Shown piece by piece: positions 1 through 64,000 of a stretch of DNA of 64,000 nucleotides; the first letter of the stretch is position 1, and every line of letters begins with the position of its first letter. The DNA comes from Parapontixanthobacter aurantiacus (GTDB lineage Bacteria; Pseudomonadota; Alphaproteobacteria; Sphingomonadales; Sphingomonadaceae). Made by a program: the position numbers and the translations under genes. The DNA is taken from contig NZ_WTYW01000001.1 in NCBI RefSeq assembly GCF_009827635.1, positions 1,258,001 through 1,322,000 on the forward strand, written 5' to 3'. The notes under the pieces are model-generated. The model made no database searches. It was not told where the DNA came from and saw only the letters and a program-made list of their open reading frames with translations.

Positions 1-340
1 GGCCGGGGCCGGTCGCGGAAAGCTGCAGGCGCTTCACGCCCTCGCCTTCCATCTTCAGCGCGATCTGCTTCACGTTGAGAACGATGTCGGTCACGTCCTC
101 GCGCACACCGGCGAGCGAGGAGAATTCGTGCAGCACGTTCTCGATCTTGATCGAGGTGATCGCGGCGCCCTGAAGGCTGGAGAGAAGGACACGGCGCAGC
201 GCATTGCCGAGCGTCAGGCCGAAGCCGCGCTCGAGCGGTTCGGCGACGAAGGTCGCCTTGCGCTTGGCATCGCCGCTTTCCTTGATGTCGAGGGTATTGG
301 GTTTCTTGAGTTCCTGCCAGTTCTTCGTATTGACGGACAT
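1..340 (-). CDS. rpoA: RNA polymerase alpha subunit, N-terminal part (cut by window edge)
   Basis: Codes for the first 113 residues of the RNA polymerase alpha subunit; the rest lies beyond the left edge. The N-terminal domain dimerises and is the scaffold on which beta and beta-prime assemble. The start is the ATG at 340, giving [15 protein letters not shown], and the family hallmark [18 protein letters not shown] is visible near residues 36-53. It follows rpsK by about 120 bases on the same strand, the usual alpha-operon order rpsM-rpsK-rpoA. The call rests on this conserved stretch plus the context. Confidence 0.97.
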
Positions 341-462
341 GGATTTCCCCTAATTCGCTAGTGTAGCGGGTTCAGATGCGGACAAGGCCGGCGCGCTTTC
401 GTCGTGAAAGCGTCCGACCTTTGAATTGCCCGGTGAGCAACAAGCCACCGGGCGGCAGTCGA

Positions 463-852
463 TCAGACGCGGCGGCGCTTGGATGGGCGCACGCCGTTAT
501 GCGGGATCGGCGTGACGTCTCTGATCGAGGTAATGTTGAATCCGACGGCTGCAAGTCCGCGCAATGCGCTTTCCCGGCCCGAGCCCGGACCCTTCACTTC
601 GACTTCCAGCGTGCGCACACCGTGTTCGGCGGCCTTCTTGCCGGCATCGTCCGCGGCGACCTGCGCTGCGTAGGGAGTGGATTTGCGGCTGCCCTTGAAG
701 CCCATCATGCCGGCGCTCGACCAGCTGATCGCATTGCCCTGGGCATCGGTGATGGTGACCATCGTGTTGTTGAAGCTGGCGTTGATATGAGCAACGCCGC
801 TGGAAATGTTCTTGCGCTCGCGGCGTTTAACCCGGCCTGGTTCGCGTGCCAT
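463..852 (-). CDS. rpsK: 30S ribosomal protein S11
   Basis: Encodes the 129-residue small-subunit protein S11, which sits on the platform near the mRNA exit and contacts 16S rRNA. Visible hallmarks are [18 protein letters not shown] near the N-terminus and the basic C-terminal end [12 protein letters not shown]. The length is normal for the family. It lies between rpsM upstream and rpoA downstream on the same strand, so it is almost certainly co-transcribed in the alpha operon. Confidence 0.98.
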
Positions 853-937
853 GATATCGGTATCCTATTCGTTGGAAGAAGCGAAAAGCAAACTGATCGG
901 CGGCCTGCTTCCGCGAGGGAAGCGACCGCAGACCGGC

Positions 938-1306
938 TTACTTCTTCTTGCCGGCAATCGGCTTTGCCTTGCCCTTGCGGGTGCGGGCGTTCGTATGCGT
1001 GCGCTGACCGCGAACGGGCAGGCCGTTACGGTGCCGCAGGCCGCGATAGGACCTAAGGTCCATCAGGCGCTTGATGTTCATCGCGGTATTGCGCCGCAGA
1101 TCGCCCTCGACCGAGTAATCGGCGTCAATGGTTTCGCGAATCTGAAGGATTTCCGCATCGGACAGGTCCTGCACGCGCGTTGCGTGATCGATGCCGAGCT
1201 TGTCGGCGATCCGGACTGCCGTCGTGCGGCCGATACCGTGAATGTAGGTGAGCGCGATGATCACGCGCTTGTTGGTGGGGATGTTGACCCCGGCAATACG
1301 AGCCAC
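938..1306 (-). CDS. rpsM: 30S ribosomal protein S13
   Basis: Encodes S13 (122 residues), the head protein that forms inter-subunit bridges and contacts the P-site tRNA with its basic tail. The start [20 protein letters not shown], the central helix-two-turn-helix with YIHGIGRT, the [20 protein letters not shown] segment and a lysine-rich end are all typical. It heads the rpsM-rpsK-rpoA group. The gap of about 320 bases to adk holds a terminator-like hairpin, so this group may have its own promoter. Confidence 0.98.
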
Positions 1307-1625
1307 TTAATACTTCTCCATGCTCCACAAGGGCTTGCTCGATCCGTCACCGGCAGGACGCCGGCAAAGGGGATCGCACCCCTATCTCATCGCTGTTTGC
1401 TTCGATCCGCCGGCATCGCCGTGAAAGCCAATTGGCTACAATAGCAAAAAGTCCGGATGGCGCGCATCGAAAGTTGCTAACACCTGCCGGACTTACCGAA
1501 CCTGTCGAATAGGGCTGCGCTTAGGGTGATTCGCCAGGCAGGTCAAGCCCTGCGTCGAACCTTACGGAAACGGGTCGAACAATGCCCGCCTCGGGTTCGC
1601 TACGCGGGTAATGCGCAAGGCGCTC
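1307..1625 (-). other. Intergenic region between adk and rpsM
   Basis: This stretch of 319 bases carries no credible gene. Its clearest structure is the inverted repeat with T-run described separately at 1446-1493. Downstream of that hairpin on the minus strand, about 140 bases remain before rpsM, enough for a promoter and leader. I could not pick out convincing -35/-10 boxes. Confidence 0.5.
1446..1493 (-). terminator. Candidate terminator after adk
   Basis: Read on the minus strand, AGTCCGG and CCGGACT (1487-1493 and 1450-1456) form a 7-bp stem followed directly by TTTTT and then GCTATT. The loop is long, about 30 bases, so the fold is weaker than a textbook terminator. It would separate the secY-adk end of the ribosomal block from rpsM-rpsK-rpoA. 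Confidence 0.5.
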
Positions 1626-2273
1626 CTACCCCTTCAGGATGTTCTCGATTGCGGTCGTCACCTCGTCGATCGAGGCCATGCCGTCGACCCGGCTCACTAT
1701 TCCGCGCTCCTCGTATCCCGGCAGGATCGGAGCGGTCTTGCCGCGATATTCCTGCATCCGGGTCCGCACCGTTTCCTCGTTGTCATCGGGACGCCGCTTG
1801 AACTCGGTGGAACCGCATTTGTCGCAAACGCCTTCGACCTCGGGGAGATTGTAGCGCTCGTGATAGCCCGCCCCGCACTCTGCGCAGGTAAAGCGACCGG
1901 TGATCCGGTCGACGAGAGCGTCTTCGTTCACTTCGAGTTCGATGACGTGATCGAGCTTGCGGTTGTGCTTCGCGAGGATCTCGTCCAGCGCCTCAGCCTG
2001 TGCGGCGGTACGGGGATAACCGTCGAAGATGGCGCCGACATGATCGCCCATCGCTTCAAGCTCGGCATCGATCAGGGCCGAGACGATCTCGTCCGAAACG
2101 AGTTCGCCAGCATCCATGATGTGCTTTGCCTTGATGCCGATCGGCGTGCCGCCCTTGACCGCCGCGCGGAGCATGTCGCCCGTGGAAAGCTGCCTCATTC
2201 CGTGATGTTCTTCGAGCCGCTGCGATTGCGTGCCCTTGCCCGCACCCGGCGGCCCCAACAGAATGATATCCAC
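1626..2273 (-). CDS. adk: Adenylate kinase
   Basis: Encodes a 215-residue adenylate kinase, which converts ATP and AMP to two ADP in the cytoplasm. The P-loop GPPGAGKGTQS is at residues 7-17, with the AMP-binding region and DGYPRT further on. The LID domain carries two Cys-x2-Cys pairs (CAEC and CDKC), so it is the zinc-binding long form. The start is GTG at 2273, preceded by GGGAGC as a Shine-Dalgarno sequence. It follows secY on the same strand, the standard spc-operon order. Confidence 0.97.
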   Translation of the reverse strand: MDIILLGPPGAGKGTQSQRLEEHHGMRQLSTGDMLRAAVKGGTPIGIKAKHIMDAGELVSDEIVSALIDAELEAMGDHVGAIFDGYPRTAAQAEALDEILAKHNRKLDHVIELEVNEDALVDRITGRFTCAECGAGYHERYNLPEVEGVCDKCGSTEFKRRPDDNEETVRTRMQEYRGKTAPILPGYEERGIVSRVDGMASIDEVTTAIENILKG

Positions 2274-2350
2274 TCACACGCTCCCAACGGTATCGTCGCC
2301 TACCGCATTGTCATTTGATCGGCGGACTGGCAAACCCGGCCGGTGCTCGT

Positions 2351-3715
2351 TCAGCGCCCGCGGCCTTTCAGCTTCGCCTTCTTGATAAGATCGCCATACT
2401 GATGTGCCAACAGGTGCGACTGGACCTGGCTGATCGTATCCACGGTGACGTTCACCACGATAAGCAGGCTCGTTCCGCCCAGGAACAGCGGGATGCCGGT
2501 CTGACGGATGACATATTCCGGAATGACGCAGACCAGCGTCAGATAGATTGCTCCGACGACCGTGATCCGGCTCAGCACGTAATCGAGATATTCCTCGGTC
2601 CGCTTGCCCGGACGGATGCCGGGAATGAAGCCACCGTTCCGCTTCAGGTTTTCCGCCGTCTCTTCCGGGTTGAAGACGACCGCGGTGTAGAAGAAGCAGA
2701 AGAAGATGATGCCCGCAGCATACAAGGCGAGATAGAGCGGCTGCCCCGGCGCGAGATAGAAGTTGAGCTGCTGGATGATATTCCCGGTCGTGCTTTCGGT
2801 GGTAACCGAATTACCCGCGAACTGGCTGATCGTCAGCGGCAGCAGGAGCAGCGAGCTGGCGAAGATGGGCGGAATAACGCCGGCCGTGTTCAGCTTCAGC
2901 GGCAGGTGCGAGCGGTCCGCCTGCATCATGCCGCGCTGCGTCGCGCGCTTGGGGTACTGGATCAGCAAGCGGCGCTGCGCGCGCTCGACGAAACAGATCA
3001 CGAGGATGAGGCCGATGATCATGGCGATGAAGCCGATGACGAGGCCCGTGCCGATGGTGCCGCTTGCATATTGCGAGCCGAAGCTCGTCACAAAGCTAGG
3101 AAACTGTGCGACGATGCCCGCCATGATGATGAGCGAGACGCCGTTGCCGATGCCGCGGCTGGTAATCTGCTCGCCCAGCCACAGAAGGAACATCGTACCG
3201 CCGACAAGGCTGATGACAGCACCGATGCGGAACATGTAGCCCGGTGCGACGACTGCCTGCAATCCGTTCTGCGCGGCAAAGCTTTCGAGGCCCGCTGCAA
3301 GAAACCAGCCCTGGATCGCGCAGAGGAAAACGGTGCCGTAGCGCGTGTACTGGTTGAGCTTCTGCCGTCCGGCAGACCCTTCCTTCTTCAACGCCGCCAA
3401 GGTCGGATGAAGCGAGGATGCCAGCTGCACCACGATCGAGGCGGTGATGTAGGGCATGACGCCGAGCGCGATGAGGCTCATTCGTTCGAGGCTACCGCCG
3501 GAAAAAGTATTGAACAGGTCGAGGATGCCGCCACGCGCCTGATCGTAGAGGGTCTCGAGGACCAGCGGATTGACGCCGGGAAGCGGCACGAAGCTGAGGA
3601 AACGGAAGACGATCAGCGCGCCGATCGTGAACCAGATACGCTTCTTAAGTTCCGTCGCCTTCGAAAAGTTCGCAAGGCTGAGATTGCTGGCAATGCTGTC
3701 GGTGCGTGAAGCCAT
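2351..3715 (-). CDS. secY: Preprotein translocase subunit SecY
   Basis: Encodes the 454-residue channel subunit of the SecYEG translocase in the inner membrane, which passes unfolded proteins outward or laterally. About ten membrane segments are visible. Family signatures include FVPLPGVNP in the first periplasmic region, GVMPYITASIVVQL, and the cytoplasmic NPEETAENLKRNGGFIPGIRPG loop just before TM9. It sits between rplO and adk on the same strand, as in most bacteria. Confidence 0.98.
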   Translation of the reverse strand: MASRTDSIASNLSLANFSKATELKKRIWFTIGALIVFRFLSFVPLPGVNPLVLETLYDQARGGILDLFNTFSGGSLERMSLIALGVMPYITASIVVQLASSLHPTLAALKKEGSAGRQKLNQYTRYGTVFLCAIQGWFLAAGLESFAAQNGLQAVVAPGYMFRIGAVISLVGGTMFLLWLGEQITSRGIGNGVSLIIMAGIVAQFPSFVTSFGSQYASGTIGTGLVIGFIAMIIGLILVICFVERAQRRLLIQYPKRATQRGMMQADRSHLPLKLNTAGVIPPIFASSLLLLPLTISQFAGNSVTTESTTGNIIQQLNFYLAPGQPLYLALYAAGIIFFCFFYTAVVFNPEETAENLKRNGGFIPGIRPGKRTEEYLDYVLSRITVVGAIYLTLVCVIPEYVIRQTGIPLFLGGTSLLIVVNVTVDTISQVQSHLLAHQYGDLIKKAKLKGRGR

Positions 3716-3839
3716 GGGTAACCGTTCGTCCTGACTCTGCGGCTTGGGACCGCGTCAATTCTCGCGGCCGCAGCCCTCCGATCCGATACATAGGAAGGGG
3801 GATCCGGATTGTCGAACCCCCCGCCCTATATTCGGCGGA

Positions 3840-4382
3840 TTATGCCGTGTCTTTCTTCGCCTTGCCGTTCGCGTCCTTGGACCGCGGATTGGCCGAAGGT
3901 TTGGCGGAAGGACGCTTTTCTTCGACGACTTCGACCGAACCACCGGCCTTCTCGACCGCCTCAATCGCGCCCTTGGAAGCGCCGGCGACCTTGAAAGAGG
4001 CCTTTGAGGTGATTTCGCCCTTGCCGAGGAGGCGGACGCCGTCCTTGCCACCCTTGGCGAGACCGGCTGCCTGCAGGGCGGCCTGGTCGATCGCGTTCTT
4101 GGCGTCGAGCTTGCCCGCATCGATGAACTTCTGGACCATGCCGAGATTGACGATGGCGAAGTCCTTGCCGAACGGATTGTTAAAGCCGCGCTTCGGCAAG
4201 CGCATGTGCAGCGGCATCTGGCCGCCTTCGAAGCCCTTGATGGCGACGCCAGAACGGCTCTTCTGACCCTTCTGACCGCGGCCGCCGGTCTTGCCCTTGC
4301 CGGAGCCGATGCCGCGTCCGACGCGCATCCGCTCCTTGCGGGCGCCTTCGTTATCTCTAAGTTCGTTGAGTTTGATAGCCAT
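3840..4382 (-). CDS. rplO: 50S ribosomal protein L15
   Basis: Encodes L15, a late-assembly large-subunit protein that wraps around 23S rRNA. The N-terminus [20 protein letters not shown] and the glycine-rich [21 protein letters not shown] stretch are diagnostic. At 180 residues it is about 30 longer than usual. The surplus is a C-terminal tail rich in Lys, Pro, Ala and Ser ([20 protein letters not shown]) after the normal domain. It lies between rpmD and secY. Confidence 0.98.
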
Positions 4383-4498
4383 GATAGTGCACTCGCTTTC
4401 GCTTTCCTGGCCCCTTTCGCATGGGGAACGCGCTTAAAAGGAACGGGCCCGGTACGCGCCCGGGCCCATAGGGTCAAGCGACCCCGTTCTATGTGTTG

Positions 4499-4699
4499 TC
4501 AGTCGAGAACCGCGACCATGTGCGGCAGTTTGGCGATCGCGCCGCGGTTTTCCGGCGTGTCGGCAACTTCGACTTCACGATGCATCTTGCCCAGACCGAG
4601 GCCGACCAGAATCTTCTTCTGCGCTTCGGGACGGCGGATCGGCGAACCGATCTGCTTGATGCGAATGGTCTTGCCGTCGCTTTTCTTCTTGTCGGCCAT
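4499..4699 (-). CDS. rpmD: 50S ribosomal protein L30
   Basis: Encodes a 66-residue L30. The small beta-alpha fold is recognised from [20 protein letters not shown] and the conserved [20 protein letters not shown] short lysine-rich leader (MADKKKSDG) precedes the core. The gene starts only five bases after the rpsE stop and is followed by rplO, so translation is probably coupled within the spc operon. Confidence 0.97.
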
Positions 4700-4704
4700 C
4701 AGAC

Positions 4705-5544
4705 TTACTCCGTAACCGCGGCAGCGTCGGCCTGAGCCTCGGCTTCGCTTGCTCCGCCACGACCAAGCAGGTCGGCGACCTTCTTGCCCCGACGCTGTGC
4801 GACCGACTTCGGCGAAGTCTGATCGGTCAGTGCGTCGAAAGTGGCGCGGATCATGTTGTAGGGGTTGGACGTACCGACCGACTTGGTCACGACGTCGGCC
4901 ACACCCAGGCTCTCGAATACGGCGCGCATCGGACCACCGGCGATGATGCCCGTACCGGCAGGAGCCGTGCGGATCGTCACCTTGCCCGCACCGAACCGGC
5001 CATTGCCGTCATGGTGCAGGGTCCGGCCTTCCTTCAGGGCGACGCGGATCATCTTCTTGCGAGCAGCCGCGCTTGCCTTGCTGATCGCCTCGGGAACTTC
5101 GCGTGCCTTGCCGTGGCCGAAACCGACCCGGCCCGAACCGTCGCCCACGACGACGAGTGCCGCAAAGCCGAAACGCTTACCGCCCTTTACCGTCTTGGAG
5201 ACGCGATTGATGTGGACGAGCTTCTCGATGATGCCATCGTCCTCTTCCTCGCGGCGATTGCCACGACCACCGTCGCGTCCGCGGCCACGGCCACGTCCGC
5301 CACCATCACGACCGCCGTCCCGTCCGCCGCGACCACCGCGTCCGCGGGGCTGCGTCGGATCGCCGGAAGCAGGCGACTGATTTTCAGCCGCCTCGGTCGA
5401 TGCCGTGGTCGGCGTCGGCGTTGCGCCGTCATTGTCGATCTTGGGCTGGTCCTTGACGGCATGCTCCGTCTCGGCCGATGCCGCGTGATCGATCTCGACC
5501 GGCTTCTTGTCCGCCGTGTCTTCGTTTTTTGTCTCGTCAGCCAT
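4705..5544 (-). CDS. rpsE: 30S ribosomal protein S5 with acidic/RG-rich N-terminal extension
   Basis: Encodes S5, which lies at the mRNA entry channel and helps decoding accuracy. The normal core begins near residue 104 ([18 protein letters not shown]) and includes the double-stranded-RNA-binding-like N domain and the C domain. The protein is 279 residues, about 100 longer than usual. The extra N-terminus is acidic and Pro/Thr/Ala-rich (residues 1-65), then an Arg-Gly tract (about 67-98, [17 protein letters not shown]) and an EEEDD patch. It sits between rplR and rpmD. Spectinomycin-loop residues look ordinary. Confidence 0.97.
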
Positions 5545-5546
5545 AA

Positions 5547-5891
5547 TTAAAACTCCAGCCCGCCTTCGCGCGCAGCATCGGCCAGCGCCTTGACGCGGCC
5601 ATGAAACAGGAAGCCGCCCCGATCGAAGACGACGGTGCTGACACCGGCCTTCTTGGCTGCTTCGGCGATGTCGCTGCCGACCTGGCGGGCAGCCTCGACA
5701 TTCGCGCCCGAGGACTTGCTGCCGAGCGTCGATGCCGCAGCGAGCGTCCGGCCTTCGCCGTCGTCGATGATCTGGGCATAGATGTGCTGCCCGGTGCGAT
5801 GCACCGAGAGGCGCGGCTTGCCGGCGGACCGCTTGCGCAAGGCAGTGCGGACCCGGCGGCGGCGGCGTTCGAATAGGGAAAGCTTGGCCAT
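5547..5891 (-). CDS. rplR: 50S ribosomal protein L18
   Basis: Encodes L18 (114 residues), which binds 5S rRNA in the central protuberance. The chosen start is the ATG at 5891, giving [20 protein letters not shown]. The open frame extends further upstream, but only into rplF antiphase sequence. The core [17 protein letters not shown] and the ending [20 protein letters not shown] are typical. It begins two bases after the rplF stop and ends two bases before rpsE, so it is tightly packed in the operon. Confidence 0.97.
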
Positions 5892-5892
5892 C

Positions 5893-6426
5893 TTACTTCT
5901 TCTTCCCTTCCTTGCGGAAGATGTACTCTCCACGATACTTGATGCCCTTGCCCTTATAGGGTTCGGGCTTGCGCCAGCGCCGAATTTCCGCGGCGAACTG
6001 GCCGACGGCCTGCTTGTCGCTGCCGCTGATTTCGATCGTGGTCTGATCGGGCGTCTTGACCTCGAGGCCTTCGGGCACGTCGAGATCGACATCGTGGCTG
6101 TAGCCGAGCTGCAGCTTGAGCTTCTTGCCCTGAGCCTGCGCACGGTAGCCGACGCCGCTGATTTCGAGGACCTTGGTGAAACCTTCGGTCACACCGTCGA
6201 CGAGGTTCGATACGAGCGTGCGCTGCATACCCCAGAAGGATTGCGCCGCCTTCGTATCGTTCGCCGGGTTGACGCGGATTTCGTCACCCTCGATCTTGTA
6301 GTCGATAAGGTCGGACAGGCCCATCGTCAGGGTACCCTTGGGGCCCTTGACCGACAGCGTGTCGCCTTCGATGTTTGCCGTGACCCCGCTGGGGATCGCG
6401 ACCGGTCGTTTGCCGATGCGGCTCAT
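5893..6426 (-). CDS. rplF: 50S ribosomal protein L6
   Basis: Encodes L6 (177 residues), a two-domain large-subunit protein near the elongation-factor binding site. The start [20 protein letters not shown] and the C-terminal [15 protein letters not shown] signature are characteristic, and the length is standard. The start codon overlaps the rpsH stop by one base (TGATG), suggesting translational coupling. Confidence 0.98.
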
Positions 6427-6821
6427 CAGAATACCTCCGCCAGCACTTCGCCGCCGACGTTTTCGCTGCGGGCTTCGCTATCGGACAGCACGCCGCGCGG
6501 GGTCGAGACGATGGTGATGCCAAGGCCGTTGCGAACCGTGGGAAGGTTCTGGCTTCCCGAATAGACGCGGCGGCCGGGCTTGGAAACGCGGGCGACATAC
6601 TTGATCGCCGGTTCGCCTTCGAAATATTTCAATTCGATCCGCAGCGCCTTGTGCTTGCCGCTCTCGTCTTCGGAATAGCCACGGATGTAGCCTTCGCGCT
6701 GAAGCACTTCGAGAACGTTCGCACGCAGCTTGGACGCAGGGCTGAGGACGGAATCCTTCTTCGCCTGCTGGCCGTTGCGGATACGGGTGAGCATATCACC
6801 CAGGGGATCGGTCATAGCCAT
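6426..6821 (-). CDS. rpsH: 30S ribosomal protein S8
   Basis: Encodes S8 (131 residues), a primary 16S rRNA binder that in many bacteria also represses the spc operon by binding its m[19 protein letters not shown] at the N-terminus and [20 protein letters not shown] near the C-terminus are the family signatures. It sits between rpsN and rplF. Whether S8 autoregulation operates here cannot be read from the sequence alone. Confidence 0.98.
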
Positions 6822-6832
6822 ATATCAGATCC

Positions 6833-7138
6833 TTACCAGCTCGACTTCGTAACGCCGGGAATGAGGCCCTTGTTGGCCAGGTTCCTGAGCTCGATACGAT
6901 TGAGGCCGAACTTGCGGTAATAGCCGCGCGGGCGACCGGTGGTGGTGCAGCGGTTGCGGATGCGCGTCGGGTTCGCGTTGCGCGGAATTTCCGCCATCTT
7001 GAGGCGCGCAATCAGACGCTCGCCTTCATCCAGCGACTTGTCGTCGGCGATCGCCTTCAACTTCTCGTATTTCGCTGCATATTGCTTGGCGAGCTTCTTG
7101 CGACGCTCGTTCTTGTTGATGGAACTCAGTTTCGCCAT
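6833..7138 (-). CDS. rpsN: 30S ribosomal protein S14
   Basis: Encodes the 101-residue, zinc-free long form of S14, a head protein of the small subunit. [20 protein letters not shown] opens the protein, and [19 protein letters not shown] is the conserved C-terminal block. The Cys-x2-Cys pairs of the short zinc form are absent. It lies between rplE and rpsH at the usual spc-operon position. Confidence 0.98.
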
Positions 7139-7187
7139 TGGACTTAAGCTCTCTTCCTTCGTGTCAATTCGTTCGAGGTGCGCGCGA

Positions 7188-7766
7188 TCACGCGGCCTCC
7201 TTTTCCTGTGCCGCTTCGGCCGGGAACGGGAAGCCGAACAGCTTGAGCAGTTCGCGCGCTTCCTCGTCGGTCTTGGCCGTGGTCGTCACGATGATGTCCA
7301 TGCCGCGGACGGTCTCGATCTTGTCGTAGCTGATCTCGGGAAAGATGATCTGCTCCTTGAGGCCCATCGCGTAATTGCCGGCACCGTCGAACGAGCGCGG
7401 ATTCAGCCCGCGAAAGTCGCGGATGCGCGGCATGGCGATGGTGACAAGGCGATCGAGGAATTCGTACATCCGGTCGCGGCGCAGGGTTACCTTGCAACCG
7501 ATCGGCATGCCTTCGCGCAGCTTGAACTGTGCGATCGACTTCTTCGCCTTGGTGATGACCGGCTTCTGACCCGCGATAAGAGCCATTTCCTCGGCAGCGT
7601 TCTGGACCTTCTTCTTGTCCTGGCTCGCTTCGCCGACACCCATGTTCAGCGTGATCTTCTCGATCCGCGGAACTTCGAGCGCGTTCTTGTAGCCAAACTT
7701 CTCGGTCATCGCCTTCGCGATTTCGTCGTTGTAGCGCTTCTTCAAGCGCGGCGTGTAATCAGCCAT
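7188..7766 (-). CDS. rplE: 50S ribosomal protein L5
   Basis: Encodes L5 (192 residues), which binds 5S rRNA and contacts the P-site tRNA. Conserved blocks are [30 protein letters not shown] and [21 protein letters not shown] short tail of about ten residues (EAAQEKEAA) extends past the usual end. Its start overlaps the 3-prime end of rplX by eight bases. Confidence 0.98.
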
Positions 7767-8079
7767 CGATCGTCTCCCCGGATTTCACGGCGACGCGAAC
7801 CTTCTTGCCATCCTTCTCTTCGAAACGGACGCGCGTCGGCTTGCCGTCCTTGGGATCGGCGACGGCAACTTTCGAGATGTGCATGGGCGCCTCGAACCGG
7901 TCGATACCGCCCTGCGGGTTCTGCTGGCTCGGCTTGCGGTGGCGCGCAGCCATGTTGACGCCTTCGACGACGACCTTGCTCTCGCGCGGCATCACCTTGG
8001 AAACCGTGCCGGTCTTGCCCTTGTCCTTGCCGGACAGGACGACGACGCTGTCACCCTTCTTGATCTTCGCAGCGGCCAT
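7759..8079 (-). CDS. rplX: 50S ribosomal protein L24
   Basis: Encodes L24 (106 residues), an assembly-initiator protein at the polypeptide exit-tunnel rim. The KOW motif is seen in [18 protein letters not shown], followed by [19 protein letters not shown]. The start is the ATG at 8079 ([10 protein letters not shown]); the same frame remains open upstream inside rplN, but that part has no family similarity. The start touches the rplN stop region and the end overlaps rplE by eight bases. Confidence 0.97.
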
Positions 8080-8447
8080 TACAATACCTCCGGAGCGAGC
8101 GAGATGATCTTCATGAAGCCGCGTCCGCGCAACTCGCGCACGACGGGGCCGAAAATACGGGTGCCGATCGGCTCCTCGTTCTTGTTGACGAGCACGGCGG
8201 CGTTGCTGTCGAAGCGGATGACGCTGCCATCGGTACGGCGGACGTCCTTCTTCGTGCGCACGATCACGGCGCGATGAACGTCGCCCTTTTTGACCTTGGC
8301 ACGAGGCTGCGCTTCCTTGACGGAGACGACGATTACGTCGCCCACGCTGGCGGTGCGACGCTTCGAGCCGCCCAGCACCTTGATGCACTGGACCCGTTTC
8401 GCACCGCTATTGTCAGCGACATCCAGGTTTGATTGCATCTGAATCAT
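8079..8447 (-). CDS. rplN: 50S ribosomal protein L14
   Basis: Encodes L14 (122 residues, the normal length), which forms an inter-subunit bridge with 16S r[23 protein letters not shown] and [15 protein letters not shown] are family hallmarks, and the end [12 protein letters not shown] is typical. It follows rpsQ after about 100 bases and overlaps the rplX start by one base. Confidence 0.98.
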
Positions 8448-8548
8448 CGATGCGTTTCCTTCCTACTCGGCTTTCCCGAACCAGTCGGGGAGTTCCACTA
8501 AAATTCTTTCCGGCCTACCGCCCCGGATCGCCCCCGCAGGGTGCGATC

Positions 8549-8839
8549 TCAGTTCGATGCAGCCTCGACGTCGAGATCGGCTTCGACAGCCTGCGTACCG
8601 CCGGCCTGGACCCGGTCGAGAACCCGCCAGGTCTTCGTCTTGGAGATCGGTCGCGTCTCCTCGATGCGGACGGTGTCGCCCAACGTGTATTCGTTCGTTT
8701 CGTCGTGCGCGTGATACTTCTTCGAACGACGGATGATCTTGCCGTAAAGCGGGTGCTTCACCTTGCGTTCGACCTTCACGGTCACGGTCTTGTCGGTCTT
8801 GTCGGAGGTGACGGTCCCGATCAGAATGCGTTTCGGCAT
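8549..8839 (-). CDS. rpsQ: 30S ribosomal protein S17
   Basis: Encodes S17 (96 residues), an OB-fold primary binder of 16S rRNA. Key stretches are [18 protein letters not shown] and [19 protein letters not shown]. An acidic/alanine-rich tail of about 15 residues ([13 protein letters not shown]) goes beyond the usual end, in line with the tail additions on several ribosomal proteins of this operon. It lies between rpmC and rplN. Confidence 0.97.
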
Positions 8840-8851
8840 CGCTGTGCTCCT

Positions 8852-9070
8852 TTATGCACCGGTCTTTTCAGCAGCAGCAGCCTTGGTGCGCTGCGTCTGA
8901 AGCGTCTTGATCTGCGCGATCTCGCGGCGGACCTGCCGGATGCGCGAAGGCGCCTCGAGCTGGTTGGTCGCCGCCTGGAACCGCAGGTTGAACTGTTCTT
9001 TCTTGAGGTCCGTCAGCTGCTGCGTGAGCTGGTCGTCGGACTTCGTGCGGAGATCTTCGATCTTGGCCAT
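8852..9070 (-). CDS. rpmC: 50S ribosomal protein L29
   Basis: Encodes L29 (72 residues), the small helical protein next to L23 at the tunnel exit that helps dock trigger factor and SRP. The hallmark is DLKKEQFNLRFQAATNQLE followed by RQVRREIAQIKT. Two adjacent ATG codons are possible, at 9073 and 9070; 9070 gives the usual [10 protein letters not shown] start and overlaps the rplP stop as TGATG. The alanine/lysine-rich tail is slightly long. Confidence 0.96.
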   Translation of the reverse strand: MAKIEDLRTKSDDQLTQQLTDLKKEQFNLRFQAATNQLEAPSRIRQVRREIAQIKTLQTQRTKAAAAEKTGA

Positions 9071-9504
9071 CATTCGCCTCCCAGGTGGCTGGTGTCGCCG
9101 AAGCGGGCGACGACCTTGGTCTTCACCGGCAGCTTCATGGCGGCGCGGCTGAACGCCTCTGCCGCGAGCGGTCCGGCAACCCCGTCGAGTTCAAACAGGA
9201 TGCGGCCCGGCTTGACCCGTGCAGCCCAGTATTCGACCGAACCCTTGCCCTTACCCTGACGGACTTCGGCAGGTTTCTTGGAAACCGGCACGTCCGGGAA
9301 GACGCGGATCCAGAGACGACCCTGACGCTTGATGTGACGCGTGATCGCGCGGCGAGCCGCCTCGATCTGGCGAGCCGTGATACGTTCCGGTTCGAGCGCC
9401 TTCAGGCCGTAGGAGCCGAAGTTCAAGGTCGTGCCGCCCTTGGCTTCGCCCTTGATCCGGCCCTTGAAAGCCTTCCGGTATTTGGTTTTCTTCGGTTGTA
9501 GCAT
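9070..9504 (-). CDS. rplP: 50S ribosomal protein L16
   Basis: Encodes L16 (144 residues), which lies near the A-site and peptidyl-transferase centre. [19 protein letters not shown] at the start, [20 protein letters not shown]-type residues in the middle ([18 protein letters not shown]) and [14 protein letters not shown] near the end are diagnostic. It lies between rpsC and rpmC at the usual place. Confidence 0.98.
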
Positions 9505-9541
9505 TGTCTCTACTCAGTCTTTCGCTCTGACAGCCGCCGGA

Positions 9542-10237
9542 TCAGCGAGCCGGCCTAACGCCGGAAGTCTGCGCTTCCATCATCAAACGATCCTGCGCGG
9601 TCGGATCATGGCCGAGAATCTCGCCCTTGAAGACCCAGACCTTGATGCCGATGATGCCGTATGCGGTCAGCGCTTCGGCTTCTGCATAATCGACATTGGC
9701 GCGCAGCGTGTGCAACGGCACGCGACCCTCGCGATACTGCTCGACACGCGCGATTTCCGCGCCGCCGAGACGACCGCCGCAGACGATCTTGATGCCCTCG
9801 GCACCCAGACGCATGGCGGACTGCATCGCGCGCTTCATCGCGCGGCGGAAAGCGACGCGGCGAATGAGCTGGTCGGCGATGCCCTGCGCGACGAGCTTGG
9901 CGTCGATCTCGGGCTTGCGGATCTCGACGATGTTCAGCTTCACTTCGCTGTTGGTCATGCCTGCCAGCGTTCCGCGAAGCTTCTCGATGTCGGCGCCCTT
10001 CTTGCCGATGATGACGCCCGGACGCGCGGCATAGATCGAGATGCGGCACAGCTTGGCAGGACGTTCGATGACGACCTTGGAAATCGCGGCCTGGGGCAGC
10101 GAGTTCATGATGTGCTTGCGGATCTCGATATCTTCCTTGAGCAGCTGCGCATAATCGCGCCCTTCGGCGTACCAGCGGCTGTCCCAGGTGCGGTTGATCT
10201 GCAGGCGCAGACCGATCGGATTACTCTTCTGGCCCAT
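9542..10237 (-). CDS. rpsC: 30S ribosomal protein S3
   Basis: Encodes S3 (231 residues), part of the mRNA entry helicase together with S4 and S5. [20 protein letters not shown] starts the protein, the KH domain carries the [15 protein letters not shown] loop, and the C-terminal domain has [19 protein letters not shown] and [17 protein letters not shown]. It starts two bases after the rplV stop. Confidence 0.98.
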
Positions 10238-10239
10238 CT

Positions 10240-10617
10240 TTACGCCTCTTCCTGTTCGCGAACGACGATGCGAAGCCGGCTAAAAGGCTTCAGGATGCGC
10301 GTCGACTTGCCACGACCGCGCGTATGAAACCGCTTCATCGTGATCGCCTTGCCGACGCTGGCTTCGGCAACGACGAGCGCATCGACGTCGAGATTGTGAT
10401 TGTTCTCCGCATTGGCAATGGCCGACGCCAGAACCTTGCTCGCATCGCGCGCCATCGCCTTCTTCGAGAAGGACAAGATGTTGAGCGCTTCTTCGGCCCG
10501 CTTGCCGCGAATGAGTTCCGCGACGAGGTTGAGCTTCTGCGCGCTGCCGCGGATCGTCGTGCCAACGGCGAGTGCCTCGTTATCGGCCACGCGGCGAGGA
10601 GATTTGACCTTGCCCAT
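10240..10617 (-). CDS. rplV: 50S ribosomal protein L22
   Basis: Encodes L22 (125 residues), whose beta-hairpin lines the exit tunnel and is where macrolide-resistance changes occur. The core [20 protein letters not shown] and the hairpin [18 protein letters not shown] are seen, with no obvious hairpin insertion or deletion. The start overlaps the rpsS stop by one base. Confidence 0.97.
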
Positions 10618-10892
10618 TATCGCTTGCCCTTCTTGTCGGCAGCATGGCCCGGGAAGGTGCGCGTGGGCGCGAACTCGCCGAGCTTGTGGCCGACCATGTC
10701 TTCGCTGACGGACACGGGAATGAACTTGTGACCGTTATAGACATTGAACGTGAGCCCCACGAATTGGGGCAGGATGGTGCTGCGGCGCGACCAGGTCTTG
10801 ATCGGGGCGCGGCCACCGGCTTCCTGTGCGTCTTCGGCCTTCTTGAGAAGGCTGAGTTCGACGAACGGGCCTTTCCATACGGAACGAGCCAT
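10617..10892 (-). CDS. rpsS: 30S ribosomal protein S19
   Basis: Encodes S19 (91 residues), a head protein near the A-site finger. [40 protein letters not shown] and the [20 protein letters not shown] block are unmistakable. It lies between rplB and rplV with very short gaps. Confidence 0.98.
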
Positions 10893-10898
10893 ATGCCT

Positions 10899-11735
10899 TT
10901 ACCTCTTCTTCTTCGCGTGGCGCGAACGGATGATGAACTTGTCCGTCTGCTTGTTCTTGCGGGTACGGGCGCCCTTGGTCGGCTTGCCCCACGGCGTGAC
11001 CGGGTGACGACCGCCACTCGTGCGGCCTTCACCACCGCCATGCGGGTGATCGACCGGGTTCTTGGCGACACCGCGCGTCAGCGGCTTGATGCCCATCCAG
11101 CGCCGACGTCCGGCCTTGCCCAGGTTCTGGTTCTGGTTGTCAGGGTTCGACACTGCACCGACCGTCCCCATGCAATCGGCCCGGACATAACGCTGCTCGC
11201 CCGAGTTGAGGCGCACGATGACCATGCCTCGGTCACGACCGACGAGCTGAACGTAGGTACCAGCGCTCCGGGCGATCTGGCCGCCCTTGCCCGGCTTCAT
11301 CTCGACATTGTGACAGATCGTGCCGACCGGCATCTGCGACAGAAGCATGGCATTGCCGGGCTTCGTGTCGACCTTCTCGCCAGCGACGACCTGGTCGCCC
11401 ACGCCGAGGCGCTGCGGACACAGAATGTAGGCAAGTTCGCCGTCTTCGTACTTGATGAGCGCGATGAACGCCGTGCGGTTGGGATCGTATTCGATCCGCT
11501 CTACCGTCGCCGGCATGTCCCACTTGCGCCGCTTGAAGTCGATCAGGCGATACTTCTGTTTATGACCGCCGCCCATGCCGCGAGACGTGACGTGGCCCTT
11601 GTTGTTGCGGCCGCCCGTCTTGCGCTTGCCTTCGGTCAACGCCTTGACCGGACCGCCCTTGTGCAGGCCGGACTTGTCGACGAGGATCAGGCCGCGCCGG
11701 GCGGGACTGGTCGGTTTATAGTTCTTGAGTGCCAT
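10899..11735 (-). CDS. rplB: 50S ribosomal protein L2
   Basis: Encodes L2 (278 residues), essential for subunit joining and peptidyl-transferase function. [20 protein letters not shown] opens the protein. The conserved ending [20 protein letters not shown] includes the histidine equivalent to the functionally important His near the catalytic centre. Length is normal. It sits between rplW and rpsS. Confidence 0.98.
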
Positions 11736-11747
11736 TTCCTAATCGCC

Positions 11748-12059
11748 TCAGATACCGCTCGTGACGTCGATGGGGTTGGCCCCCTCGACCAGCGTCACGA
11801 CCGCTTTTTTGACGTCGTTGCGGCGGTAGGGCTTACCCTTCCAGCGCTTCACCTTGCCCTTCTGGACGACGGTGTTGACCTTCTTCACCTTGGTGTCAAA
11901 GATCGCCTCGACGGCTTCCCGGATCTGCGGCTTGGTCGCATCGCCGGCCACCTTGAACACCACGGCGTTGTGCTCAGAAAGGAGCGTCGCCTTCTCGGTG
12001 ATGTGGGGCGCCAGCACGACGTCGTAATGCCGCGCGTCGATGTCCTGCTTCTTTGCCAT
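11748..12059 (-). CDS. rplW: 50S ribosomal protein L23
   Basis: Encodes L23 (103 residues), the docking site for trigger factor and SRP at the tunnel exit. Conserved parts are [21 protein letters not shown] and [20 protein letters not shown], and the length is standard. The ATG overlaps the last base of the rplD stop codon, so translation is probably coupled to L4. Confidence 0.97.
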
Positions 12060-12700
12060 TACTTGGCACCTCCCGCGAGGGCGAAGCGCGCCTCGAGCTG
12101 CTCGACCGCGGCCTTGGACAGAACCAGCGTGTCGTGTTTCAGAATGTCATAGACGTTCGCGCCGCGGGCCGGGAGAACATTGATACCGGGCAGGTTGGCA
12201 GTCGCCTTGCGGAAGCCCGCATCGACCGCATCGCCGTCGATGAAGAGAACCTTGCCGCTGAAGCCGGCCTTCGTGAAATCGGCTGCGATCGACTTCGTCT
12301 TCGCGTCCTTCACCGAAAGCTCGTCGACGACCACGAGACCGTCCTTCGCCTTGCTCGACAGGGCCATCTTCAGACCCAGAGCGCGGACCTTCTTGTTGAG
12401 CGACTGGCTGAAGTCACGCTTGCGCGCACCATGAGCCTTGCCGCCGCCAATGAAGATCGGTGCACCGCGGTCGCCGTGACGCGCCCCGCCCGAACCCTTT
12501 TGAGGACCGTACTTCTTGCCGGTACGCGCAACGTCACTGCGCTCGCGCGTCGGACGAGCGGTCGCGCGGCGGTTCTCGAGCTGCCAGGTCACGACCCGGT
12601 GCAGGATGTCCGCACGCGGTTCCAGACCGAACACGTCGTCGTTCAGTTCGACATCGCCCGAACCCTTCGAGCCGTCGATTTTCTGGACCTTCACCTTCAT
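12059..12700 (-). CDS. rplD: 50S ribosomal protein L4
   Basis: Encodes L4 (213 residues), whose loop narrows the exit tunnel. The loop region [20 protein letters not shown] and the C-terminal [20 protein letters not shown] are typical. In gammaproteobacteria L4 also regulates the S10 operon; nothing in this sequence shows that here. It lies three bases after rplC. Confidence 0.97.
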
Positions 12701-12703
12701 GTG

Positions 12704-13582
12704 TCAGCCCTCCTTGTTCTCGCCGGCATCATCGACGCTCGGCGTAGTGCTGTTGTCTTCGGCCGCGCCGGTATCGGCTTCGGCGCCCGCATCCTGCTGC
12801 TGCAGGAGCTTTTCCTGCTGCTCTGCGGATACTTCGGGATTGACCTGGTGCTCTGCTGCCGTCTCGACCATGCCCGCACCCGCATCTTCCGAAGCGAACT
12901 CGTCCTGGTTGCGGCGCATCACGCCCGGGAACGGCAGATCGTCATGCTTGACCTTGACCGAGTCGCGAACGAGCAGCCAGCCATTCTTGTGACCGGGGAC
13001 CGAACCCTTGACGAAAAGGAGACCACGATCGGCATCGGTGCGAACGATTTCGAGGTTCTGCTGCGTGCGCTGACGGTCGCCCATGTGGCCGGCCATCTTC
13101 TTGCCCTTGAACACGCGGCCCGGATCCTGACGGTTACCCGTCGAACCGTGGCTACGGTGAGAGAGCGAGACGCCGTGCGTCGCGCGCAGACCGCCGAAGC
13201 CCCAACGCTTCATCGGACCCGCAAAGCCCTTGCCCTGCGTATGGCCCGTGATGTCGACCTTCTGGCCGGCGACGAAATGCTCTGCGGAAATCCGCGCACC
13301 GACCGGAAGAAGACCTTCTTCGCTATCGAGACGGAACTCGGCGACCTTCTGCTTCAGACCGACTTCAGCCTTCGCGAAATGCTCGCGCTGCGGCTTGTTG
13401 ACATTCTTCTGTTTCGCTTCGCCGGCACCGACCTGCAACGCGATATAACCGTCGCGTTCTTCGGTCCGGTGAGAGACGACCTGGCATTCTTCCAGTGCGA
13501 GAACGGTCACCGGTACATGGCGGCCATCCTCCTGGAACAGGCGGGTCATCCCGACTTTCTTAGCGATCACGCCCGTGCGCAT
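12704..13582 (-). CDS. rplC: 50S ribosomal protein L3 with acidic C-terminal tail
   Basis: Encodes L3, an assembly initiator reaching to the peptidyl-transferase centre. The start is the ATG at 13582 ([20 protein letters not shown]); the frame is open further upstream but without family similarity. The core contains [20 protein letters not shown] and [20 protein letters not shown]. The protein is 292 residues against about 210 normally. Residues after about 221 form an acidic, Glu/Gln/Ala-rich tail (including [19 protein letters not shown]) that is probably disordered and solvent-exposed. It begins the long rplC-to-adk run. Confidence 0.97.
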
Positions 13583-13965
13583 CACGCATACTCCTTCGAC
13601 AGAGGCACATGAGGACCATCCCCAGGTGCTTGGTTTCAATCCGGTTTGGCCCTGCCGCCGCACAAGCGAAAACAACGCCTCACCCTCAGCCCGAAATGTT
13701 CGTATGCATCGCCCGTCCGGGCTGAATGTTCGCATGGGGCGCGAGGCCGCCGGCGAACGAGACGGGAGACGCAGCCCGGGCAAGCCCGGCGGTATCTCGA
13801 AATTCGTGAAAAACCTTGGCGGTCTTTCGCTGCGGAAGCGGCTCGGACCTTCCGGTCCCCTGCGCCTCCGATGCCGCTATTCAGCGGACTTTGAAACTTT
13901 CCCGATCGCTTAACGTCCCTTCGGGAGCGGACGTCGCCCGGCCCTAGCCGGACGAATCGTGAAGA
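13583..13965 (-). other. Long structured spacer between rpsJ and rplC
   Basis: These 383 bases separate two genes normally a few bases apart, and I find no convincing coding region. Several hairpins are visible: GGACC-TTCC-GGTCC at 13845-13858, a CAGCCCG/CGGGCTG pair (13687-13693, 13718-13724), and ACGTCC/GGACGT near 13914-13935. Two imperfect 14-base direct repeats exactly 30 bases apart (13693-13706 and 13723-13736, 11 of 14 identical) share AATGTTCG. It may hold an internal promoter or a regulatory leader for rplC. Confidence 0.5.
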
Positions 13966-14277
13966 TCAAGCCAGCTTGATCTCGACGTTCACGCCAGCTG
14001 CCAGATCGAGCTTCATGAGCGCGTCGACCGTCTGGGCGTTGGGCTGCACGATGTCGAGCAGGCGCTTGTAGGTGCGAACCTCGAATTGCTCGCGCGACTT
14101 CTTGTCGATGTGCGGACCGCGGTTCACCGTGAACTTCTCGATCCTCGTCGGCATCGGAATGGGACCCCGGATCAGTGCACCCGTACGACGTGCGGTTTCT
14201 GCGATTTCGCCAGTTGCCTGGTCGAGAACGCGGTGGTCGAACGCCTTGAGGCGAATGCGAATATTCTGGGCTTCCAT
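13966..14277 (-). CDS. rpsJ: 30S ribosomal protein S10
   Basis: Encodes S10 (103 residues), also the transcription elongation partner Nus[41 protein letters not shown] and [20 protein letters not shown] are all canonical. I chose the ATG at 14277; another ATG at 14283 would add two residues (MD). It follows the terminator-like hairpin behind tuf and precedes the unusually long spacer before rplC. Confidence 0.97.
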
Positions 14278-14298
14278 GTCCAATTACCGATGAGAAAG

Positions 14299-14355
14299 AG
14301 CAAACACAAAATCAATGGCCCCGCCCCCTCCCGTCTCCAGGGAGAGCGGGGCCAT
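14299..14355 (-). terminator. Terminator-like hairpin after tuf
   Basis: On the minus strand ATGGCCCCG (14355-14347) pairs with CGGGGCCAT (14323-14315), and inside it CTCCC pairs with GGGAG. The stem is followed by the T-rich TGATTTTGTGTTTG. It lies about 70 bases after the tuf stop and just before rpsJ, so it probably ends or attenuates the str transcript ahead of the S10 operon. Confidence 0.7.
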
Positions 14356-14427
14356 CGATCAAAACTTTAGAGCCGAAGCGTATTCGGCGGGGCGGAGGAC
14401 GAATCCCCCGCGTTGCGCCCGCCTATA

Positions 14428-15603
<1,176 letters not shown>

Positions 15604-15694
15604 GCTCAAATAACCTCTGGATTGAAAATTGATATTCAAAGGGAAGCGAGCGCCCGTTCGAATTCAGGCGCCGCCCCTAAACGCTCAACCGCCG

Positions 15695-17791
<2,097 letters not shown>

Positions 17792-17920
17792 GATAATTAC
17801 CTCGAGGGTTGAATGGAAACGGCCGCACGCGCGGCCCGCCTCCGATATAGTTGCAATTGTTACAGGTGTAAGACCCGGCCCGCCATTTCCGCGGCGCGCC
17901 GGGGCCCTACCCCATTCGCT

Positions 17921-18391
17921 CTACCAGCGATAGTGCGAGAAGGCCCGGTTGGCGTCGGCCATCCGGTGCGTGTCCTCGCGCTTCTTCACGGCATTGCCGC
18001 GATTGTTCGCCGCATCCATCAGCTCGCCCGAGAGACGCGCCGACATGGTGGTTTCGGCACGGCCGCGCGCCGCACCGATGAGCCAGCGGATCGCCAGCGC
18101 CTGGGCGCGTTCGGGGCGAACCTCGACCGGCACCTGGTAGGTCGCACCGCCGACGCGGCGGCTACGCACCTCGACCTGCGGCTTGACGTTGTCGAGCGCT
18201 GCATGGAACATCTCGACCGGATTGGCCTTGGCTTTCGCCTCGACCGTGTCGAGCGCGCCATAGACGATGCGCTCGGCAGTGGATTTCTTGCCGTCGAGCA
18301 TGAGGTTGTTCATGAACTTCGACAGGACCTGATCACCAAACTTGGGATCGGGCAGGATGACCCGCTTTTCGGGACGACGACGACGTGACAT
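17921..18391 (-). CDS. rpsG: 30S ribosomal protein S7
   Basis: Encodes S7 (156 residues), the primary assembly protein of the 30S head, near the mRNA exit. [20 protein letters not shown] at the N-terminus, [20 protein letters not shown] in the core and the AFSHYRW end are diagnostic. Length is normal. About 130 bases separate it from fusA and about 210 from rpsL; both spacers contain GC-rich inverted repeats. Confidence 0.98.
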
Positions 18392-18604
18392 TCTTTTAAC
18401 TCCTCTGGAGTGCGCCCCGACATCCGTCGGAGCTGGCGGTGCCTGTCCGGCTCCCCCACCCAGCCACCCGATTATCCCCGGATACCATATCGGGGGTTCG
18501 GTGGGGGCGCAGGCCGGTCCCGAAAGGGAGGGACAGATGTCCCGACCGCACCAAACAAAAAACCAAACCTTCCCGCCAGCACCATGCCGGCGGCATGGCT
18601 TTCC

Positions 18605-18976
18605 TTACTTCGGACGCTTCGCACCGTATTTCGAACGGCTCTGCTTGCGGTCCTTGACCCCTTGCGTATCGAGCACCCCGCGCAGGACGTGGTAACGAAC
18701 GCCGGGAAGGTCGCGAACACGGCCGCCGCGGATCAGCACGACGCTGTGCTCCTGCAGGTTGTGGCCTTCGCCCGGAATGTAGGAGATGACTTCGCGCTGG
18801 TTGGTTAGGCGGACCTTGGCAACCTTACGCAGAGCCGAGTTCGGCTTCTTCGGCGTCGTCGTATAGACGCGCGTGCAGACGCCGCGCTTCTGCGGGTTCT
18901 GCTCCATTGCAGGGACCTTCGACTTGGCCTTCTGCGGTTCGCGGCCCTTGCGGACCAGCTGGTTGATCGTCGGCAT
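18605..18976 (-). CDS. rpsL: 30S ribosomal protein S12 (natural Arg88 variant)
   Basis: Encodes S12 (123 residues), which monitors codon-anticodon pairing in the decoding centre. The start is the ATG at 18976 ([12 protein letters not shown]); a start six codons upstream lacks similarity. [19 protein letters not shown] contains Lys43 in the usual form. In the second loop the protein reads [13 protein letters not shown], with Arg at residue 88 (codon CGC at 18713-18715) where most bacteria have Lys. Lys-to-Arg at this position is a well-known streptomycin-resistance change. It is the first gene of the str cluster. Confidence 0.98.
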
Positions 18977-19030
18977 AGACTTCTTTCTCTTCACCTGTTT
19001 GTCCGGACCGGCGACTTGCCGGACCGGGTC

Positions 19031-19075
19031 ACCTCATCCGGGCGGGGAACCGGTTCCCACTTCCCCTGATGAGGT
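19031..19075. repeat. Nested inverted repeats in the rpsL leader
   Basis: ACCTCATC at 19031-19038 is complementary to GATGAGGT at 19068-19075, and between them lies the perfect 14-base palindrome GGGAACCGGTTCCC (19045-19058). In the rpsL leader RNA these could form one long hairpin about 55 bases upstream of the start codon. The palindrome could equally be a DNA operator for a dimeric regulator. Confidence 0.55.
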
Positions 19076-19331
19076 TCCGATCGCTCGCAGCATATGAGAT
19101 ACTGCGGCAACCGGGGCTGGCGACACGTTGCGGGTTGATCGGCGGATGCTGCTGAGTTCGTGCTCTGACCGTCACCCGGACTTCGTCGCGGGGTTCGGTC
19201 GGACAAGCCGCCGCGCGGGTAGCGCGTCCGCATTGTCCTTTCGCACGAGCCTGAAGCACTCCACCCACCGACCCAATGGCCACCGGGTTACTTTGACGGC
19301 TGCCCCAGCGTCCCCGAGAGGAGTGCTGCAA

Positions 19332-19365
19332 TAGAAAAGAGCCTTGCGTGACAACACGAAGGCTC
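19332..19365 (-). terminator. Intrinsic terminator on the minus strand
   Basis: On the minus strand GAGCCTT-CGTG-TTGT-CACG-C-AAGGCTC forms an 11-bp stem with one bulge and a tetraloop, followed by TTTTCTATT. This is the cleanest terminator shape in the window. It would stop transcription coming from the TadE/TadG cluster upstream and so shield the str operon leader. Confidence 0.7.
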
Positions 19366-19554
19366 CGGGACATACCGGCAATGTTCAGCTCTATCTGCCC
19401 GGCCCTGGCTTCGCACCGAGGCGATTCCCGTACCGGATGCCCGCGCACTTACTAGCGGCAGGACAAGAGGTCAAGGCCGGAGCCGCGGCGCATTCGTAGG
19501 CTGGAGCGGAACCACCCCCCGCCCCCCATCCGTTGAATGGGCAAGGAGAACGCC

Positions 19555-19716
19555 ATGACCACACCGCCCGAAAGAAACGACGAACCCATCCATTACGATG
19601 CCGACAAGGCGCGCGGAGCCGAGATCATCCTGACCAAGCGTCGCAACCGCATGATCTTCATCGCTGGGCTGGTCGGCTTCGTGGTGCTGATGCTGATCGT
19701 CTCGCTGCTCGGCTGA
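19555..19716 (+). CDS. Small single-span membrane protein, unknown function
   Basis: An open frame of 53 residues begins at ATG 19555, with AAGGAGAA just upstream as a good Shine-Dalgarno. The N-terminal half is hydrophilic (MTTPPERNDEPIHYDADKAR), followed by GAEIILTKRRNRM and a single hydrophobic span IFIAGLVGFVVLMLIVSLLG that reaches the C-terminus. The basic KRRNR before the span predicts a cytoplasmic N-terminus, i.e. a C-tail-anchored inner-membrane protein. It stands alone between the str operon and a Tad-like cluster and reads against both. I do not recognise the family; codon use and RBS suggest a real gene. Confidence 0.7.
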   Translation: MTTPPERNDEPIHYDADKARGAEIILTKRRNRMIFIAGLVGFVVLMLIVSLLG

Positions 19717-20062
19717 AGCAAAGCGCGAGCGCGGACCCGCCGCCGCCGGTCTCTCCCGCACGAACGCCTGTGCCTGAGTTTCCTACTCTCCCGAAATCTG
19801 CATCGTGGTGCGCATCATGTTCGCCGCGCCCTTCCCCGAACCTTGCGAAGCCCCGTCCGCTACGGCTTTCAGCTCGGTGCCGTCCTTCAGCGGCCCGAAC
19901 GTGTGCGCGCGCCTCCGATTCCAATCACAGGACCGTGTTCCATGTGTTCCATCGCGTAGGATTTGGAACCACGAAACCCGCAGGAAAGCGCGATTCCGTT
20001 CCAACAGGCTGGGAAGGCTCGCGGACGTCCGCGCGAACGCTCCCGCGATGCGTCTGCAACGA
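19717..20062. other. Intergenic region after the small membrane protein
   Basis: These 346 bases separate the 53-residue gene (plus) from the end of a TadE-like gene (minus). A minus-strand frame from 20004 to 19783 (73 codons, TTG start, no Shine-Dalgarno) ends in a protein-like KDGTELKAVADGASQGSG but matches nothing I recognise. It may be a decayed gene. No clear terminator, promoter or RNA gene is visible. Confidence 0.4.
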
Positions 20063-20698
20063 TCAGTCGCAGGCGTTCTCGGTCAGCGCCTGCGTGTTCG
20101 TGATCGCGAAGTTGTCGCGCTCGCGCACGTTGAACGCCGTTTCGTAGCGCACGGTCGAAGAGCCGAATCCGTCGGGGATTAGCAGCGGTTCGTAAGTATA
20201 GCTCGCTTCGACGAACATGACCGCGGTGTCGCGGCTGGCGGCGATCCGCTTCTCCGGACGGCCCAGCCCGTCGGCAAGCGAGGCATCGTCGCGTCCGTCG
20301 CCCTCGACCCCGTAAGCCGGATCGACCTCTTTCGCGCCGAAGCAGCGTTGCCAGCGGATGTACTGGCCGCGATTGGCGCCGCTCCTGCCATTGTCCTCCA
20401 CCGAGGACAGGACGACCCGGCCCCGCTCCGCAAAGTCGAGCTTGCGACCCATGAGATCCGCCCCGGCGAACACTTCGTATACGTCCGCCTCGTCGATGGT
20501 CGAGCGTACGCGGCCCGCATTATCGGCGACGGTCATCGCGATCTGGCTGACGCGCAGATGCGTCAGCGCGAGGTTGCTGACTTCCAGTCCACCCAGAATG
20601 AGGATGAGAAGCGCGGGCAGCGCGAGCGAGAATTCGGTGATCGCGACGCCGCGCTCGTCGCGCTGCAGATCGGCGAAGGGGCGAAAGGGATACGGCAT
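20063..20698 (-). CDS. TadE-like pseudopilin protein
   Basis: Encodes a 211-residue TadE-family protein. TadE-type minor pseudopilins are processed by prepilin peptidase and support Flp/Tad pilus assembly. The N-terminus has the family pattern: RDERGVAITEFSLALPALLI, that is a charged stretch, the T-E-F pair and a hydrophobic helix (about residues 20-42). The rest is a periplasmic domain with several Cys (RCFGAKE, ENACD end) that could form a disulfide. It is third in a minus-strand cluster behind a VWA-TadG and another TadE-like gene. No Tad motor genes are nearby, so the exact partner system is unknown. Confidence 0.8.
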   Translation of the reverse strand: MPYPFRPFADLQRDERGVAITEFSLALPALLILILGGLEVSNLALTHLRVSQIAMTVADNAGRVRSTIDEADVYEVFAGADLMGRKLDFAERGRVVLSSVEDNGRSGANRGQYIRWQRCFGAKEVDPAYGVEGDGRDDASLADGLGRPEKRIAASRDTAVMFVEASYTYEPLLIPDGFGSSTVRYETAFNVRERDNFAITNTQALTENACD

Positions 20699-20731
20699 GG
20701 CAGGCTCGTTCGTTCGTGGTCGCTAAGGGGT

Positions 20732-21370
20732 TCAGCCGACGAAGGCGTCACCGCTGCCGCACAGGATGGCGGGCGGCGGGCGGTCGCCGAAGGGCTGGTT
20801 GCGGACGGCGGTCTCCACCGACATGGCGATGGTCGGGGAAAGAAGGTCGAAGGCCGCCACGGGAAACAGGCGGGGCATCCGGATGCTGGCGGTGTAGAAG
20901 ACGACATCGTCGCCCGCACCCCGGCCCAAGCGGCCGCGCTCGTCGAAGGTGCCGCTGCCGTTCTCGTCTTCCCAGCAGTCGTTGTCGTCCTCGTCGAACT
21001 GGCCGTTCCCGTTGACGTCGGTGACGAGCTTCTCCAGCCGCTCGACGCCGCCGAAATCGAGATAGCTGCGCTGGACGATGGTGATTTCGGCATCGACGGC
21101 GACAGTTCCGGCGTGAGAGCGCACGCGCTCGGCAATCCGTTCCTCGGTGCTGTCCCCGGCAGCGGCGATGACGGGCGCCTCGACCGTCGCAGTCCGGGCG
21201 ACCGTGTCGAGCGCGCCCTGCATCACGGTGCGGACATAGGACTGGTAGGCGACCTCCATCCCGCCGATCATGACGATGCAGACCGGGATCACGATCAGCG
21301 CGAACTCGACCACGGTCGTGCCCCGCTCGTCGCGGAAAAGGGAGAGAAGGCCACGCATTGCCAGTCTCAC
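20732..21370 (-). CDS. TadE-like pseudopilin protein with calcium-binding-type loops
   Basis: Encodes a 212-residue TadE-like protein with the N-terminal pattern RDERGTTVVEFALIVIPVCI and one membrane helix. Residues 118-129 read DVNGNGQFDEDD, a full match to the EF-hand/dockerin-type calcium loop (D-x-N-x-N-G-x-F-x-x-x-D). A second partial loop DENGSGTFDERG follows at 135-146. The GTG start at 21370 overlaps the preceding VWA gene (GTGA); an ATG four codons later (21358) is an alternative start. The periplasmic part ends ILCGSGDAFVG. It is probably co-translated with the VWA-TadG. Confidence 0.8.
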   Translation of the reverse strand: MRLAMRGLLSLFRDERGTTVVEFALIVIPVCIVMIGGMEVAYQSYVRTVMQGALDTVARTATVEAPVIAAAGDSTEERIAERVRSHAGTVAVDAEITIVQRSYLDFGGVERLEKLVTDVNGNGQFDEDDNDCWEDENGSGTFDERGRLGRGAGDDVVFYTASIRMPRLFPVAAFDLLSPTIAMSVETAVRNQPFGDRPPPAILCGSGDAFVG

Positions 21371-22983
21371 TTCGTCAGACGAAGCTTTCCGATGCGGCGA
21401 CCGATCGTCTCGAAAACCTCTTCGAGATCAGTGCCGTCGCTGGTCAGGAAATGCGTGTCGGACGAGGCGCAGGGGCGGATGTCGTCGGTTGCCGTCACGT
21501 CGAGTGCGATGACCCAGACGGTGATGCCACGGGCGCGCGCGAGATTGCAGGCATCCTCGAACCGGCTGAGATGGCGGTCGTAATGCGATCCCGAACCCTC
21601 GACGCGCCGCTTGACGTTGGCAGTGCCATAGGCGCTGTAGACATCCGGATTGGGAAAAAGGATGCCGTCGGTCATGTAGACGATGTGCTGCGTAACCGGG
21701 GCGCCGTCGATGGTTTCGGGGTTCTGGTCGGCGAACATGCCGGTACGCGACATCAGCCTAACAGCCCACAGCATTCCGATGTCGTGGAAGGTCGAGCCGC
21801 CGACCCGCGCGGTGGAGGTCGCGATCTGCGACTGGAACGCGCCCAAGGAAGCGTATTCCTGCATCATCGTAGCGGAATTGGGGCAGTCGAGCACGGAATA
21901 GGGCGAGTTGATCCAGCTCGGATCGTAGCGACCGAATTGCAGCTCGGGCTCGCCCCCGTTCGTCGGGACGGTGTCGATGTCGTCGTTGCTGATCGAATCG
22001 TAGGTTTCGCCGGAACTGCCGACGGAGGGCCGCTCCTCGATGCAGGCAAAGCCGCCGTTCTGGAACCTCGAAAGGGCGTTCGTCGTGCTACCGCTCGACG
22101 GCAGGACGCTTCGCATGACCGACCCGGTGTAACCGTTCACCGAAGCGAGCAGATCGGGCAAGTTGCGCGCGAAGGAACGGTTGGTCGCGAAACCGGACTT
22201 GGTGGCGGGCACGACGAGATCGCTGCGTCGGACTTCGCAATTCGGACCGAGGCCGCCGCAGCCGGTCCGCCCTGGCTGGAATACGCCGTTTACGAAGACC
22301 AGCCTGTTCTCGTAGACCTGATTGTCGAGAACCCAGTCGCTTTCCAGCAGGCCGCCGACATTCACCGTGTGCGAGTAGGGCAGTATGCCGAACCGTGTGA
22401 TGGTCTCGTCGTCGCTATCATCGAGGCCGCGATAAAGGCCGAGCGTGCCCACACGGAGCCTGCCGATCTTCGAAGTCCCGGCGGAATCGACGCTGGGTGC
22501 GTTGAGCATCGAACCGGTTACATCGAGTACGACCATGATGTCGTTATGGCCGGTTTCCTTCTTCGCATTGCAGTCGACTGCGATATCCAGGCTGTCGATC
22601 TGGAAGACACGCATGATGACCGTCGGTATCTCCGCGGAGGCGGTTGCGAGCAATTCCGCTCCGTCAGTGGGGTTCTGGCGGACCGCGAAAGCAAGGTTGG
22701 TCGCACCGTGAAGCCCGGCGGGATAGTTGAAGTCGAAGAACTTCTGTGCCTCTGCCTGAGCATCGGTGCTCCAGATATTGCCCTGCATGGCCTGCCGTCC
22801 CGCCAGCACTCCGGCATCGCAGGCGTTCTGCAGTTTGGCGCGCGCGGTGTAGGCGATACCCATATCGAGCCCGCCGCCGATCATTGCGGTCAGCGGGAGT
22901 ACCGCCGCAGCCATCATCATCAGGGCGTTGCCTGACGTGTCCTTGATAATCGAACGTTTGCGTTTGCTATCAAGCAACGACAT
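21367..22983 (-). CDS. TadG-like protein with von Willebrand factor A domain
   Basis: Encodes a 538-residue protein with a Tad/TadG-type N-terminus (KDTSGNALMMMAAAVLPLTA, one membrane helix, then GGGLDMGIAYTARAKLQNAC) followed by a VWA domain from about residue 150. The metal-ion-dependent adhesion site begins NDIMVVLDVTGSM (a DxTxS form), with MTDG further on. Such proteins anchor in the inner membrane and expose the VWA domain outside, usually for adhesion or pilus assembly. It is the first gene of the minus-strand cluster and has a good sigma-70-type promoter at 23029-23057. The last bases overlap the next gene. Confidence 0.85.
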   Translation of the reverse strand: MSLLDSKRKRSIIKDTSGNALMMMAAAVLPLTAMIGGGLDMGIAYTARAKLQNACDAGVLAGRQAMQGNIWSTDAQAEAQKFFDFNYPAGLHGATNLAFAVRQNPTDGAELLATASAEIPTVIMRVFQIDSLDIAVDCNAKKETGHNDIMVVLDVTGSMLNAPSVDSAGTSKIGRLRVGTLGLYRGLDDSDDETITRFGILPYSHTVNVGGLLESDWVLDNQVYENRLVFVNGVFQPGRTGCGGLGPNCEVRRSDLVVPATKSGFATNRSFARNLPDLLASVNGYTGSVMRSVLPSSGSTTNALSRFQNGGFACIEERPSVGSSGETYDSISNDDIDTVPTNGGEPELQFGRYDPSWINSPYSVLDCPNSATMMQEYASLGAFQSQIATSTARVGGSTFHDIGMLWAVRLMSRTGMFADQNPETIDGAPVTQHIVYMTDGILFPNPDVYSAYGTANVKRRVEGSGSHYDRHLSRFEDACNLARARGITVWVIALDVTATDDIRPCASSDTHFLTSDGTDLEEVFETIGRRIGKLRLTK

Positions 22984-23028
22984 CGCTTTCGAACTCCATC
23001 TTCGAGATGTCCGAAAGCTAGAGCGAGG

Positions 23029-23057
23029 GTATTAAATAACGTATAAACCTCTGTAAA
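23029..23057 (-). promoter_or_regulatory. Sigma-70-type promoter for the VWA-TadG cluster
   Basis: On the minus strand TTTACA (23057-23052), a 17-base AT-rich spacer, and TAATAC (23034-23029) match the -35 and -10 consensus with ideal spacing. Transcription would start near 23022, about 40 bases before the ATG at 22983. The surrounding sequence is much more AT-rich than the rest of the window. Confidence 0.6.
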
Positions 23058-23259
23058 CGCACCATTAAGCGGATGTATTAGGAGTTTGTTAGCCCTGGAG
23101 TACGGCAGAAAAACTCTATTCCGGCGGCAGACCCAATCAGAAATGCGTCGCGAAAATGAGCTTTCTGACGATGCCTGAACGGCCCCGAAAGATTAATAAG
23201 AACGGCCGAAACAGCTATCAAACATTAATCTTGCCGGATGATTTCGTGTCCGAAACGAA

Positions 23260-24060
23260 TCAGTTTCCGGCATCCTGCTGAAGGAATGCCACGAGCGCCT
23301 TCACCTTCTTTTGCCGCCATTGCGGAAGCGGCGCGACCAGCCAGTAGGAGCGGCGCCCCTCGTCCGGTCCCTCGAGGATTTTCAGACGTCCCGCAGCCAA
23401 GGCTTCCTCGACCAGCAGGTAAGGCAGGATTGCACGTCCGAGGCCGGCCATCGCCGACGAGAGCGCCTGACCGGCATTGCCGACGGTTATCTCGCCCTCG
23501 GCCCCTTCAGGCAGCGGCGCACCGGGCCAGTCGATCCAGCTATCGGGAGCATCCTCATGCGCGACGACGACGCGCCGCGCGGGTGCCAGCTCGATCCCTT
23601 CGAGATCGCCCGGCCCATCGACGAGGCGCACCGCAAGATCGAGATTGGCTTCGGTAAAATCCGCCGTTTCGTTCTCGATCAATTGGTAACGTACCTTGGG
23701 GTTTTCGCGCCGATAGGCTGCCAGTCTCGGGGCGAGCCACTGCGCGTAGAACTCGCGCGGGGCGGCAATGGTGAAGCGGTCACTCGCCTGACCCGCCTGC
23801 ATGGCCTGGACGCTCTCCTCGAACCGAAGAAACCCGTCGCGTAATGGATCGAGCCCGGCCAGCGCTTCAGGTGTGAGTTCAAGCCCACGCGACGTTCGCC
23901 GGAATAGAACCGTCCCCAGGTGATCTTCCAATGCGCGTATTTGCTGCCCCACGGCAGCCGGGGTGACGGCGAGCTCGTCGGCTGCCCGCGTGAAGGACAG
24001 GTGCCGCGCTGCCGCATCGAAGACGCGCAGGGCATTGAGAGGCAGATGGGTCCGTTTCAT
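23260..24060 (-). CDS. LysR-family transcriptional regulator (GcvA-like)
   Basis: Encodes a 266-residue LysR-type regulator. The N-terminal winged helix contains LPLNALRVFDAAARHLSFTR and AADELAVTPAAVGQQIRALE, followed by the linker and a periplasmic-binding-protein-like effector domain. The start is the ATG at 24060 (MKRTHLPLNALRVF), which fits GcvA-type proteins; twelve codons upstream in frame lack similarity. At 266 residues it is somewhat short for the family (usually 290-310). It lies between two TadE/G clusters and downstream of apaG; its target is not evident, though divergent or adjacent genes are candidates. Confidence 0.88.
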   Translation of the reverse strand: MKRTHLPLNALRVFDAAARHLSFTRAADELAVTPAAVGQQIRALEDHLGTVLFRRTSRGLELTPEALAGLDPLRDGFLRFEESVQAMQAGQASDRFTIAAPREFYAQWLAPRLAAYRRENPKVRYQLIENETADFTEANLDLAVRLVDGPGDLEGIELAPARRVVVAHEDAPDSWIDWPGAPLPEGAEGEITVGNAGQALSSAMAGLGRAILPYLLVEEALAAGRLKILEGPDEGRRSYWLVAPLPQWRQKKVKALVAFLQQDAGN

Positions 24061-24100
24061 CGCGCATCGCCTATCGCAGGGATATTTTCCGGGCAAGTCC

Positions 24101-24122
24101 GCTCCGCGCGTAGAAGCGGAGC
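24101..24122. repeat. Inverted repeat between apaG and the LysR gene
   Basis: GCTCCGC (24101-24107) and GCGGAGC (24116-24122) form a 7-bp hairpin with an 8-base loop. It lies between the apaG stop and the LysR start on the minus strand. There is no T-run, so it is either a weak processing/termination structure or chance in GC-rich DNA. Confidence 0.35.
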
Positions 24123-24129
24123 TATCGGC

Positions 24130-24531
24130 CTAATTGGCAGTCGCGGGAGCGGCCAGCGGAAAGAAAGGTATCCGCACTTCCATCGGTTCGCCGTCTTCAC
24201 GTTCGAACCCGTAGAAGCCTTCCATCGACCCGTGCGGCGTCGTCAGCGGACAGCCGGATACGTAATCATGCGCCGCTCCGGGATGAAGAACGGGCTGATC
24301 CCCGACGACGCCGTCGCCATCGACATGGCTCACTTGGCCGAGGCCATCGGTAATGCGCCAATGCCGCGTCTTGAGCTGCAACGTCTCGTCAGAACCGTTC
24401 TCAATCCGGATGTGATACACCCAGAACCACTTTCCGAGTTCTGGTTGCGATTGCTCGGGCAGGAAATTCACAGAAACGCGCACGGTGACATCGTGGCTGG
24501 TTGCGGCGTGTTGAAACAGGGCCTTCATCAT
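24130..24531 (-). CDS. apaG: ApaG-domain protein
   Basis: Encodes a 133-residue ApaG protein, a small immunoglobulin-like beta-sandwich. Genetic work links ApaG to Co2+/Mg2+ tolerance and diadenosine tetraphosphate levels, but the molecular role is unsettled. Conserved parts are DVTVRVSVNFLPEQSQP, FWVYHIRIENGSDETLQL, RHWRITDGLG and the glycine-rich TPHGSMEGFYGFEREDG. I take the ATG at 24531 (MMKALFQHA); 24528 is an equal alternative, while the longer frame begins with TTG. It lies upstream of the LysR gene on the same strand. Confidence 0.95.
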   Translation of the reverse strand: MMKALFQHAATSHDVTVRVSVNFLPEQSQPELGKWFWVYHIRIENGSDETLQLKTRHWRITDGLGQVSHVDGDGVVGDQPVLHPGAAHDYVSGCPLTTPHGSMEGFYGFEREDGEPMEVRIPFFPLAAPATAN

Positions 24532-24769
24532 ATCTCGCGACGATAACAAGCCCCCGGTTGCACTTCAATTAACAATCGGGGTGATTTTCCGCAGCTTTCG
24601 GTCGGCCCGTTCAGACATTCGTCCGTACGGGGAGCCGCCAAATCCCTCGGTCACGATGGTAAATTTCGCGTAAACTGCAAAACCTTAAGGAATTTTTACC
24701 CATCGCGCCCATTCTCGCAAAACTCAGGGGAACCGCCTTCGCAAAAGGGGTTCGAAGGGAAGCGAGACA

Positions 24770-26032
24770 ATGAAGCGCAAGCTTACAAACCTCAAACGCC
24801 GGTTCGTTCGCGACGAGAGCGGCAATATCCTGCTGATGGCGGGAGCAGGCTTTGCGATGCTGGTCGGAGCAGCCGGCGTCGGAGCGGACACCGTCCAGTG
24901 GTATCTGTGGAACCGCCAATTGCAGCAAGCCGCCGACAGCGGCGCCCTGGCCGGTGCGCTCGCCCTGCATCAAGGGGCGGACTTCGATCCGACTGCGCGG
25001 GCCGAGCTGACACGCACGGCCAATACCAGTTTCGTCATCGAGACACTAACGAATCCTCCGTCGAGCGGGGATTACATCGGTGATACGGGCGCGATCGAAC
25101 TCATCGCGACGACCAGCAGGAAGCTGCCTTTCAGCGGAATGTTCATGAGCGCTCCGCCCACGATCCGCGTCCGTTCCGTCGCGGCAACGATCGCGGGCGG
25201 CAAGCACTGCGTCATCTCACTCGCCGATGACGGCGTAGGGGTCGAGATGCAGGGAACCGCCGACGTCGATCTTGGCTGCGGGGTCGTCGCCAATTCGCGC
25301 GGAGCGAGCGCGATTTACTTTCACGGTTCGAGCTATCTCGACGGTTCGCCGATCAGCAGCGCTGGCGGGATCGTTTACGATGAAGTGAACTTGCCCGCCA
25401 ATGCAGGTCTGCAACCATTCGGTATCCCCGTTGACGATCCGCTCGAGGAACGCGGCCTGACCGTGCCCGATACGACCGGATCCTGCGATCAAACGAACTT
25501 CACCGTCAAACCAGGCACGTCCGCCGAGATTTATCCGGGAATGTATTGCGGCGGCATCAACGTCCGCGGGACTTTGCTGATGCATCCGGGCGTCTACCTC
25601 ATCGCTGGCGGCTCTTTCAAATCGAACAGCCAGGCGAAGATCATTGGCAAGGGCGTGACGATCATTCTCACCAACAAGGGCGGAGCGGGCGATGCCGCAA
25701 CGGTCGATCTGAATGGCGGCGCGAAGCTCGAACTGACCGCCCCGACGCTTGATCAGGACCCGGACTGGGCCGGTATTTTGTTCTTCCAGGACCAGATCGG
25801 CAGCGCGCAACGCAGCAAGATTAATGGTGGCTCCGAGCTCATCATGGACGGCATAATCTACATGCCCGGTGGCGATCTCGATTTCTCCGGCAACGCCAAT
25901 CAGAAATCGCAGTGCCTTTTGCTCGTAGCCAAGCGCGTCGGTTTCGCTGGCCAGTCGAACATCAAGAACAATTGCGGGCCCGAGGTGGAATCCTACACCT
26001 CGCGCACGAAGATCATTCGGGTAGTGGAGTAA
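24770..26032 (+). CDS. TadG-like protein with repetitive beta-rich C-terminal domain
   Basis: Encodes a 420-residue protein starting with a Tad/TadG-type segment: RDESGNILLMAGAGFAMLVG (membrane helix) and then WYLWNRQLQQAADSGALAGA. From about residue 140 the sequence becomes rich in Gly, Asn, Val and Ile with evenly spaced short strands, such as GVYLIAGGSFKSNSQAKIIG and DLNGGAKLELTAPTLD. That pattern suggests a parallel beta-helix or similar exported fold. Four to six cysteines are scattered in this part. A good Shine-Dalgarno (AAGGGAAG) precedes the ATG. It is the first of three plus-strand genes of the second Tad-like cluster; the C-terminal function is unknown. Confidence 0.82.
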   Translation: MKRKLTNLKRRFVRDESGNILLMAGAGFAMLVGAAGVGADTVQWYLWNRQLQQAADSGALAGALALHQGADFDPTARAELTRTANTSFVIETLTNPPSSGDYIGDTGAIELIATTSRKLPFSGMFMSAPPTIRVRSVAATIAGGKHCVISLADDGVGVEMQGTADVDLGCGVVANSRGASAIYFHGSSYLDGSPISSAGGIVYDEVNLPANAGLQPFGIPVDDPLEERGLTVPDTTGSCDQTNFTVKPGTSAEIYPGMYCGGINVRGTLLMHPGVYLIAGGSFKSNSQAKIIGKGVTIILTNKGGAGDAATVDLNGGAKLELTAPTLDQDPDWAGILFFQDQIGSAQRSKINGGSELIMDGIIYMPGGDLDFSGNANQKSQCLLLVAKRVGFAGQSNIKNNCGPEVESYTSRTKIIRVVE

Positions 26033-26037
26033 CGCTC

Positions 26038-26547
26038 ATGACGAACATCCAAACGAATGCAACGGCTCGCAAGCTGGTCCGGGACGAACGCGGCGTCGGA
26101 CTGGTCGAACTTGGGTTTGCCGCGCCTGTCCTCATGCTTTTGGGGCTCGGAATGATCGACATGTCGATCGTCGCATCCAGCAAGGTCGACATGGAGCAGG
26201 CAGCCCAGCGCGTTACCGACTTCGCCCTGTCGCAGCGTCCGACCAACGGCGATGCGAGTTATCTTCTGGCAGAGGCAAAAGAGGCAACCGGTATCACCGA
26301 CGAAGCCCTTGAAGCCGATCCGTCGTTGATCAAGGTGGAGATCTATCTCGAATGCAGCGGCGAGCGGCAGACCGATTTCACGACCGTTTGCCCCGTCGAT
26401 GAGATCCCCGCCAGGTTCGCCAGCGTCAGCGTTTCACGCGATGTCGATACCGGCTTTAACTGGCGCGGGATCGGAAAAATGTTCAGCGGCTCGGAAGGCG
26501 ATCCGACGATCCGGGTGACCGGCGATAGCGTGGTGCGGTTCCAATGA
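26038..26547 (+). CDS. TadE/TadF-like pseudopilin protein
   Basis: Encodes a 169-residue TadE/F-family protein. Residues 13-45 show the pattern VRDERGVGLVELGFAAPVLM followed by a membrane helix, and the rest is a small periplasmic domain with two cysteines (YLECSGERQ and TVCPVDE). The start is the ATG at 26038; the frame is open upstream only because it runs through the preceding gene. It begins five bases after the TadG-like gene and overlaps the next by four bases (ATGA), so the three are one transcription unit. Confidence 0.82.
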   Translation: MTNIQTNATARKLVRDERGVGLVELGFAAPVLMLLGLGMIDMSIVASSKVDMEQAAQRVTDFALSQRPTNGDASYLLAEAKEATGITDEALEADPSLIKVEIYLECSGERQTDFTTVCPVDEIPARFASVSVSRDVDTGFNWRGIGKMFSGSEGDPTIRVTGDSVVRFQ

Positions 26548-26957
26548 GCTTGTTCGCCATGCGCCGTTTTCGCAGTTTCTCTCGCGACAGTCGGGGTTCG
26601 GTCGGGCTCGACTATGCGATTGCCATTCCAATCCTCGTGACGATGATGATCGGCATCGTCCAGTTTGCGGTCGTCTTGCACACCGCCGGCGTCATGCGCC
26701 ATGCGCTGGGTGAAGGACTGCGCCTCGCGAAGGTCGATCCGACCGCCTCGACGATCGAAGTGAAGGACGCCGCGAAGGGCAGCATGAAGGGCGTGCTCCT
26801 GTCGGGAATAACCAAGCTGGAGTTTCGCCGATCGGCCACGGCACGCTCGCAGATCGGCACGATGACGATGGAATACCGGCTCGAGCCGATCATTCCTTTC
26901 GCCTCCATTCCGCCCTTCACGCTGAGCGAAACGCGCAAGGTCTATCTGCCGAGCTAA
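26544..26957 (+). CDS. TadE-like pseudopilin protein
   Basis: Encodes a short 137-residue TadE-like protein. SRDSRGSVGLDYAIAIPILV leads into one membrane helix. Note that the usual Thr/Val-Glu pair of the prepilin-like motif is Leu-Asp here. It overlaps the preceding pseudopilin gene by ATGA. Its stop codon overlaps the stop of metZ on the other strand (CTAA at 26954-26957). The periplasmic part has no cysteine. It ends the second Tad-like cluster. Confidence 0.8.
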   Translation: MSLFAMRRFRSFSRDSRGSVGLDYAIAIPILVTMMIGIVQFAVVLHTAGVMRHALGEGLRLAKVDPTASTIEVKDAAKGSMKGVLLSGITKLEFRRSATARSQIGTMTMEYRLEPIIPFASIPPFTLSETRKVYLPS

Positions 26958-28159
26958 AGCCCTGCTGCGCTCAAGGCTCGATCGAAATCCTCGATCAGGT
27001 CGTCCGGGTCTTCGAGCCCGATATTGACCCGCAACATGCCTTCGCCGACGCCCATCGCCTCGCGCGCTTCGGCGGAAAGTCCGGCATGAGTGGTAGTCGC
27101 CGGATGGCACATCAGGCTTCGCGTATCGCCGATATTGTTTGATATATCGATGAGTTCGAGCGCATCGAGGATCGCGTGAGCCTGAGCCCTGTCGTCGACG
27201 ACGAAGCTGAAGATCGGCCCGCAGGCATCCATCTGTTTCGTGGCGAGTTCGTGCCGGGGATGGCTCGGCAGGCCGGGATGCAAGATCGTGGGAACGCGGC
27301 CCTCGACGAATTGACCGACCTTCAATGCGTTCTCGCTTTGCCGATGCGCGCGCAGTTCCAGTGTCTCCAGACCCTTCAAGACCACCCAGGCATTGAACGG
27401 GGCGCATGTCGGACCTGTATTGCGCTGAAACGGCATCAGGGTCTCTTCGATGAATTCCTGCGAACCGCAGATCGCACCGGCGAGAACCCGGCCCTGCCCG
27501 TCCATCAATTTCGTCGCCGAATAAGCAACGATGTCGGCGCCGAATTCCATCGGTCGCTGCAAGGCTGGCGAACAGAACGCATTATCGACAACGGTCGTGA
27601 TCCCATGCGCCTTGGCCACAGCGCAAACGTGTGAAAGATCGACGATGTCGAGCGTGGGATTGGCCGGAGTCTCGAAGAAGAATACCTTCGTATTGGGTTT
27701 GATGGCCCGTTCCCAAGCCTCGTCATCTGCACTGTCGATGACGCTCGTCTCGATCCCGAACCGGGGAAGCAGGCTGTCCACGAGCCAGCGACAGGAGCCG
27801 AACGCCGCGCGCGCGGCAACACAGTGGTCACCTGCAGACAGCTGCGAGAGCAACGCGGCGGTCATTGCTGCCATCCCGCTTGCCTGAGCCCGGCACGCTT
27901 CCGCTCCTTCGAGCAGGGCGATACGCTCTTCCAACATGGCGACGGTCGGGTTTTGCAGGCGGGAGTAGGTCATTCCCTGCTCTTCGCCGGCAAAGCGAGC
28001 GGCTACCGTCGCTGCGTCATCGTAAGTATAGCCCGACGTCAGGAACAGCGCTTCGCTGGTTTCCCCGTGCTCGCTCCGCCAGGTCCCGCCGCGAACTGCC
28101 CGAGTTGCAGGACGCCACTGCGCCGTCTTTTTCCTGTCTGTGCCCGTAGTCTTTTTCAT
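26954..28159 (-). CDS. metZ: O-succinylhomoserine sulfhydrylase (trans-sulfuration PLP enzyme)
   Basis: Encodes a 401-residue PLP enzyme of the Cys/Met metabolism family, best matched to MetZ, which makes homocysteine from O-succinylhomoserine and sulfide in methionine synthesis. Visible motifs are the cofactor-lysine region AYSATKLMDGQGR, TYSRLQNPTVAMLEERIALL and the late SLMCHPATTTHAGL. A methionine gamma-lyase or cystathionine enzyme cannot be excluded from sequence alone. It starts about 110 bases after a small Asp-tailed gene, behind a terminator, so it probably has its own promoter. The stop overlaps a convergent gene. Confidence 0.9.
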   Translation of the reverse strand: MKKTTGTDRKKTAQWRPATRAVRGGTWRSEHGETSEALFLTSGYTYDDAATVAARFAGEEQGMTYSRLQNPTVAMLEERIALLEGAEACRAQASGMAAMTAALLSQLSAGDHCVAARAAFGSCRWLVDSLLPRFGIETSVIDSADDEAWERAIKPNTKVFFFETPANPTLDIVDLSHVCAVAKAHGITTVVDNAFCSPALQRPMEFGADIVAYSATKLMDGQGRVLAGAICGSQEFIEETLMPFQRNTGPTCAPFNAWVVLKGLETLELRAHRQSENALKVGQFVEGRVPTILHPGLPSHPRHELATKQMDACGPIFSFVVDDRAQAHAILDALELIDISNNIGDTRSLMCHPATTTHAGLSAEAREAMGVGEGMLRVNIGLEDPDDLIEDFDRALSAAGL

Positions 28160-28212
28160 AGGACGCAGCGTTTAACGCGCATCCCGCCCGGCGCAAGCAG
28201 GACCCCATCGTC

Positions 28213-28245
28213 GACAAGAAAAACGGGACCGCAAGCGACCCCCGT
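28213..28245 (-). terminator. Terminator between the Asp-tailed gene and metZ
   Basis: On the minus strand ACGGG (28245-28241) pairs with CCCGT (28227-28223), with an inner CGC/GCG pairing, followed by TTTTTCTTG. It lies about 30 bases after the stop of the small 77-residue gene and upstream of metZ, so it most likely ends the small transcript. Confidence 0.55.
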
Positions 28246-28271
28246 CATCCTGTTCATCTGTCAAAGGCAAA

Positions 28272-28505
28272 TCAGCCGGCGCTGATCGGCTCGTCGTCGT
28301 CATCGTCGTCGGTCAGCAAGAGAACGGCCATGCCCGCACCTGCAATAATGGCGATGATCGCACCCGCGCCAATACCCTCGAAGAGTTCGCTTTCCCCTTC
28401 GACCGGGGCGCTGGCACGATCAAGTGCGCTCGTCGATTGTGCCGCGATCGGCGCCGCAGCCAATGCCGATGCCGCCAGACCCAATGCAAGTTTCGAAAGA
28501 CGCAT
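28272..28505 (-). CDS. Small exported/membrane protein with poly-aspartate tail
   Basis: Encodes a 77-residue protein starting at ATG 28505 with GGAGG as Shine-Dalgarno. A signal-peptide-like N-terminus (MRLSKLALGLAASALAAAPI ending AAQS) is followed by a short acidic linker and a second hydrophobic span IGAGAIIAIIAGAGMAVLLL. The C-terminus is six aspartates plus EPISAG. This architecture (signal peptide, one membrane helix, acidic end) recurs in small unannotated proteins of sphingomonads in my recollection, but I know no function. It is a single-gene transcript between a terminator and a divergent membrane-protein gene. Confidence 0.75.
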   Translation of the reverse strand: MRLSKLALGLAASALAAAPIAAQSTSALDRASAPVEGESELFEGIGAGAIIAIIAGAGMAVLLLTDDDDDDEPISAG

Positions 28506-28682
28506 AAATACCTCCGCTAAATCTTTTGCTGACTTAATTGCTGCCAATGAATTGAATGAAGGCGCGTTCCCCTCTCGGACCTAATGCTCACGAAAAGTCG
28601 GTCTGAACGTTCGGCAAGAGCGGTAGAGCGCGAAAACCTTCTCCTTGCGGAAGTGCATCGCCCCTCTTAACCGACAGGAACG

Positions 28683-29279
28683 ATGGATCAGGGGTCACAC
28701 GGTCATTCCGCGAACAGGCGCGATCCCTTATTCGCAACGGTTATCATCGCAGGACTGGTCTTCGTAGCACTCGTCGTATGGAAGCTCGTACCACTGCCGA
28801 AAGTTGCGGCGCTGACTGCCGGCCTTTTCTGCATCGCTCGAACAGGATGGTTCGCCAGCTGCTCTAGGGGCGTATCCCTCGGCATCGGTGTCGCGGCGGG
28901 GGCGATCTTCCTTCTTGCGCCATTAGGGTCGGTAACCGCTTGGCAAGTAACTGGTGCCGCGTTCTTCCTCGCTGCGGGGTGGCAGCTTGCGGCCGCAATG
29001 CGCGAGCCCGAAACCGGAAGGATGCGCCTGGCGGCAGCAGGAGTGGCGCTCGGAGCAGGCTCATCCTTACTGCCTGTACTCATTCCGTTAGCGGCTGCTC
29101 CGATTCTCGCATTCGCAGTGCTGCGCTATCTGGCAGGCAGACGCCGCCTCGTCGCGAGCCGCCGGGGCGCGCCGGTTCCGGGCATCTCGCTCTGGGAAGC
29201 TGTAATCTGGCTCGGCATCGTACCCGTCGCAATCTATGTCGCGGCGATGACGCTATTGCCCAACATAGTAAAAAGCTGA
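28683..29279 (+). CDS. Multi-pass membrane protein, unknown function
   Basis: Encodes a 198-residue protein with an AGGAA Shine-Dalgarno before ATG 28683. After a polar start (MDQGSHGHSANRRDP) there are about six hydrophobic spans, beginning with LFATVIIAGLVFVALVVWKL and ending with a span before LLPNIVKS. A basic cytoplasmic loop (YLAGRRRLVASRRGAPV) lies between the last spans. I recognise no family. It is read away from the Asp-tailed gene and ends only five bases before the convergent leuB stop. Confidence 0.65.
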   Translation: MDQGSHGHSANRRDPLFATVIIAGLVFVALVVWKLVPLPKVAALTAGLFCIARTGWFASCSRGVSLGIGVAAGAIFLLAPLGSVTAWQVTGAAFFLAAGWQLAAAMREPETGRMRLAAAGVALGAGSSLLPVLIPLAAAPILAFAVLRYLAGRRRLVASRRGAPVPGISLWEAVIWLGIVPVAIYVAAMTLLPNIVKS

Positions 29280-29284
29280 TCTCT

Positions 29285-30343
29285 TCAGAGCCGCGCCAGA
29301 ACCGCATCCCCCACTTCGCGTGTGGAAGCTTCGCCTCCGAGATCGCGCGTCAATACGCCTGCATTGAGCGTTTCCTCGACCGCTGCTTCGATCCGCGAAG
29401 CCTCGCTTTCCAGCCCCAGCGAATGACGCAGAAGCATGGCGAGCGAGAGAATGGTTGCCGACGGATTGGCCAACCCCTGCCCCGCGATATCAGGCGCGCT
29501 GCCATGGATCGGTTCATAAAGACCGAAGGTTCCGAACTCCGTCTTGCGCGCGCCTAGCGACGCACTGGCCATGAGGCCGATGGAACCGACGCAGGCGCTC
29601 GCCTGATCGGAAAGAATGTCGCCGAAGAGGTTGCCCGTCACGAGAACGTCGATCGCTGCCGGATCGCGCACCAACTGCATGGCCGCGTTATCGACATACA
29701 TGTGCGCAAGCGTCACTTTGGGATAGTCCTCTGCGACCTCAATCATTGTCTCGCGCCACACCCGGCTGGTTTCGAGCACGTTCGCCTTGTCGACGCTAAG
29801 GACGCGGCGCTTCCGGCCCCGCGCTGCATCGAAGGCGATATGGGCGATACGCCGGACTTCGCTCGCGTCGTAGGCCATGCGATCCCAGCCCACGACGTCT
29901 CCGGATGCGTTCCTGTCGCGTCCCTTCTCTCCAAAGTAAACGTCCCCGGTAAGTTCGCGCACGATAAGGCAATCGATCGAGCGTGCGATGTCAGGTTTGA
30001 GGGCGGAAAGATGTTCGAGGTTCGGAAAACTTTTCGCCGGCCTCAGATTGGCGAAGAGCTCCAGTTCCTTGCGAAGACCGAGGATGGCCTGTTCCGGTCG
30101 CAATTCACGCACGAGCCCGTCGCATTCGGGATCGCCCACTGCCCCCAACAGCACTGCATCGGCTGCTTTCGCCATTTGCAAGGTTTCCGCAGGCAGGGGA
30201 TGTCCGTGCCTGCGATAGGCGCAGGCACCGACATCGCCTTCGAACAGCTTGAGCCCGGGAAGCGACAGTGCAGCCAGCACCCGGCGTGCCTGTTCCACGA
30301 CTTCCGGCCCGATCCCGTCGCCTGGAAAAATCGCTATCTTCAT
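29285..30343 (-). CDS. leuB: 3-isopropylmalate dehydrogenase
   Basis: Encodes a 352-residue enzyme that oxidises and decarboxylates 3-isopropylmalate in leucine synthesis, using NAD+ and Mg2+. The N-terminal FPGDGIGPEVVEQARRVL, the RELTGDVYFGEKGRDR substrate loop and NLFGDILSDQASACVGSIGL are typical, with metal-binding Asp residues present. The ATG overlaps the recO stop (ATGA), so the two are translationally linked. leuC and leuD are not in the window. Confidence 0.96.
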   Translation of the reverse strand: MKIAIFPGDGIGPEVVEQARRVLAALSLPGLKLFEGDVGACAYRRHGHPLPAETLQMAKAADAVLLGAVGDPECDGLVRELRPEQAILGLRKELELFANLRPAKSFPNLEHLSALKPDIARSIDCLIVRELTGDVYFGEKGRDRNASGDVVGWDRMAYDASEVRRIAHIAFDAARGRKRRVLSVDKANVLETSRVWRETMIEVAEDYPKVTLAHMYVDNAAMQLVRDPAAIDVLVTGNLFGDILSDQASACVGSIGLMASASLGARKTEFGTFGLYEPIHGSAPDIAGQGLANPSATILSLAMLLRHSLGLESEASRIEAAVEETLNAGVLTRDLGGEASTREVGDAVLARL

Positions 30344-30984
30344 GTCAGCATCCGTTTCAGTCTTGCGCCCAGTAAGTTCCGCGCGGCCATAACATCGCCC
30401 CTGACATCTGCGAGCAGGTAGTTTTCTATCGCCGGACCAAGTTTTTCGAACCGGACGAAGACAGCCTGATAATAGCCATTTGCGCCTACTCCGACCATAG
30501 AGCGGGAAGGTTCTCCGTGCCTTTCACGGATGTTCGCACCGCCATATCCGAGTTCGCGCAGCAATAGCCGCTCATACGCGACCAGCGCCGGGAGCCAACC
30601 GCGAGCCGAGGGTGCGGCGCAAATGGCGTCGAGCACGGCGACGAGTGTGCGATAGAGAGCGGGATAGGGATTGCGTTCGGGAAGGACGCTCGCGGTGAGG
30701 GAGGTCACCCATAAAATGGCCGCTGACGCCAGTGGCTCCGTCAGCCAAGGTCCGCGGCTCGTGGTAAGCTCGACGCGCGCGAACGGTAATTGCGTGTCCG
30801 ACTTGGAACGGATGTCGGCTTCAACAAGATTGCCGGGAACGACGACCGGTCGCAGATTGCGCCCCCTGCCCCCGGCGATATAGGCGGCAACGAGTCCGGC
30901 GTCTTCCGTAAGAAGACGTGCGATCACCGCCGTCTCGCCATGCGATCGTGCCGCGACGACGATTGCCGGGACGCGCAGATTCAT
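30340..30984 (-). CDS. recO: DNA repair protein RecO
   Basis: Encodes a 214-residue RecO, which with RecR loads RecA on SSB-coated single-stranded DNA in recombinational repair. The OB-fold N-terminus (PAIVVAARSHGETAVIARLL, TEDAGLVAAYIAGGRGR) is clear, followed by a helical domain with YERLLLRELGYG. The four-cysteine zinc site of some RecO proteins is absent. It lies upstream of leuB with a four-base overlap, and downstream of ubiK on the same strand. Confidence 0.93.
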   Translation of the reverse strand: MNLRVPAIVVAARSHGETAVIARLLTEDAGLVAAYIAGGRGRNLRPVVVPGNLVEADIRSKSDTQLPFARVELTTSRGPWLTEPLASAAILWVTSLTASVLPERNPYPALYRTLVAVLDAICAAPSARGWLPALVAYERLLLRELGYGGANIRERHGEPSRSMVGVGANGYYQAVFVRFEKLGPAIENYLLADVRGDVMAARNLLGARLKRMLT

Positions 30985-31011
30985 GCAACTTGCCGTCGCG
31001 TCGTGCGCCGG

Positions 31012-31266
31012 TTAGCGGTCGATGGTCTGTTTCGCTTCGAGTTCGGCGACCCGCTTCATCAGGGCTTCGCTATCTTCCCGCGCCTTCGCAGCCATTGCCT
31101 TGACCGTATCGAACTCTTCGCGGGTCACGAAGTCCATGCCCCCCATCGCTTCCTTGACGCGTTCCCGCGCTGCCTCACGAGCTTCTCGCGTCATTCCGGC
31201 GAAGGTTCCGGCCGCACTGTTGGCGAGCTTGACGAAATCGGCGATCATGGGGTTCTGAGACTGCAT
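31012..31266 (-). CDS. ubiK: UbiK-family accessory factor (BMFP protein)
   Basis: Encodes an 84-residue coiled-coil protein of the BMFP/YqiC family. In E. coli UbiK assists aerobic ubiquinone synthesis together with UbiJ. The conserved start QSQNPMIADFVKLANSAAG and the C-terminal helix DSEALMKRVAELEAKQ support the call. The start chosen is the ATG at 31266; the frame is open nine codons further upstream without similarity. It lies between tspO and recO on the same strand. Confidence 0.85.
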   Translation of the reverse strand: MQSQNPMIADFVKLANSAAGTFAGMTREAREAARERVKEAMGGMDFVTREEFDTVKAMAAKAREDSEALMKRVAELEAKQTIDR

Positions 31267-31317
31267 GACTGCAATGTGGGTCGGCGACGACATAAACGCA
31301 AGCGCCTTTGATGTCCC

Positions 31318-31878
31318 CTAGAGTTCCATCCGCTGCACTTCGGCGGGCGGCACGCCGCCGGCACCGTCCGCGTCAGGGTTCAACGCGAGAAACTGGTAGT
31401 TCAGAATCGTCGCGAACACGAGCCAGGCGAGGTAGGGCAGCATCAGCGCAGCTGCCAATGGCCGGACCTTCCAGAACAGGTAGATGGTCGCCAGGACAAG
31501 CAAGTCGAGCACGATGATGAGGACTAGCGCTGCGCTCATCTCGTGCAGCGCGAAGAAGAGTGGCGTCCAGGCGAGGCTTACGAGGAACTGGACGACGAAC
31601 AGAGCTATCGCGGGGTTGCGCAAGCGGGCGCCCCGGGCCGCACATATGAGTGCCACCGCGAACCCGATCAGAACCCACAGTATCGCCCAGACAATGCCGA
31701 AAAGTGCGGGAGGGGGATAGATCGCAGGTTTTTGAAGGGCGGCGAACCACGCACTTTCGCCGATATCTCCGACGATGGCGGACGAAAGGAAGCCGAGCAA
31801 GAGAATCGCCGGCACGGTCAGCAGCGACCATCGGACAAAACTGGCGCGCAATTGCCCCTTCGACGCCAAGACGTTCAT
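31318..31878 (-). CDS. tspO: TspO/MBR-family membrane protein
   Basis: Encodes a TspO/translocator-type protein of five membrane helices that binds tetrapyrroles and, in Rhodobacter, modulates photosynthesis genes. Motifs are WFAALQKPAIYPPPALFGIV, FVVQFLVSLAWTPLFFAL and LLPYLAWLVFATILNYQ (here MLPYLAWLVFATILNYQFLA). I prefer the ATG at 31878 (186 residues) because GGGGA precedes it; 31890 is possible. The frame extends to 32004, but that N-terminal piece does not resemble the family. The C-terminal DADGAGGVPPAEVQRMEL is extra. Confidence 0.9.
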   Translation of the reverse strand: MNVLASKGQLRASFVRWSLLTVPAILLLGFLSSAIVGDIGESAWFAALQKPAIYPPPALFGIVWAILWVLIGFAVALICAARGARLRNPAIALFVVQFLVSLAWTPLFFALHEMSAALVLIIVLDLLVLATIYLFWKVRPLAAALMLPYLAWLVFATILNYQFLALNPDADGAGGVPPAEVQRMEL

Positions 31879-32029
31879 GCCATTCCCCATCGTTAGACGC
31901 AGCGAGCAATCCGCGATTCGCTCGACCGGCAAAGGCGGTAGCGTATTGAGCAAAGGCAGGGGCCACGCAAGCCGCGCTACCGGTGCAATGCACCACAATG
32001 GCACGGTGAAGGTCGCACTGGCAGAACGC

Positions 32030-33376
32030 CTATTTCAGGAGGACGAGTTCTTCCGCCATCGTCGGATGGATCGCCATGGTAGCATCGAAGTCGGACTTCT
32101 TAAGGCCAGCCTTCACCGCAACAGCAGCCATCTGCATGATTTCCGGCGCTTCGGGCGCGATCATGTGAATGCCGACGATCCGGTCGTTCGCAGCATCGCA
32201 AACGAGCTTGTAGAGGCCGCGTTCGTTACGTCCGGCAACGACGTGCTTCATCGGGCGGAAGTCCGACTGATAGACCCTGACGCCGCCCAATGTATTGCGC
32301 GCCTCCCCTTCCGTCATGCCGACGGATGCAATCGGCGGGTGGCTGAAGACGGCGCTGGGAATGCAATCGTAATCGACCGTCGTTTCCTCGCCACCGAAGA
32401 CCGTATCGGCGAAGGCCTGGCCTTCACGAATGGCTACCGGAGTCAGCTGGACGCGATCGGTAACGTCTCCGACCGCATAGATATGCTCGATATTCGTGCG
32501 GGAAAACTCGTTGACCTTGACCTCGCCCTTGTCGCCAATTTCAACGCCGACTTCCTCGAGACCGAGCCCCTTCGTATGCGGAACGCGTCCGGTGGCGAAG
32601 AGAACGCAGTCGACTTCCATGTCGTCCGCTCCGTCCAGCGCCACGTGCAAGGCGCCGTCTTTCTTCTCGATGCGGTCGATCGTCGTGTTGAAGTGGAACT
32701 GAATGCCCTTGGCCGTCGAAATCATGAGCAGGCGATCGCGCAGCGACTGATCGTAACTGCGCAGCAGCGTGTCGGAGCGATTGATGATCGTCACCTTGCT
32801 GCCGAACTGATGGAAGATGCCCGCAAACTCGTTGGCGATATAACCGCCGCCGACGATCAGGGCGCGCTTGGGTATTTCGTCGAGATGAAACGCGTCGTTC
32901 GAGGTAATGCCATGCTCGGCACCGGGAAGGTCGGGCACGTGCGGCGTCGCGCCGGTCGCTATGAGAATATTCTTGGCCGTGACGGTCTTGCCGCTTTCGA
33001 GGGTGATCTCGTGCGGACCGGTCAGCGTCACGCGTTCGTGAAAGATCGTGACGTCATGGCTTTCGAGCGTTTCCGTATAAAGACCGTTCAGCCGGTCGAT
33101 GTCGGTGAGAACATTGTCGCGCAGCGTGACCCAGTCGAACTTTGCCTCGCCGATATCCCAGCCAAATGCCTTCGCATCCTCCAGATCTTCGGCGAATTGC
33201 GCACCATAGACGAGCATCTTCTTCGGAACGCAGCCTCGAATGACGCAAGTGCCTCCGATACGGTGCTCCTCCGCGATGGCCACGCGCGCTCCGTGAGCGG
33301 CCGAAACGCGGGAAGCGCGAACGCCCCCCGAGCCGGCACCGATGGTGAAAAGGTCAAAATCGTATTCGTCGGCCAT
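32030..33376 (-). CDS. gorA: Glutathione-disulfide reductase
   Basis: Encodes a 448-residue FAD- and NADPH-dependent flavoenzyme that reduces glutathione disulfide. The redox pair lies in GGTCVIRGCVPKKMLVYGAQ, the FAD site in FTIGAGSGGVRASRVSA, and the C-terminal catalytic His-Glu near MAIHPTMAEELVLL. The ATG at 33376 is chosen; the frame's TTG one codon earlier is less likely. A GGAG lies upstream. It is transcribed toward tspO and away from the DEAD-box gene. Confidence 0.95.
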   Translation of the reverse strand: MADEYDFDLFTIGAGSGGVRASRVSAAHGARVAIAEEHRIGGTCVIRGCVPKKMLVYGAQFAEDLEDAKAFGWDIGEAKFDWVTLRDNVLTDIDRLNGLYTETLESHDVTIFHERVTLTGPHEITLESGKTVTAKNILIATGATPHVPDLPGAEHGITSNDAFHLDEIPKRALIVGGGYIANEFAGIFHQFGSKVTIINRSDTLLRSYDQSLRDRLLMISTAKGIQFHFNTTIDRIEKKDGALHVALDGADDMEVDCVLFATGRVPHTKGLGLEEVGVEIGDKGEVKVNEFSRTNIEHIYAVGDVTDRVQLTPVAIREGQAFADTVFGGEETTVDYDCIPSAVFSHPPIASVGMTEGEARNTLGGVRVYQSDFRPMKHVVAGRNERGLYKLVCDAANDRIVGIHMIAPEAPEIMQMAAVAVKAGLKKSDFDATMAIHPTMAEELVLLK

Positions 33377-33483
33377 CAAACAATGCTCCTGGGATTAGCC
33401 CGGAGATATGGCCCTGCCGCCGCTACGCCGCAACCGGCGAGGAAACTAATTCCTCGCCTGGGGCCAAACTTCGAATGCGCAGA

Positions 33484-34920
33484 TCAGCTTCGACCGGCAC
33501 TCTCTCGCTGGCTGCGCTGACGCCGCGAGCGCTGGCCGCCGGGCTTGCCTGACGGTTTTCCCGGACCTCCGAAACGCGCGGGTTTCCCCGCCCGGTTAGG
33601 ATGCTTGCGCTTCGGTTTGGAGTCCTGCCTCCCCTCACCTTCGGCGGGTGCACCGCCCTTGCGAGGCCGATTATCCGGCTTCCTTTCCTTGCGCGGATGT
33701 TTGGGCGTCACCGAAGCACGTCCGCGCTGCTGTTTGGGCGCCGGCTTCGTTGGACCGACCCCTTCCACAACCGCCCGGAAGTTGTCGGGCAGCGGCAACC
33801 GCTCGAGCTGCGCGTCGGTATTGCGAGTGATGTCCTTGAGATAGGCTCGCTCGTCCTCCGCACAGAATGCGATGGCGATGCCGTCCGCACCCGCCCGCGC
33901 CGTCCGGCCGATCCGGTGCACATATTGCTCGGGAACGTTGGGCAGCTCGTAGTTAATGACGTGGCTGACACCCGGAATGTCGATGCCCCTCGCCGCGACA
34001 TCGGTTGCGACGAGGATCGGGACCTTCCCGCTTTTGAAGTCGCCGAGCGCGCGCTGCCTTTGCGGCTGCGACTTGTTGCCGTGGATGGCATTCGCGTCGA
34101 TATTCGCCTGAGCCAGTTTCTTCACCACGCGATCCGCACCGTGCTTCGTTCGCGTGAAGATCAAGACACGCTCGAACTCGCCCGGAACCTGGTGTCGACC
34201 GGACAGGATCATTTCCAGCAAAGCCTGCTTCTCGTCCTGCTGGACCATCAGCAGATACTGGTCGAGGCGCTCCGCCGTCGTCGCGGCGGGCGTGACCGAA
34301 ATCTGGACCGGCTCGGTGAGGTACTGCGCCGCCAGATCCTTGATTGCACGCGGCATGGTGGCGGAGAAGAACAAGGTCTGCCGTTTCGGCGGGACCAGTG
34401 ACACGATTCGCTTCAAAGCATGAATGAAGCCGAGATCGAGCATCTGATCAGCCTCGTCGAGGACGAGAATTTCGACCCCGTCGAGCTGGAAGGCCTTCTG
34501 ATCGACCAAATCGAGCAATCGACCCGGCGTTGCGACGAGGATGTCGACGCCGCGCGCTAGTTTCTGGCGATCGCGACCGACCGACGTTCCGCCCACGATG
34601 CTCGCCACCTTCATCGCTGCAAGAGCCGCGTAGTCTCGCGCGGATTGCGCGATCTGACCTGCTAGTTCGCGGGTCGGCGCGAGCACCAGCATCCGGCAAC
34701 CCTTGCGGGGCGCATGCCGGTCGCTCTGGCGCAACCGGTCGATCGAGGGCAGCATGAAGGCTGCGGTCTTGCCCGTGCCCGTCTGGGCGACGCCGAGTAG
34801 GTCATCGCCCTTTAGAACCGGCGGAATGGCCTGCGCCTGGATGGGGGTCGGCGTGTCGTAACCCTTGAGCTCGAGCGCCTGAAGAACGGGCTGCGAAAGC
34901 CCGAGTTCGGTAAATTTCAT
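33484..34920 (-). CDS. DEAD-box ATP-dependent RNA helicase
   Basis: Encodes a 478-residue DEAD-box helicase of the RhlE type, which remodels RNA in ribosome assembly or decay. Present are the Q motif TPIQAQAIPPVL, AQTGTGKTAAF, PTRELAGQI, TPGRLLDL, LDEADQMLDLGF, SAT, ATDVAARGIDI and HRIGRTARAG. After residue about 370 comes a long basic tail rich in Lys, Arg, Gly and Pro (KPARFGGPGKPSGKPGGQRS) that likely adds RNA affinity. A T-rich stretch precedes the ATG. It stands alone between gorA and the phosphatidyltransferase. Confidence 0.95.
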   Translation of the reverse strand: MKFTELGLSQPVLQALELKGYDTPTPIQAQAIPPVLKGDDLLGVAQTGTGKTAAFMLPSIDRLRQSDRHAPRKGCRMLVLAPTRELAGQIAQSARDYAALAAMKVASIVGGTSVGRDRQKLARGVDILVATPGRLLDLVDQKAFQLDGVEILVLDEADQMLDLGFIHALKRIVSLVPPKRQTLFFSATMPRAIKDLAAQYLTEPVQISVTPAATTAERLDQYLLMVQQDEKQALLEMILSGRHQVPGEFERVLIFTRTKHGADRVVKKLAQANIDANAIHGNKSQPQRQRALGDFKSGKVPILVATDVAARGIDIPGVSHVINYELPNVPEQYVHRIGRTARAGADGIAIAFCAEDERAYLKDITRNTDAQLERLPLPDNFRAVVEGVGPTKPAPKQQRGRASVTPKHPRKERKPDNRPRKGGAPAEGEGRQDSKPKRKHPNRAGKPARFGGPGKPSGKPGGQRSRRQRSQRESAGRS

Positions 34921-35041
34921 GTTTTTTTACTCGCAAATAACAGCGGCGCGCTGCCTTTACGAGGCGCACGGCGCGGGGGATTGGAACCGCCCGCGTGAAA
35001 AGGGAAGTTGTCGTTAAAACTATCGACCGAGGCTTGGCCGG

Positions 35042-35060
35042 GGCGGCACAATATGCCGCC
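35042..35060. repeat. Inverted repeat upstream of the DEAD-box gene
   Basis: GGCGGCA (35042-35048) and TGCCGCC (35054-35060) make a short hairpin around ACAAT, located in the divergence between the helicase gene and the phosphatidyltransferase tail. There is no T-run on either strand. It may be an operator or chance. Confidence 0.3.
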
Positions 35061-35137
35061 GGTTCACGCTGCCGATCGCCTCGATGGCTCGCAGATGGGC
35101 AGACTACTGCCCGAAGTCAATCGATTTCGCGCGAACC

Positions 35138-35857
35138 CTACTTGTTCCGATCGTTGCGCGTTTTCCACTCACCGTTCCGGCTTGGCTCTTCACGCGCGAG
35201 CCGTCGCGCCGTCACGCTGGTTTGAACGACGAACAGAGAAATGAGAATGAAGGCCACGAAGGCCACGAACAGGTCGATCCCGGAAATCCTGCCGAACCAT
35301 CCCGGCCCAGTGCCGAACCACATCATCGCGACCGTCAGACCGATGAGGAGAAATCGCAGTTCGGTTGGGCCCGCATTAAGGTAGCTCAGCTTTAATTCGC
35401 CGAGCACACGAACAGACAGAAAGGCATGAATGGAAAGCAGCAGATATCCTGCAAGCGCGAACAATGCGACTTCCATGACGACATAGGGGCTGAGGCCGAT
35501 CCCGGTCACGACGAGCGTCGTGGCCAACCCATCGCAGCTATGATCGAGAAAATAGCCGTAGCGGGGCCGCTCGATCCGGCGATACCGAGCGAGGCTGCCG
35601 TCCGTCGAATCGCCGAACCAGTGTACCACGTAGCCGGCGATGGCGAGCCACAGCCAGTTCTCGTCCCAATTGCTGGCTACGTAGCCACCGAACACCATAA
35701 ATGCGCCGAACATTCCGACGAAGGTGAGAAGGTCCGGCGATACCCAAGCCGGAAAACGCGCGCACAACCAGTTGAGGAGGCGCCGCTCGCTACGCGCGAG
35801 AAGGTTCTCCTGAATGCGCTCGATTGGTTTGCGATCGTCGATCTTGTCGGGTTGCAT
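35138..35857 (-). CDS. CDP-alcohol phosphatidyltransferase family protein
   Basis: Encodes a 239-residue integral membrane enzyme of the CDP-alcohol phosphatidyltransferase superfamily, which makes phospholipids by displacing CMP. The signature reads GDSTDGSLARYRRIERPRYG then YFLDHSCD, giving the D-xx-DG-xx-AR ... G-xxx-D-xxx-D arrangement (the spacer after AR is nine). About six membrane helices follow the family pattern. The alcohol acceptor cannot be told from sequence. GGGGAG lies before ATG 35857. It faces the MscS gene divergently across 220 bases. Confidence 0.88.
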   Translation of the reverse strand: MQPDKIDDRKPIERIQENLLARSERRLLNWLCARFPAWVSPDLLTFVGMFGAFMVFGGYVASNWDENWLWLAIAGYVVHWFGDSTDGSLARYRRIERPRYGYFLDHSCDGLATTLVVTGIGLSPYVVMEVALFALAGYLLLSIHAFLSVRVLGELKLSYLNAGPTELRFLLIGLTVAMMWFGTGPGWFGRISGIDLFVAFVAFILISLFVVQTSVTARRLAREEPSRNGEWKTRNDRNK

Positions 35858-36077
35858 GGCTGGCTCCCCATGCGATTTTCAGCCGTTCATGGCAATGCTT
35901 CAGGCGCCGTCTTTAGGGATTAGCGCAATTCCGCTAGCGCCTGAGGCGAACTCGGTTCGCAGTTGCAGCAAAAAGCTGCAGGACGAGCGGAACTGCCGCC
36001 AGTTAATGTCATTGGTTGAGGGGAAGCGTACTTTCGGCGCGTCTCGATCAATTACTTAACACCGGCGAAGGAGACCA

Positions 36078-37166
36078 ATGCTCGATTGGATCGAACTTCA
36101 CTTTCGTGCCCAGCCCGAATGGCTGCAAACTGCGATAGCTCTCGGAGCCACGGTCATCCTCGCGTGGCTCCTTCATCGTCTCATTTTTCTTTCAATGATA
36201 CGCTTGTCGCGAAGAAGCGAAAGCAAGTCGGACGACGTCCTGCTGCGTGGCCTGTTCAACCCAACAAGATATGCCGCGATCGCCCTCGCCGTCGTCCTTG
36301 TCGCCGGGGAATTGCCCCTGCTTCGCGAAGCCTGGGATCGCATCGCAGGGTTCGTGGTCCCCGCCCTCGTCGGCTGGATCGCCGTCGCCATCCTGCGCGC
36401 CTTCACGCATACGATGGCGATGCGCGCGGACATCACGGTCTCCGACAACCTCAAGGCACGACGCAAGCGCACCAAGCTGTCCCTGTTCAACCGGCTGGCG
36501 ACCTTCATCATCCTCTTCATCACGGTTGGACTCATGTTGCTGTCGATACCCGGCATTCGCGACATCGGCCTGACGCTCGTGGCCTCCGCCGGATTGGCCG
36601 GTCTGGCCGTCGGAGCAGCCGCACAGCCCGCCCTGCGCTCCCTCATCGCCGGCGTTCAGATGGCAGTGACCGAGCCTATCAACATCGACGATGTCGTCAT
36701 TATCGAGGGCGAATGGGGCTGGATCGAGGACATCCGAACGACCTACGTCGTCGTGAAGATCTGGGACGAACGACGCCTGATCGTGCCGACCGCCAAGTTC
36801 CTCGAGGAAGCTTTTCAGAACTGGACGAAGCGCCATGCGCAAATGCTCGGGACAGTCTTCCTCTATCTCGATCTGACGACGAAGATCGGTCCGATCCGCG
36901 AGGAATTCGAACGCGCTGTCGTGGAACACCCTAAGTGGGACGGACGCGTGAAGGTCGTCCAGGTCACGGATACCAAGCGCGACGCGATCGAGGTGCGGTT
37001 GCTCATGAGCGCGAAAGACTCGCCGACCCTGTTCGACCTGCGTTGCGACATGCGCGAGCATATTCTGGAATGGATCGCGGATCGCCAGCCGGAAGCAATT
37101 GCCCGAACGCGCGTCGTGGGAGAGCCGGATGACGAGCAGCGCCTGCTCACCATGCCCGCCAATTAG
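36078..37166 (+). CDS. MscS-family mechanosensitive ion channel
   Basis: Encodes a 362-residue channel that opens under membrane tension to release solutes on osmotic downshock. The pore-lining helix and the beta domain appear as GLAGLAVGAAAQPALRSLIA followed by GVQMAVTEPINIDDVVIIEG. Earlier there are three to four membrane spans. AAGGAG precedes ATG 36078. Its stop lies four bases from the stop of convergent pgi. Confidence 0.93.
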   Translation: MLDWIELHFRAQPEWLQTAIALGATVILAWLLHRLIFLSMIRLSRRSESKSDDVLLRGLFNPTRYAAIALAVVLVAGELPLLREAWDRIAGFVVPALVGWIAVAILRAFTHTMAMRADITVSDNLKARRKRTKLSLFNRLATFIILFITVGLMLLSIPGIRDIGLTLVASAGLAGLAVGAAAQPALRSLIAGVQMAVTEPINIDDVVIIEGEWGWIEDIRTTYVVVKIWDERRLIVPTAKFLEEAFQNWTKRHAQMLGTVFLYLDLTTKIGPIREEFERAVVEHPKWDGRVKVVQVTDTKRDAIEVRLLMSAKDSPTLFDLRCDMREHILEWIADRQPEAIARTRVVGEPDDEQRLLTMPAN

Positions 37167-37170
37167 GTAA

Positions 37171-38739
37171 TTAGCCTAGTCCGGCAGCCTCCAGCAACGC
37201 TGTCGTGCTCGGGTCGAAATCACTACCGCCGCTCTCGATTTCCTTTGCCATTTTCTTGCCGAGTTCGACGCCGAACTGATCGAACGGATTGATGCCCATG
37301 AGCACCGCGTTGGCGAAGGTGCGATGCTCATGGAACGCGATAAGCGCGCCCAAAGTACTCGCATCGAGGTCATCGCACAGGATGGTCGCGGACGGTCGGT
37401 CGCCCGGAAAGGCGCGCGCGGGATCGTCGCCCGAAGCCGACATGTTACCGCCCTTCATGAGCGCCGCCCCCTGTGCAAAGCAGTTCATCAGCAAAATCGA
37501 GTGATGTGCAGGATCGAGCTCGTCGCCAGGCGCGATGCTCGCTATGAAATCGACGGGGACCAAGTGCGTACCCTGATGAAGCAGCTGAAAGACGGCGTGC
37601 TGCGCGCCCGTCCCCACGCCGCCCCAGGTAATAGCGGCTGTCGGCTCGTCGACTTCGTCCCGGATGATCGTCACGCGCTTCCCGTTCGATTCCATCTCCA
37701 GTTGCTGAAGATAGTCGGGTAAGAGCGAAAGGCGTTCGTCATAGGCGAAGACTGCGCGCGTCTGACATTTGCGAATGCGTGCGTAATACCGGTCGGCAAA
37801 GGCCGCGCGTAGCGGGAGGTTCGCGCGCCCGTCGGTGTCGCGGAAGTGCTCGTCCATCGCCTTCGCGCCCGCCAGCATTGCAGCGAAATCGTCCCACCCG
37901 ACCGCGAGCGCGACGGGAAAGCCGATCGAGGACCATAGCGAGTAACGACCGCCGACGCTTTCAGCAAAGGGCAGGATGCGCGTCTCGTCAACGCCCCACT
38001 CGACCGCCTTGTCGGGCGATGCGGTAAGCGCAACCACCCGCCCGCCGGGATCGTCGACGCCGTTTTCGCCCAACCATCTGAGCGCGGATTCCGCGTTGGT
38101 CATCGTCTCGGTCGTGGTGAACGTCTTCGATGCCACGGCGATAATCGTGGTCGCGGGGTCGCACGCCGCGAAAGCCTGCTCCAGCGCGAGGCCGTCGATA
38201 TTCGAGACGACATGGACATCGACCAGTTCGAGGTCGCGGGTCAGCGCGTCGAGCGCCATTGCGGGGCCGAGCGCGCTTCCCCCGATACCGATGTGAATAC
38301 AGTGCCGGACTTCGCCCAGCGCGCCGCCGTGAATGGCCTCGACCAGCAATTTCATCCGCTCGTGAAGCGCCGATGCCTCCTCGACGCTCGCCTCGTCTCC
38401 GATACCGCGCTGTGCGGTGTGTTCGGCGGGGCGGTCTTCGGTCACGTTGACACGGCGACCGCCGAGCAAGGAAGCCCGCAAGCCGGTGAAATCGGCCGCC
38501 TTCGCCAGTTCCTCGAACTCGTCCAGCAAATCGTCGTCGAGATGCGTCTTCGACCAGTCGAACAGAATGCCTTGCTTGGCATTCTCTCCGAGCGCCGTGT
38601 CGGTCCATTCGAGCCTCTGCGACAATTTACCGACCCGTTCCTGATCGGCGGCGAAGAGTTGCTCCAACGTCTGCGTCGGCCTTTCCTCGATCGCGTTCCA
38701 GGCGGCGGCCATGGCTTGTCTGTCAGAAGAAGCGGTCAC
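37171..38739 (-). CDS. pgi: Glucose-6-phosphate isomerase
   Basis: Encodes a 522-residue enzyme that interconverts glucose-6-phosphate and fructose-6-phosphate. The phosphate loop HIGIGGSALGPAMALDALT, SKTFTTTETMTNAESALRWL and GGRYSLWSSIGFPVALAVG are diagnostic. It converges on the MscS gene with four bases between stops and diverges from lepB. Nothing else in the glycolytic or Entner-Doudoroff route is nearby. Confidence 0.96.
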   Translation of the reverse strand: MTASSDRQAMAAAWNAIEERPTQTLEQLFAADQERVGKLSQRLEWTDTALGENAKQGILFDWSKTHLDDDLLDEFEELAKAADFTGLRASLLGGRRVNVTEDRPAEHTAQRGIGDEASVEEASALHERMKLLVEAIHGGALGEVRHCIHIGIGGSALGPAMALDALTRDLELVDVHVVSNIDGLALEQAFAACDPATTIIAVASKTFTTTETMTNAESALRWLGENGVDDPGGRVVALTASPDKAVEWGVDETRILPFAESVGGRYSLWSSIGFPVALAVGWDDFAAMLAGAKAMDEHFRDTDGRANLPLRAAFADRYYARIRKCQTRAVFAYDERLSLLPDYLQQLEMESNGKRVTIIRDEVDEPTAAITWGGVGTGAQHAVFQLLHQGTHLVPVDFIASIAPGDELDPAHHSILLMNCFAQGAALMKGGNMSASGDDPARAFPGDRPSATILCDDLDASTLGALIAFHEHRTFANAVLMGINPFDQFGVELGKKMAKEIESGGSDFDPSTTALLEAAGLG

Positions 38740-38863
38740 GCGGAATTCCTTTGCTGCTGAACGGTCGGACGGTTAGGTGAGCCCGCCATGAATTGTAACC
38801 CCTCAATACGCCAGCGACAGCATCGGTCCCTGCTCGCTTCGGCGATCTGACGGCGGGTTCGCC

Positions 38864-39694
38864 ATGTCTCTCGAAGACCGACCGGAACTTGAAGCAGAGC
38901 AAACAGCAGACAGCGCCGAACAGCGGGACGGCTTGGGTTTCCTGTGGTTCATCGCGAAGGTCGTAATCGTCGTCTTTCTTTTTCGAGTCCTTGTCTTTTC
39001 AGCATTCTACATTCCCAGCGAAAGCATGATGCCGACCCTTCTGCGCGGCGACTATCTGGTCATCGCGAAATGGCCATACGGTTATTCGAAATACTCCATC
39101 CCCTTCGGCACGCCCCTGCCGGAAGGGCGCATCTTTGCCGCTCTTCCGGAACGCGGCGACATTGCCGTATTCAAGCATCCGCTCGATCGTTCGGACTACA
39201 TCAAGCGGGTCGTCGGCCTGCCGGGAGACCGGGTCGAATTGCGTGACGGGCAGTTCTTCCTCAACGGTCATAAGGTTCCGCGCGAAGAACAGGCCGACTT
39301 CGCCATCGCTCGGGGGCCATATGCTTCGTGCAACTGGGGCCGACCGATTATCCTGCCAACTGGCGAAGAAGGCTGTCGCTTCGGGCGAAGCCGCGAGAGG
39401 CTGGACGAAGCAGACGCCTACGAAATTTTGGACAGCGGAAAGGGTTATGCGGACGACTTTGGCCCAGAGATCGTTCCAGCAGGCCACCTCTTCGTTATGG
39501 GCGACCATCGCGACAATTCGCAGGACAGCCGCTTTCCGCTTCGTGTCGGCGGCGGAACCGGCTTCGTTCCGGTAACGATGCTCGTCGGCCGGGCCGATCG
39601 CATCGTTTTCTCGACCGACGGCCATGCAGACTGGTCGGACCCGGCAAGCTGGTTTAGAGCAGCGCGCTGGAACAGGATCGGCAACGAATTGTGA
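38864..39694 (+). CDS. lepB: Signal peptidase I
   Basis: Encodes a 276-residue type I signal peptidase, which cleaves signal peptides of exported proteins at the outer face of the inner membrane. One N-terminal membrane span is seen. Catalytic Ser lies in YIPSESMMPTLLRGDYL and catalytic Lys in DYIKRVVGLPGDRVELRDG. The C-terminal box is GDHRDNSQDSR. Two cysteines (ASCNWG, EEGCRFG) in the periplasmic part could form a disulfide. It is the first gene of lepB-rnc-era. Confidence 0.97.
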   Translation: MSLEDRPELEAEQTADSAEQRDGLGFLWFIAKVVIVVFLFRVLVFSAFYIPSESMMPTLLRGDYLVIAKWPYGYSKYSIPFGTPLPEGRIFAALPERGDIAVFKHPLDRSDYIKRVVGLPGDRVELRDGQFFLNGHKVPREEQADFAIARGPYASCNWGRPIILPTGEEGCRFGRSRERLDEADAYEILDSGKGYADDFGPEIVPAGHLFVMGDHRDNSQDSRFPLRVGGGTGFVPVTMLVGRADRIVFSTDGHADWSDPASWFRAARWNRIGNEL

Positions 39695-39701
39695 AGAAAC
39701 C

Positions 39702-40373
39702 TTGAGCGAATTGCGCCCTGAAACAATGGCATGGCTTAAATCAAGCGGTTTCGCGATCGGCGACGCCGCGCGTTGGAAAGCCGCGCTCACGCACGGCAGC
39801 CTGGGGGAAAAGCGCGATTACGAACGCCTCGAATTTTTGGGCGATCGCGTGCTGGGCCTTGCCATCGCATCCTGGCTCTACGACCGCAATACCGGGCCGG
39901 AAGGCAAGCTGTCTCTGAGGCTCAACGCGCTTGTCAGCCGCGAGACCTGCGCCGGTGTCGCTCGTGCTATCGGGGTTCCCGATCATGTTCGCCTCGGCAG
40001 TCAGGCCCGTGCCGATGGCGGCGCGGACAGCGACAACATCCTCGGCGACGTCATGGAGGCATTGCTGGGCGCGTCCTTCCTCGACAGCGGCTATGAGGCA
40101 ACTGCGAAGCTGGTTCACAAGCTTTGGGCGGACATGATCGCAAGCAGCGCCGGCCAGCACAAGCATCCCAAGAGCGCGTTGCAAGAATGGGCGGCGGCGC
40201 AGCGTCGCAAACCGCCAGAATATAGCGTGAGTTCGCGGACCGGACCGGATCACGCGGCGAAGTTCACCGTTCTTGTTAAGGTGAAGAACGTCGGCGAGGT
40301 CGAAGCGACCGCGTCGAGCAAGCAGGATGCCGAAACGGCGGCGGCGAAGGCCTTTCTGGAGAAATATGCGTGA
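39702..40373 (+). CDS. rnc: Ribonuclease III
   Basis: Encodes a double-stranded-RNA-specific endonuclease (223 residues) that processes rRNA and regulates mRNAs. The catalytic signature is ERLEFLGDRVLGLAIASWL with the second acidic patch at DNILGDVMEALLGASFLD, followed by a dsRNA-binding domain (SALQEWAAAQRRKPPEY onward). I place the start at TTG 39702 (LSELRPETMAWLKSSGF), seven bases after lepB; the ATG at 39726 would cut into the domain, and longer frames overlap lepB without support. It overlaps era as GTGA. Confidence 0.9.
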   Translation: MSELRPETMAWLKSSGFAIGDAARWKAALTHGSLGEKRDYERLEFLGDRVLGLAIASWLYDRNTGPEGKLSLRLNALVSRETCAGVARAIGVPDHVRLGSQARADGGADSDNILGDVMEALLGASFLDSGYEATAKLVHKLWADMIASSAGQHKHPKSALQEWAAAQRRKPPEYSVSSRTGPDHAAKFTVLVKVKNVGEVEATASSKQDAETAAAKAFLEKYA

Positions 40374-41266
40374 CTGAACAGGATAGCAGATGCGGCGTCG
40401 TCGCGATCATCGGCGCGCCGAACGCCGGCAAGTCGACGCTGGTCAACCAGCTCGTCGGGCAGAAGGTCGCGATAACTTCGGCCAAGGCTCAGACGACGCG
40501 TGCGCGAATGCTCGGCATCGCGCTGCACGGCAACACGCAGATGATTTTGATCGACACGCCGGGTATCTTTTCGCCGCGGCGCAAGCTGGAGCGCGCCATG
40601 GTCAGCGCAGCCTGGGAAGGTACGCAAGCAGCCGATGCCGTCGTCCTGCTGGTCGATCCGATCAAACAGCGCCGCCATGAACTCGAACCGCTGGTCGAGG
40701 CGTTGTCGAAACGACCCGAACGCAAGATTCTCGTCCTCAACAAGGTCGACAAGGCGAAGAAGGAGCCGCTGCTCGAACTCGCTCAGGAATTAGGAGCGAA
40801 AGCGGAATTCTCGCAGGTTTTCTTCGTCAGCGCGCTGACCGGAGACGGTGTCCCCGAGATGAAAGACGAACTCGCCGGGATGATGCCGGAAGCGGCGTGG
40901 ATGTATCCCGAGGACCAGGTGTCCGATGCGAGCGAGCGCCTTCTTGCTGCCGAGATCACGCGCGAGCAACTCTATCGACAGTTGCACGAGGAACTGCCCT
41001 ACGACAGCGCAGTCCGGCCCGAAAGCTATACGCAGCGCGCAGATGGAAGCGTGGAGATCCGTCAGCAAATCGTAATCGGCAAGGCGAGCCAGAAGCCCAT
41101 CGTTCTCGGCAAGGGGGGCAGCCGGATCAAGGCGATCGGCGAAGCGGCGCGGACGGAACTAGCAGAGATACTCGGCCAGAAGGTTCACCTGTTCCTGCAC
41201 GTCAAGGTCAGCGAGAACTGGGACGAAGACCGCGAAATCTATGAGGAAATCGGCCTCGATTACTAG
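40370..41266 (+). CDS. era: GTPase Era
   Basis: Encodes a 298-residue Era GTPase needed for late 30S assembly and 16S rRNA maturation. The G1 loop GAPNAGKSTLVNQLVGQK, DTPG and NKVD motifs and the KH domain with VLGKGGSRIKAIGEAARTEL are all present. The start is GTG at 40370, overlapping the rnc stop by four bases, as in many alphaproteobacteria. Its stop overlaps the stop of the convergent MFS gene (CTAG, 41263-41266). Confidence 0.97.
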   Translation: MTEQDSRCGVVAIIGAPNAGKSTLVNQLVGQKVAITSAKAQTTRARMLGIALHGNTQMILIDTPGIFSPRRKLERAMVSAAWEGTQAADAVVLLVDPIKQRRHELEPLVEALSKRPERKILVLNKVDKAKKEPLLELAQELGAKAEFSQVFFVSALTGDGVPEMKDELAGMMPEAAWMYPEDQVSDASERLLAAEITREQLYRQLHEELPYDSAVRPESYTQRADGSVEIRQQIVIGKASQKPIVLGKGGSRIKAIGEAARTELAEILGQKVHLFLHVKVSENWDEDREIYEEIGLDY

Positions 41267-42641
41267 TTCGTCGCGGAACGGCGCGCGCGTGCGAACCGCG
41301 TGAGGCTGCACACGGCGGCAAGGACCGCGAACCCGCAGGCGGCCAGCATGGGCACTTCGCCCAGCCCCGCCCCCATCACCAGCAGCAGGCCGATTAGCGC
41401 GGCGCCCAGCGTTTGCCCCATCAGCCGCGAGGTCGACAGCATCCCGCCCGCCGCGGCCGAGCGCTCCTTGGGAGCCCGACCGATGATTAGCCGCGAATTC
41501 GGCGCGAAGAACAAGCCGAAACCGAGCGCCGCAAGCGACAGCCGCCACCCGATTGCCGTCGGGCCCGGCGCCTCGGGCAGAAAGGCGAGCAATAACAGGG
41601 CGACGATAGCGATGGCCATGCCGGTGACGCCGAGTTTCGTGGCCGCGACCCTGTCCGAGAGCCATCCCGCAGCCGGTGCGACGAACAGCATCGTCAACGG
41701 AAACGGAAGCAGTAGCAAGCCGACCTCGGCCGGAGCGTAACCATAAACCTGCTCAAAGCGAAACGGCAGCGCGACCATCAGCGACGAACTGGCTAGAAAC
41801 GCCGCGACGGCAGCCAGCGCCGACAGACCCAGTACCGGGTTGGCAAGCAGGTCGACGGGAACGACCGGGTTGCTGCGAGCACGCTCGCGCTTGACGAGAT
41901 ACACCGCCGACAATGCGCCGAGTGCGACTGCGACGATGCCCGCCAGGGTCGTCTCACCATGTGTCGCGAGCTGTAGCCCGCCGATGAGCAGCAGGACGGT
42001 CAGCGCGCTCCAGAGCCCGCTCAGGCGCTCGGGCGAACGCTCATGCGCGACGGGTTCGGGTAGCGACCGCCCGATGACGAGGCTTAACACGGCCAGCGGA
42101 GCGGCCACCACGAACACCCAGCGCCAGTCGAAATGCTCGACGATGAAGCCACCGAGTGTCGGCGCGATGGCGTAGGATGTGGCGACAATTACCGAGTTGA
42201 TGCCCATGCCACTTCCAAGACTCTTTGCCGGATAGATTTCGCGCAGCATGGCGGCGGCCACGCTGAGCGCCATGCCTGCCCCGATCGCCTGCCCTGCACG
42301 AGCAAGCAGCAGGACCGGAAAGCTCGCGACGAAGAATATCGCGGTCGTCGCAAGGAGAAAGATCGCCTGTCCGATCTGGTACAGCCGCCGATGGCCGATC
42401 CGGTCGCCCATGTTGGAAAAGGGCAGCAAGCCCATGACGAGGACGAGCTGATAGACCGTGACGACATTCGTCGCGACGCCATTTGTAACGCCGAGTTCCC
42501 GAGCGATCGTCGGCAAGGCTACGTTCGCGATCGCTCCATCCAGCACGAACAGCGCCGTACCGAAGCTAATCGCCACGATAGCGAGCACGCGGCGCGGCAT
42601 GGGCAGGCCATCGCGCGTAGCCTGCTCCCGAACCTGCGCCA

Positions 42642-42642
<1 letters not shown>
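41263..42642 (-). CDS. MFS transporter, DHA2/QacA-type drug-export family
   Basis: Encodes a 459-residue membrane transporter of the major facilitator superfamily. The N-terminal ALFVLDGAIANVALPTIARE is typical of the DHA2 (EmrB/QacA) group, and about fourteen spans fit the length. GSGMGINSVIVATSYAIAPT marks the fifth helix. The start is the ATG at 42642, overlapping the topA stop by one base (TGATG); the TTG one codon earlier is not used. The substrate is unknown, probably a hydrophobic drug or metabolite. Confidence 0.9.
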
Positions 42643-45227
<2,585 letters not shown>

Positions 45228-45379
45228 GAGTGTTGCGGCAGTCCTTACGTGCGTATGCGTGTATACGCGCGAAAGTGGGGATCGCTTTTCACGCGTGTCA
45301 AGCGGGTTTGGGGACGTCGGACTCCAGTTCGCTTACCAAGCTTGCGCGGGTTTCATTAAGTTCGTCTTCGTTGATCCGG

Positions 45380-46558
45380 CTAGTTGCGGCTGACCTTGCC
45401 GCCTGCATGGCGTTCCAGACGACCGGCGATTTCGAGTTCCAGCAGTGCCATCTGCACCTCCGCGACGCTCGCGCCTGACTGACGGACGATTTCGTCGATC
45501 GAAATGGGCGCGCTCGACAGCATAGCCGCAATATCGCTTTCGTCCGGCGGGTTGGCGGAAGAAGCCGCAGTCGGCTTTGGCTGTGAAGTGACAGGCCTCG
45601 GCCTATCCCGCGCCGCAGCCCGCACCACGCGGATGCGTGGCTCGCCGGTGAAACCGGACAAGGCCTCCAGAACATCCTCGACCGACTGGATGAGGATCGC
45701 GCCGTCCCGGATCAGCTCGTTGCAGCCATGACTGCGCGCATCGAGCGGCGAGCCGGGGATCGCCATGACCTCGCGCCCCGCTTCGCCCGCCAGCCTCGCC
45801 GTGATGAGCGAGCCGGACTTAGGCGCTGCCTCCACGACCAGCGTCCCCGCCGCGAGCCCGGCGATGATCCGGTTGCGGCTTGGAAAATTTTGCGCGCGCG
45901 GCTCCGTCCCCGGTGGCTGTTCAGCGATCAGCAGCGCGTCACTCGCGATGCGCTCCTGTAGGTCGGCGTGCTGCGGCGGATAGGCGATCTCGATCCCGCT
46001 GGCGATGACGCCAATGGTCGAACCCGACCCTGCACCGAGCGAACCTTCATGCGCAGCCCCGTCGATCCCGCGCGCCAGTCCGCTCACGACCGTCAGTCCC
46101 GCTTCCGCAAGGCCCAGCGCGAAGTCGCGCGCCAGCCGGATCGCCGACGCGCTGGCATTGCGCGCCCCGACGATGGCCACGCATTGCCGCGCGGCCAGTT
46201 GCCAGTCACCGCGATAGGTGAGGATCGGCGGCGCGCTTTCGAGTTCGGCAAGCAGTGGCGGAAAGTCGGGCTGATCGTGGAACAGGTATTTCGCCCCGGC
46301 CCGCTTCACCGCAGCGACTTCGCGCTCTACGAGATCGGGACGCACGGCGACGTAGCGGCGCTTACCCTCGCCTCCCATGTTCGGCAGCGCCTCCAACGCG
46401 GCGATAGCTGTTCCGTAGCGATCGATGAGGTTACGGTAGGAAATCGGCCCGATATGGGGCGAGCGCAGCAGGCGGATACGCGCAAAGGCTTCTGCCTGAG
46501 ACAGCGTCGGCGGTTCGGGCGCTACGGGTTCGTCCTGAAGGAGAGGGCTGCTCGTCAT
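45380..46558 (-). CDS. dprA: DNA-processing protein DprA
   Basis: Encodes a 392-residue DprA, which protects incoming single-stranded DNA and loads RecA during transformation. Key stretches are FPPLLAELESAPPILTYRG, VSGLARGIDGAAHEGSLGAG and FPSRNRIIAGLAAGTLVVEA. The C-terminal winged-helix domain is seen in APISIDEIVRQSGASVAEVQ. The start is the ATG at 46558 (MTSSPLLQDE); the frame is open for another 133 codons upstream but that part is not coding-like. It lies between plsY and topA on the same strand. Confidence 0.95.
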   Translation of the reverse strand: MTSSPLLQDEPVAPEPPTLSQAEAFARIRLLRSPHIGPISYRNLIDRYGTAIAALEALPNMGGEGKRRYVAVRPDLVEREVAAVKRAGAKYLFHDQPDFPPLLAELESAPPILTYRGDWQLAARQCVAIVGARNASASAIRLARDFALGLAEAGLTVVSGLARGIDGAAHEGSLGAGSGSTIGVIASGIEIAYPPQHADLQERIASDALLIAEQPPGTEPRAQNFPSRNRIIAGLAAGTLVVEAAPKSGSLITARLAGEAGREVMAIPGSPLDARSHGCNELIRDGAILIQSVEDVLEALSGFTGEPRIRVVRAAARDRPRPVTSQPKPTAASSANPPDESDIAAMLSSAPISIDEIVRQSGASVAEVQMALLELEIAGRLERHAGGKVSRN

Positions 46559-46596
46559 TGCTGCGGCGCTAGAACCGATTGACGAACATCCGGTTA

Positions 46597-47187
46597 TTAT
46601 TTGCCGCCTATACGCGGTTCCTCGCTTTTCAGCAGGCGGGCGATATTGGCGCGGTGGAGGAATATGACGAGCGCAGCGATCACGACGAGGACCACGACGT
46701 AATCGGCAAAGCCGAGGAAATGGGCGGCGATTGCAGCGGCCACGACCGCGCTCATCCCGGCAAGCGAACTGATGCGCGAGACGGCCAGCACGACGAGCCA
46801 GACGAGGCCGTAAGCAAGGCCGATCTGCCAGGCAAGACCGAAGGAGACCCCCGCATTGGTTGCAACGCCCTTGCCGCCGCGAAAGCGCAGCCAGATCGGA
46901 AAGCAATGCCCCAGAACCGCGCCTAAGGCGGCCCAGCCGACCGCGTCGGGGAACCACAATTTCGCGAGAAGAACGGGCAGGAGCCCTTTCGCAAGATCGA
47001 GAGCCAGCGTTGCCGCCGCCACTGCCTTGTTGCCGGTGCGAAGGACGTTCGTCGCCCCGATATTGCCGCTGCCGATCTTGCGAACGTCGCCCATCCCGGC
47101 CATCCGCGTGAGCAATAGCCCGAAGGGTATCGACCCGAAAAGATAGCCCAGAAGCAGCGCCCAGACATTTTCCGTAGCAAAATCCAT
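46597..47187 (-). CDS. plsY: Glycerol-3-phosphate acyltransferase PlsY
   Basis: Encodes a 196-residue membrane acyltransferase that transfers an acyl chain from acyl-phosphate to glycerol-3-phosphate, the first step of phospholipid synthesis. The motifs YLFGSIPFGLLLTRMAG, IGSGNIGATNVLRTGNKAVA and LGHCFPIWLRFRGGKGVATN are canonical, with about five spans. It is read away from murI and lies upstream of dprA. Confidence 0.96.
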   Translation of the reverse strand: MDFATENVWALLLGYLFGSIPFGLLLTRMAGMGDVRKIGSGNIGATNVLRTGNKAVAAATLALDLAKGLLPVLLAKLWFPDAVGWAALGAVLGHCFPIWLRFRGGKGVATNAGVSFGLAWQIGLAYGLVWLVVLAVSRISSLAGMSAVVAAAIAAHFLGFADYVVVLVVIAALVIFLHRANIARLLKSEEPRIGGK

Positions 47188-47211
47188 GGCCTGCCTCTAA
47201 CCCTCCACCCG

Positions 47212-48030
47212 ATGCTTGTCGAACACGATCCTAGCACGGTCAAAGCCGATGCGCCTATCCTCATGCTCGATTCCGGTGTCGGCGGCCTCACGGTCCTGTC
47301 CGAATTGCGCGCGCTCCTGCCCCATGCGCCGGTGATCTACGCCGCCGATCTGGCGGGCCTGCCCTATGGCGACAAGAGCGAGCACGAGATCGCGGCGCGT
47401 GTTGCCGGATTGCTCGGGCGGATGAGCGAACGCTATCGCCCGCGCCTCGCCTGCATCGCGTGCAACACGGCGAGCACGATCGCCCTGTCGATGGTTCGCG
47501 ACGTGCTCGAAATTCCGATCGTCGGCACGGTCCCGGCGATCAAGCCGGCGGCTGCCATGACCCGCACGAACGTCATTGGCCTGCTGGGAACGAAAGCGAC
47601 TATCAGGCAGCCTTACGTCGATCGCCTCGAGGCGGAGTTTGCCAAGAACAAGACGCTAGTGCGCCACGCCGCCCCCGAACTCGTCATGGCGGCGGAAGCG
47701 CGGCTGCGCGGAGAACCGGTCGATCAGGCACTGGTGGACGATGCAGCCCACGCCCTGCGCGAAAAGGCGCATGATGCGAAGATCGACACGCTGGTCCTTG
47801 CCTGCACGCATTTCCCGCTGATCCGCAACGAGTTGCTGCGCGCCTTCGGTTCGGAAGTAACGCTGGTGGATGGATCGAAGGGCATTGCGCGGCGGATCGT
47901 CGATCTCACCCGCCATCAGGATTTCGAACCGGCACCGTCCTTTTTCGTGGCGACTGGCAAGCCGGCCATGCTCGATCCCTATCGGGACGCGCTATCGAAC
48001 CTCGGCTTCATGAGCGTATCGACCTTCTGA
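47212..48030 (+). CDS. murI: Glutamate racemase
   Basis: Encodes a 272-residue cofactor-independent racemase that makes D-glutamate for peptidoglycan. The substrate loop LDSGVGGLTVLSELRALLP and the two catalytic cysteines (CIACNTASTIALS and VLACTHFPLIRNEL) are present. A leader of about 17 residues precedes the core. It is divergent from plsY with only 24 bases between start codons, so their promoters must overlap. Confidence 0.96.
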   Translation: MLVEHDPSTVKADAPILMLDSGVGGLTVLSELRALLPHAPVIYAADLAGLPYGDKSEHEIAARVAGLLGRMSERYRPRLACIACNTASTIALSMVRDVLEIPIVGTVPAIKPAAAMTRTNVIGLLGTKATIRQPYVDRLEAEFAKNKTLVRHAAPELVMAAEARLRGEPVDQALVDDAAHALREKAHDAKIDTLVLACTHFPLIRNELLRAFGSEVTLVDGSKGIARRIVDLTRHQDFEPAPSFFVATGKPAMLDPYRDALSNLGFMSVSTF

Positions 48031-48233
48031 CAGATAGGCAGCTAACCCGAAGCGGCACGAGCATTGCGATAATTGCAAGACTTGCGGGCAGAGGCCCGAT
48101 TGCGGCGCAAACGCGCGCAGATGCGCACTTATCGCGAATCGCTCGCAAAGATCGCGGTGGCCAAACGCCTTGCGAGGCAGTATCTGGCGCCCCACATCCG
48201 ACGACGAGAACGCGACGCACTTACGGCTAGACG

Positions 48234-49454
48234 ATGAATTACGACCAGATCTTCGACAAGGCGATCGACCGGTTGCACGCCGAGGGTCGCTATCGCGTGT
48301 TCATCGACATCCTGCGGAACAAGGGCGCCTATCCCAATGCGCGCTGCTTTCATGGCCACAACGGTCCCAAGCCGATCACGGTCTGGTGTTCGAACGACTA
48401 TCTCGCAATGGGGCAGCATCCCAAGGTCGTCGGCGCGATGGAAGAGGCGCTGCACGATGTCGGCGCAGGTTCCGGCGGAACTCGCAATATCGGCGGCAAC
48501 ACGCATTACCACATCGAACTCGAGCGCGAGCTGGCCGACCTGCACGGCAAGGAAGGCGCACTGCTTTTCACCAGCGGCTATGTCTCGAACGACGCGACAC
48601 TCTCGACGCTTGCCAAGCTGCTGCCCGGCTGCATCATCTTTTCGGACGAACTGAACCACGCCAGCATGATTGCGGGCATCCGTAACGCCGGGTGCGAAAA
48701 GCGGGTCTTCCGCCACAACGACCTGGCACATCTCGAGGAACTGCTGGCCGCCGAAGACATCGACGCGCCCAAGGTCATCGCCTTCGAAAGCGTCTATTCG
48801 ATGGACGGCGACGTCGCCCCGATTCATGAGATTTGCGACCTTGCCGAGAAATACAACGCGCTGACCTATATCGACGAGGTTCACGCCGTCGGCATGTACG
48901 GCAAGCGCGGTGGCGGCATTACCGAGCGGGACGGCGCGGCCGACCGGATCGACATCATAGAAGGCACGCTCGGCAAGGCGTTCGGCGTCATGGGCGGCTA
49001 TATCGCGGCCGACCGCAAGGTCATCGACTGCATCCGCTCCTACGCGCCCGGTTTCATCTTTACGACCTCGCTCTCGCCGGTCCTCGCAGCAGGTGTTCTC
49101 GCGGCGGTCCGCCACCTCAAGGAAAGCAGCGAAGAGCGCGACGCGCAGCAGATGAATGCAGCGATGCTCAAGGCGATCTTCGCCGAACGCGGTCTCCCGG
49201 TGATGCCGTCGACGACGCATATCGTTCCGCTGATGGTAGGTGATCCGGTGCGGGCGAAGAAGATCTCGGACATCCTGCTCGCCGAATACGGCGTCTACGT
49301 CCAGCCGATCAATTTCCCGACCGTTCCGCGCGGAACCGAACGGCTGCGCTTTACGCCCGGCCCGGCCCATACCCAGCCGATGATGGAAGAACTGGGCGAC
49401 GCGCTGGTCGAGATCTGGGAACGGCTCGACATGGAATTGTCGAAAGCCGCCTGA
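48234..49454 (+). CDS. hemA: 5-aminolevulinate synthase
   Basis: Encodes a 406-residue PLP enzyme condensing glycine and succinyl-CoA to 5-aminolevulinate, the alphaproteobacterial C4 route to haem. [59 protein letters not shown] and the cofactor lysine in [20 protein letters not shown] are diagnostic. Upstream is a 203-base gap after murI with no clear Shine-Dalgarno at the ATG. It is a marker for alphaproteobacterial origin. Confidence 0.97.
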
Positions 49455-49530
49455 CGGCCCTCGCGACCGCTGGACATCGCACGTCCGTGCGCTACTGCCC
49501 CGAGCGAACGATGCAGACGGGGGAAGACAG

Positions 49531-50226
49531 ATGAGCGGCAATCCGGAACAGACCTACGACGAAATCGTGACCGGGCGCCGGTCCATTCGCGGGTTTCTCG
49601 ACAGGCCAGTCCCGCGCGACCTGATCGAGGAAGTCATCGCCCTCGCCCTTCGCGCGCCCTCGTCCTTCAACAACCAGTGCTGGAACTTCACGGTCGTCAC
49701 CGGCGATGCCCTCGACAACATCCGCAAGGGCAATACCGAGGGCATTCTCGCCGGAAAGCCCGACAGCCGCGAATTTCGCAAGCATGACGGGCAGCATCTC
49801 GATCACCGCACGCGGCAGGTCGACGTCGCCAAGCAGTTGTTCGGCGCGATGGGCATCGAGCGCGATGACAAGGAAGGGCGGCAGGACTGGGTGCTGCGCG
49901 GCTTTCGCCAGTTCGACGCGCCCGTCAGCATCATCGTCACCTATGACAGGGAATTGCTCGGCAGCGACATCGCCCCCTTCGATTGCGGAGCCGTTACCAA
50001 CGCGCTGATCAACGCAGCGTGGTCGCGCGGTCTCGGCTGCGTCATCAATAGCCAGGGGATCATGCAGTCGCCGGTCGTGCGCGAACATGCCGGCATCGCG
50101 GACAATCAGGTCATCATGATCTGCGTCGCCATGGGCTTTCCGGACGACGACTTCGCCGCCAACGCCGTCTATACCAACCGCAAAAGCGTCGAGGAGGCGG
50201 TGCGTTTCGTCGGCTTCGAAGACTGA
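49531..50226 (+). CDS. Nitroreductase-family flavoprotein
   Basis: Encodes a 231-residue FMN-dependent oxidoreductase of the nitroreductase superfamily. The FMN-binding start is TGRRSIRGFLDRPVPRDLIE, then ALRAPSSFNNQCWNFTVVTG. Near the C-terminus INAAWSRGLGCVINSQGIM marks the second half. The true substrate (quinone, nitroaromatic or other) cannot be told. GGGGGAAG precedes ATG 49531. It lies between hemA and a convergent MgtC-like gene. Confidence 0.88.
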   Translation: MSGNPEQTYDEIVTGRRSIRGFLDRPVPRDLIEEVIALALRAPSSFNNQCWNFTVVTGDALDNIRKGNTEGILAGKPDSREFRKHDGQHLDHRTRQVDVAKQLFGAMGIERDDKEGRQDWVLRGFRQFDAPVSIIVTYDRELLGSDIAPFDCGAVTNALINAAWSRGLGCVINSQGIMQSPVVREHAGIADNQVIMICVAMGFPDDDFAANAVYTNRKSVEEAVRFVGFED

Positions 50227-50232
50227 CGCCGG

Positions 50233-50751
50233 TCAGTCGGCTGCGGTATCGAGCGGCGCCGTGTCGGAGTTGGCATCGGTCAGCGTCTCGCTTGCCGGAT
50301 CGTAGCGCTCGACGAAGGGCGCGCTGACGATCAAGACGAGCAGCACGGGTACGGTGATGAGGATCGAAAGCCAGAGCATCCCCAGCCCGCACATCAGGCC
50401 GATGGCTCCTGCCGCCCAGATGGCCGAGGCGGACCCTGCCCCCATCACGTAATTGTCGTGCCGAAAGATGGCCCCGGCCCCGAGAAAACCGATGCCGGTG
50501 ATGACGCCTTCGAACACGCGCGTCGGGTCGATGCGGATCTGATCGTCGAAGCTGGTCAGCGCCAGTTCCATCGCCGCCATGGACAGGCCGCAGGCGGCGA
50601 CCGAAATCACGACGAAGGGCCGAAAGTCGATCGGCTTCTTGCGCAGGAACCGCTCCAGCCCGATCATCAGCGGCAGGACAACGGCAAAAGCGATGCGAAC
50701 GATCGCTTCGCCCCAGAGTATGTGTTGCGGTGAAAAACTCGACAGGTCCAT
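50233..50751 (-). CDS. MgtC/SapB-family membrane protein
   Basis: Encodes a 172-residue MgtC/SapB-family membrane protein. The family pattern is seen in RIAFAVVLPLMIGLERFLRK, then VITGIGFLGAGAIFRHDNYV and WAAGAIGLMCGLGM, with about four to five spans. In Salmonella MgtC affects Mg2+ starvation and ATP synthase; that need not hold here. The C-terminal soluble domain of full MgtC is absent. It converges on the nitroreductase gene with six bases between stops. Confidence 0.88.
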   Translation of the reverse strand: MDLSSFSPQHILWGEAIVRIAFAVVLPLMIGLERFLRKKPIDFRPFVVISVAACGLSMAAMELALTSFDDQIRIDPTRVFEGVITGIGFLGAGAIFRHDNYVMGAGSASAIWAAGAIGLMCGLGMLWLSILITVPVLLVLIVSAPFVERYDPASETLTDANSDTAPLDTAAD

Positions 50752-50875
50752 GTCACAAAAACGTCATACCAGGCTTCCGTTTCCATCCCAACCCTGACGC
50801 GCTCTCAAATCGCAGCAGCTCGCGGGAAAGTCTGCCGCTCTCGGCGGTTGGACAAGTGAACAGTTATGCGGAGGA

Positions 50876-51658
50876 ATGGATCAAATGACCGAACGGATGA
50901 TCGAGATAGCGGACGGCTTCTGGTCGATCCGCGGAGAGATGAAGGTCGCGGGGCTCGTCGATTTCGGCACGCATTGCAGCCTCGCTGCATTATCCGACGA
51001 CCGCTTCGTCATGCTCGACAGTTACACCCTGCCGCCCGATATTCATGCAGAGGTGGACCGCCTGACGAAAGGCGGCGAAAAGCTTGCCGCGATCGTGAAC
51101 CTGCATCCATTCCACACGCTGCATTGCGAGTGGATGCACGAAGCCTATCCGCACGCGGACCTGTATGGGACGGCGCGCCATCACGAAAAGCTACCGCACC
51201 TCCCCTGGGTCGAGGATACTTGCGAGGAAGGGGCGATAAACGAGCGGTTCGGGGAGGATTTCGCCTTTTCAGTACCGCAGGGCGTCCCGCTCGTTTGCGA
51301 AGGGCGGCACATTCATTTTTCCTCGATCCTCGCCTATCACAAGGGCAGCCGCACGATCCATGTCGACGACACGCTTTCCTTCCTCGATGCAGGCTTTCCC
51401 CTGTCGCTCCTGCCGATTGCAGGCCGGTTCGACTTTCATCCAAGCCTTGCCCGCGCGCTGGAGAAACGCGCCGGCGCAGCGGACGAATTTCGCGAATGGG
51501 CGATCGAACTCGGCATCGCATGGAGCGAGGCGCGGCATCTGGTGACGGCGCATGATGCGGTCCTGACGCTCGATCCGCCGGAATTCGCGGACCGGATCGG
51601 GGCGGCGCTCGGGCGCGTCAAACCGCTGCTCGACCGCCATCGCAGGCAATACGGCTAG
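50876..51658 (+). CDS. Metallo-beta-lactamase-fold-like protein with altered motif
   Basis: Encodes a 260-residue protein whose N-terminus (EIADGFWSIRGEMKVAGLVD) and overall pattern fit the metallo-hydrolase/DUF4336 group. Where the HxHxDH motif is expected it reads NLHPFHTLHCEWMHEAYP, so some metal ligands differ. A possible metal His appears later in AHDAVLTLDPPEFADRIG. Its substrate is unknown and it may be non-catalytic. It lies between the divergent mgtC-like gene and the convergent ornithine decarboxylase. Confidence 0.65.
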   Translation: MDQMTERMIEIADGFWSIRGEMKVAGLVDFGTHCSLAALSDDRFVMLDSYTLPPDIHAEVDRLTKGGEKLAAIVNLHPFHTLHCEWMHEAYPHADLYGTARHHEKLPHLPWVEDTCEEGAINERFGEDFAFSVPQGVPLVCEGRHIHFSSILAYHKGSRTIHVDDTLSFLDAGFPLSLLPIAGRFDFHPSLARALEKRAGAADEFREWAIELGIAWSEARHLVTAHDAVLTLDPPEFADRIGAALGRVKPLLDRHRRQYG

Positions 51659-51670
51659 AAGTCAGCGTAG

Positions 51671-51704
51671 CGAGAAGAAAGGGGCGGCCACCAGGACCGC
51701 CCCT
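51671..51704. terminator. Terminator between the hydrolase-like gene and the decarboxylase
   Basis: AGGGGCGG (51680-51687) and CCGCCCCT (51697-51704) form an 8-bp stem with a 9-base loop between two convergent stops. On the minus strand the stem is followed by TTTCTTCTCG, so it suits the decarboxylase transcript best. It may work both ways, since the plus strand also continues into an AT-richer stretch. Confidence 0.65.
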
Positions 51705-51715
51705 CCACATTCGAT

Positions 51716-53011
51716 TTAGCGAAGGCTGACCACGTTATCGGCTTCCTCGCGCTTGCGGCTGCCGTCGTAGAGGCTCGCCATCGGCTCGTCTTCGACCACG
51801 ATCCGCTCGGCCGCGCCGAACCCGTTGAAGTCGGTCTTCATCGCCGCGCCATAGGCTCCAAGCATCCCGATCTCGATATAGTCGCCTGCCTGGATGTCCT
51901 CCGGCAAGGGAAACGGACCCTTCATGTAATCCGCATCGTCGCAGGTGGGACCGTAGAAGGCGAAGTCCATCTCCGGCTTGATGAGATCGTCCTCCAGCGC
52001 ACGCACCGGGAAGTTCCAGCCGATATGCGCGGCATCGAACAACGCACCATAGGCTCCGTCATTGATGTAGAGCTCGTCACCGCGGCGTTTTTCGACGCGC
52101 ACCACGATCGACGAATACTCCGCGCACAGCGCGCGGCCCGGCTCGCACCACAATTCGGCATTGTAGGCGATGGGCAGCGAATAGAACTGCTTGTGGATGA
52201 TCGCGAAATAGTCTTCCAGCGGCGGCGGCTCCATACCCGGATAGACCGAGGGGAACCCACCGCCGACATCGACCATGTCGATAACGACACCCGCTTCGGC
52301 GATGGCGACGCGCACCCGCTCCAGCGCTTGGACATAGGCGAAGGGCGTCATTGCCTGACTGCCCACGTGGAAGCACAGGCCGAGCCAGTCGCAATGCTGC
52401 CGCGCTTCCTGCAAGAGTGCAGGCGCTTCGGTCAGGTCGCAGCCGAACTTGCTCGCCAGCGACAGTTCCGAATATTCGCTCGATACGCGCAGGCGGATAC
52501 ACAGCCGCAGGTCCGTTGCCGGTTTTCCGTCAGCATCACGGCAAGCCTCGACGATCTTGTTCAGTTCCTCGACCGTATCGAGGCTGAAGGTGCGGCAGCC
52601 ATGCTCGTGATAGGCCTCGGAAATTGCGCGCGGCGTCTTGACCGGGTGCATGAAGCACAGCTTCGCCTCCGGCAGGGTGGAGGCGACCAAGCGCACCTCT
52701 GCGATCGAGGCGACGTCGTAATGCGTGACGCCCGCATCCCAGAGAACGCGCAGGAGATCAGGCGAAGGATTGGCCTTCACCGCATAGAGCGACTTTCCGG
52801 GAAACTTCTCGACGAAGAACCGCGCCGCACGGCGAGCTGCGTGCGGACGGTTGAGAATGACCGGTTCGTCGGGCGCGAGGGCGCGGACTACAGCCGTGGC
52901 GTCGGGAAAATGGTGCAACTCAAGGGACCCCCTAAACATCGAAGTTTGTTCAAGCCGGCGAGCATTGGGAAGTCCCCTGTTGTGCAGGGGCTCGTCAGCG
53001 GAAGCGCGCAT
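51716..53011 (-). CDS. Ornithine decarboxylase (type III PLP fold)
   Basis: Encodes a PLP-dependent amino-acid decarboxylase of the alanine-racemase fold, most like ornithine decarboxylase. The cofactor lysine is in KSLYAVKANPSPDLLRVLWD, the glycine-rich loop is DMVDVGGGFPSVYPGMEP, and AFYGPTCDDADYM holds the Cys typical of ornithine rather than diaminopimelate decarboxylases. It probably makes putrescine. Starts at 53026 (GTG), 53011 (ATG) and 52939 (ATG) are possible; none has a clear Shine-Dalgarno. It follows nspC by about 120 bases on the same strand. Confidence 0.9.
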   Translation of the reverse strand: MRASADEPLHNRGLPNARRLEQTSMFRGSLELHHFPDATAVVRALAPDEPVILNRPHAARRAARFFVEKFPGKSLYAVKANPSPDLLRVLWDAGVTHYDVASIAEVRLVASTLPEAKLCFMHPVKTPRAISEAYHEHGCRTFSLDTVEELNKIVEACRDADGKPATDLRLCIRLRVSSEYSELSLASKFGCDLTEAPALLQEARQHCDWLGLCFHVGSQAMTPFAYVQALERVRVAIAEAGVVIDMVDVGGGFPSVYPGMEPPPLEDYFAIIHKQFYSLPIAYNAELWCEPGRALCAEYSSIVVRVEKRRGDELYINDGAYGALFDAAHIGWNFPVRALEDDLIKPEMDFAFYGPTCDDADYMKGPFPLPEDIQAGDYIEIGMLGAYGAAMKTDFNGFGAAERIVVEDEPMASLYDGSRKREEADNVVSLR

Positions 53012-53130
53012 ATAATCTTTCGTCACGGATTCGCAACGGATATTCGTGGCTCCGTGTCCGAATTATGCGGCCAATCGGGCAATAGCGCGGATGCGCTGAC
53101 GCAGCCCTGAACGATGCGGCCTCGTGCGCC

Positions 53131-54309
53131 TCAACTCAGGCGGTTGCGAAAATCCTCGTAACCGAAGGAGCGCACCTGTTCGAGCGTGTCGGTTTCGCTG
53201 TCCCACAGCCAGATCGAAGGCAGCGGGACGCCGTTGAACGTGTTGGTCTTGACCATGGAGTAATGCGCCTGATCGAGAAAGGCGATCGGCTTGCCGACCT
53301 CCGCCCCGCCGACGATCCGGTAGTCGCCGATGACATCGCCCGCGAGGCACGATGGCCCGCCGAGCCTTACGGCGGGAACGTCCTCGCCCGTCGCTTCGCC
53401 CAGCATCGCCGGGCGATAGGGTGCTTCGATCACATCGGGCATGTGGCAAGTGGCAGAGATGTCGGTGATGGCGACGGGTACTTCGTTGAACCCGGTATCG
53501 AGGATCGTCCCGACGAGGATGCCCGCATCGAGCGCCACCGCCTCGCCCGGCTCGAGATAGATTTCCGCGCCGGTGTCGTCCTTCGCGTCCCTCAGGAACT
53601 CGACCAGTTCCTCGCGCTGGTAATCGGCGCGGGTGATGTGATGCCCGCCGCCCATATTGATCCATTTGATCTGGCCGAACCACGGTTCGATCGCGTCGAA
53701 GACCTTGTCCCAGGTTGCCTTCAGAGGCTCGAAATCCTGCTCGCACAGATTGTGGAAGTGGATGCCGTCGACCCCCTCCATGTGTTCTTCGGTCAGCTGG
53801 TCGATGGGAAAGCCGAGGCGGCTGCCGGGCGAGGACGGATCGTAGCGCGGCACTTCGCCGGTCGGCACCTGCGGGTTGAGGCGCAGGCCGACATCGAAGG
53901 TCTGACCGCTGCTCCGCGCATGGTCGAGGATGAGGGCGGCGCGGCTCATCTGCCCCGGAGAATTGAAGATCACGTGGTCCGACAGCCGGCAGATCTCCTC
54001 GAGGTCCTCCGGCTTGTAGGCCGCGCAATAGGTACTGATCTCGCCGTCGTAGAACTCGGAAGCGAGCCGGGCTTCCCACAGCCCGCTGGTGCAGGTGCCG
54101 TCGAGATATTCCCCGATGATGGGCGCCGCGGACCACATGCTGAAGGCTTTCAGCGCCGAGAGCATCCTGATCTCGGCCGCGTCCCGGATTTCGGCAAGGA
54201 TGCGGCAATTCTCCCGCAGCTTCGCCGCATCGACGACGAAGGACGGGCTGTCGACGCGCGTGGGGTCGAAATGGGCGAAGGCGCCCGGATCGCCGGCTCT
54301 CGTTTCCAT
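53131..54309 (-). CDS. nspC: Carboxynorspermidine/carboxyspermidine decarboxylase
   Basis: Encodes a 392-residue PLP enzyme related to NspC, which decarboxylates carboxyspermidine or carboxynorspermidine. The lysine is in MLSALKAFSMWSAAPIIGEY, the glycine loop is INMGGGHHITRADYQ, and GGPSCLAGDVIGDYRIVG matches the family's C-terminal active-site region. The start is the ATG at 54309, overlapping the upstream gene by one base (TGATG). Together with its partner it forms the aspartate-semialdehyde route from putrescine to spermidine. Confidence 0.9.
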   Translation of the reverse strand: METRAGDPGAFAHFDPTRVDSPSFVVDAAKLRENCRILAEIRDAAEIRMLSALKAFSMWSAAPIIGEYLDGTCTSGLWEARLASEFYDGEISTYCAAYKPEDLEEICRLSDHVIFNSPGQMSRAALILDHARSSGQTFDVGLRLNPQVPTGEVPRYDPSSPGSRLGFPIDQLTEEHMEGVDGIHFHNLCEQDFEPLKATWDKVFDAIEPWFGQIKWINMGGGHHITRADYQREELVEFLRDAKDDTGAEIYLEPGEAVALDAGILVGTILDTGFNEVPVAITDISATCHMPDVIEAPYRPAMLGEATGEDVPAVRLGGPSCLAGDVIGDYRIVGGAEVGKPIAFLDQAHYSMVKTNTFNGVPLPSIWLWDSETDTLEQVRSFGYEDFRNRLS

Positions 54310-55520
54310 CAGAAGTCGACCGGGCCGTCCAGTTCCTTCACGTCCCACGGCAAGCCGTGCTCGTTCAGCATCGCCATAAAGGGGTCGGGATCGAACTCTT
54401 CCATGTTGAAGACGCCCTCGCCCTGCCACTTGCCCTCGACCACCATCGCGCTGCCGATCATCGCCGGAACGCCCGTCGTGTAGCTGACCGCCTGGTTGCC
54501 GGTCTCGCGATAGGCTTCCTCGTGGTCGCAGATATTGTTGATGTAGAAGGTCTTCTCACCCGAACCGTCGAGCGCCTCGCCGGTCGCGATGACGCCGATA
54601 TTGGTCTTGCCCTTGGTCGTCTCGCCCAGCGTTTCGGGCTTGGGGAGCACCGCGGCGAGGAATTGCAGCGGGATGATGTCGCGGCCCTGATACTTGATCG
54701 GCTCGATGCCCGTCATCCCGACGTTCTGAAGCACGGTGAGATGCTTGATGTATTCGTCGCCGAACGTCATCCAGAACCGCGCGCGTTCCAGTTCGGGGAC
54801 GAACTTGGCGAGGCTTTCTAGCTCCTCGTGATACATGAGATAGGCGTTGCGCGTTCCCACTTCCTCGAAGTCGAAGGCGGTGCGCACCTGCATCGCCGGG
54901 GTCTCCACCCATTCCCCGTTTTCCCAGTGGCGCGCCGGGGCGGTCACTTCGCGAATATTGATTTCCGGATTAAAGTTCGTCGCGAACGCCTGCCCGTGAT
55001 CGCCGCCATTGCAATCGAGAATGTCGAGCTGGCGGATCGTCTTCAGTTTGTGCTTCTTCAGCCACATGGTGAAGACGCTGGTGACGCCCGGATCGAACCC
55101 GCTGCCGAGCAGCGCCATCAGCCCTGCCTCCTTGAAGCGGTCGTGATAGGCCCATTGCCACTTGTACTCGAACTTCGCCTCGTCCTTCGGCTCGTAATTG
55201 GCGGTATCGAGGTAATCGACCCCCGCCTCGAGACAGGCATCCATGATCGGCAAATCCTGATAGGGTAGCGCCAGATTGACGACGAGCGCCGGCTGCACCT
55301 TGCGAATGAGGTTCACCATCGCCGGGACTTCCTCAGCGTCGATCTCGTAGGTCCTGATCTCGACCCCGGCGCGGTCCTTCACGCTCGCCGCGATCGCATC
55401 GCATTTTGACAGCGTCCGGCTCGCCAGGCGAATGTCCGTGAAGATGTCCTTGTTGAACGCCATCTTGTGAACGCAGACCGAGCTTACCCCGCCCGCGCCG
55501 ATTACCAGTACTCTTGCCAT
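54309..55520 (-). CDS. Carboxynorspermidine/carboxyspermidine dehydrogenase (saccharopine dehydrogenase family)
   Basis: Encodes a 403-residue NADPH-type dehydrogenase. The Rossmann start is MARVLVIGAGGVSSVCVHKM, followed by the saccharopine-dehydrogenase pattern YLDTANYEPKDEAKFEYKWQ. Next to nspC it is most likely the synthase joining L-aspartate semialdehyde with putrescine by reductive amination. A lysine-pathway saccharopine dehydrogenase is less likely given the neighbours. The three polyamine genes read one way, with this gene first. Confidence 0.88.
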   Translation of the reverse strand: MARVLVIGAGGVSSVCVHKMAFNKDIFTDIRLASRTLSKCDAIAASVKDRAGVEIRTYEIDAEEVPAMVNLIRKVQPALVVNLALPYQDLPIMDACLEAGVDYLDTANYEPKDEAKFEYKWQWAYHDRFKEAGLMALLGSGFDPGVTSVFTMWLKKHKLKTIRQLDILDCNGGDHGQAFATNFNPEINIREVTAPARHWENGEWVETPAMQVRTAFDFEEVGTRNAYLMYHEELESLAKFVPELERARFWMTFGDEYIKHLTVLQNVGMTGIEPIKYQGRDIIPLQFLAAVLPKPETLGETTKGKTNIGVIATGEALDGSGEKTFYINNICDHEEAYRETGNQAVSYTTGVPAMIGSAMVVEGKWQGEGVFNMEEFDPDPFMAMLNEHGLPWDVKELDGPVDF

Positions 55521-55758
55521 GCCGTGTCAGTCTCCAGATCGTGTCGCGACGCTGCGTGCGCCGTTTCCGGTCCGCGCATCGTCCTCATGCGCGCCTCCCT
55601 AATCGAATGTTCGGGCGGCGTAAAACGATCCGAGCGAAGCGGGCACAACCAACGCGCCGCCTCACTGCTTCGATTGACAAGCCGCCCCCTCGCCCGGCAT
55701 TCAGGCGCGACCGGCACAGGGGCCGGAGGCAAAGGCCAAAAGGGGAGGCACGAACATC

Positions 55759-56208
55759 ATGCAGGCTCAGATACTCGCACCCGCCGCAGTGCTTATCGTG
55801 TGGTCGCTCATCGTCCTGTTCTGGATGGCGGGCAAGCGCCTGCCTGCGATGAAGCAGGCGGGAGGCGGCCTCGGCAAGGCGAAGCCGGGCGGCCGCGGAC
55901 AGGATCTGGAAGGCGTGCTGCCGGACAGGATCAACTGGCCGTCCCACAATTATGCGCATCTCATGGAACAGCCGACGCTGTTCTACGCGAGCGTCCTCAT
56001 CCTCGCCATCATGGGAGCGGCGGCGATCGACGTGCTGCTTGCCTGGATCTACGTCGCGGTCCGCATAATCCACTCGCTGTGGCAGATCCTCGTCAACACG
56101 ATACCCCTGCGCTTCCTCCTCTTTATGATTTCCACGCTGGCGCTGTTCGTGCTGGCCCTGCGCGCGGCCTATGCCACGCTGTTCCACGACCCCGGAGTTC
56201 TCGCATGA
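55759..56208 (+). CDS. MAPEG-family membrane protein 1
   Basis: Encodes a 149-residue membrane protein of the MAPEG type (membrane-associated proteins in eicosanoid and glutathione metabolism). It begins with a span (ILAPAAVLIVWSLIVLFWMA) followed by a cytoplasmic loop, then NYAHLMEQPTLFYASVLILA and LAWIYVAVRIIHSLWQILVN. Bacterial MAPEG proteins often have glutathione transferase or peroxidase activity; this one is not proven. It overlaps the next MAPEG gene by four bases (ATGA). Confidence 0.87.
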   Translation: MQAQILAPAAVLIVWSLIVLFWMAGKRLPAMKQAGGGLGKAKPGGRGQDLEGVLPDRINWPSHNYAHLMEQPTLFYASVLILAIMGAAAIDVLLAWIYVAVRIIHSLWQILVNTIPLRFLLFMISTLALFVLALRAAYATLFHDPGVLA

Positions 56209-56633
56209 TTGAAGCACAAATCCTGCAACCCGTCGTCGCGCTATTCATCTGGACGATGGTCATGTGGGCGTGGATGTATGCCACGCGGATACCCGCGATG
56301 AGCCGTCTCAAGGTCGATCCGGACACGATCGTCCGCGATCCCGACGCCTCGCTCGACCGGCAATTACCGGCAGAGGTGCAGTGGAAGGCGCATAACTACA
56401 ATCACCTGCACGAGCAGCCGACGGTGTTCTACGCCGTGTGCATCGTCCTGGCGCTGATCGGCGCAGGCGATGGCATGAATGCGCTGCTCGCCTGGATCTA
56501 CATGGGCATCAGGGTGATGCACTCGATCGTTCAGGTGACGGCGAACAAGGTCATGGTCCGCTTCGTCCTGTTCGCGGTATCGAGCCTTGTGTTGATCGTG
56601 CTGATCGTCCGCGCCGCATTGGCGATCTTCTAG
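56205..56633 (+). CDS. MAPEG-family membrane protein 2
   Basis: Encodes a 142-residue paralogue of the preceding protein. Corresponding stretches are ILQPVVALFIWTMVMWAWMY, NYNHLHEQPTVFYAVCIVLA and LLAWIYMGIRVMHSIVQVTA. The start is the ATG at 56205, overlapping the previous stop. The two copies differ in the first cytoplasmic loop (longer here, with DPDTIVRDPDASLDRQLPAE). The pair is likely co-expressed and could form mixed trimers. It converges on trxB. Confidence 0.87.
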   Translation: MIEAQILQPVVALFIWTMVMWAWMYATRIPAMSRLKVDPDTIVRDPDASLDRQLPAEVQWKAHNYNHLHEQPTVFYAVCIVLALIGAGDGMNALLAWIYMGIRVMHSIVQVTANKVMVRFVLFAVSSLVLIVLIVRAALAIF

Positions 56634-56651
56634 CCTGCACCAGAAGCGCGT

Positions 56652-56678
56652 ACCGCCGCCCCTTTAAAAGGCGCGGCG
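56652..56678. repeat. Hairpin between MAPEG pair and trxB
   Basis: CCGCCGC (56652-56658) pairs with GCGGCGG (56672-56678), and inside CCTTT pairs with AAAGG, leaving a small loop. It lies between convergent genes. With no T-run it is a weak terminator candidate, perhaps acting in both directions. Confidence 0.4.
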
Positions 56679-56693
56679 GGTTCGCAGCCGGAC

Positions 56694-57674
56694 CTATTCG
56701 GCAGCTTCGGCGGTCGGCAATTCGTCGCGCGCGAACTCGATCGTGGCGAGATAGCGTTCCGCGTCCAGCGCCGCCATGCAGCCCGTTCCGGCCGCCGTCA
56801 CCGCCTGACGATAGGTATGGTCCATGACGTCGCCACAGGCGAATACGCCGGGGATCGAGGTCTTCGGCGTACCCGGTTCGACCAGCAGATAACCGCTGTC
56901 GTCCATCGGCAGCTTGCCCTTGAACAGTTCGGTCGCCGGGGCATGGCCGATCGCGACAAAGGCTCCGTCCACCTTCAGCGTCGAGGTTTCGCCGGTCTCC
57001 GTATCGCGCAGTTCGAGGTGATCGAGCGCGCCGTTCTCGCCTGCGACGAATCGCTCGACCGTCTGGTTCCACATTGGCGTGATCTTGTCCGATTTGAGCA
57101 GGCGTTCCTGCAAGATCTTCTCGGCGCGCAATTCGTCGCGGCGGTGGATCAGGGTCACGTCATCCGAATGATTGGTGAGGTAAAGCGCCTCTTCGACCGC
57201 GGTATTGCCGCCGCCGATGACCGCGACCTTCTTGCCGCGATAGAAGAAGCCGTCGCAGGTTGCGCAGGCCGACACGCCCTTCCCGCCAAGTTCCTGCTCG
57301 CCGGGAACACCGAGCCATTTCGCCTGCGCGCCGGTTGCGATGACGAGGCAGTCGCCGATATATTCGTCGCCGCTATCGCCCACCGCGCGGAAGGGACCGC
57401 CGCCTGCGACATCGACTTCGGTAATCGTGTCCCACATCATGCGCGTGCCGACATGCTCGGCCTGCGCCTTCATCTCTTCCATCAGCCACGGCCCCTGAAT
57501 GACGTCGCGAAAGCCGGGATAGTTCTCGACATCGGTCGTGATGGTAAGCTGGCCGCCGGGTTGCAGACCCTGAACGACGATCGGTTCGAGCGCGGCGCGC
57601 GCGCCGTAGATCGCGGCGGAGTAACCGGCGGGACCGGAACCGATGATGAGCATCTTGGTGCGATGGGTAGCCAT
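56694..57674 (-). CDS. trxB: Thioredoxin-disulfide reductase
   Basis: Encodes a 326-residue FAD/NADPH enzyme that reduces thioredoxin. FAD binding is at MLIIGSGPAGYSAAIYGARA, the redox CxxC is in VSACATCDGFFYRGKKVAVI, and the second FAD motif is GVFACGDVMDHTYRQAVTAA. The length is standard. It converges on the MAPEG pair and follows a tyrosine-phosphatase gene on the same strand after about 110 bases. Confidence 0.97.
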   Translation of the reverse strand: MATHRTKMLIIGSGPAGYSAAIYGARAALEPIVVQGLQPGGQLTITTDVENYPGFRDVIQGPWLMEEMKAQAEHVGTRMMWDTITEVDVAGGGPFRAVGDSGDEYIGDCLVIATGAQAKWLGVPGEQELGGKGVSACATCDGFFYRGKKVAVIGGGNTAVEEALYLTNHSDDVTLIHRRDELRAEKILQERLLKSDKITPMWNQTVERFVAGENGALDHLELRDTETGETSTLKVDGAFVAIGHAPATELFKGKLPMDDSGYLLVEPGTPKTSIPGVFACGDVMDHTYRQAVTAAGTGCMAALDAERYLATIEFARDELPTAEAAE

Positions 57675-57786
57675 TGATCTTCTTCAGTCGTGATTGAACG
57701 AATATGCTCGCGAAACGGGGGAATCGCCCGCTTGCGAAGTGCGGTGGCAGCCTATCGGAGACTGCCGCTTGCGTCACCCGATGTCG

Positions 57787-58587
57787 TCACGTTTCCACCA
57801 GATGCAATCGCAGCGCATCGCGCTTTGCATCGTCGACGCCGAGTTCCTGCTCGAGAAAGGCATCGATCGAGCCATAGCGCTCCGTCACCGCCTTGCGCGA
57901 TGCTTCGAGATACCGCGCATCGACGCCCATCAGAACGCGGATCGTCGCATCGTCGATGTAGCCCCACCGGGCGCTGAGTGCGCGCCTGCCCGCTTCGAGC
58001 CGCGCATCGATGTTGCCGGCGGAATTGGTCAGGAGAAAGTCCTCCATCGCATCGTCGGGATGGACGCCGAGCGCATGGTGCAGGAAATCCACCGCCATGC
58101 CGGTCCGGTCCTTGCCCGCGTGGCAATGGACGAGGCTCGCCCCCTCACCGCTCGCCAGCACGTCGAAATAGCGACGTAGCATGGTGAGTAGCGGTCGGCG
58201 TTCGGGCAATCTCGAATAAAGCTTCGTCATTGCGCGATGGGCGCCCGCTTCGTCGAGGACGCCGCCCGCCGCCTCTTCATGCGGTGCCAGGGCAGCCGTC
58301 TCGCCCTCGTAAACGTGAACTTGTGCAGCGAAGCCCGGCCCCCGGCGGCAGGGGGCGCGCTGACGCTCCCCCTCTCCGCGCAGATCGACCACATGGGCGA
58401 GCGCGAGGGCGTCGATCGCCTGCAAGTCCTGCTCGCTCGCCTCGCCATGCTGGCCCGAGCGATAGAGGAGCCCGGTCTTCACCCGCCCCCCGTCCTTCGT
58501 CGCATAGCCGCCATAGTCGCGGAAATTGTGAACGCCCGAAAGGGGAAGGACGCGAGACTCGGAATGTCGGGAGAAACTGTCGGCCAT
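57787..58587 (-). CDS. Tyrosine/dual-specificity phosphatase family protein
   Basis: Encodes a 266-residue protein of the bacterial Y-phosphatase family (PF13350 type). The signature HCHAGKDRTGMAVDFLHHA contains the Cx5R loop (CHAGKDR), and the family start VHNFRDYGGYATKDGGRVKT is seen. Such enzymes hydrolyse phosphotyrosine or phosphoinositides in culture. It is read away from the receiver protein at 58749, with 160 bases between start codons. Confidence 0.9.
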   Translation of the reverse strand: MADSFSRHSESRVLPLSGVHNFRDYGGYATKDGGRVKTGLLYRSGQHGEASEQDLQAIDALALAHVVDLRGEGERQRAPCRRGPGFAAQVHVYEGETAALAPHEEAAGGVLDEAGAHRAMTKLYSRLPERRPLLTMLRRYFDVLASGEGASLVHCHAGKDRTGMAVDFLHHALGVHPDDAMEDFLLTNSAGNIDARLEAGRRALSARWGYIDDATIRVLMGVDARYLEASRKAVTERYGSIDAFLEQELGVDDAKRDALRLHLVET

Positions 58588-58748
58588 GGGTGGCGGCTTG
58601 GCAGGATGGTCCGCGGCTTACAAGAGCGGCGCAGGGGTTGGAAGGCGAGGCAATAGGTAATTGTCCCTATGCCCTGCGATACTCTCGCTTGAACCGTTTT
58701 GGCCTACTTTTCTTCTCGCAGCGACGGACGGCGAAAGGACATCGAAGA

Positions 58749-59237
58749 ATGGCACGGATACTGATAGTGGATGCGGACGATCTGGCAGGAGACCTCGCCG
58801 CGGACATGCTGGAACAGGCAGGTCATATCTGCGGCGTCGTTCCTTGCGGCGAAGCTGCGCTGCGCCTCGTCGAACTGAACCGGCCCGGCTGCATCCTGCT
58901 CGATGCCGGACTGCCAAAGGATGGCGCGGCGCGCTTCGTCGAGCGCCTGCGCGCGATGCCGGGAGGAAGCGAGGTACCGGTCATCCTGATGACGAGTCCG
59001 GTACTTGCCGGACAGGGTGCATCCTTCGGCAAGGGCATCGCTGGCGAGATCGGCAAGCCCTTTGCCCGCAACGCCCTTCGCCGGGTCGTGGCTGAGGTGC
59101 TCGATACGCAGCTCGCTACGGAAAGGCGGCAAAGCTTGCGGGGATGGCTGACGGAAAGCATGGCAGTAAAGCCGGTGGCCAAGGGACGATTTGCGGTGTC
59201 GCAAACGCAAGTCGCTGCGCTGCCCTCCTTCGCCTGA
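58749..59237 (+). CDS. Stand-alone response-regulator receiver protein
   Basis: Encodes a 162-residue protein whose first about 120 residues are a receiver domain. The acidic pair is in RILIVDADDLAGDLAADMLE, the phospho-acceptor Asp in PGCILLDAGLPKDGAARF, and the conserved Lys in GEIGKPFARNALRR. There is no DNA-binding or enzyme output domain; the last 40 residues are basic and likely unstructured. GAAAGGAC precedes the ATG 58749. No histidine kinase is nearby, so its partner is unknown. Confidence 0.82.
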   Translation: MARILIVDADDLAGDLAADMLEQAGHICGVVPCGEAALRLVELNRPGCILLDAGLPKDGAARFVERLRAMPGGSEVPVILMTSPVLAGQGASFGKGIAGEIGKPFARNALRRVVAEVLDTQLATERRQSLRGWLTESMAVKPVAKGRFAVSQTQVAALPSFA

Positions 59238-59349
59238 AGTCTTCCCGGTCTAAGCTACGCCAACTCCGGGCTCGACATCGTTGAGGTGCAGTTAGGCATC
59301 AATCTGGAAGAACGGGATAATCGCGGTGCGATCGCTGGGGATTTAGCCT

Positions 59350-60012
59350 TTATTCCAACGAGTTATCGCGATCTCCTGCTTCGGGGACGAGGATCATGGT
59401 GTCACCTTCGACCCGCCAGCTTGCAAGGCGCGACAGGACGTTCATGCCGATGACATTGGTCCGCCCGAGGTTGGGGGCAATGACCGCATCGACATTATTT
59501 GCACTGATATTTCCGAAGCTTAGTTCTTCTACTTCGGTAAGGCTCGCAGCGATCGGACCGTTCGCCGTCTCCAGCCTGATCGTCCCGATTCCGCTCCGAC
59601 CTTCCAGACCCGCCCGATCCGCCGTTTCCTGCGAAATTGCCGTCAGCGTCGCCCCTGTATCCACGAGGAACGCCGCTGGCTCGCCGTTTATCGAGGCTTC
59701 GAGCCAGAAATGCCCGTCATTGCTCAAGGAAACGCGCGTTTCCCCGCCTTCCACCGTCTGCTCCGAGCCGCCCACCGCCATCGCGAAACGCGGATCGATA
59801 TGCGACAACTGCAGCACTACGACCACCAGCACGATGCCGAGAATAAGCGTGCTCGCGGTCGACACCAACCGCCCCAGCGCGACCCGGCGACGGACCATCA
59901 TCGTGCCGATCCAGCCGATAAGGATTGCGAGAACCGTCACGGCGAGCAGTTCGCCTTGCGGTACGGAAGCGACGGATTCACTGAGATCGTCGAAGAATTC
60001 GCTCATTTGCAT
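59350..60012 (-). CDS. Membrane-anchored retropepsin-like aspartic protease
   Basis: Encodes a 220-residue protein with two N-terminal membrane spans (LAVTVLAILIGWIGTMMV and LILGIVLVVVVLQLS) and a retropepsin-like domain. The catalytic motif is AAFLVDTGATLTAISQETA, and the C-terminal hydrophobic-Gly element is NVIGMNVLSRLASWRVEGD. Related TIGR02281 proteins are found in alphaproteobacteria; substrates are unknown. The ATG at 60012 or 60006 are both possible. It reads the same way as egtD/egtB but after a gap of 52 bases. Confidence 0.88.
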   Translation of the reverse strand: MQMSEFFDDLSESVASVPQGELLAVTVLAILIGWIGTMMVRRRVALGRLVSTASTLILGIVLVVVVLQLSHIDPRFAMAVGGSEQTVEGGETRVSLSNDGHFWLEASINGEPAAFLVDTGATLTAISQETADRAGLEGRSGIGTIRLETANGPIAASLTEVEELSFGNISANNVDAVIAPNLGRTNVIGMNVLSRLASWRVEGDTMILVPEAGDRDNSLE

Positions 60013-60064
60013 GTTCGCGTCTTAGCATGGGCGGCGGCAACCGACGATGAACGACCGTCCATCG

Positions 60065-61075
60065 TCACGGGGCGTTACGCGGGACCGCCGCCTCCGCCAG
60101 GATCAGCGAGAACCTGCCGGCTTCGTCGAGCCATCGCCGCGTGGGCGTCCACCCCCCGGCGAGGAGGAGCAGGTTGCTGCTGCGATCGGTGAACTTGTGG
60201 CTGTTCTCGGTATGGATGGTCTCGCCCTTGTCCATCGAGAAGTCTCGCCCTGCGACGCTGAAATCCAGCGGCTTCTCGGCAACAAGGTGCATCTCTACCC
60301 TCGCAAGACCGTCATTCCAGCGCGCTTCATGGCGCATCTGTTCGACCGGAATGGTTCCGCCTAGTTCGCGATTGATGCGCCGCGCCAGATTGAGGTTGAA
60401 CTGCGCCGTTACGCCCTCTTTGTCGTCATAGGCTGCTTCGAGCGTCTCGATATCTTTGATCAGATCCATACCGATCAGGAGCAACGGCTTGTTCTCACCG
60501 CTCGCTTCCGCCCCGTCGAGCATCGTCTGCCGCATCGAGCGCAGCAGATCGGTCGCGGTGCGCGGAACCATGTTGCCGATCGTCGAACCGGGAAAGAAGC
60601 CGAGTTTCGGAAGATCGCGAACCGCACCGGGCAAGTCGACCTCCCGCATGAAATCCGCTTCGACGGGATGCACCGGAAGATCGGGAAAGCGCTGCTGCAA
60701 ATCTGCGGCCGCCGCCCGCAGGAAATCGCCGGATATGTCGAGCGGAACATAAGCTGCCGGATCGATCGCTTCGAGCAGGAGCGGGGTCTTAACCGAACTG
60801 CCCGAGCCGAATTCGACGACGGCCCGGCCCGTCCCGATCGTGTCGCGAAACTCCGCGCCATAGCGCTCCAGTATCTCGGTCTCGGCACGGGTCGGATAAT
60901 ATTCGCGGACCTGCGTGATATCCTCGAACAATTGCGAGCCCGCATCGTCGTAGAGCCACCGGGCAGGTATCGCCTTTTGCGGCTGCGACAGCCCGTCGAG
61001 GACGTCGCGGCGAAAGGCACGATCAACGCCGTTCTCGTCCTGATCGACGATCTGCATGGTCTGTATCGTGCTCAT
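60065..61075 (-). CDS. egtD: L-histidine N-alpha-methyltransferase (ergothioneine synthesis)
   Basis: Encodes a 336-residue SAM-dependent methyltransferase that trimethylates histidine to hercynine. Typical parts are ARWLYDDAGSQLFEDITQVR, YYPTRAETEILERYGAEFRD, VVEFGSGSSVKTPLLLEAID and KLGFFPGSTIGNMVPRTAT. The start is the ATG at 61075 (MSTIQTMQIV), overlapping the egtB stop by one base; thirteen codons upstream in frame are not needed. It forms the second gene of an egtB-egtD pair. Confidence 0.95.
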   Translation of the reverse strand: MSTIQTMQIVDQDENGVDRAFRRDVLDGLSQPQKAIPARWLYDDAGSQLFEDITQVREYYPTRAETEILERYGAEFRDTIGTGRAVVEFGSGSSVKTPLLLEAIDPAAYVPLDISGDFLRAAAADLQQRFPDLPVHPVEADFMREVDLPGAVRDLPKLGFFPGSTIGNMVPRTATDLLRSMRQTMLDGAEASGENKPLLLIGMDLIKDIETLEAAYDDKEGVTAQFNLNLARRINRELGGTIPVEQMRHEARWNDGLARVEMHLVAEKPLDFSVAGRDFSMDKGETIHTENSHKFTDRSSNLLLLAGGWTPTRRWLDEAGRFSLILAEAAVPRNAP

Positions 61076-62397
61076 TACAAGTCTTTCGCGAGGCGCAGGC
61101 CGGTGAACTGCCAACGCTGATGGGGGTAGAAGAAGTTCCGGTAGGAGGGTCGCGAATGTCCACGCGCGGTCGCACAGCTCGCCCCGCGCAGGACGTTCTG
61201 CCCGCTCATAAATTTGCCGTTATATTCCCCGATCGCTCCGTCGGCGATCCTGAAGCGGGGATAGGGAAGATAGGCGGACCCCGTGAACTGCCAGCAATTA
61301 CCGAACAGCCCGTCTCCCTGCGCTTCTACCCGCGGGTGCGGAATTTGCCAGGACGGATCGGAAGCCGGAACGTCCAACTGGTTCCCCGCCATCGGATCAT
61401 GTGCCAAGCGCTCTTCTTCAGGCCGCTGGCCACGAGCAATTGCTTCCCATTCCGCTTCGCTCGGCAGTCGATGTCCCGCCCATGTGGCGAAGGCATCTGC
61501 CTCGAAATAGGAGATATGCGTGACCGGGGCTGCCGGATCGCGGGCTTCCCACCCGGCGAGCGTGAACTGCTCGTCATCGCGCCAGTAGAGCGGCGCTTCG
61601 ATGCCATACTCCTTCACCCAAGCCCAACCGTCGGACAGCCACAAACCGACGCTCTCATAACCGCCGTCGGCAATGAATTCCGCCCATTCGCCATTCGTCA
61701 CGAGCGTTTTCGAGAGAGCGAAAGGTTCGAGGATCGTGCGATGGCGCGGCCCTTCGTTGTCGTAGGCAAAGCCGTCGCCATCATGGCCGAGCAATGCGAT
61801 GCCGCCGAGATGTTCGTACCAGCCACGCGACTTCGGTTCGCCAGGTTGGGCTTTCGCCGCTTCGCTTCGATCCCACATCGCAGGACCAAGCGGGTTCTGG
61901 AACAGCGCGTGTTTGATGTCGGTCAGCAGGAGTTCCTGATGCTGCTGCTCGTGAGCGATACCAAGTTCGATAAGCGGCGCGAGTTCCTCGCGGTCGCAAA
62001 GTTCGCCCATCGCGTCGGTCCCATGGCGGCGATAGGCGAGGATTTCGTCCAGCGTCGGGCGCGACAGCATTCCCCGCGCGAACCGGTCGATTCGCTCTCC
62101 TTCGGCTTCGTAATAGGAATTGAAGAGGAACGCCCAGTCCTCGTGATAGGCGTGATGGTCGCTCGTGTTGTCGCGGAGCAGGAAGGTTTCCCAGAACCAC
62201 GTCGTATGCGCCAGATGCCATTTCGTAGGCGAGGCGTCTTCCATCGATTGCAAGGTGGCATCGGCATCCGAAAGCGGGGCCGCCAAGGCCTCAGTCAGGC
62301 TTCGCATGGCCCGGAAGCGGTCGGAGAGACTTCCGCTAACCCAGCCCGGCGCATCGGCCCGCGGGGAAGCTACGACAGTTTCAGCTTTCGTGCTCAT
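61075..62397 (-). CDS. egtB: Ergothioneine biosynthesis protein EgtB
   Basis: Encodes a 440-residue iron-dependent sulfoxide synthase that joins hercynine with cysteine or gamma-glutamylcysteine. An N-terminal DinB-like four-helix domain carries the metal ligands in PTKWHLAHTTWFWETFLLRD and IAHEQQHQELLLTDIKHAL. The C-terminal formylglycine-enzyme-like domain shows HISYFEADAFATWAGHRLPS and ends GHSRPSYRNFFYPHQRWQFT. It is upstream of egtD. The C-S lyase EgtE is not in this window. Confidence 0.95.
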   Translation of the reverse strand: MSTKAETVVASPRADAPGWVSGSLSDRFRAMRSLTEALAAPLSDADATLQSMEDASPTKWHLAHTTWFWETFLLRDNTSDHHAYHEDWAFLFNSYYEAEGERIDRFARGMLSRPTLDEILAYRRHGTDAMGELCDREELAPLIELGIAHEQQHQELLLTDIKHALFQNPLGPAMWDRSEAAKAQPGEPKSRGWYEHLGGIALLGHDGDGFAYDNEGPRHRTILEPFALSKTLVTNGEWAEFIADGGYESVGLWLSDGWAWVKEYGIEAPLYWRDDEQFTLAGWEARDPAAPVTHISYFEADAFATWAGHRLPSEAEWEAIARGQRPEEERLAHDPMAGNQLDVPASDPSWQIPHPRVEAQGDGLFGNCWQFTGSAYLPYPRFRIADGAIGEYNGKFMSGQNVLRGASCATARGHSRPSYRNFFYPHQRWQFTGLRLAKDL

Positions 62398-62492
62398 TCC
62401 CGCGACGTTGCCCGAAAGCTCAGCCGTTTGAAAGCATTACCGGCCTAACTTTTTGAAGCCGCGATTTGGAAACGACGAAAACCGGCGTCAGC

Positions 62493-63866
62493 TCAGGCGG
62501 CTTCGGTTTGCTTCTCGCGTCCTTGCGCGTTGAGCATATCCGCCATCAGGAACGCCAATTCGAGGGATTGCGCCGCGTTGAGGCGCGGGTCGCAATGCGT
62601 GTGATAGCGATCGCCAAGCGCATCGTCGGTGATCGCGACCGCACCGCCGACACATTCGGTCACGTCCTGGCCGGTCATCTCGATATGGATGCCGCCGGGA
62701 TGCGAGCCTTCCGCGTGATGGACGGCGAAGAAACTCTTGGCTTCAGAAAGGATGCGATCGAAGGGCCGTGTCTTGTAGCCGCTTTCCGACTTCACGACGT
62801 TGCCGTGCATCGGATCGCACGACCAGACGACCGGATGCCCCTCGCGCTGGACGGCCCGGATAAGGCGCGGCAGCCCGGCTTCCACGCCTTCGTGACCGAA
62901 GCGGCTGATCAGCGTGATCCGCCCCTCCTCCCGCTTCGGATTGAGCGTATCGAGCAGGCGCAACAGTGCGTCCGGCTCGAGGCTCGGGCCGCATTTCATC
63001 CCGAGCGGATTACCGATGCCGCGCGCGAATTCGACATGAGCGCTGCCGTCGAAGCGCGTCCGGTCGCCGATCCAGACCATGTGCGCGCTCGTGTCGTACC
63101 AGTCGCCGGTCAGGGAATCCTGCCGCGTCATGGCTTCCTCATAAGGCAGCAGCAATGCTTCATGGCTCGTATAGAAGCTCGTTCCCTGAAGCTGCGGCAC
63201 GGTCGCAGGATCGATCCCACACGCCTCCATGAAGTCCAGAGCCTCGCCGATCCGGTCTGCGGTTTCGGCGAACTTGGCAGCCCAGGGCGAGCGTCCCATG
63301 AAGTCCAGCGTCCACTGATGAACTTGTCGCAGATTGGCGTAGCCGCCCCCCGCAAAGGCACGCAGCAGGTTGAGCGTCGCCGCAGCCTGCGAATAGGCAC
63401 GGACCATGCGCGCCGGATCGTTCGCTCGCTCCTTCGCGTCGAATTCGATCCCGTTCACATTGTCGCCGAGATAGCTCGGCAGCGTGATACCGTCTTTCGT
63501 CTCCGTGGGGGAACTGCGCGGCTTGGCGAACTGTCCCGCCATGCGCCCGACCTTCACGACCGACTGCTTGCTTGCGAAAGTCAGGACGACGGCCATCTGA
63601 AGGATGACGCGAAACGTGTCGCGAATGTTGTTGGGGTGGAACTCAGCGAAACTTTCGGCACAGTCGCCGCCTTGCAGCAGGAATGCTTCGCCTCGCGCGA
63701 CCTGCGCGAGATCGGCCTTCAGCGCACGCGCTTCGCCGGCGAACACGAGCGGCGGATAGCTTTTCAGTGTCCGCGTAGCGTCCTGCAAGGCAGCTTCGTC
63801 CTCGTAAGCCGGCAGGTGCCGTGCTTCGAAGGATTGCCAGCTATCTCTCTTCCAGCTCTGCGACAC
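62493..63866 (-). CDS. Class II 3-deoxy-7-phosphoheptulonate synthase
   Basis: Encodes a 457-residue plant-type (class II) DAHP synthase, the first enzyme of the shikimate pathway, joining phosphoenolpyruvate and erythrose-4-phosphate. Conserved segments are [60 protein letters not shown] and [20 protein letters not shown]. The start is GTG at 63866 with GGGACGGAAC upstream. The stop is about 95 bases from egtB, upstream of it on the same strand. Confidence 0.96.
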
Positions 63867-64000
63867 GTAAGTTCCGTCCCTTGGTTGCGAGTATCAAGTT
63901 GCGCCAGCATAGCACAGGCCCGCGCGGCGCAATGGTCGTAAATCTTTTCCCCGCGCAAGCTGCCGTGTCGGACTACCGGGCGTTGGGCTGCGCGACGCCG
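63867..64000. other. Right-edge non-coding stretch
   Basis: The last 134 bases lie upstream of the DAHP synthase start on the minus strand. No gene, promoter or structure is clear; the stretch contains GTTGCGCCAGCATAGCACAG and a short AT-rich part, which could hold the promoter for DAHP synthase. Confidence 0.4.

Follow-up and report, generated by a model that had tools for sequence, protein, structure and literature searches.

A predicted aspartate-semialdehyde route to spermidine in Parapontixanthobacter aurantiacus, with a divergent odc1-type leader ahead of ornithine decarboxylase

Carboxyspermidine dehydrogenase (CASDH) and carboxyspermidine decarboxylase (CASDC) form the spermidine pathway of Vibrio and Campylobacter. 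This route, which is free of S-adenosylmethionine (SAM), is already known in alphaproteobacteria and has been described for Agrobacterium and Sinorhizobium (PMC13293326). The host of the window (the whole 64,000-nucleotide stretch of P. aurantiacus DNA analysed here) is predicted to use the same two enzymes and the same putrescine substrate, again with no AdoMet decarboxylase, but differs in having an ornithine decarboxylase (ODC) gene with its own leader just downstream. S. meliloti has casdc and casdh in a predicted two-gene operon and also encodes a homospermidine synthase (PMC13293326).

The ODC leader is not an undescribed element, as the odc1 motif (uORF-25-1) has already been published (PMC8632094). 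Both odc1 and the window copy have a helix that sequesters the ribosome-binding site (RBS) and an 11-codon upstream ORF (uORF) ahead of ODC, with two UUG starts two bases apart (PMC8632094). The odc1 pseudoknot, which joins the 5' end to the loop, has a candidate counterpart in the window copy. Unlike the described motif, the window copy has no CGCAA loop, its proposed pseudoknot stem is re-lettered, and an extra hairpin overlaps its anti-Shine-Dalgarno (anti-SD) strand. The reporter data for odc1 concern S. echinoides, and PMC8632094 gives neither a ligand nor a settled mechanism for this orphan motif.

Two other RNA elements invite comparison. The speF element (RF00518) is likewise an alphaproteobacterial ODC leader (PMC1273637), but compared with the window it has another sequence and length (153-position model) and its adjoining ODC is 29-33% identical. 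It was rejected as the identity of the ODC leader: no RF00518 match was found in the window region at an E-value of 1 or 10, nor in genomes G000 and G005, and 4 of 142 alphaproteobacterial genomes have one (3 over the cut-off). The spermidine riboswitch, a SAM-I variant, also places polyamine synthesis under RNA control, but it differs from the window leader in its SAM-I-type aptamer and in acting by transcription termination (PMC10853860). No Rfam family scored over its gathering score in the window region, and among the matches listed for the loci of 12 relatives, all are outside the leaders and below that score. Two sub-threshold snoRNA matches (E-values: 0.57 and 3.8) lie at 53099-53166, outside the leader.

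Table 1. Features of the spermidine locus (window positions)
Feature	Position	Strand	Basis
CASDH, 403 aa	54309..55520	-	Sacchrp_dh_NADP/C domains; PDB 8deb (E-value: 2e-158)
CASDC (NspC-like), 392 aa	53131..54309	-	TIGR01047, 367.5 bits; PDB 9eaf (E-value: 1.7e-107)
Ornithine (ODC-type) decarboxylase, 400 aa, start TTG	51716..52918	-	Orn_Arg_deC; PDB matches; aligned starts
Divergent odc1 leader RNA above ODC	52916..53003	-	covariance model match
Proposed pseudoknot stem, 5' strand (9/10 pairs with 52954-52963)	52990..52999	-	complementarity
Proposed pseudoknot stem, 3' strand	52954..52963	-	complementarity
Anti-SD strand (9/9 pairs, with G-U, to 52924-52932)	52968..52976	-	duplex -14.5 kcal/mol
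Shine-Dalgarno (SD) strand ahead of both starts	52924..52932	-	complementarity, predicted fold
Overlapping mini-ORF, TTG 52923, 11 codons, TAG 52890-52888, out of ODC frame	52888..52923	-	sequence
Promoter-like hexamers above leader	53009..53036	-	by eye

Genes and enzymes of the predicted route

The three genes lie where an earlier note on this DNA had placed them, as minus-strand ORFs grouped in one direction, and the CASDH/CASDC overlap is one base as claimed, with the CASDC start on the CASDH stop (Table 1). The note's description of one locus holds in that the genes adjoin; because ODC has its own leader, however, they are neighbours and not one obvious operon. The arrangement is not a matter of chance. 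In 180 relatives whose flanks were inspected (L010-L089 and L120-L219), CASDC is close to ODC in 110 and CASDH is close as well in 98, and over all fetched loci CASDC and ODC share a strand in 124 of 126 (the exceptions are L129 and L154). Other genes often lie between the three in relatives, and just 14 of the 98 have CASDH abutting CASDC with a gap of at most 10 bases. The presence count for CASDC across Sphingomonadales is 206 of 396. The nearest named relatives of the ODC are mostly from Qipengyuania/Erythrobacter.

The CASDH ORF matches PDB 4ina, a 'saccharopine dehydrogenase' (E-value: 2.6e-161), as well as the carboxyspermidine dehydrogenase 8deb. The score of CASDC against TIGR01047 (nspC) is under the curated cut-off of 409.05, and indeed none of the three proteins reaches an NCBIfam curated cut-off. 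PDB lysine/ornithine decarboxylases match the ODC ORF at 1.1e-41. Its best NCBIfam model is lysA (137 bits against a cut-off of 297.9) and a separate LysA (443.5 bits) is encoded elsewhere in the host genome, so it is called ODC on the strength of its PDB matches and its gene neighbourhood. The search for putrescine sources covered PF02784 and found three proteins in the host genome: the putative ODC, LysA and an exosortase-type enzyme.

ODC would convert ornithine to putrescine, CASDH would join putrescine and aspartate semialdehyde by reductive condensation to form carboxyspermidine, and CASDC would decarboxylate this to spermidine. That spermidine is made in this way without SAM decarboxylase, as the earlier note proposed, is well supported by family membership, by an asd gene (aspartate semialdehyde dehydrogenase; PF02774, E-value: 2.9e-57) elsewhere in the genome and by the lack of speD/speE matches. 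The check for speD and speE that it suggested was run in the host's genome, of 2.9 Mb and 99.99% completeness, and covered AdoMet_dc (PF02675) and Spermine_synth (PF01564), neither of which gave a match; identical searches of 14 control genomes found AdoMet_dc in 8 and Spermine_synth in 11. A search for homospermidine synthase via PF03435 gave open frames of up to 405 aa in the host genome and up to 471 aa in six genomes of genus g2, none identified as that enzyme.

It is improbable that the main product is another polyamine (spermine/thermospermine, norspermidine or aminopropylcadaverine), made from other substrates by CASDH or the decarboxylase. CASDH and CASDC of other bacteria do make spermine and thermospermine (PMC11999265), and lysine/ornithine decarboxylase is the best PDB match of the ODC-type enzyme, but PMC11999265 also ties genomes with ODC to the carboxyspermidine route.

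The ODC start codon and the odc1-type leader

The earlier note's view of the pathway is supported, but it overlooked the odc1 leader and began ODC at a GTG further up. The ORF then listed (51716-53026; 436 aa from GTG 53026) most likely starts at TTG 52918, and among 196 aligned genes the start is TTG in 193 and ATG in 3. Positions 52919-53130 are therefore leader and intergenic DNA rather than ODC coding sequence. A coding leader, with an N-terminal extension from GTG 53026, was rejected because the upstream protein match crosses stop codons in many relatives and only the odc1 bases are conserved above the ODC start. Promoter-like hexamers were seen by eye above the leader; the scanner found no sigma-70-like sites in the region.

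An odc1-type leader lies directly upstream of ODC in the window, scoring 33.4 bits (E-value: 3.3e-8 over 64 kb) with a covariance model built from 26 relatives. Its starts, TTG 52923 and TTG 52918, have two bases between them, and the SD/anti-SD helix is present in its predicted fold too. The complementarity of the proposed window pseudoknot is only modestly beyond chance, being matched by 36 of 2000 shuffles.

Conservation was examined in 196 leaders (169 distinct); these are related and partly duplicated, so counts among them are not independent events. The SD has an upstream 9-of-9 complement in 155 of 196, against 7.9 expected in shuffled leaders. Pairing was counted in alignment A1 (55 of the 196 leaders, picked for diversity), which is fairer than A2, whose rows were selected by a stem-requiring parser and are thus biased. 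In A1, 96.6% of cells are paired and 16 are double-change cells, neither value being reached by any of 500 shuffles; the best slid version has 59.8% paired. Covariation is mainly in the pseudoknot stem, with a double change in 4 of its 6 pairs and in 1 of the 9 SD-helix pairs. Sliding the partners by +2 gives 5 pairs with a double change, the same as the structure, but 8 cells against 16. SD bases are predicted to be unpaired with a mean probability whose median over the 196 leaders is 0.0016, the value for the window being 0.08; in four folds, the SD is not paired with the anti-SD strand in one (L214). In two genomes from a different family, there is a weak indication of an odc1 layout retained with different letters.

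The CGCAA loop (CCGCAA in relatives), whose letters precede the pseudoknot strand, is absent from the window copy. Five of the 196 leaders have no CGCAA within 150 bases upstream, and of these L039, L163 and L173 appear by eye to be off by one base. Because it lacks this conserved loop, the window copy is regarded as a divergent odc1 relative and not a typical member. Loss of the loop has probably left it with an altered or constitutive response, though the helices, starts and stop are kept. A possible alternative, which we hold with distinctly less than even confidence, is that odc1 is decaying in this one species, where ODC is simply constitutive. Its score is the lowest among the 12 motif-bearing loci of its family (ten of the others have 43-69 bits and L173 has 34.5) and its CGCAA is gone, yet it retains the SD helix, complementary strands for the pseudoknot, the two TTG codons and a TAG that ends the mini-ORF at codon 11.

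The mini-ORF and control of ODC synthesis

Of 193 leaders, 186 have the mini-ORF stop as codon 11, against 14.0 expected under synonymous resampling, in which stops fall mostly at codons 21 (30%), 23 (20%) and beyond 40 (21%), with 7% at codon 11. By this comparison, the stop position is under strong selection. The valine at ODC codon 10 is GTA in 144 of 144, a codon that accounts for 3.6% of valine codons from codon 31 on.

Contrary to the published statement, mini-ORF length deviates in 10 of 196 leaders. ODC codon 7 varies in its third base (GCC 67, GCG 50, GCA 39 and GCT 12 among the 169 distinct leaders), and since this base occupies the second position of mini-ORF codon 9, residue 9 is free. 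E. coli SpeFL and the mammalian AMD1 uORF are the arrest peptides to which the mini-ORF may be compared. By that analogy its product would act at the stop codon as a sensor of polyamine or ornithine, which we consider unlikely. The ORF is short, has a fixed stop and lies beside a polyamine gene, ODC codons 4 and 5 prefer a third-place T, which tends to give hydrophobic mini-ORF residues 6-7, and the odc1 peptide is described as conserved at most residues (PMC8632094), so some constraint on the peptide is possible; the free residue 9 and the differing lengths argue against arrest. An RF2-like frameshift into ODC is not supported: 5 of the 196 leaders lack the TGA that overlaps the first start, and no conserved slippery codon precedes the mini-ORF stop (by eye).

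The proposed model is as follows. The odc1-type leader probably gives ODC, which catalyses the entry step, a control of its own, apart from CASDH and CASDC. The long-range helix would shut the RBS, and the pseudoknot may compete with this closed fold or stabilise it. Ribosomes that do bind would pick either TTG 52923, leading into the dead-end 11-codon ORF, or TTG 52918, the ODC start. The conserved mini-ORF stop is 28 bases past the ODC start; given the usual size of the ribosome footprint, a ribosome ending on the mini-ORF would cover or adjoin the ODC initiation region. Translation of the mini-ORF is therefore most likely to hold back ODC synthesis, and the leader's input is likely to be a polyamine signal. 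We give a probability of about 0.62 to this reading, that is, a locus making spermidine from ornithine and aspartate semialdehyde, with ODC under an odc1-type leader whose mini-ORF limits its synthesis. The complementarity, the two starts, the selected stop and the lack of a match to the alternative pathway are seen in the sequence; the separate ODC transcript, the ligand, the direction of control and the steric part played by the terminating ribosome are inferred.

One published result tells against this model. In E. coli, the odc1 mutations M4-M6, beside the pseudoknot, abolished main-ORF expression, while the uORF stayed almost unaffected by M4 and M5 (PMC8632094). The conserved loop therefore promotes use of the ODC start and does not act in repression only. 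A serious competitor, to which we give a little under even odds, keeps spermidine as the product of the genes but takes the leader for a metabolite-binding riboswitch, with the 11-codon ORF a decoy start only and its stop serving for quick release of out-of-frame ribosomes. The stem and loop are conserved, and a riboswitch is among the possibilities suggested in PMC8632094, but a decoy would be served by any stop, whereas resampled stops lie mostly elsewhere and a particular position is kept. A more specific form of the mini-ORF model, which is speculative and rather doubtful, would make odc1 a switch that works through ribosome position. The 11-codon ORF would tolerate most sequence changes, and ribosomes terminating or stalling at its fixed stop in response to polyamine would physically block the ODC start, which lies 28 bases upstream. 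Natural variants, the window copy among them, would have rewired the RNA half (another pseudoknot and no CGCAA) and kept the ribosome half.

What is new here is the selected mini-ORF stop with at least one free residue, the variable mini-ORF length, and the window copy with no CGCAA and a re-lettered pseudoknot stem, together with the weakly indicated layout in another family. The enzymes belong to a known alternative route, and the element that controls ODC is published but unexplained. Stop selection, a free residue and a natural loop-less variant narrow the question to whether ribosome position, the peptide or an RNA ligand is what acts.

The spermidine route and its genes

The carboxyspermidine dehydrogenase (CASDH), nspC-like decarboxylase (CASDC) and ornithine decarboxylase (ODC) genes lie together in one direction, as the earlier note had described, all on the minus strand within 51716-55520, and the first two do overlap by a single base. 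The protein assignments also stand, with the matches listed in the table. All three proteins score below the curated cut-offs of NCBIfam; the top NCBIfam model for ODC is lysA, at a score far under the lysA cut-off. The nearest named relatives of ODC are mostly from Qipengyuania and Erythrobacter (88% identity or less); NCBI taxonomy places Qipengyuania in the order Sphingomonadales, family Erythrobacteraceae, and the window's family in the search tool's classification is broader. The listed GTG start of ODC is wrong, because aligned upstream DNA converges on a Shine-Dalgarno strand (SD), NTG, two bases and TTG.

Features of the ODC locus (window positions)
Feature	Position	Strand	Matches and remarks
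260-aa ORF	50876-51658	+	convergent with ODC; no Pfam or NCBIfam match
ODC	51716-52918	-	from TTG; ornithine/lysine-type PLP-barrel decarboxylase; PF02784, 117.6 bits; PDB 5gjm, E-value 1.1e-41
Leader	52916-53003	-	
CASDC	53131-54309	-	TIGR01047, 367.5 bits (below cut-off 409.05); PDB 9eaf, E-value 1.7e-107
CASDH	54309-55520	-	saccharopine-dehydrogenase fold; PDB 8deb (carboxyspermidine dehydrogenase) among nearest solved relatives, E-value 2e-158
MAPEG-family gene	55759-56208	+	PF01124, 90 bits; divergent from CASDH

The check for speD/speE in the host genome (2,895,130 bases, 99.99% complete) gave 0 AdoMet_dc and 0 Spermine_synth matches, and the control searches gave matches in 8/14 and 11/14 genomes, respectively. 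Of the genome's three PF02784 proteins, one is the window's ODC; the other two are LysA and an exosortase-associated decarboxylase, at 443.5 and 551.3 bits, respectively. The genome also has asd. Given these results, the single route predicted from the families searched here runs from ornithine through putrescine and carboxyspermidine to spermidine. On sequence evidence, the proposed aspartate-semialdehyde route is correct, and it is ordinary. The CASDH/CASDC pathway has already been described in alphaproteobacteria (PMC13293326; PMC11999265). Of 1,920 papers matched by a literature search on carboxyspermidine in sphingomonads, the 8 top-ranked do not mention carboxyspermidine, which is weak evidence only. 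Elsewhere in the genome, a PLP decarboxylase of the exosortase-A type (TIGR03099) adjoins an AMP-binding enzyme (C1:1066333-1070076).

ODC of the window's type occurs in 335/396 genomes of the order (E-value 1e-80) and CASDC in 206/396 (E-value 1e-60). Three genomes of one genus (G122, G316 and G363) have no ODC match at 1e-80, though it is present in most of the family. In the flanks of 180 relatives, ODC is accompanied by both CASDH and CASDC (98), CASDC alone (12), CASDH alone (1) or neither (69, a group that includes short-flank loci and 12 from other families). The three genes are neighbours with frequent insertions and no fixed operon; loci L129, L154 and L173 do not keep the usual strand or order. 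The inserted genes differ among five loci inspected (L010, L011, L013, L023 and L034) and include, by eye, NHL-repeat, LemA-like, macro-domain and large membrane protein genes. In some of 80 loci, ODC has a relative of the 260-aa ORF (54-64%) downstream of it, and pfam01124 is among the genes listed downstream of odc1 in PMC8632094.

The ODC leader and the odc1 motif

The ODC leader element is the odc1 motif, which is already published (PMC8632094). Passages of that paper describe 272 alphaproteobacterial examples with a ribosome binding site inside a helix, a pseudoknot, two UUG starts and an 11-residue uORF, and reporter data obtained in E. coli for Sphingomonas echinoides. The literature search returned the term "odc1 motif" from this paper only, and no Rfam 15 family matches the leaders of the window or 12 relatives.

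Among the 208 leaders compared (the window's and those of 207 relatives; 2/209 loci had too little upstream sequence), 196 carry the SD-NTG-two bases-TTG motif. The 12 that lack it (L188-L199) all belong to families of the order other than the window's, family f8 included. ODC starts with TTG in 193/196 and ATG in 3/196. A 9-of-9 SD complement lies within 150 bases upstream in 155/196 leaders, versus 7.9 expected from shuffled leaders, and the anti-SD 9-mer is identical in 143. Folding predicts a paired SD for most leaders (the median over 196 of its unpaired probability is 0.0016); of four printed folds, the SD pairs with the anti-SD strand in L011, L148 and the window but not in L214. In a 55-row alignment picked for diversity, 96.6% of cells are paired, with double changes at 4/6 pairs of the 5' (pseudoknot) stem and only 1/9 SD-helix pairs; sliding the partners by +2 gave equally many double-change pairs in half as many cells. 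By eye, the anti-SD strand of ten leaders has altered letters yet could pair with the SD in a shifted register (L010, L016, L017, L020, L029, L097, L099, L100, L116 and L117), and the linker 5' of the SD often carries a GCAA-type hairpin with co-changing stem letters (e.g. L091, L103 and L117).

The mini-ORF

The first NTG frame, which overlaps the ODC start, stops after exactly 11 codons in 186/196 leaders (TAG 172, TGA 8, TAA 6); in the other 10 it has 16, 10, 9 or 6 codons, a variation in length that contradicts the statement on the odc1 uORF in PMC8632094. Counts are given without probabilities, since the leaders share ancestry and include duplicates (169/196 distinct). Judging from codon use, the stop is selected: it falls at codon 11 in 186/193 leaders versus 14.0 expected from synonymous resampling of ODC codons, and valine at ODC codon 10 is GTA in 144/144 cases (GTA makes up 3.6% of valine codons from codon 31 on). 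The peptide is only partially constrained. Mini-ORF residue 9 is free to vary, as ODC codon 7 takes all four alanine codons (third-base entropy 1.81 bits, like alanine codons 28 and 31); third-base T is preferred at ODC codons 4 and 5. A selected stop and a partly constrained peptide together suggest that the position where translation ends is at least one part of what the mini-ORF does. The length variation, selected stop and partly constrained peptide are new relative to the passages of PMC8632094.

A divergent copy in the window

A covariance model was built from 26 relatives. Under strict filters, a class-wide scan found it in 5/385 genomes, all of the window's family with one copy each; the non-matching genomes, not broken down by family, may include further genomes of the window's family. 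The same layout, in different letters and with ATG start codons and a mini-ORF of six codons, occurs at L186 and L187, two ODC loci of f8, another family of Sphingomonadales; they score weakly (20.6 and 18.2 bits versus 11.1 for the best unrelated sequence). The odc1-like layout is absent from a third f8 locus, L197.

The window leader scores 33.4 bits (E-value 3.3e-8 in 64 kb); among family members outside the model, ten score 43-69 bits and L173 scores 34.5. The SD helix is still there, as are the two TTG starts and the TAG after 11 codons. Because a conserved block is missing, it can be classified by sequence as a divergent odc1 relative. CGCAA is absent from it, and 5/196 leaders lack CGCAA in the 150 bases upstream; in L039, L163 and L173 the difference is one base by eye. 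The window's putative pseudoknot stem is 9/10 complementary with different letters, a level reached by 36/2000 shuffles. An extra predicted hairpin (-9.5 kcal/mol) overlaps the anti-SD strand, and the predicted unpaired probability of the SD is 0.08, above 143/196 leaders. The point of interest at this locus is the leader, a known element that is found here in unusual form.
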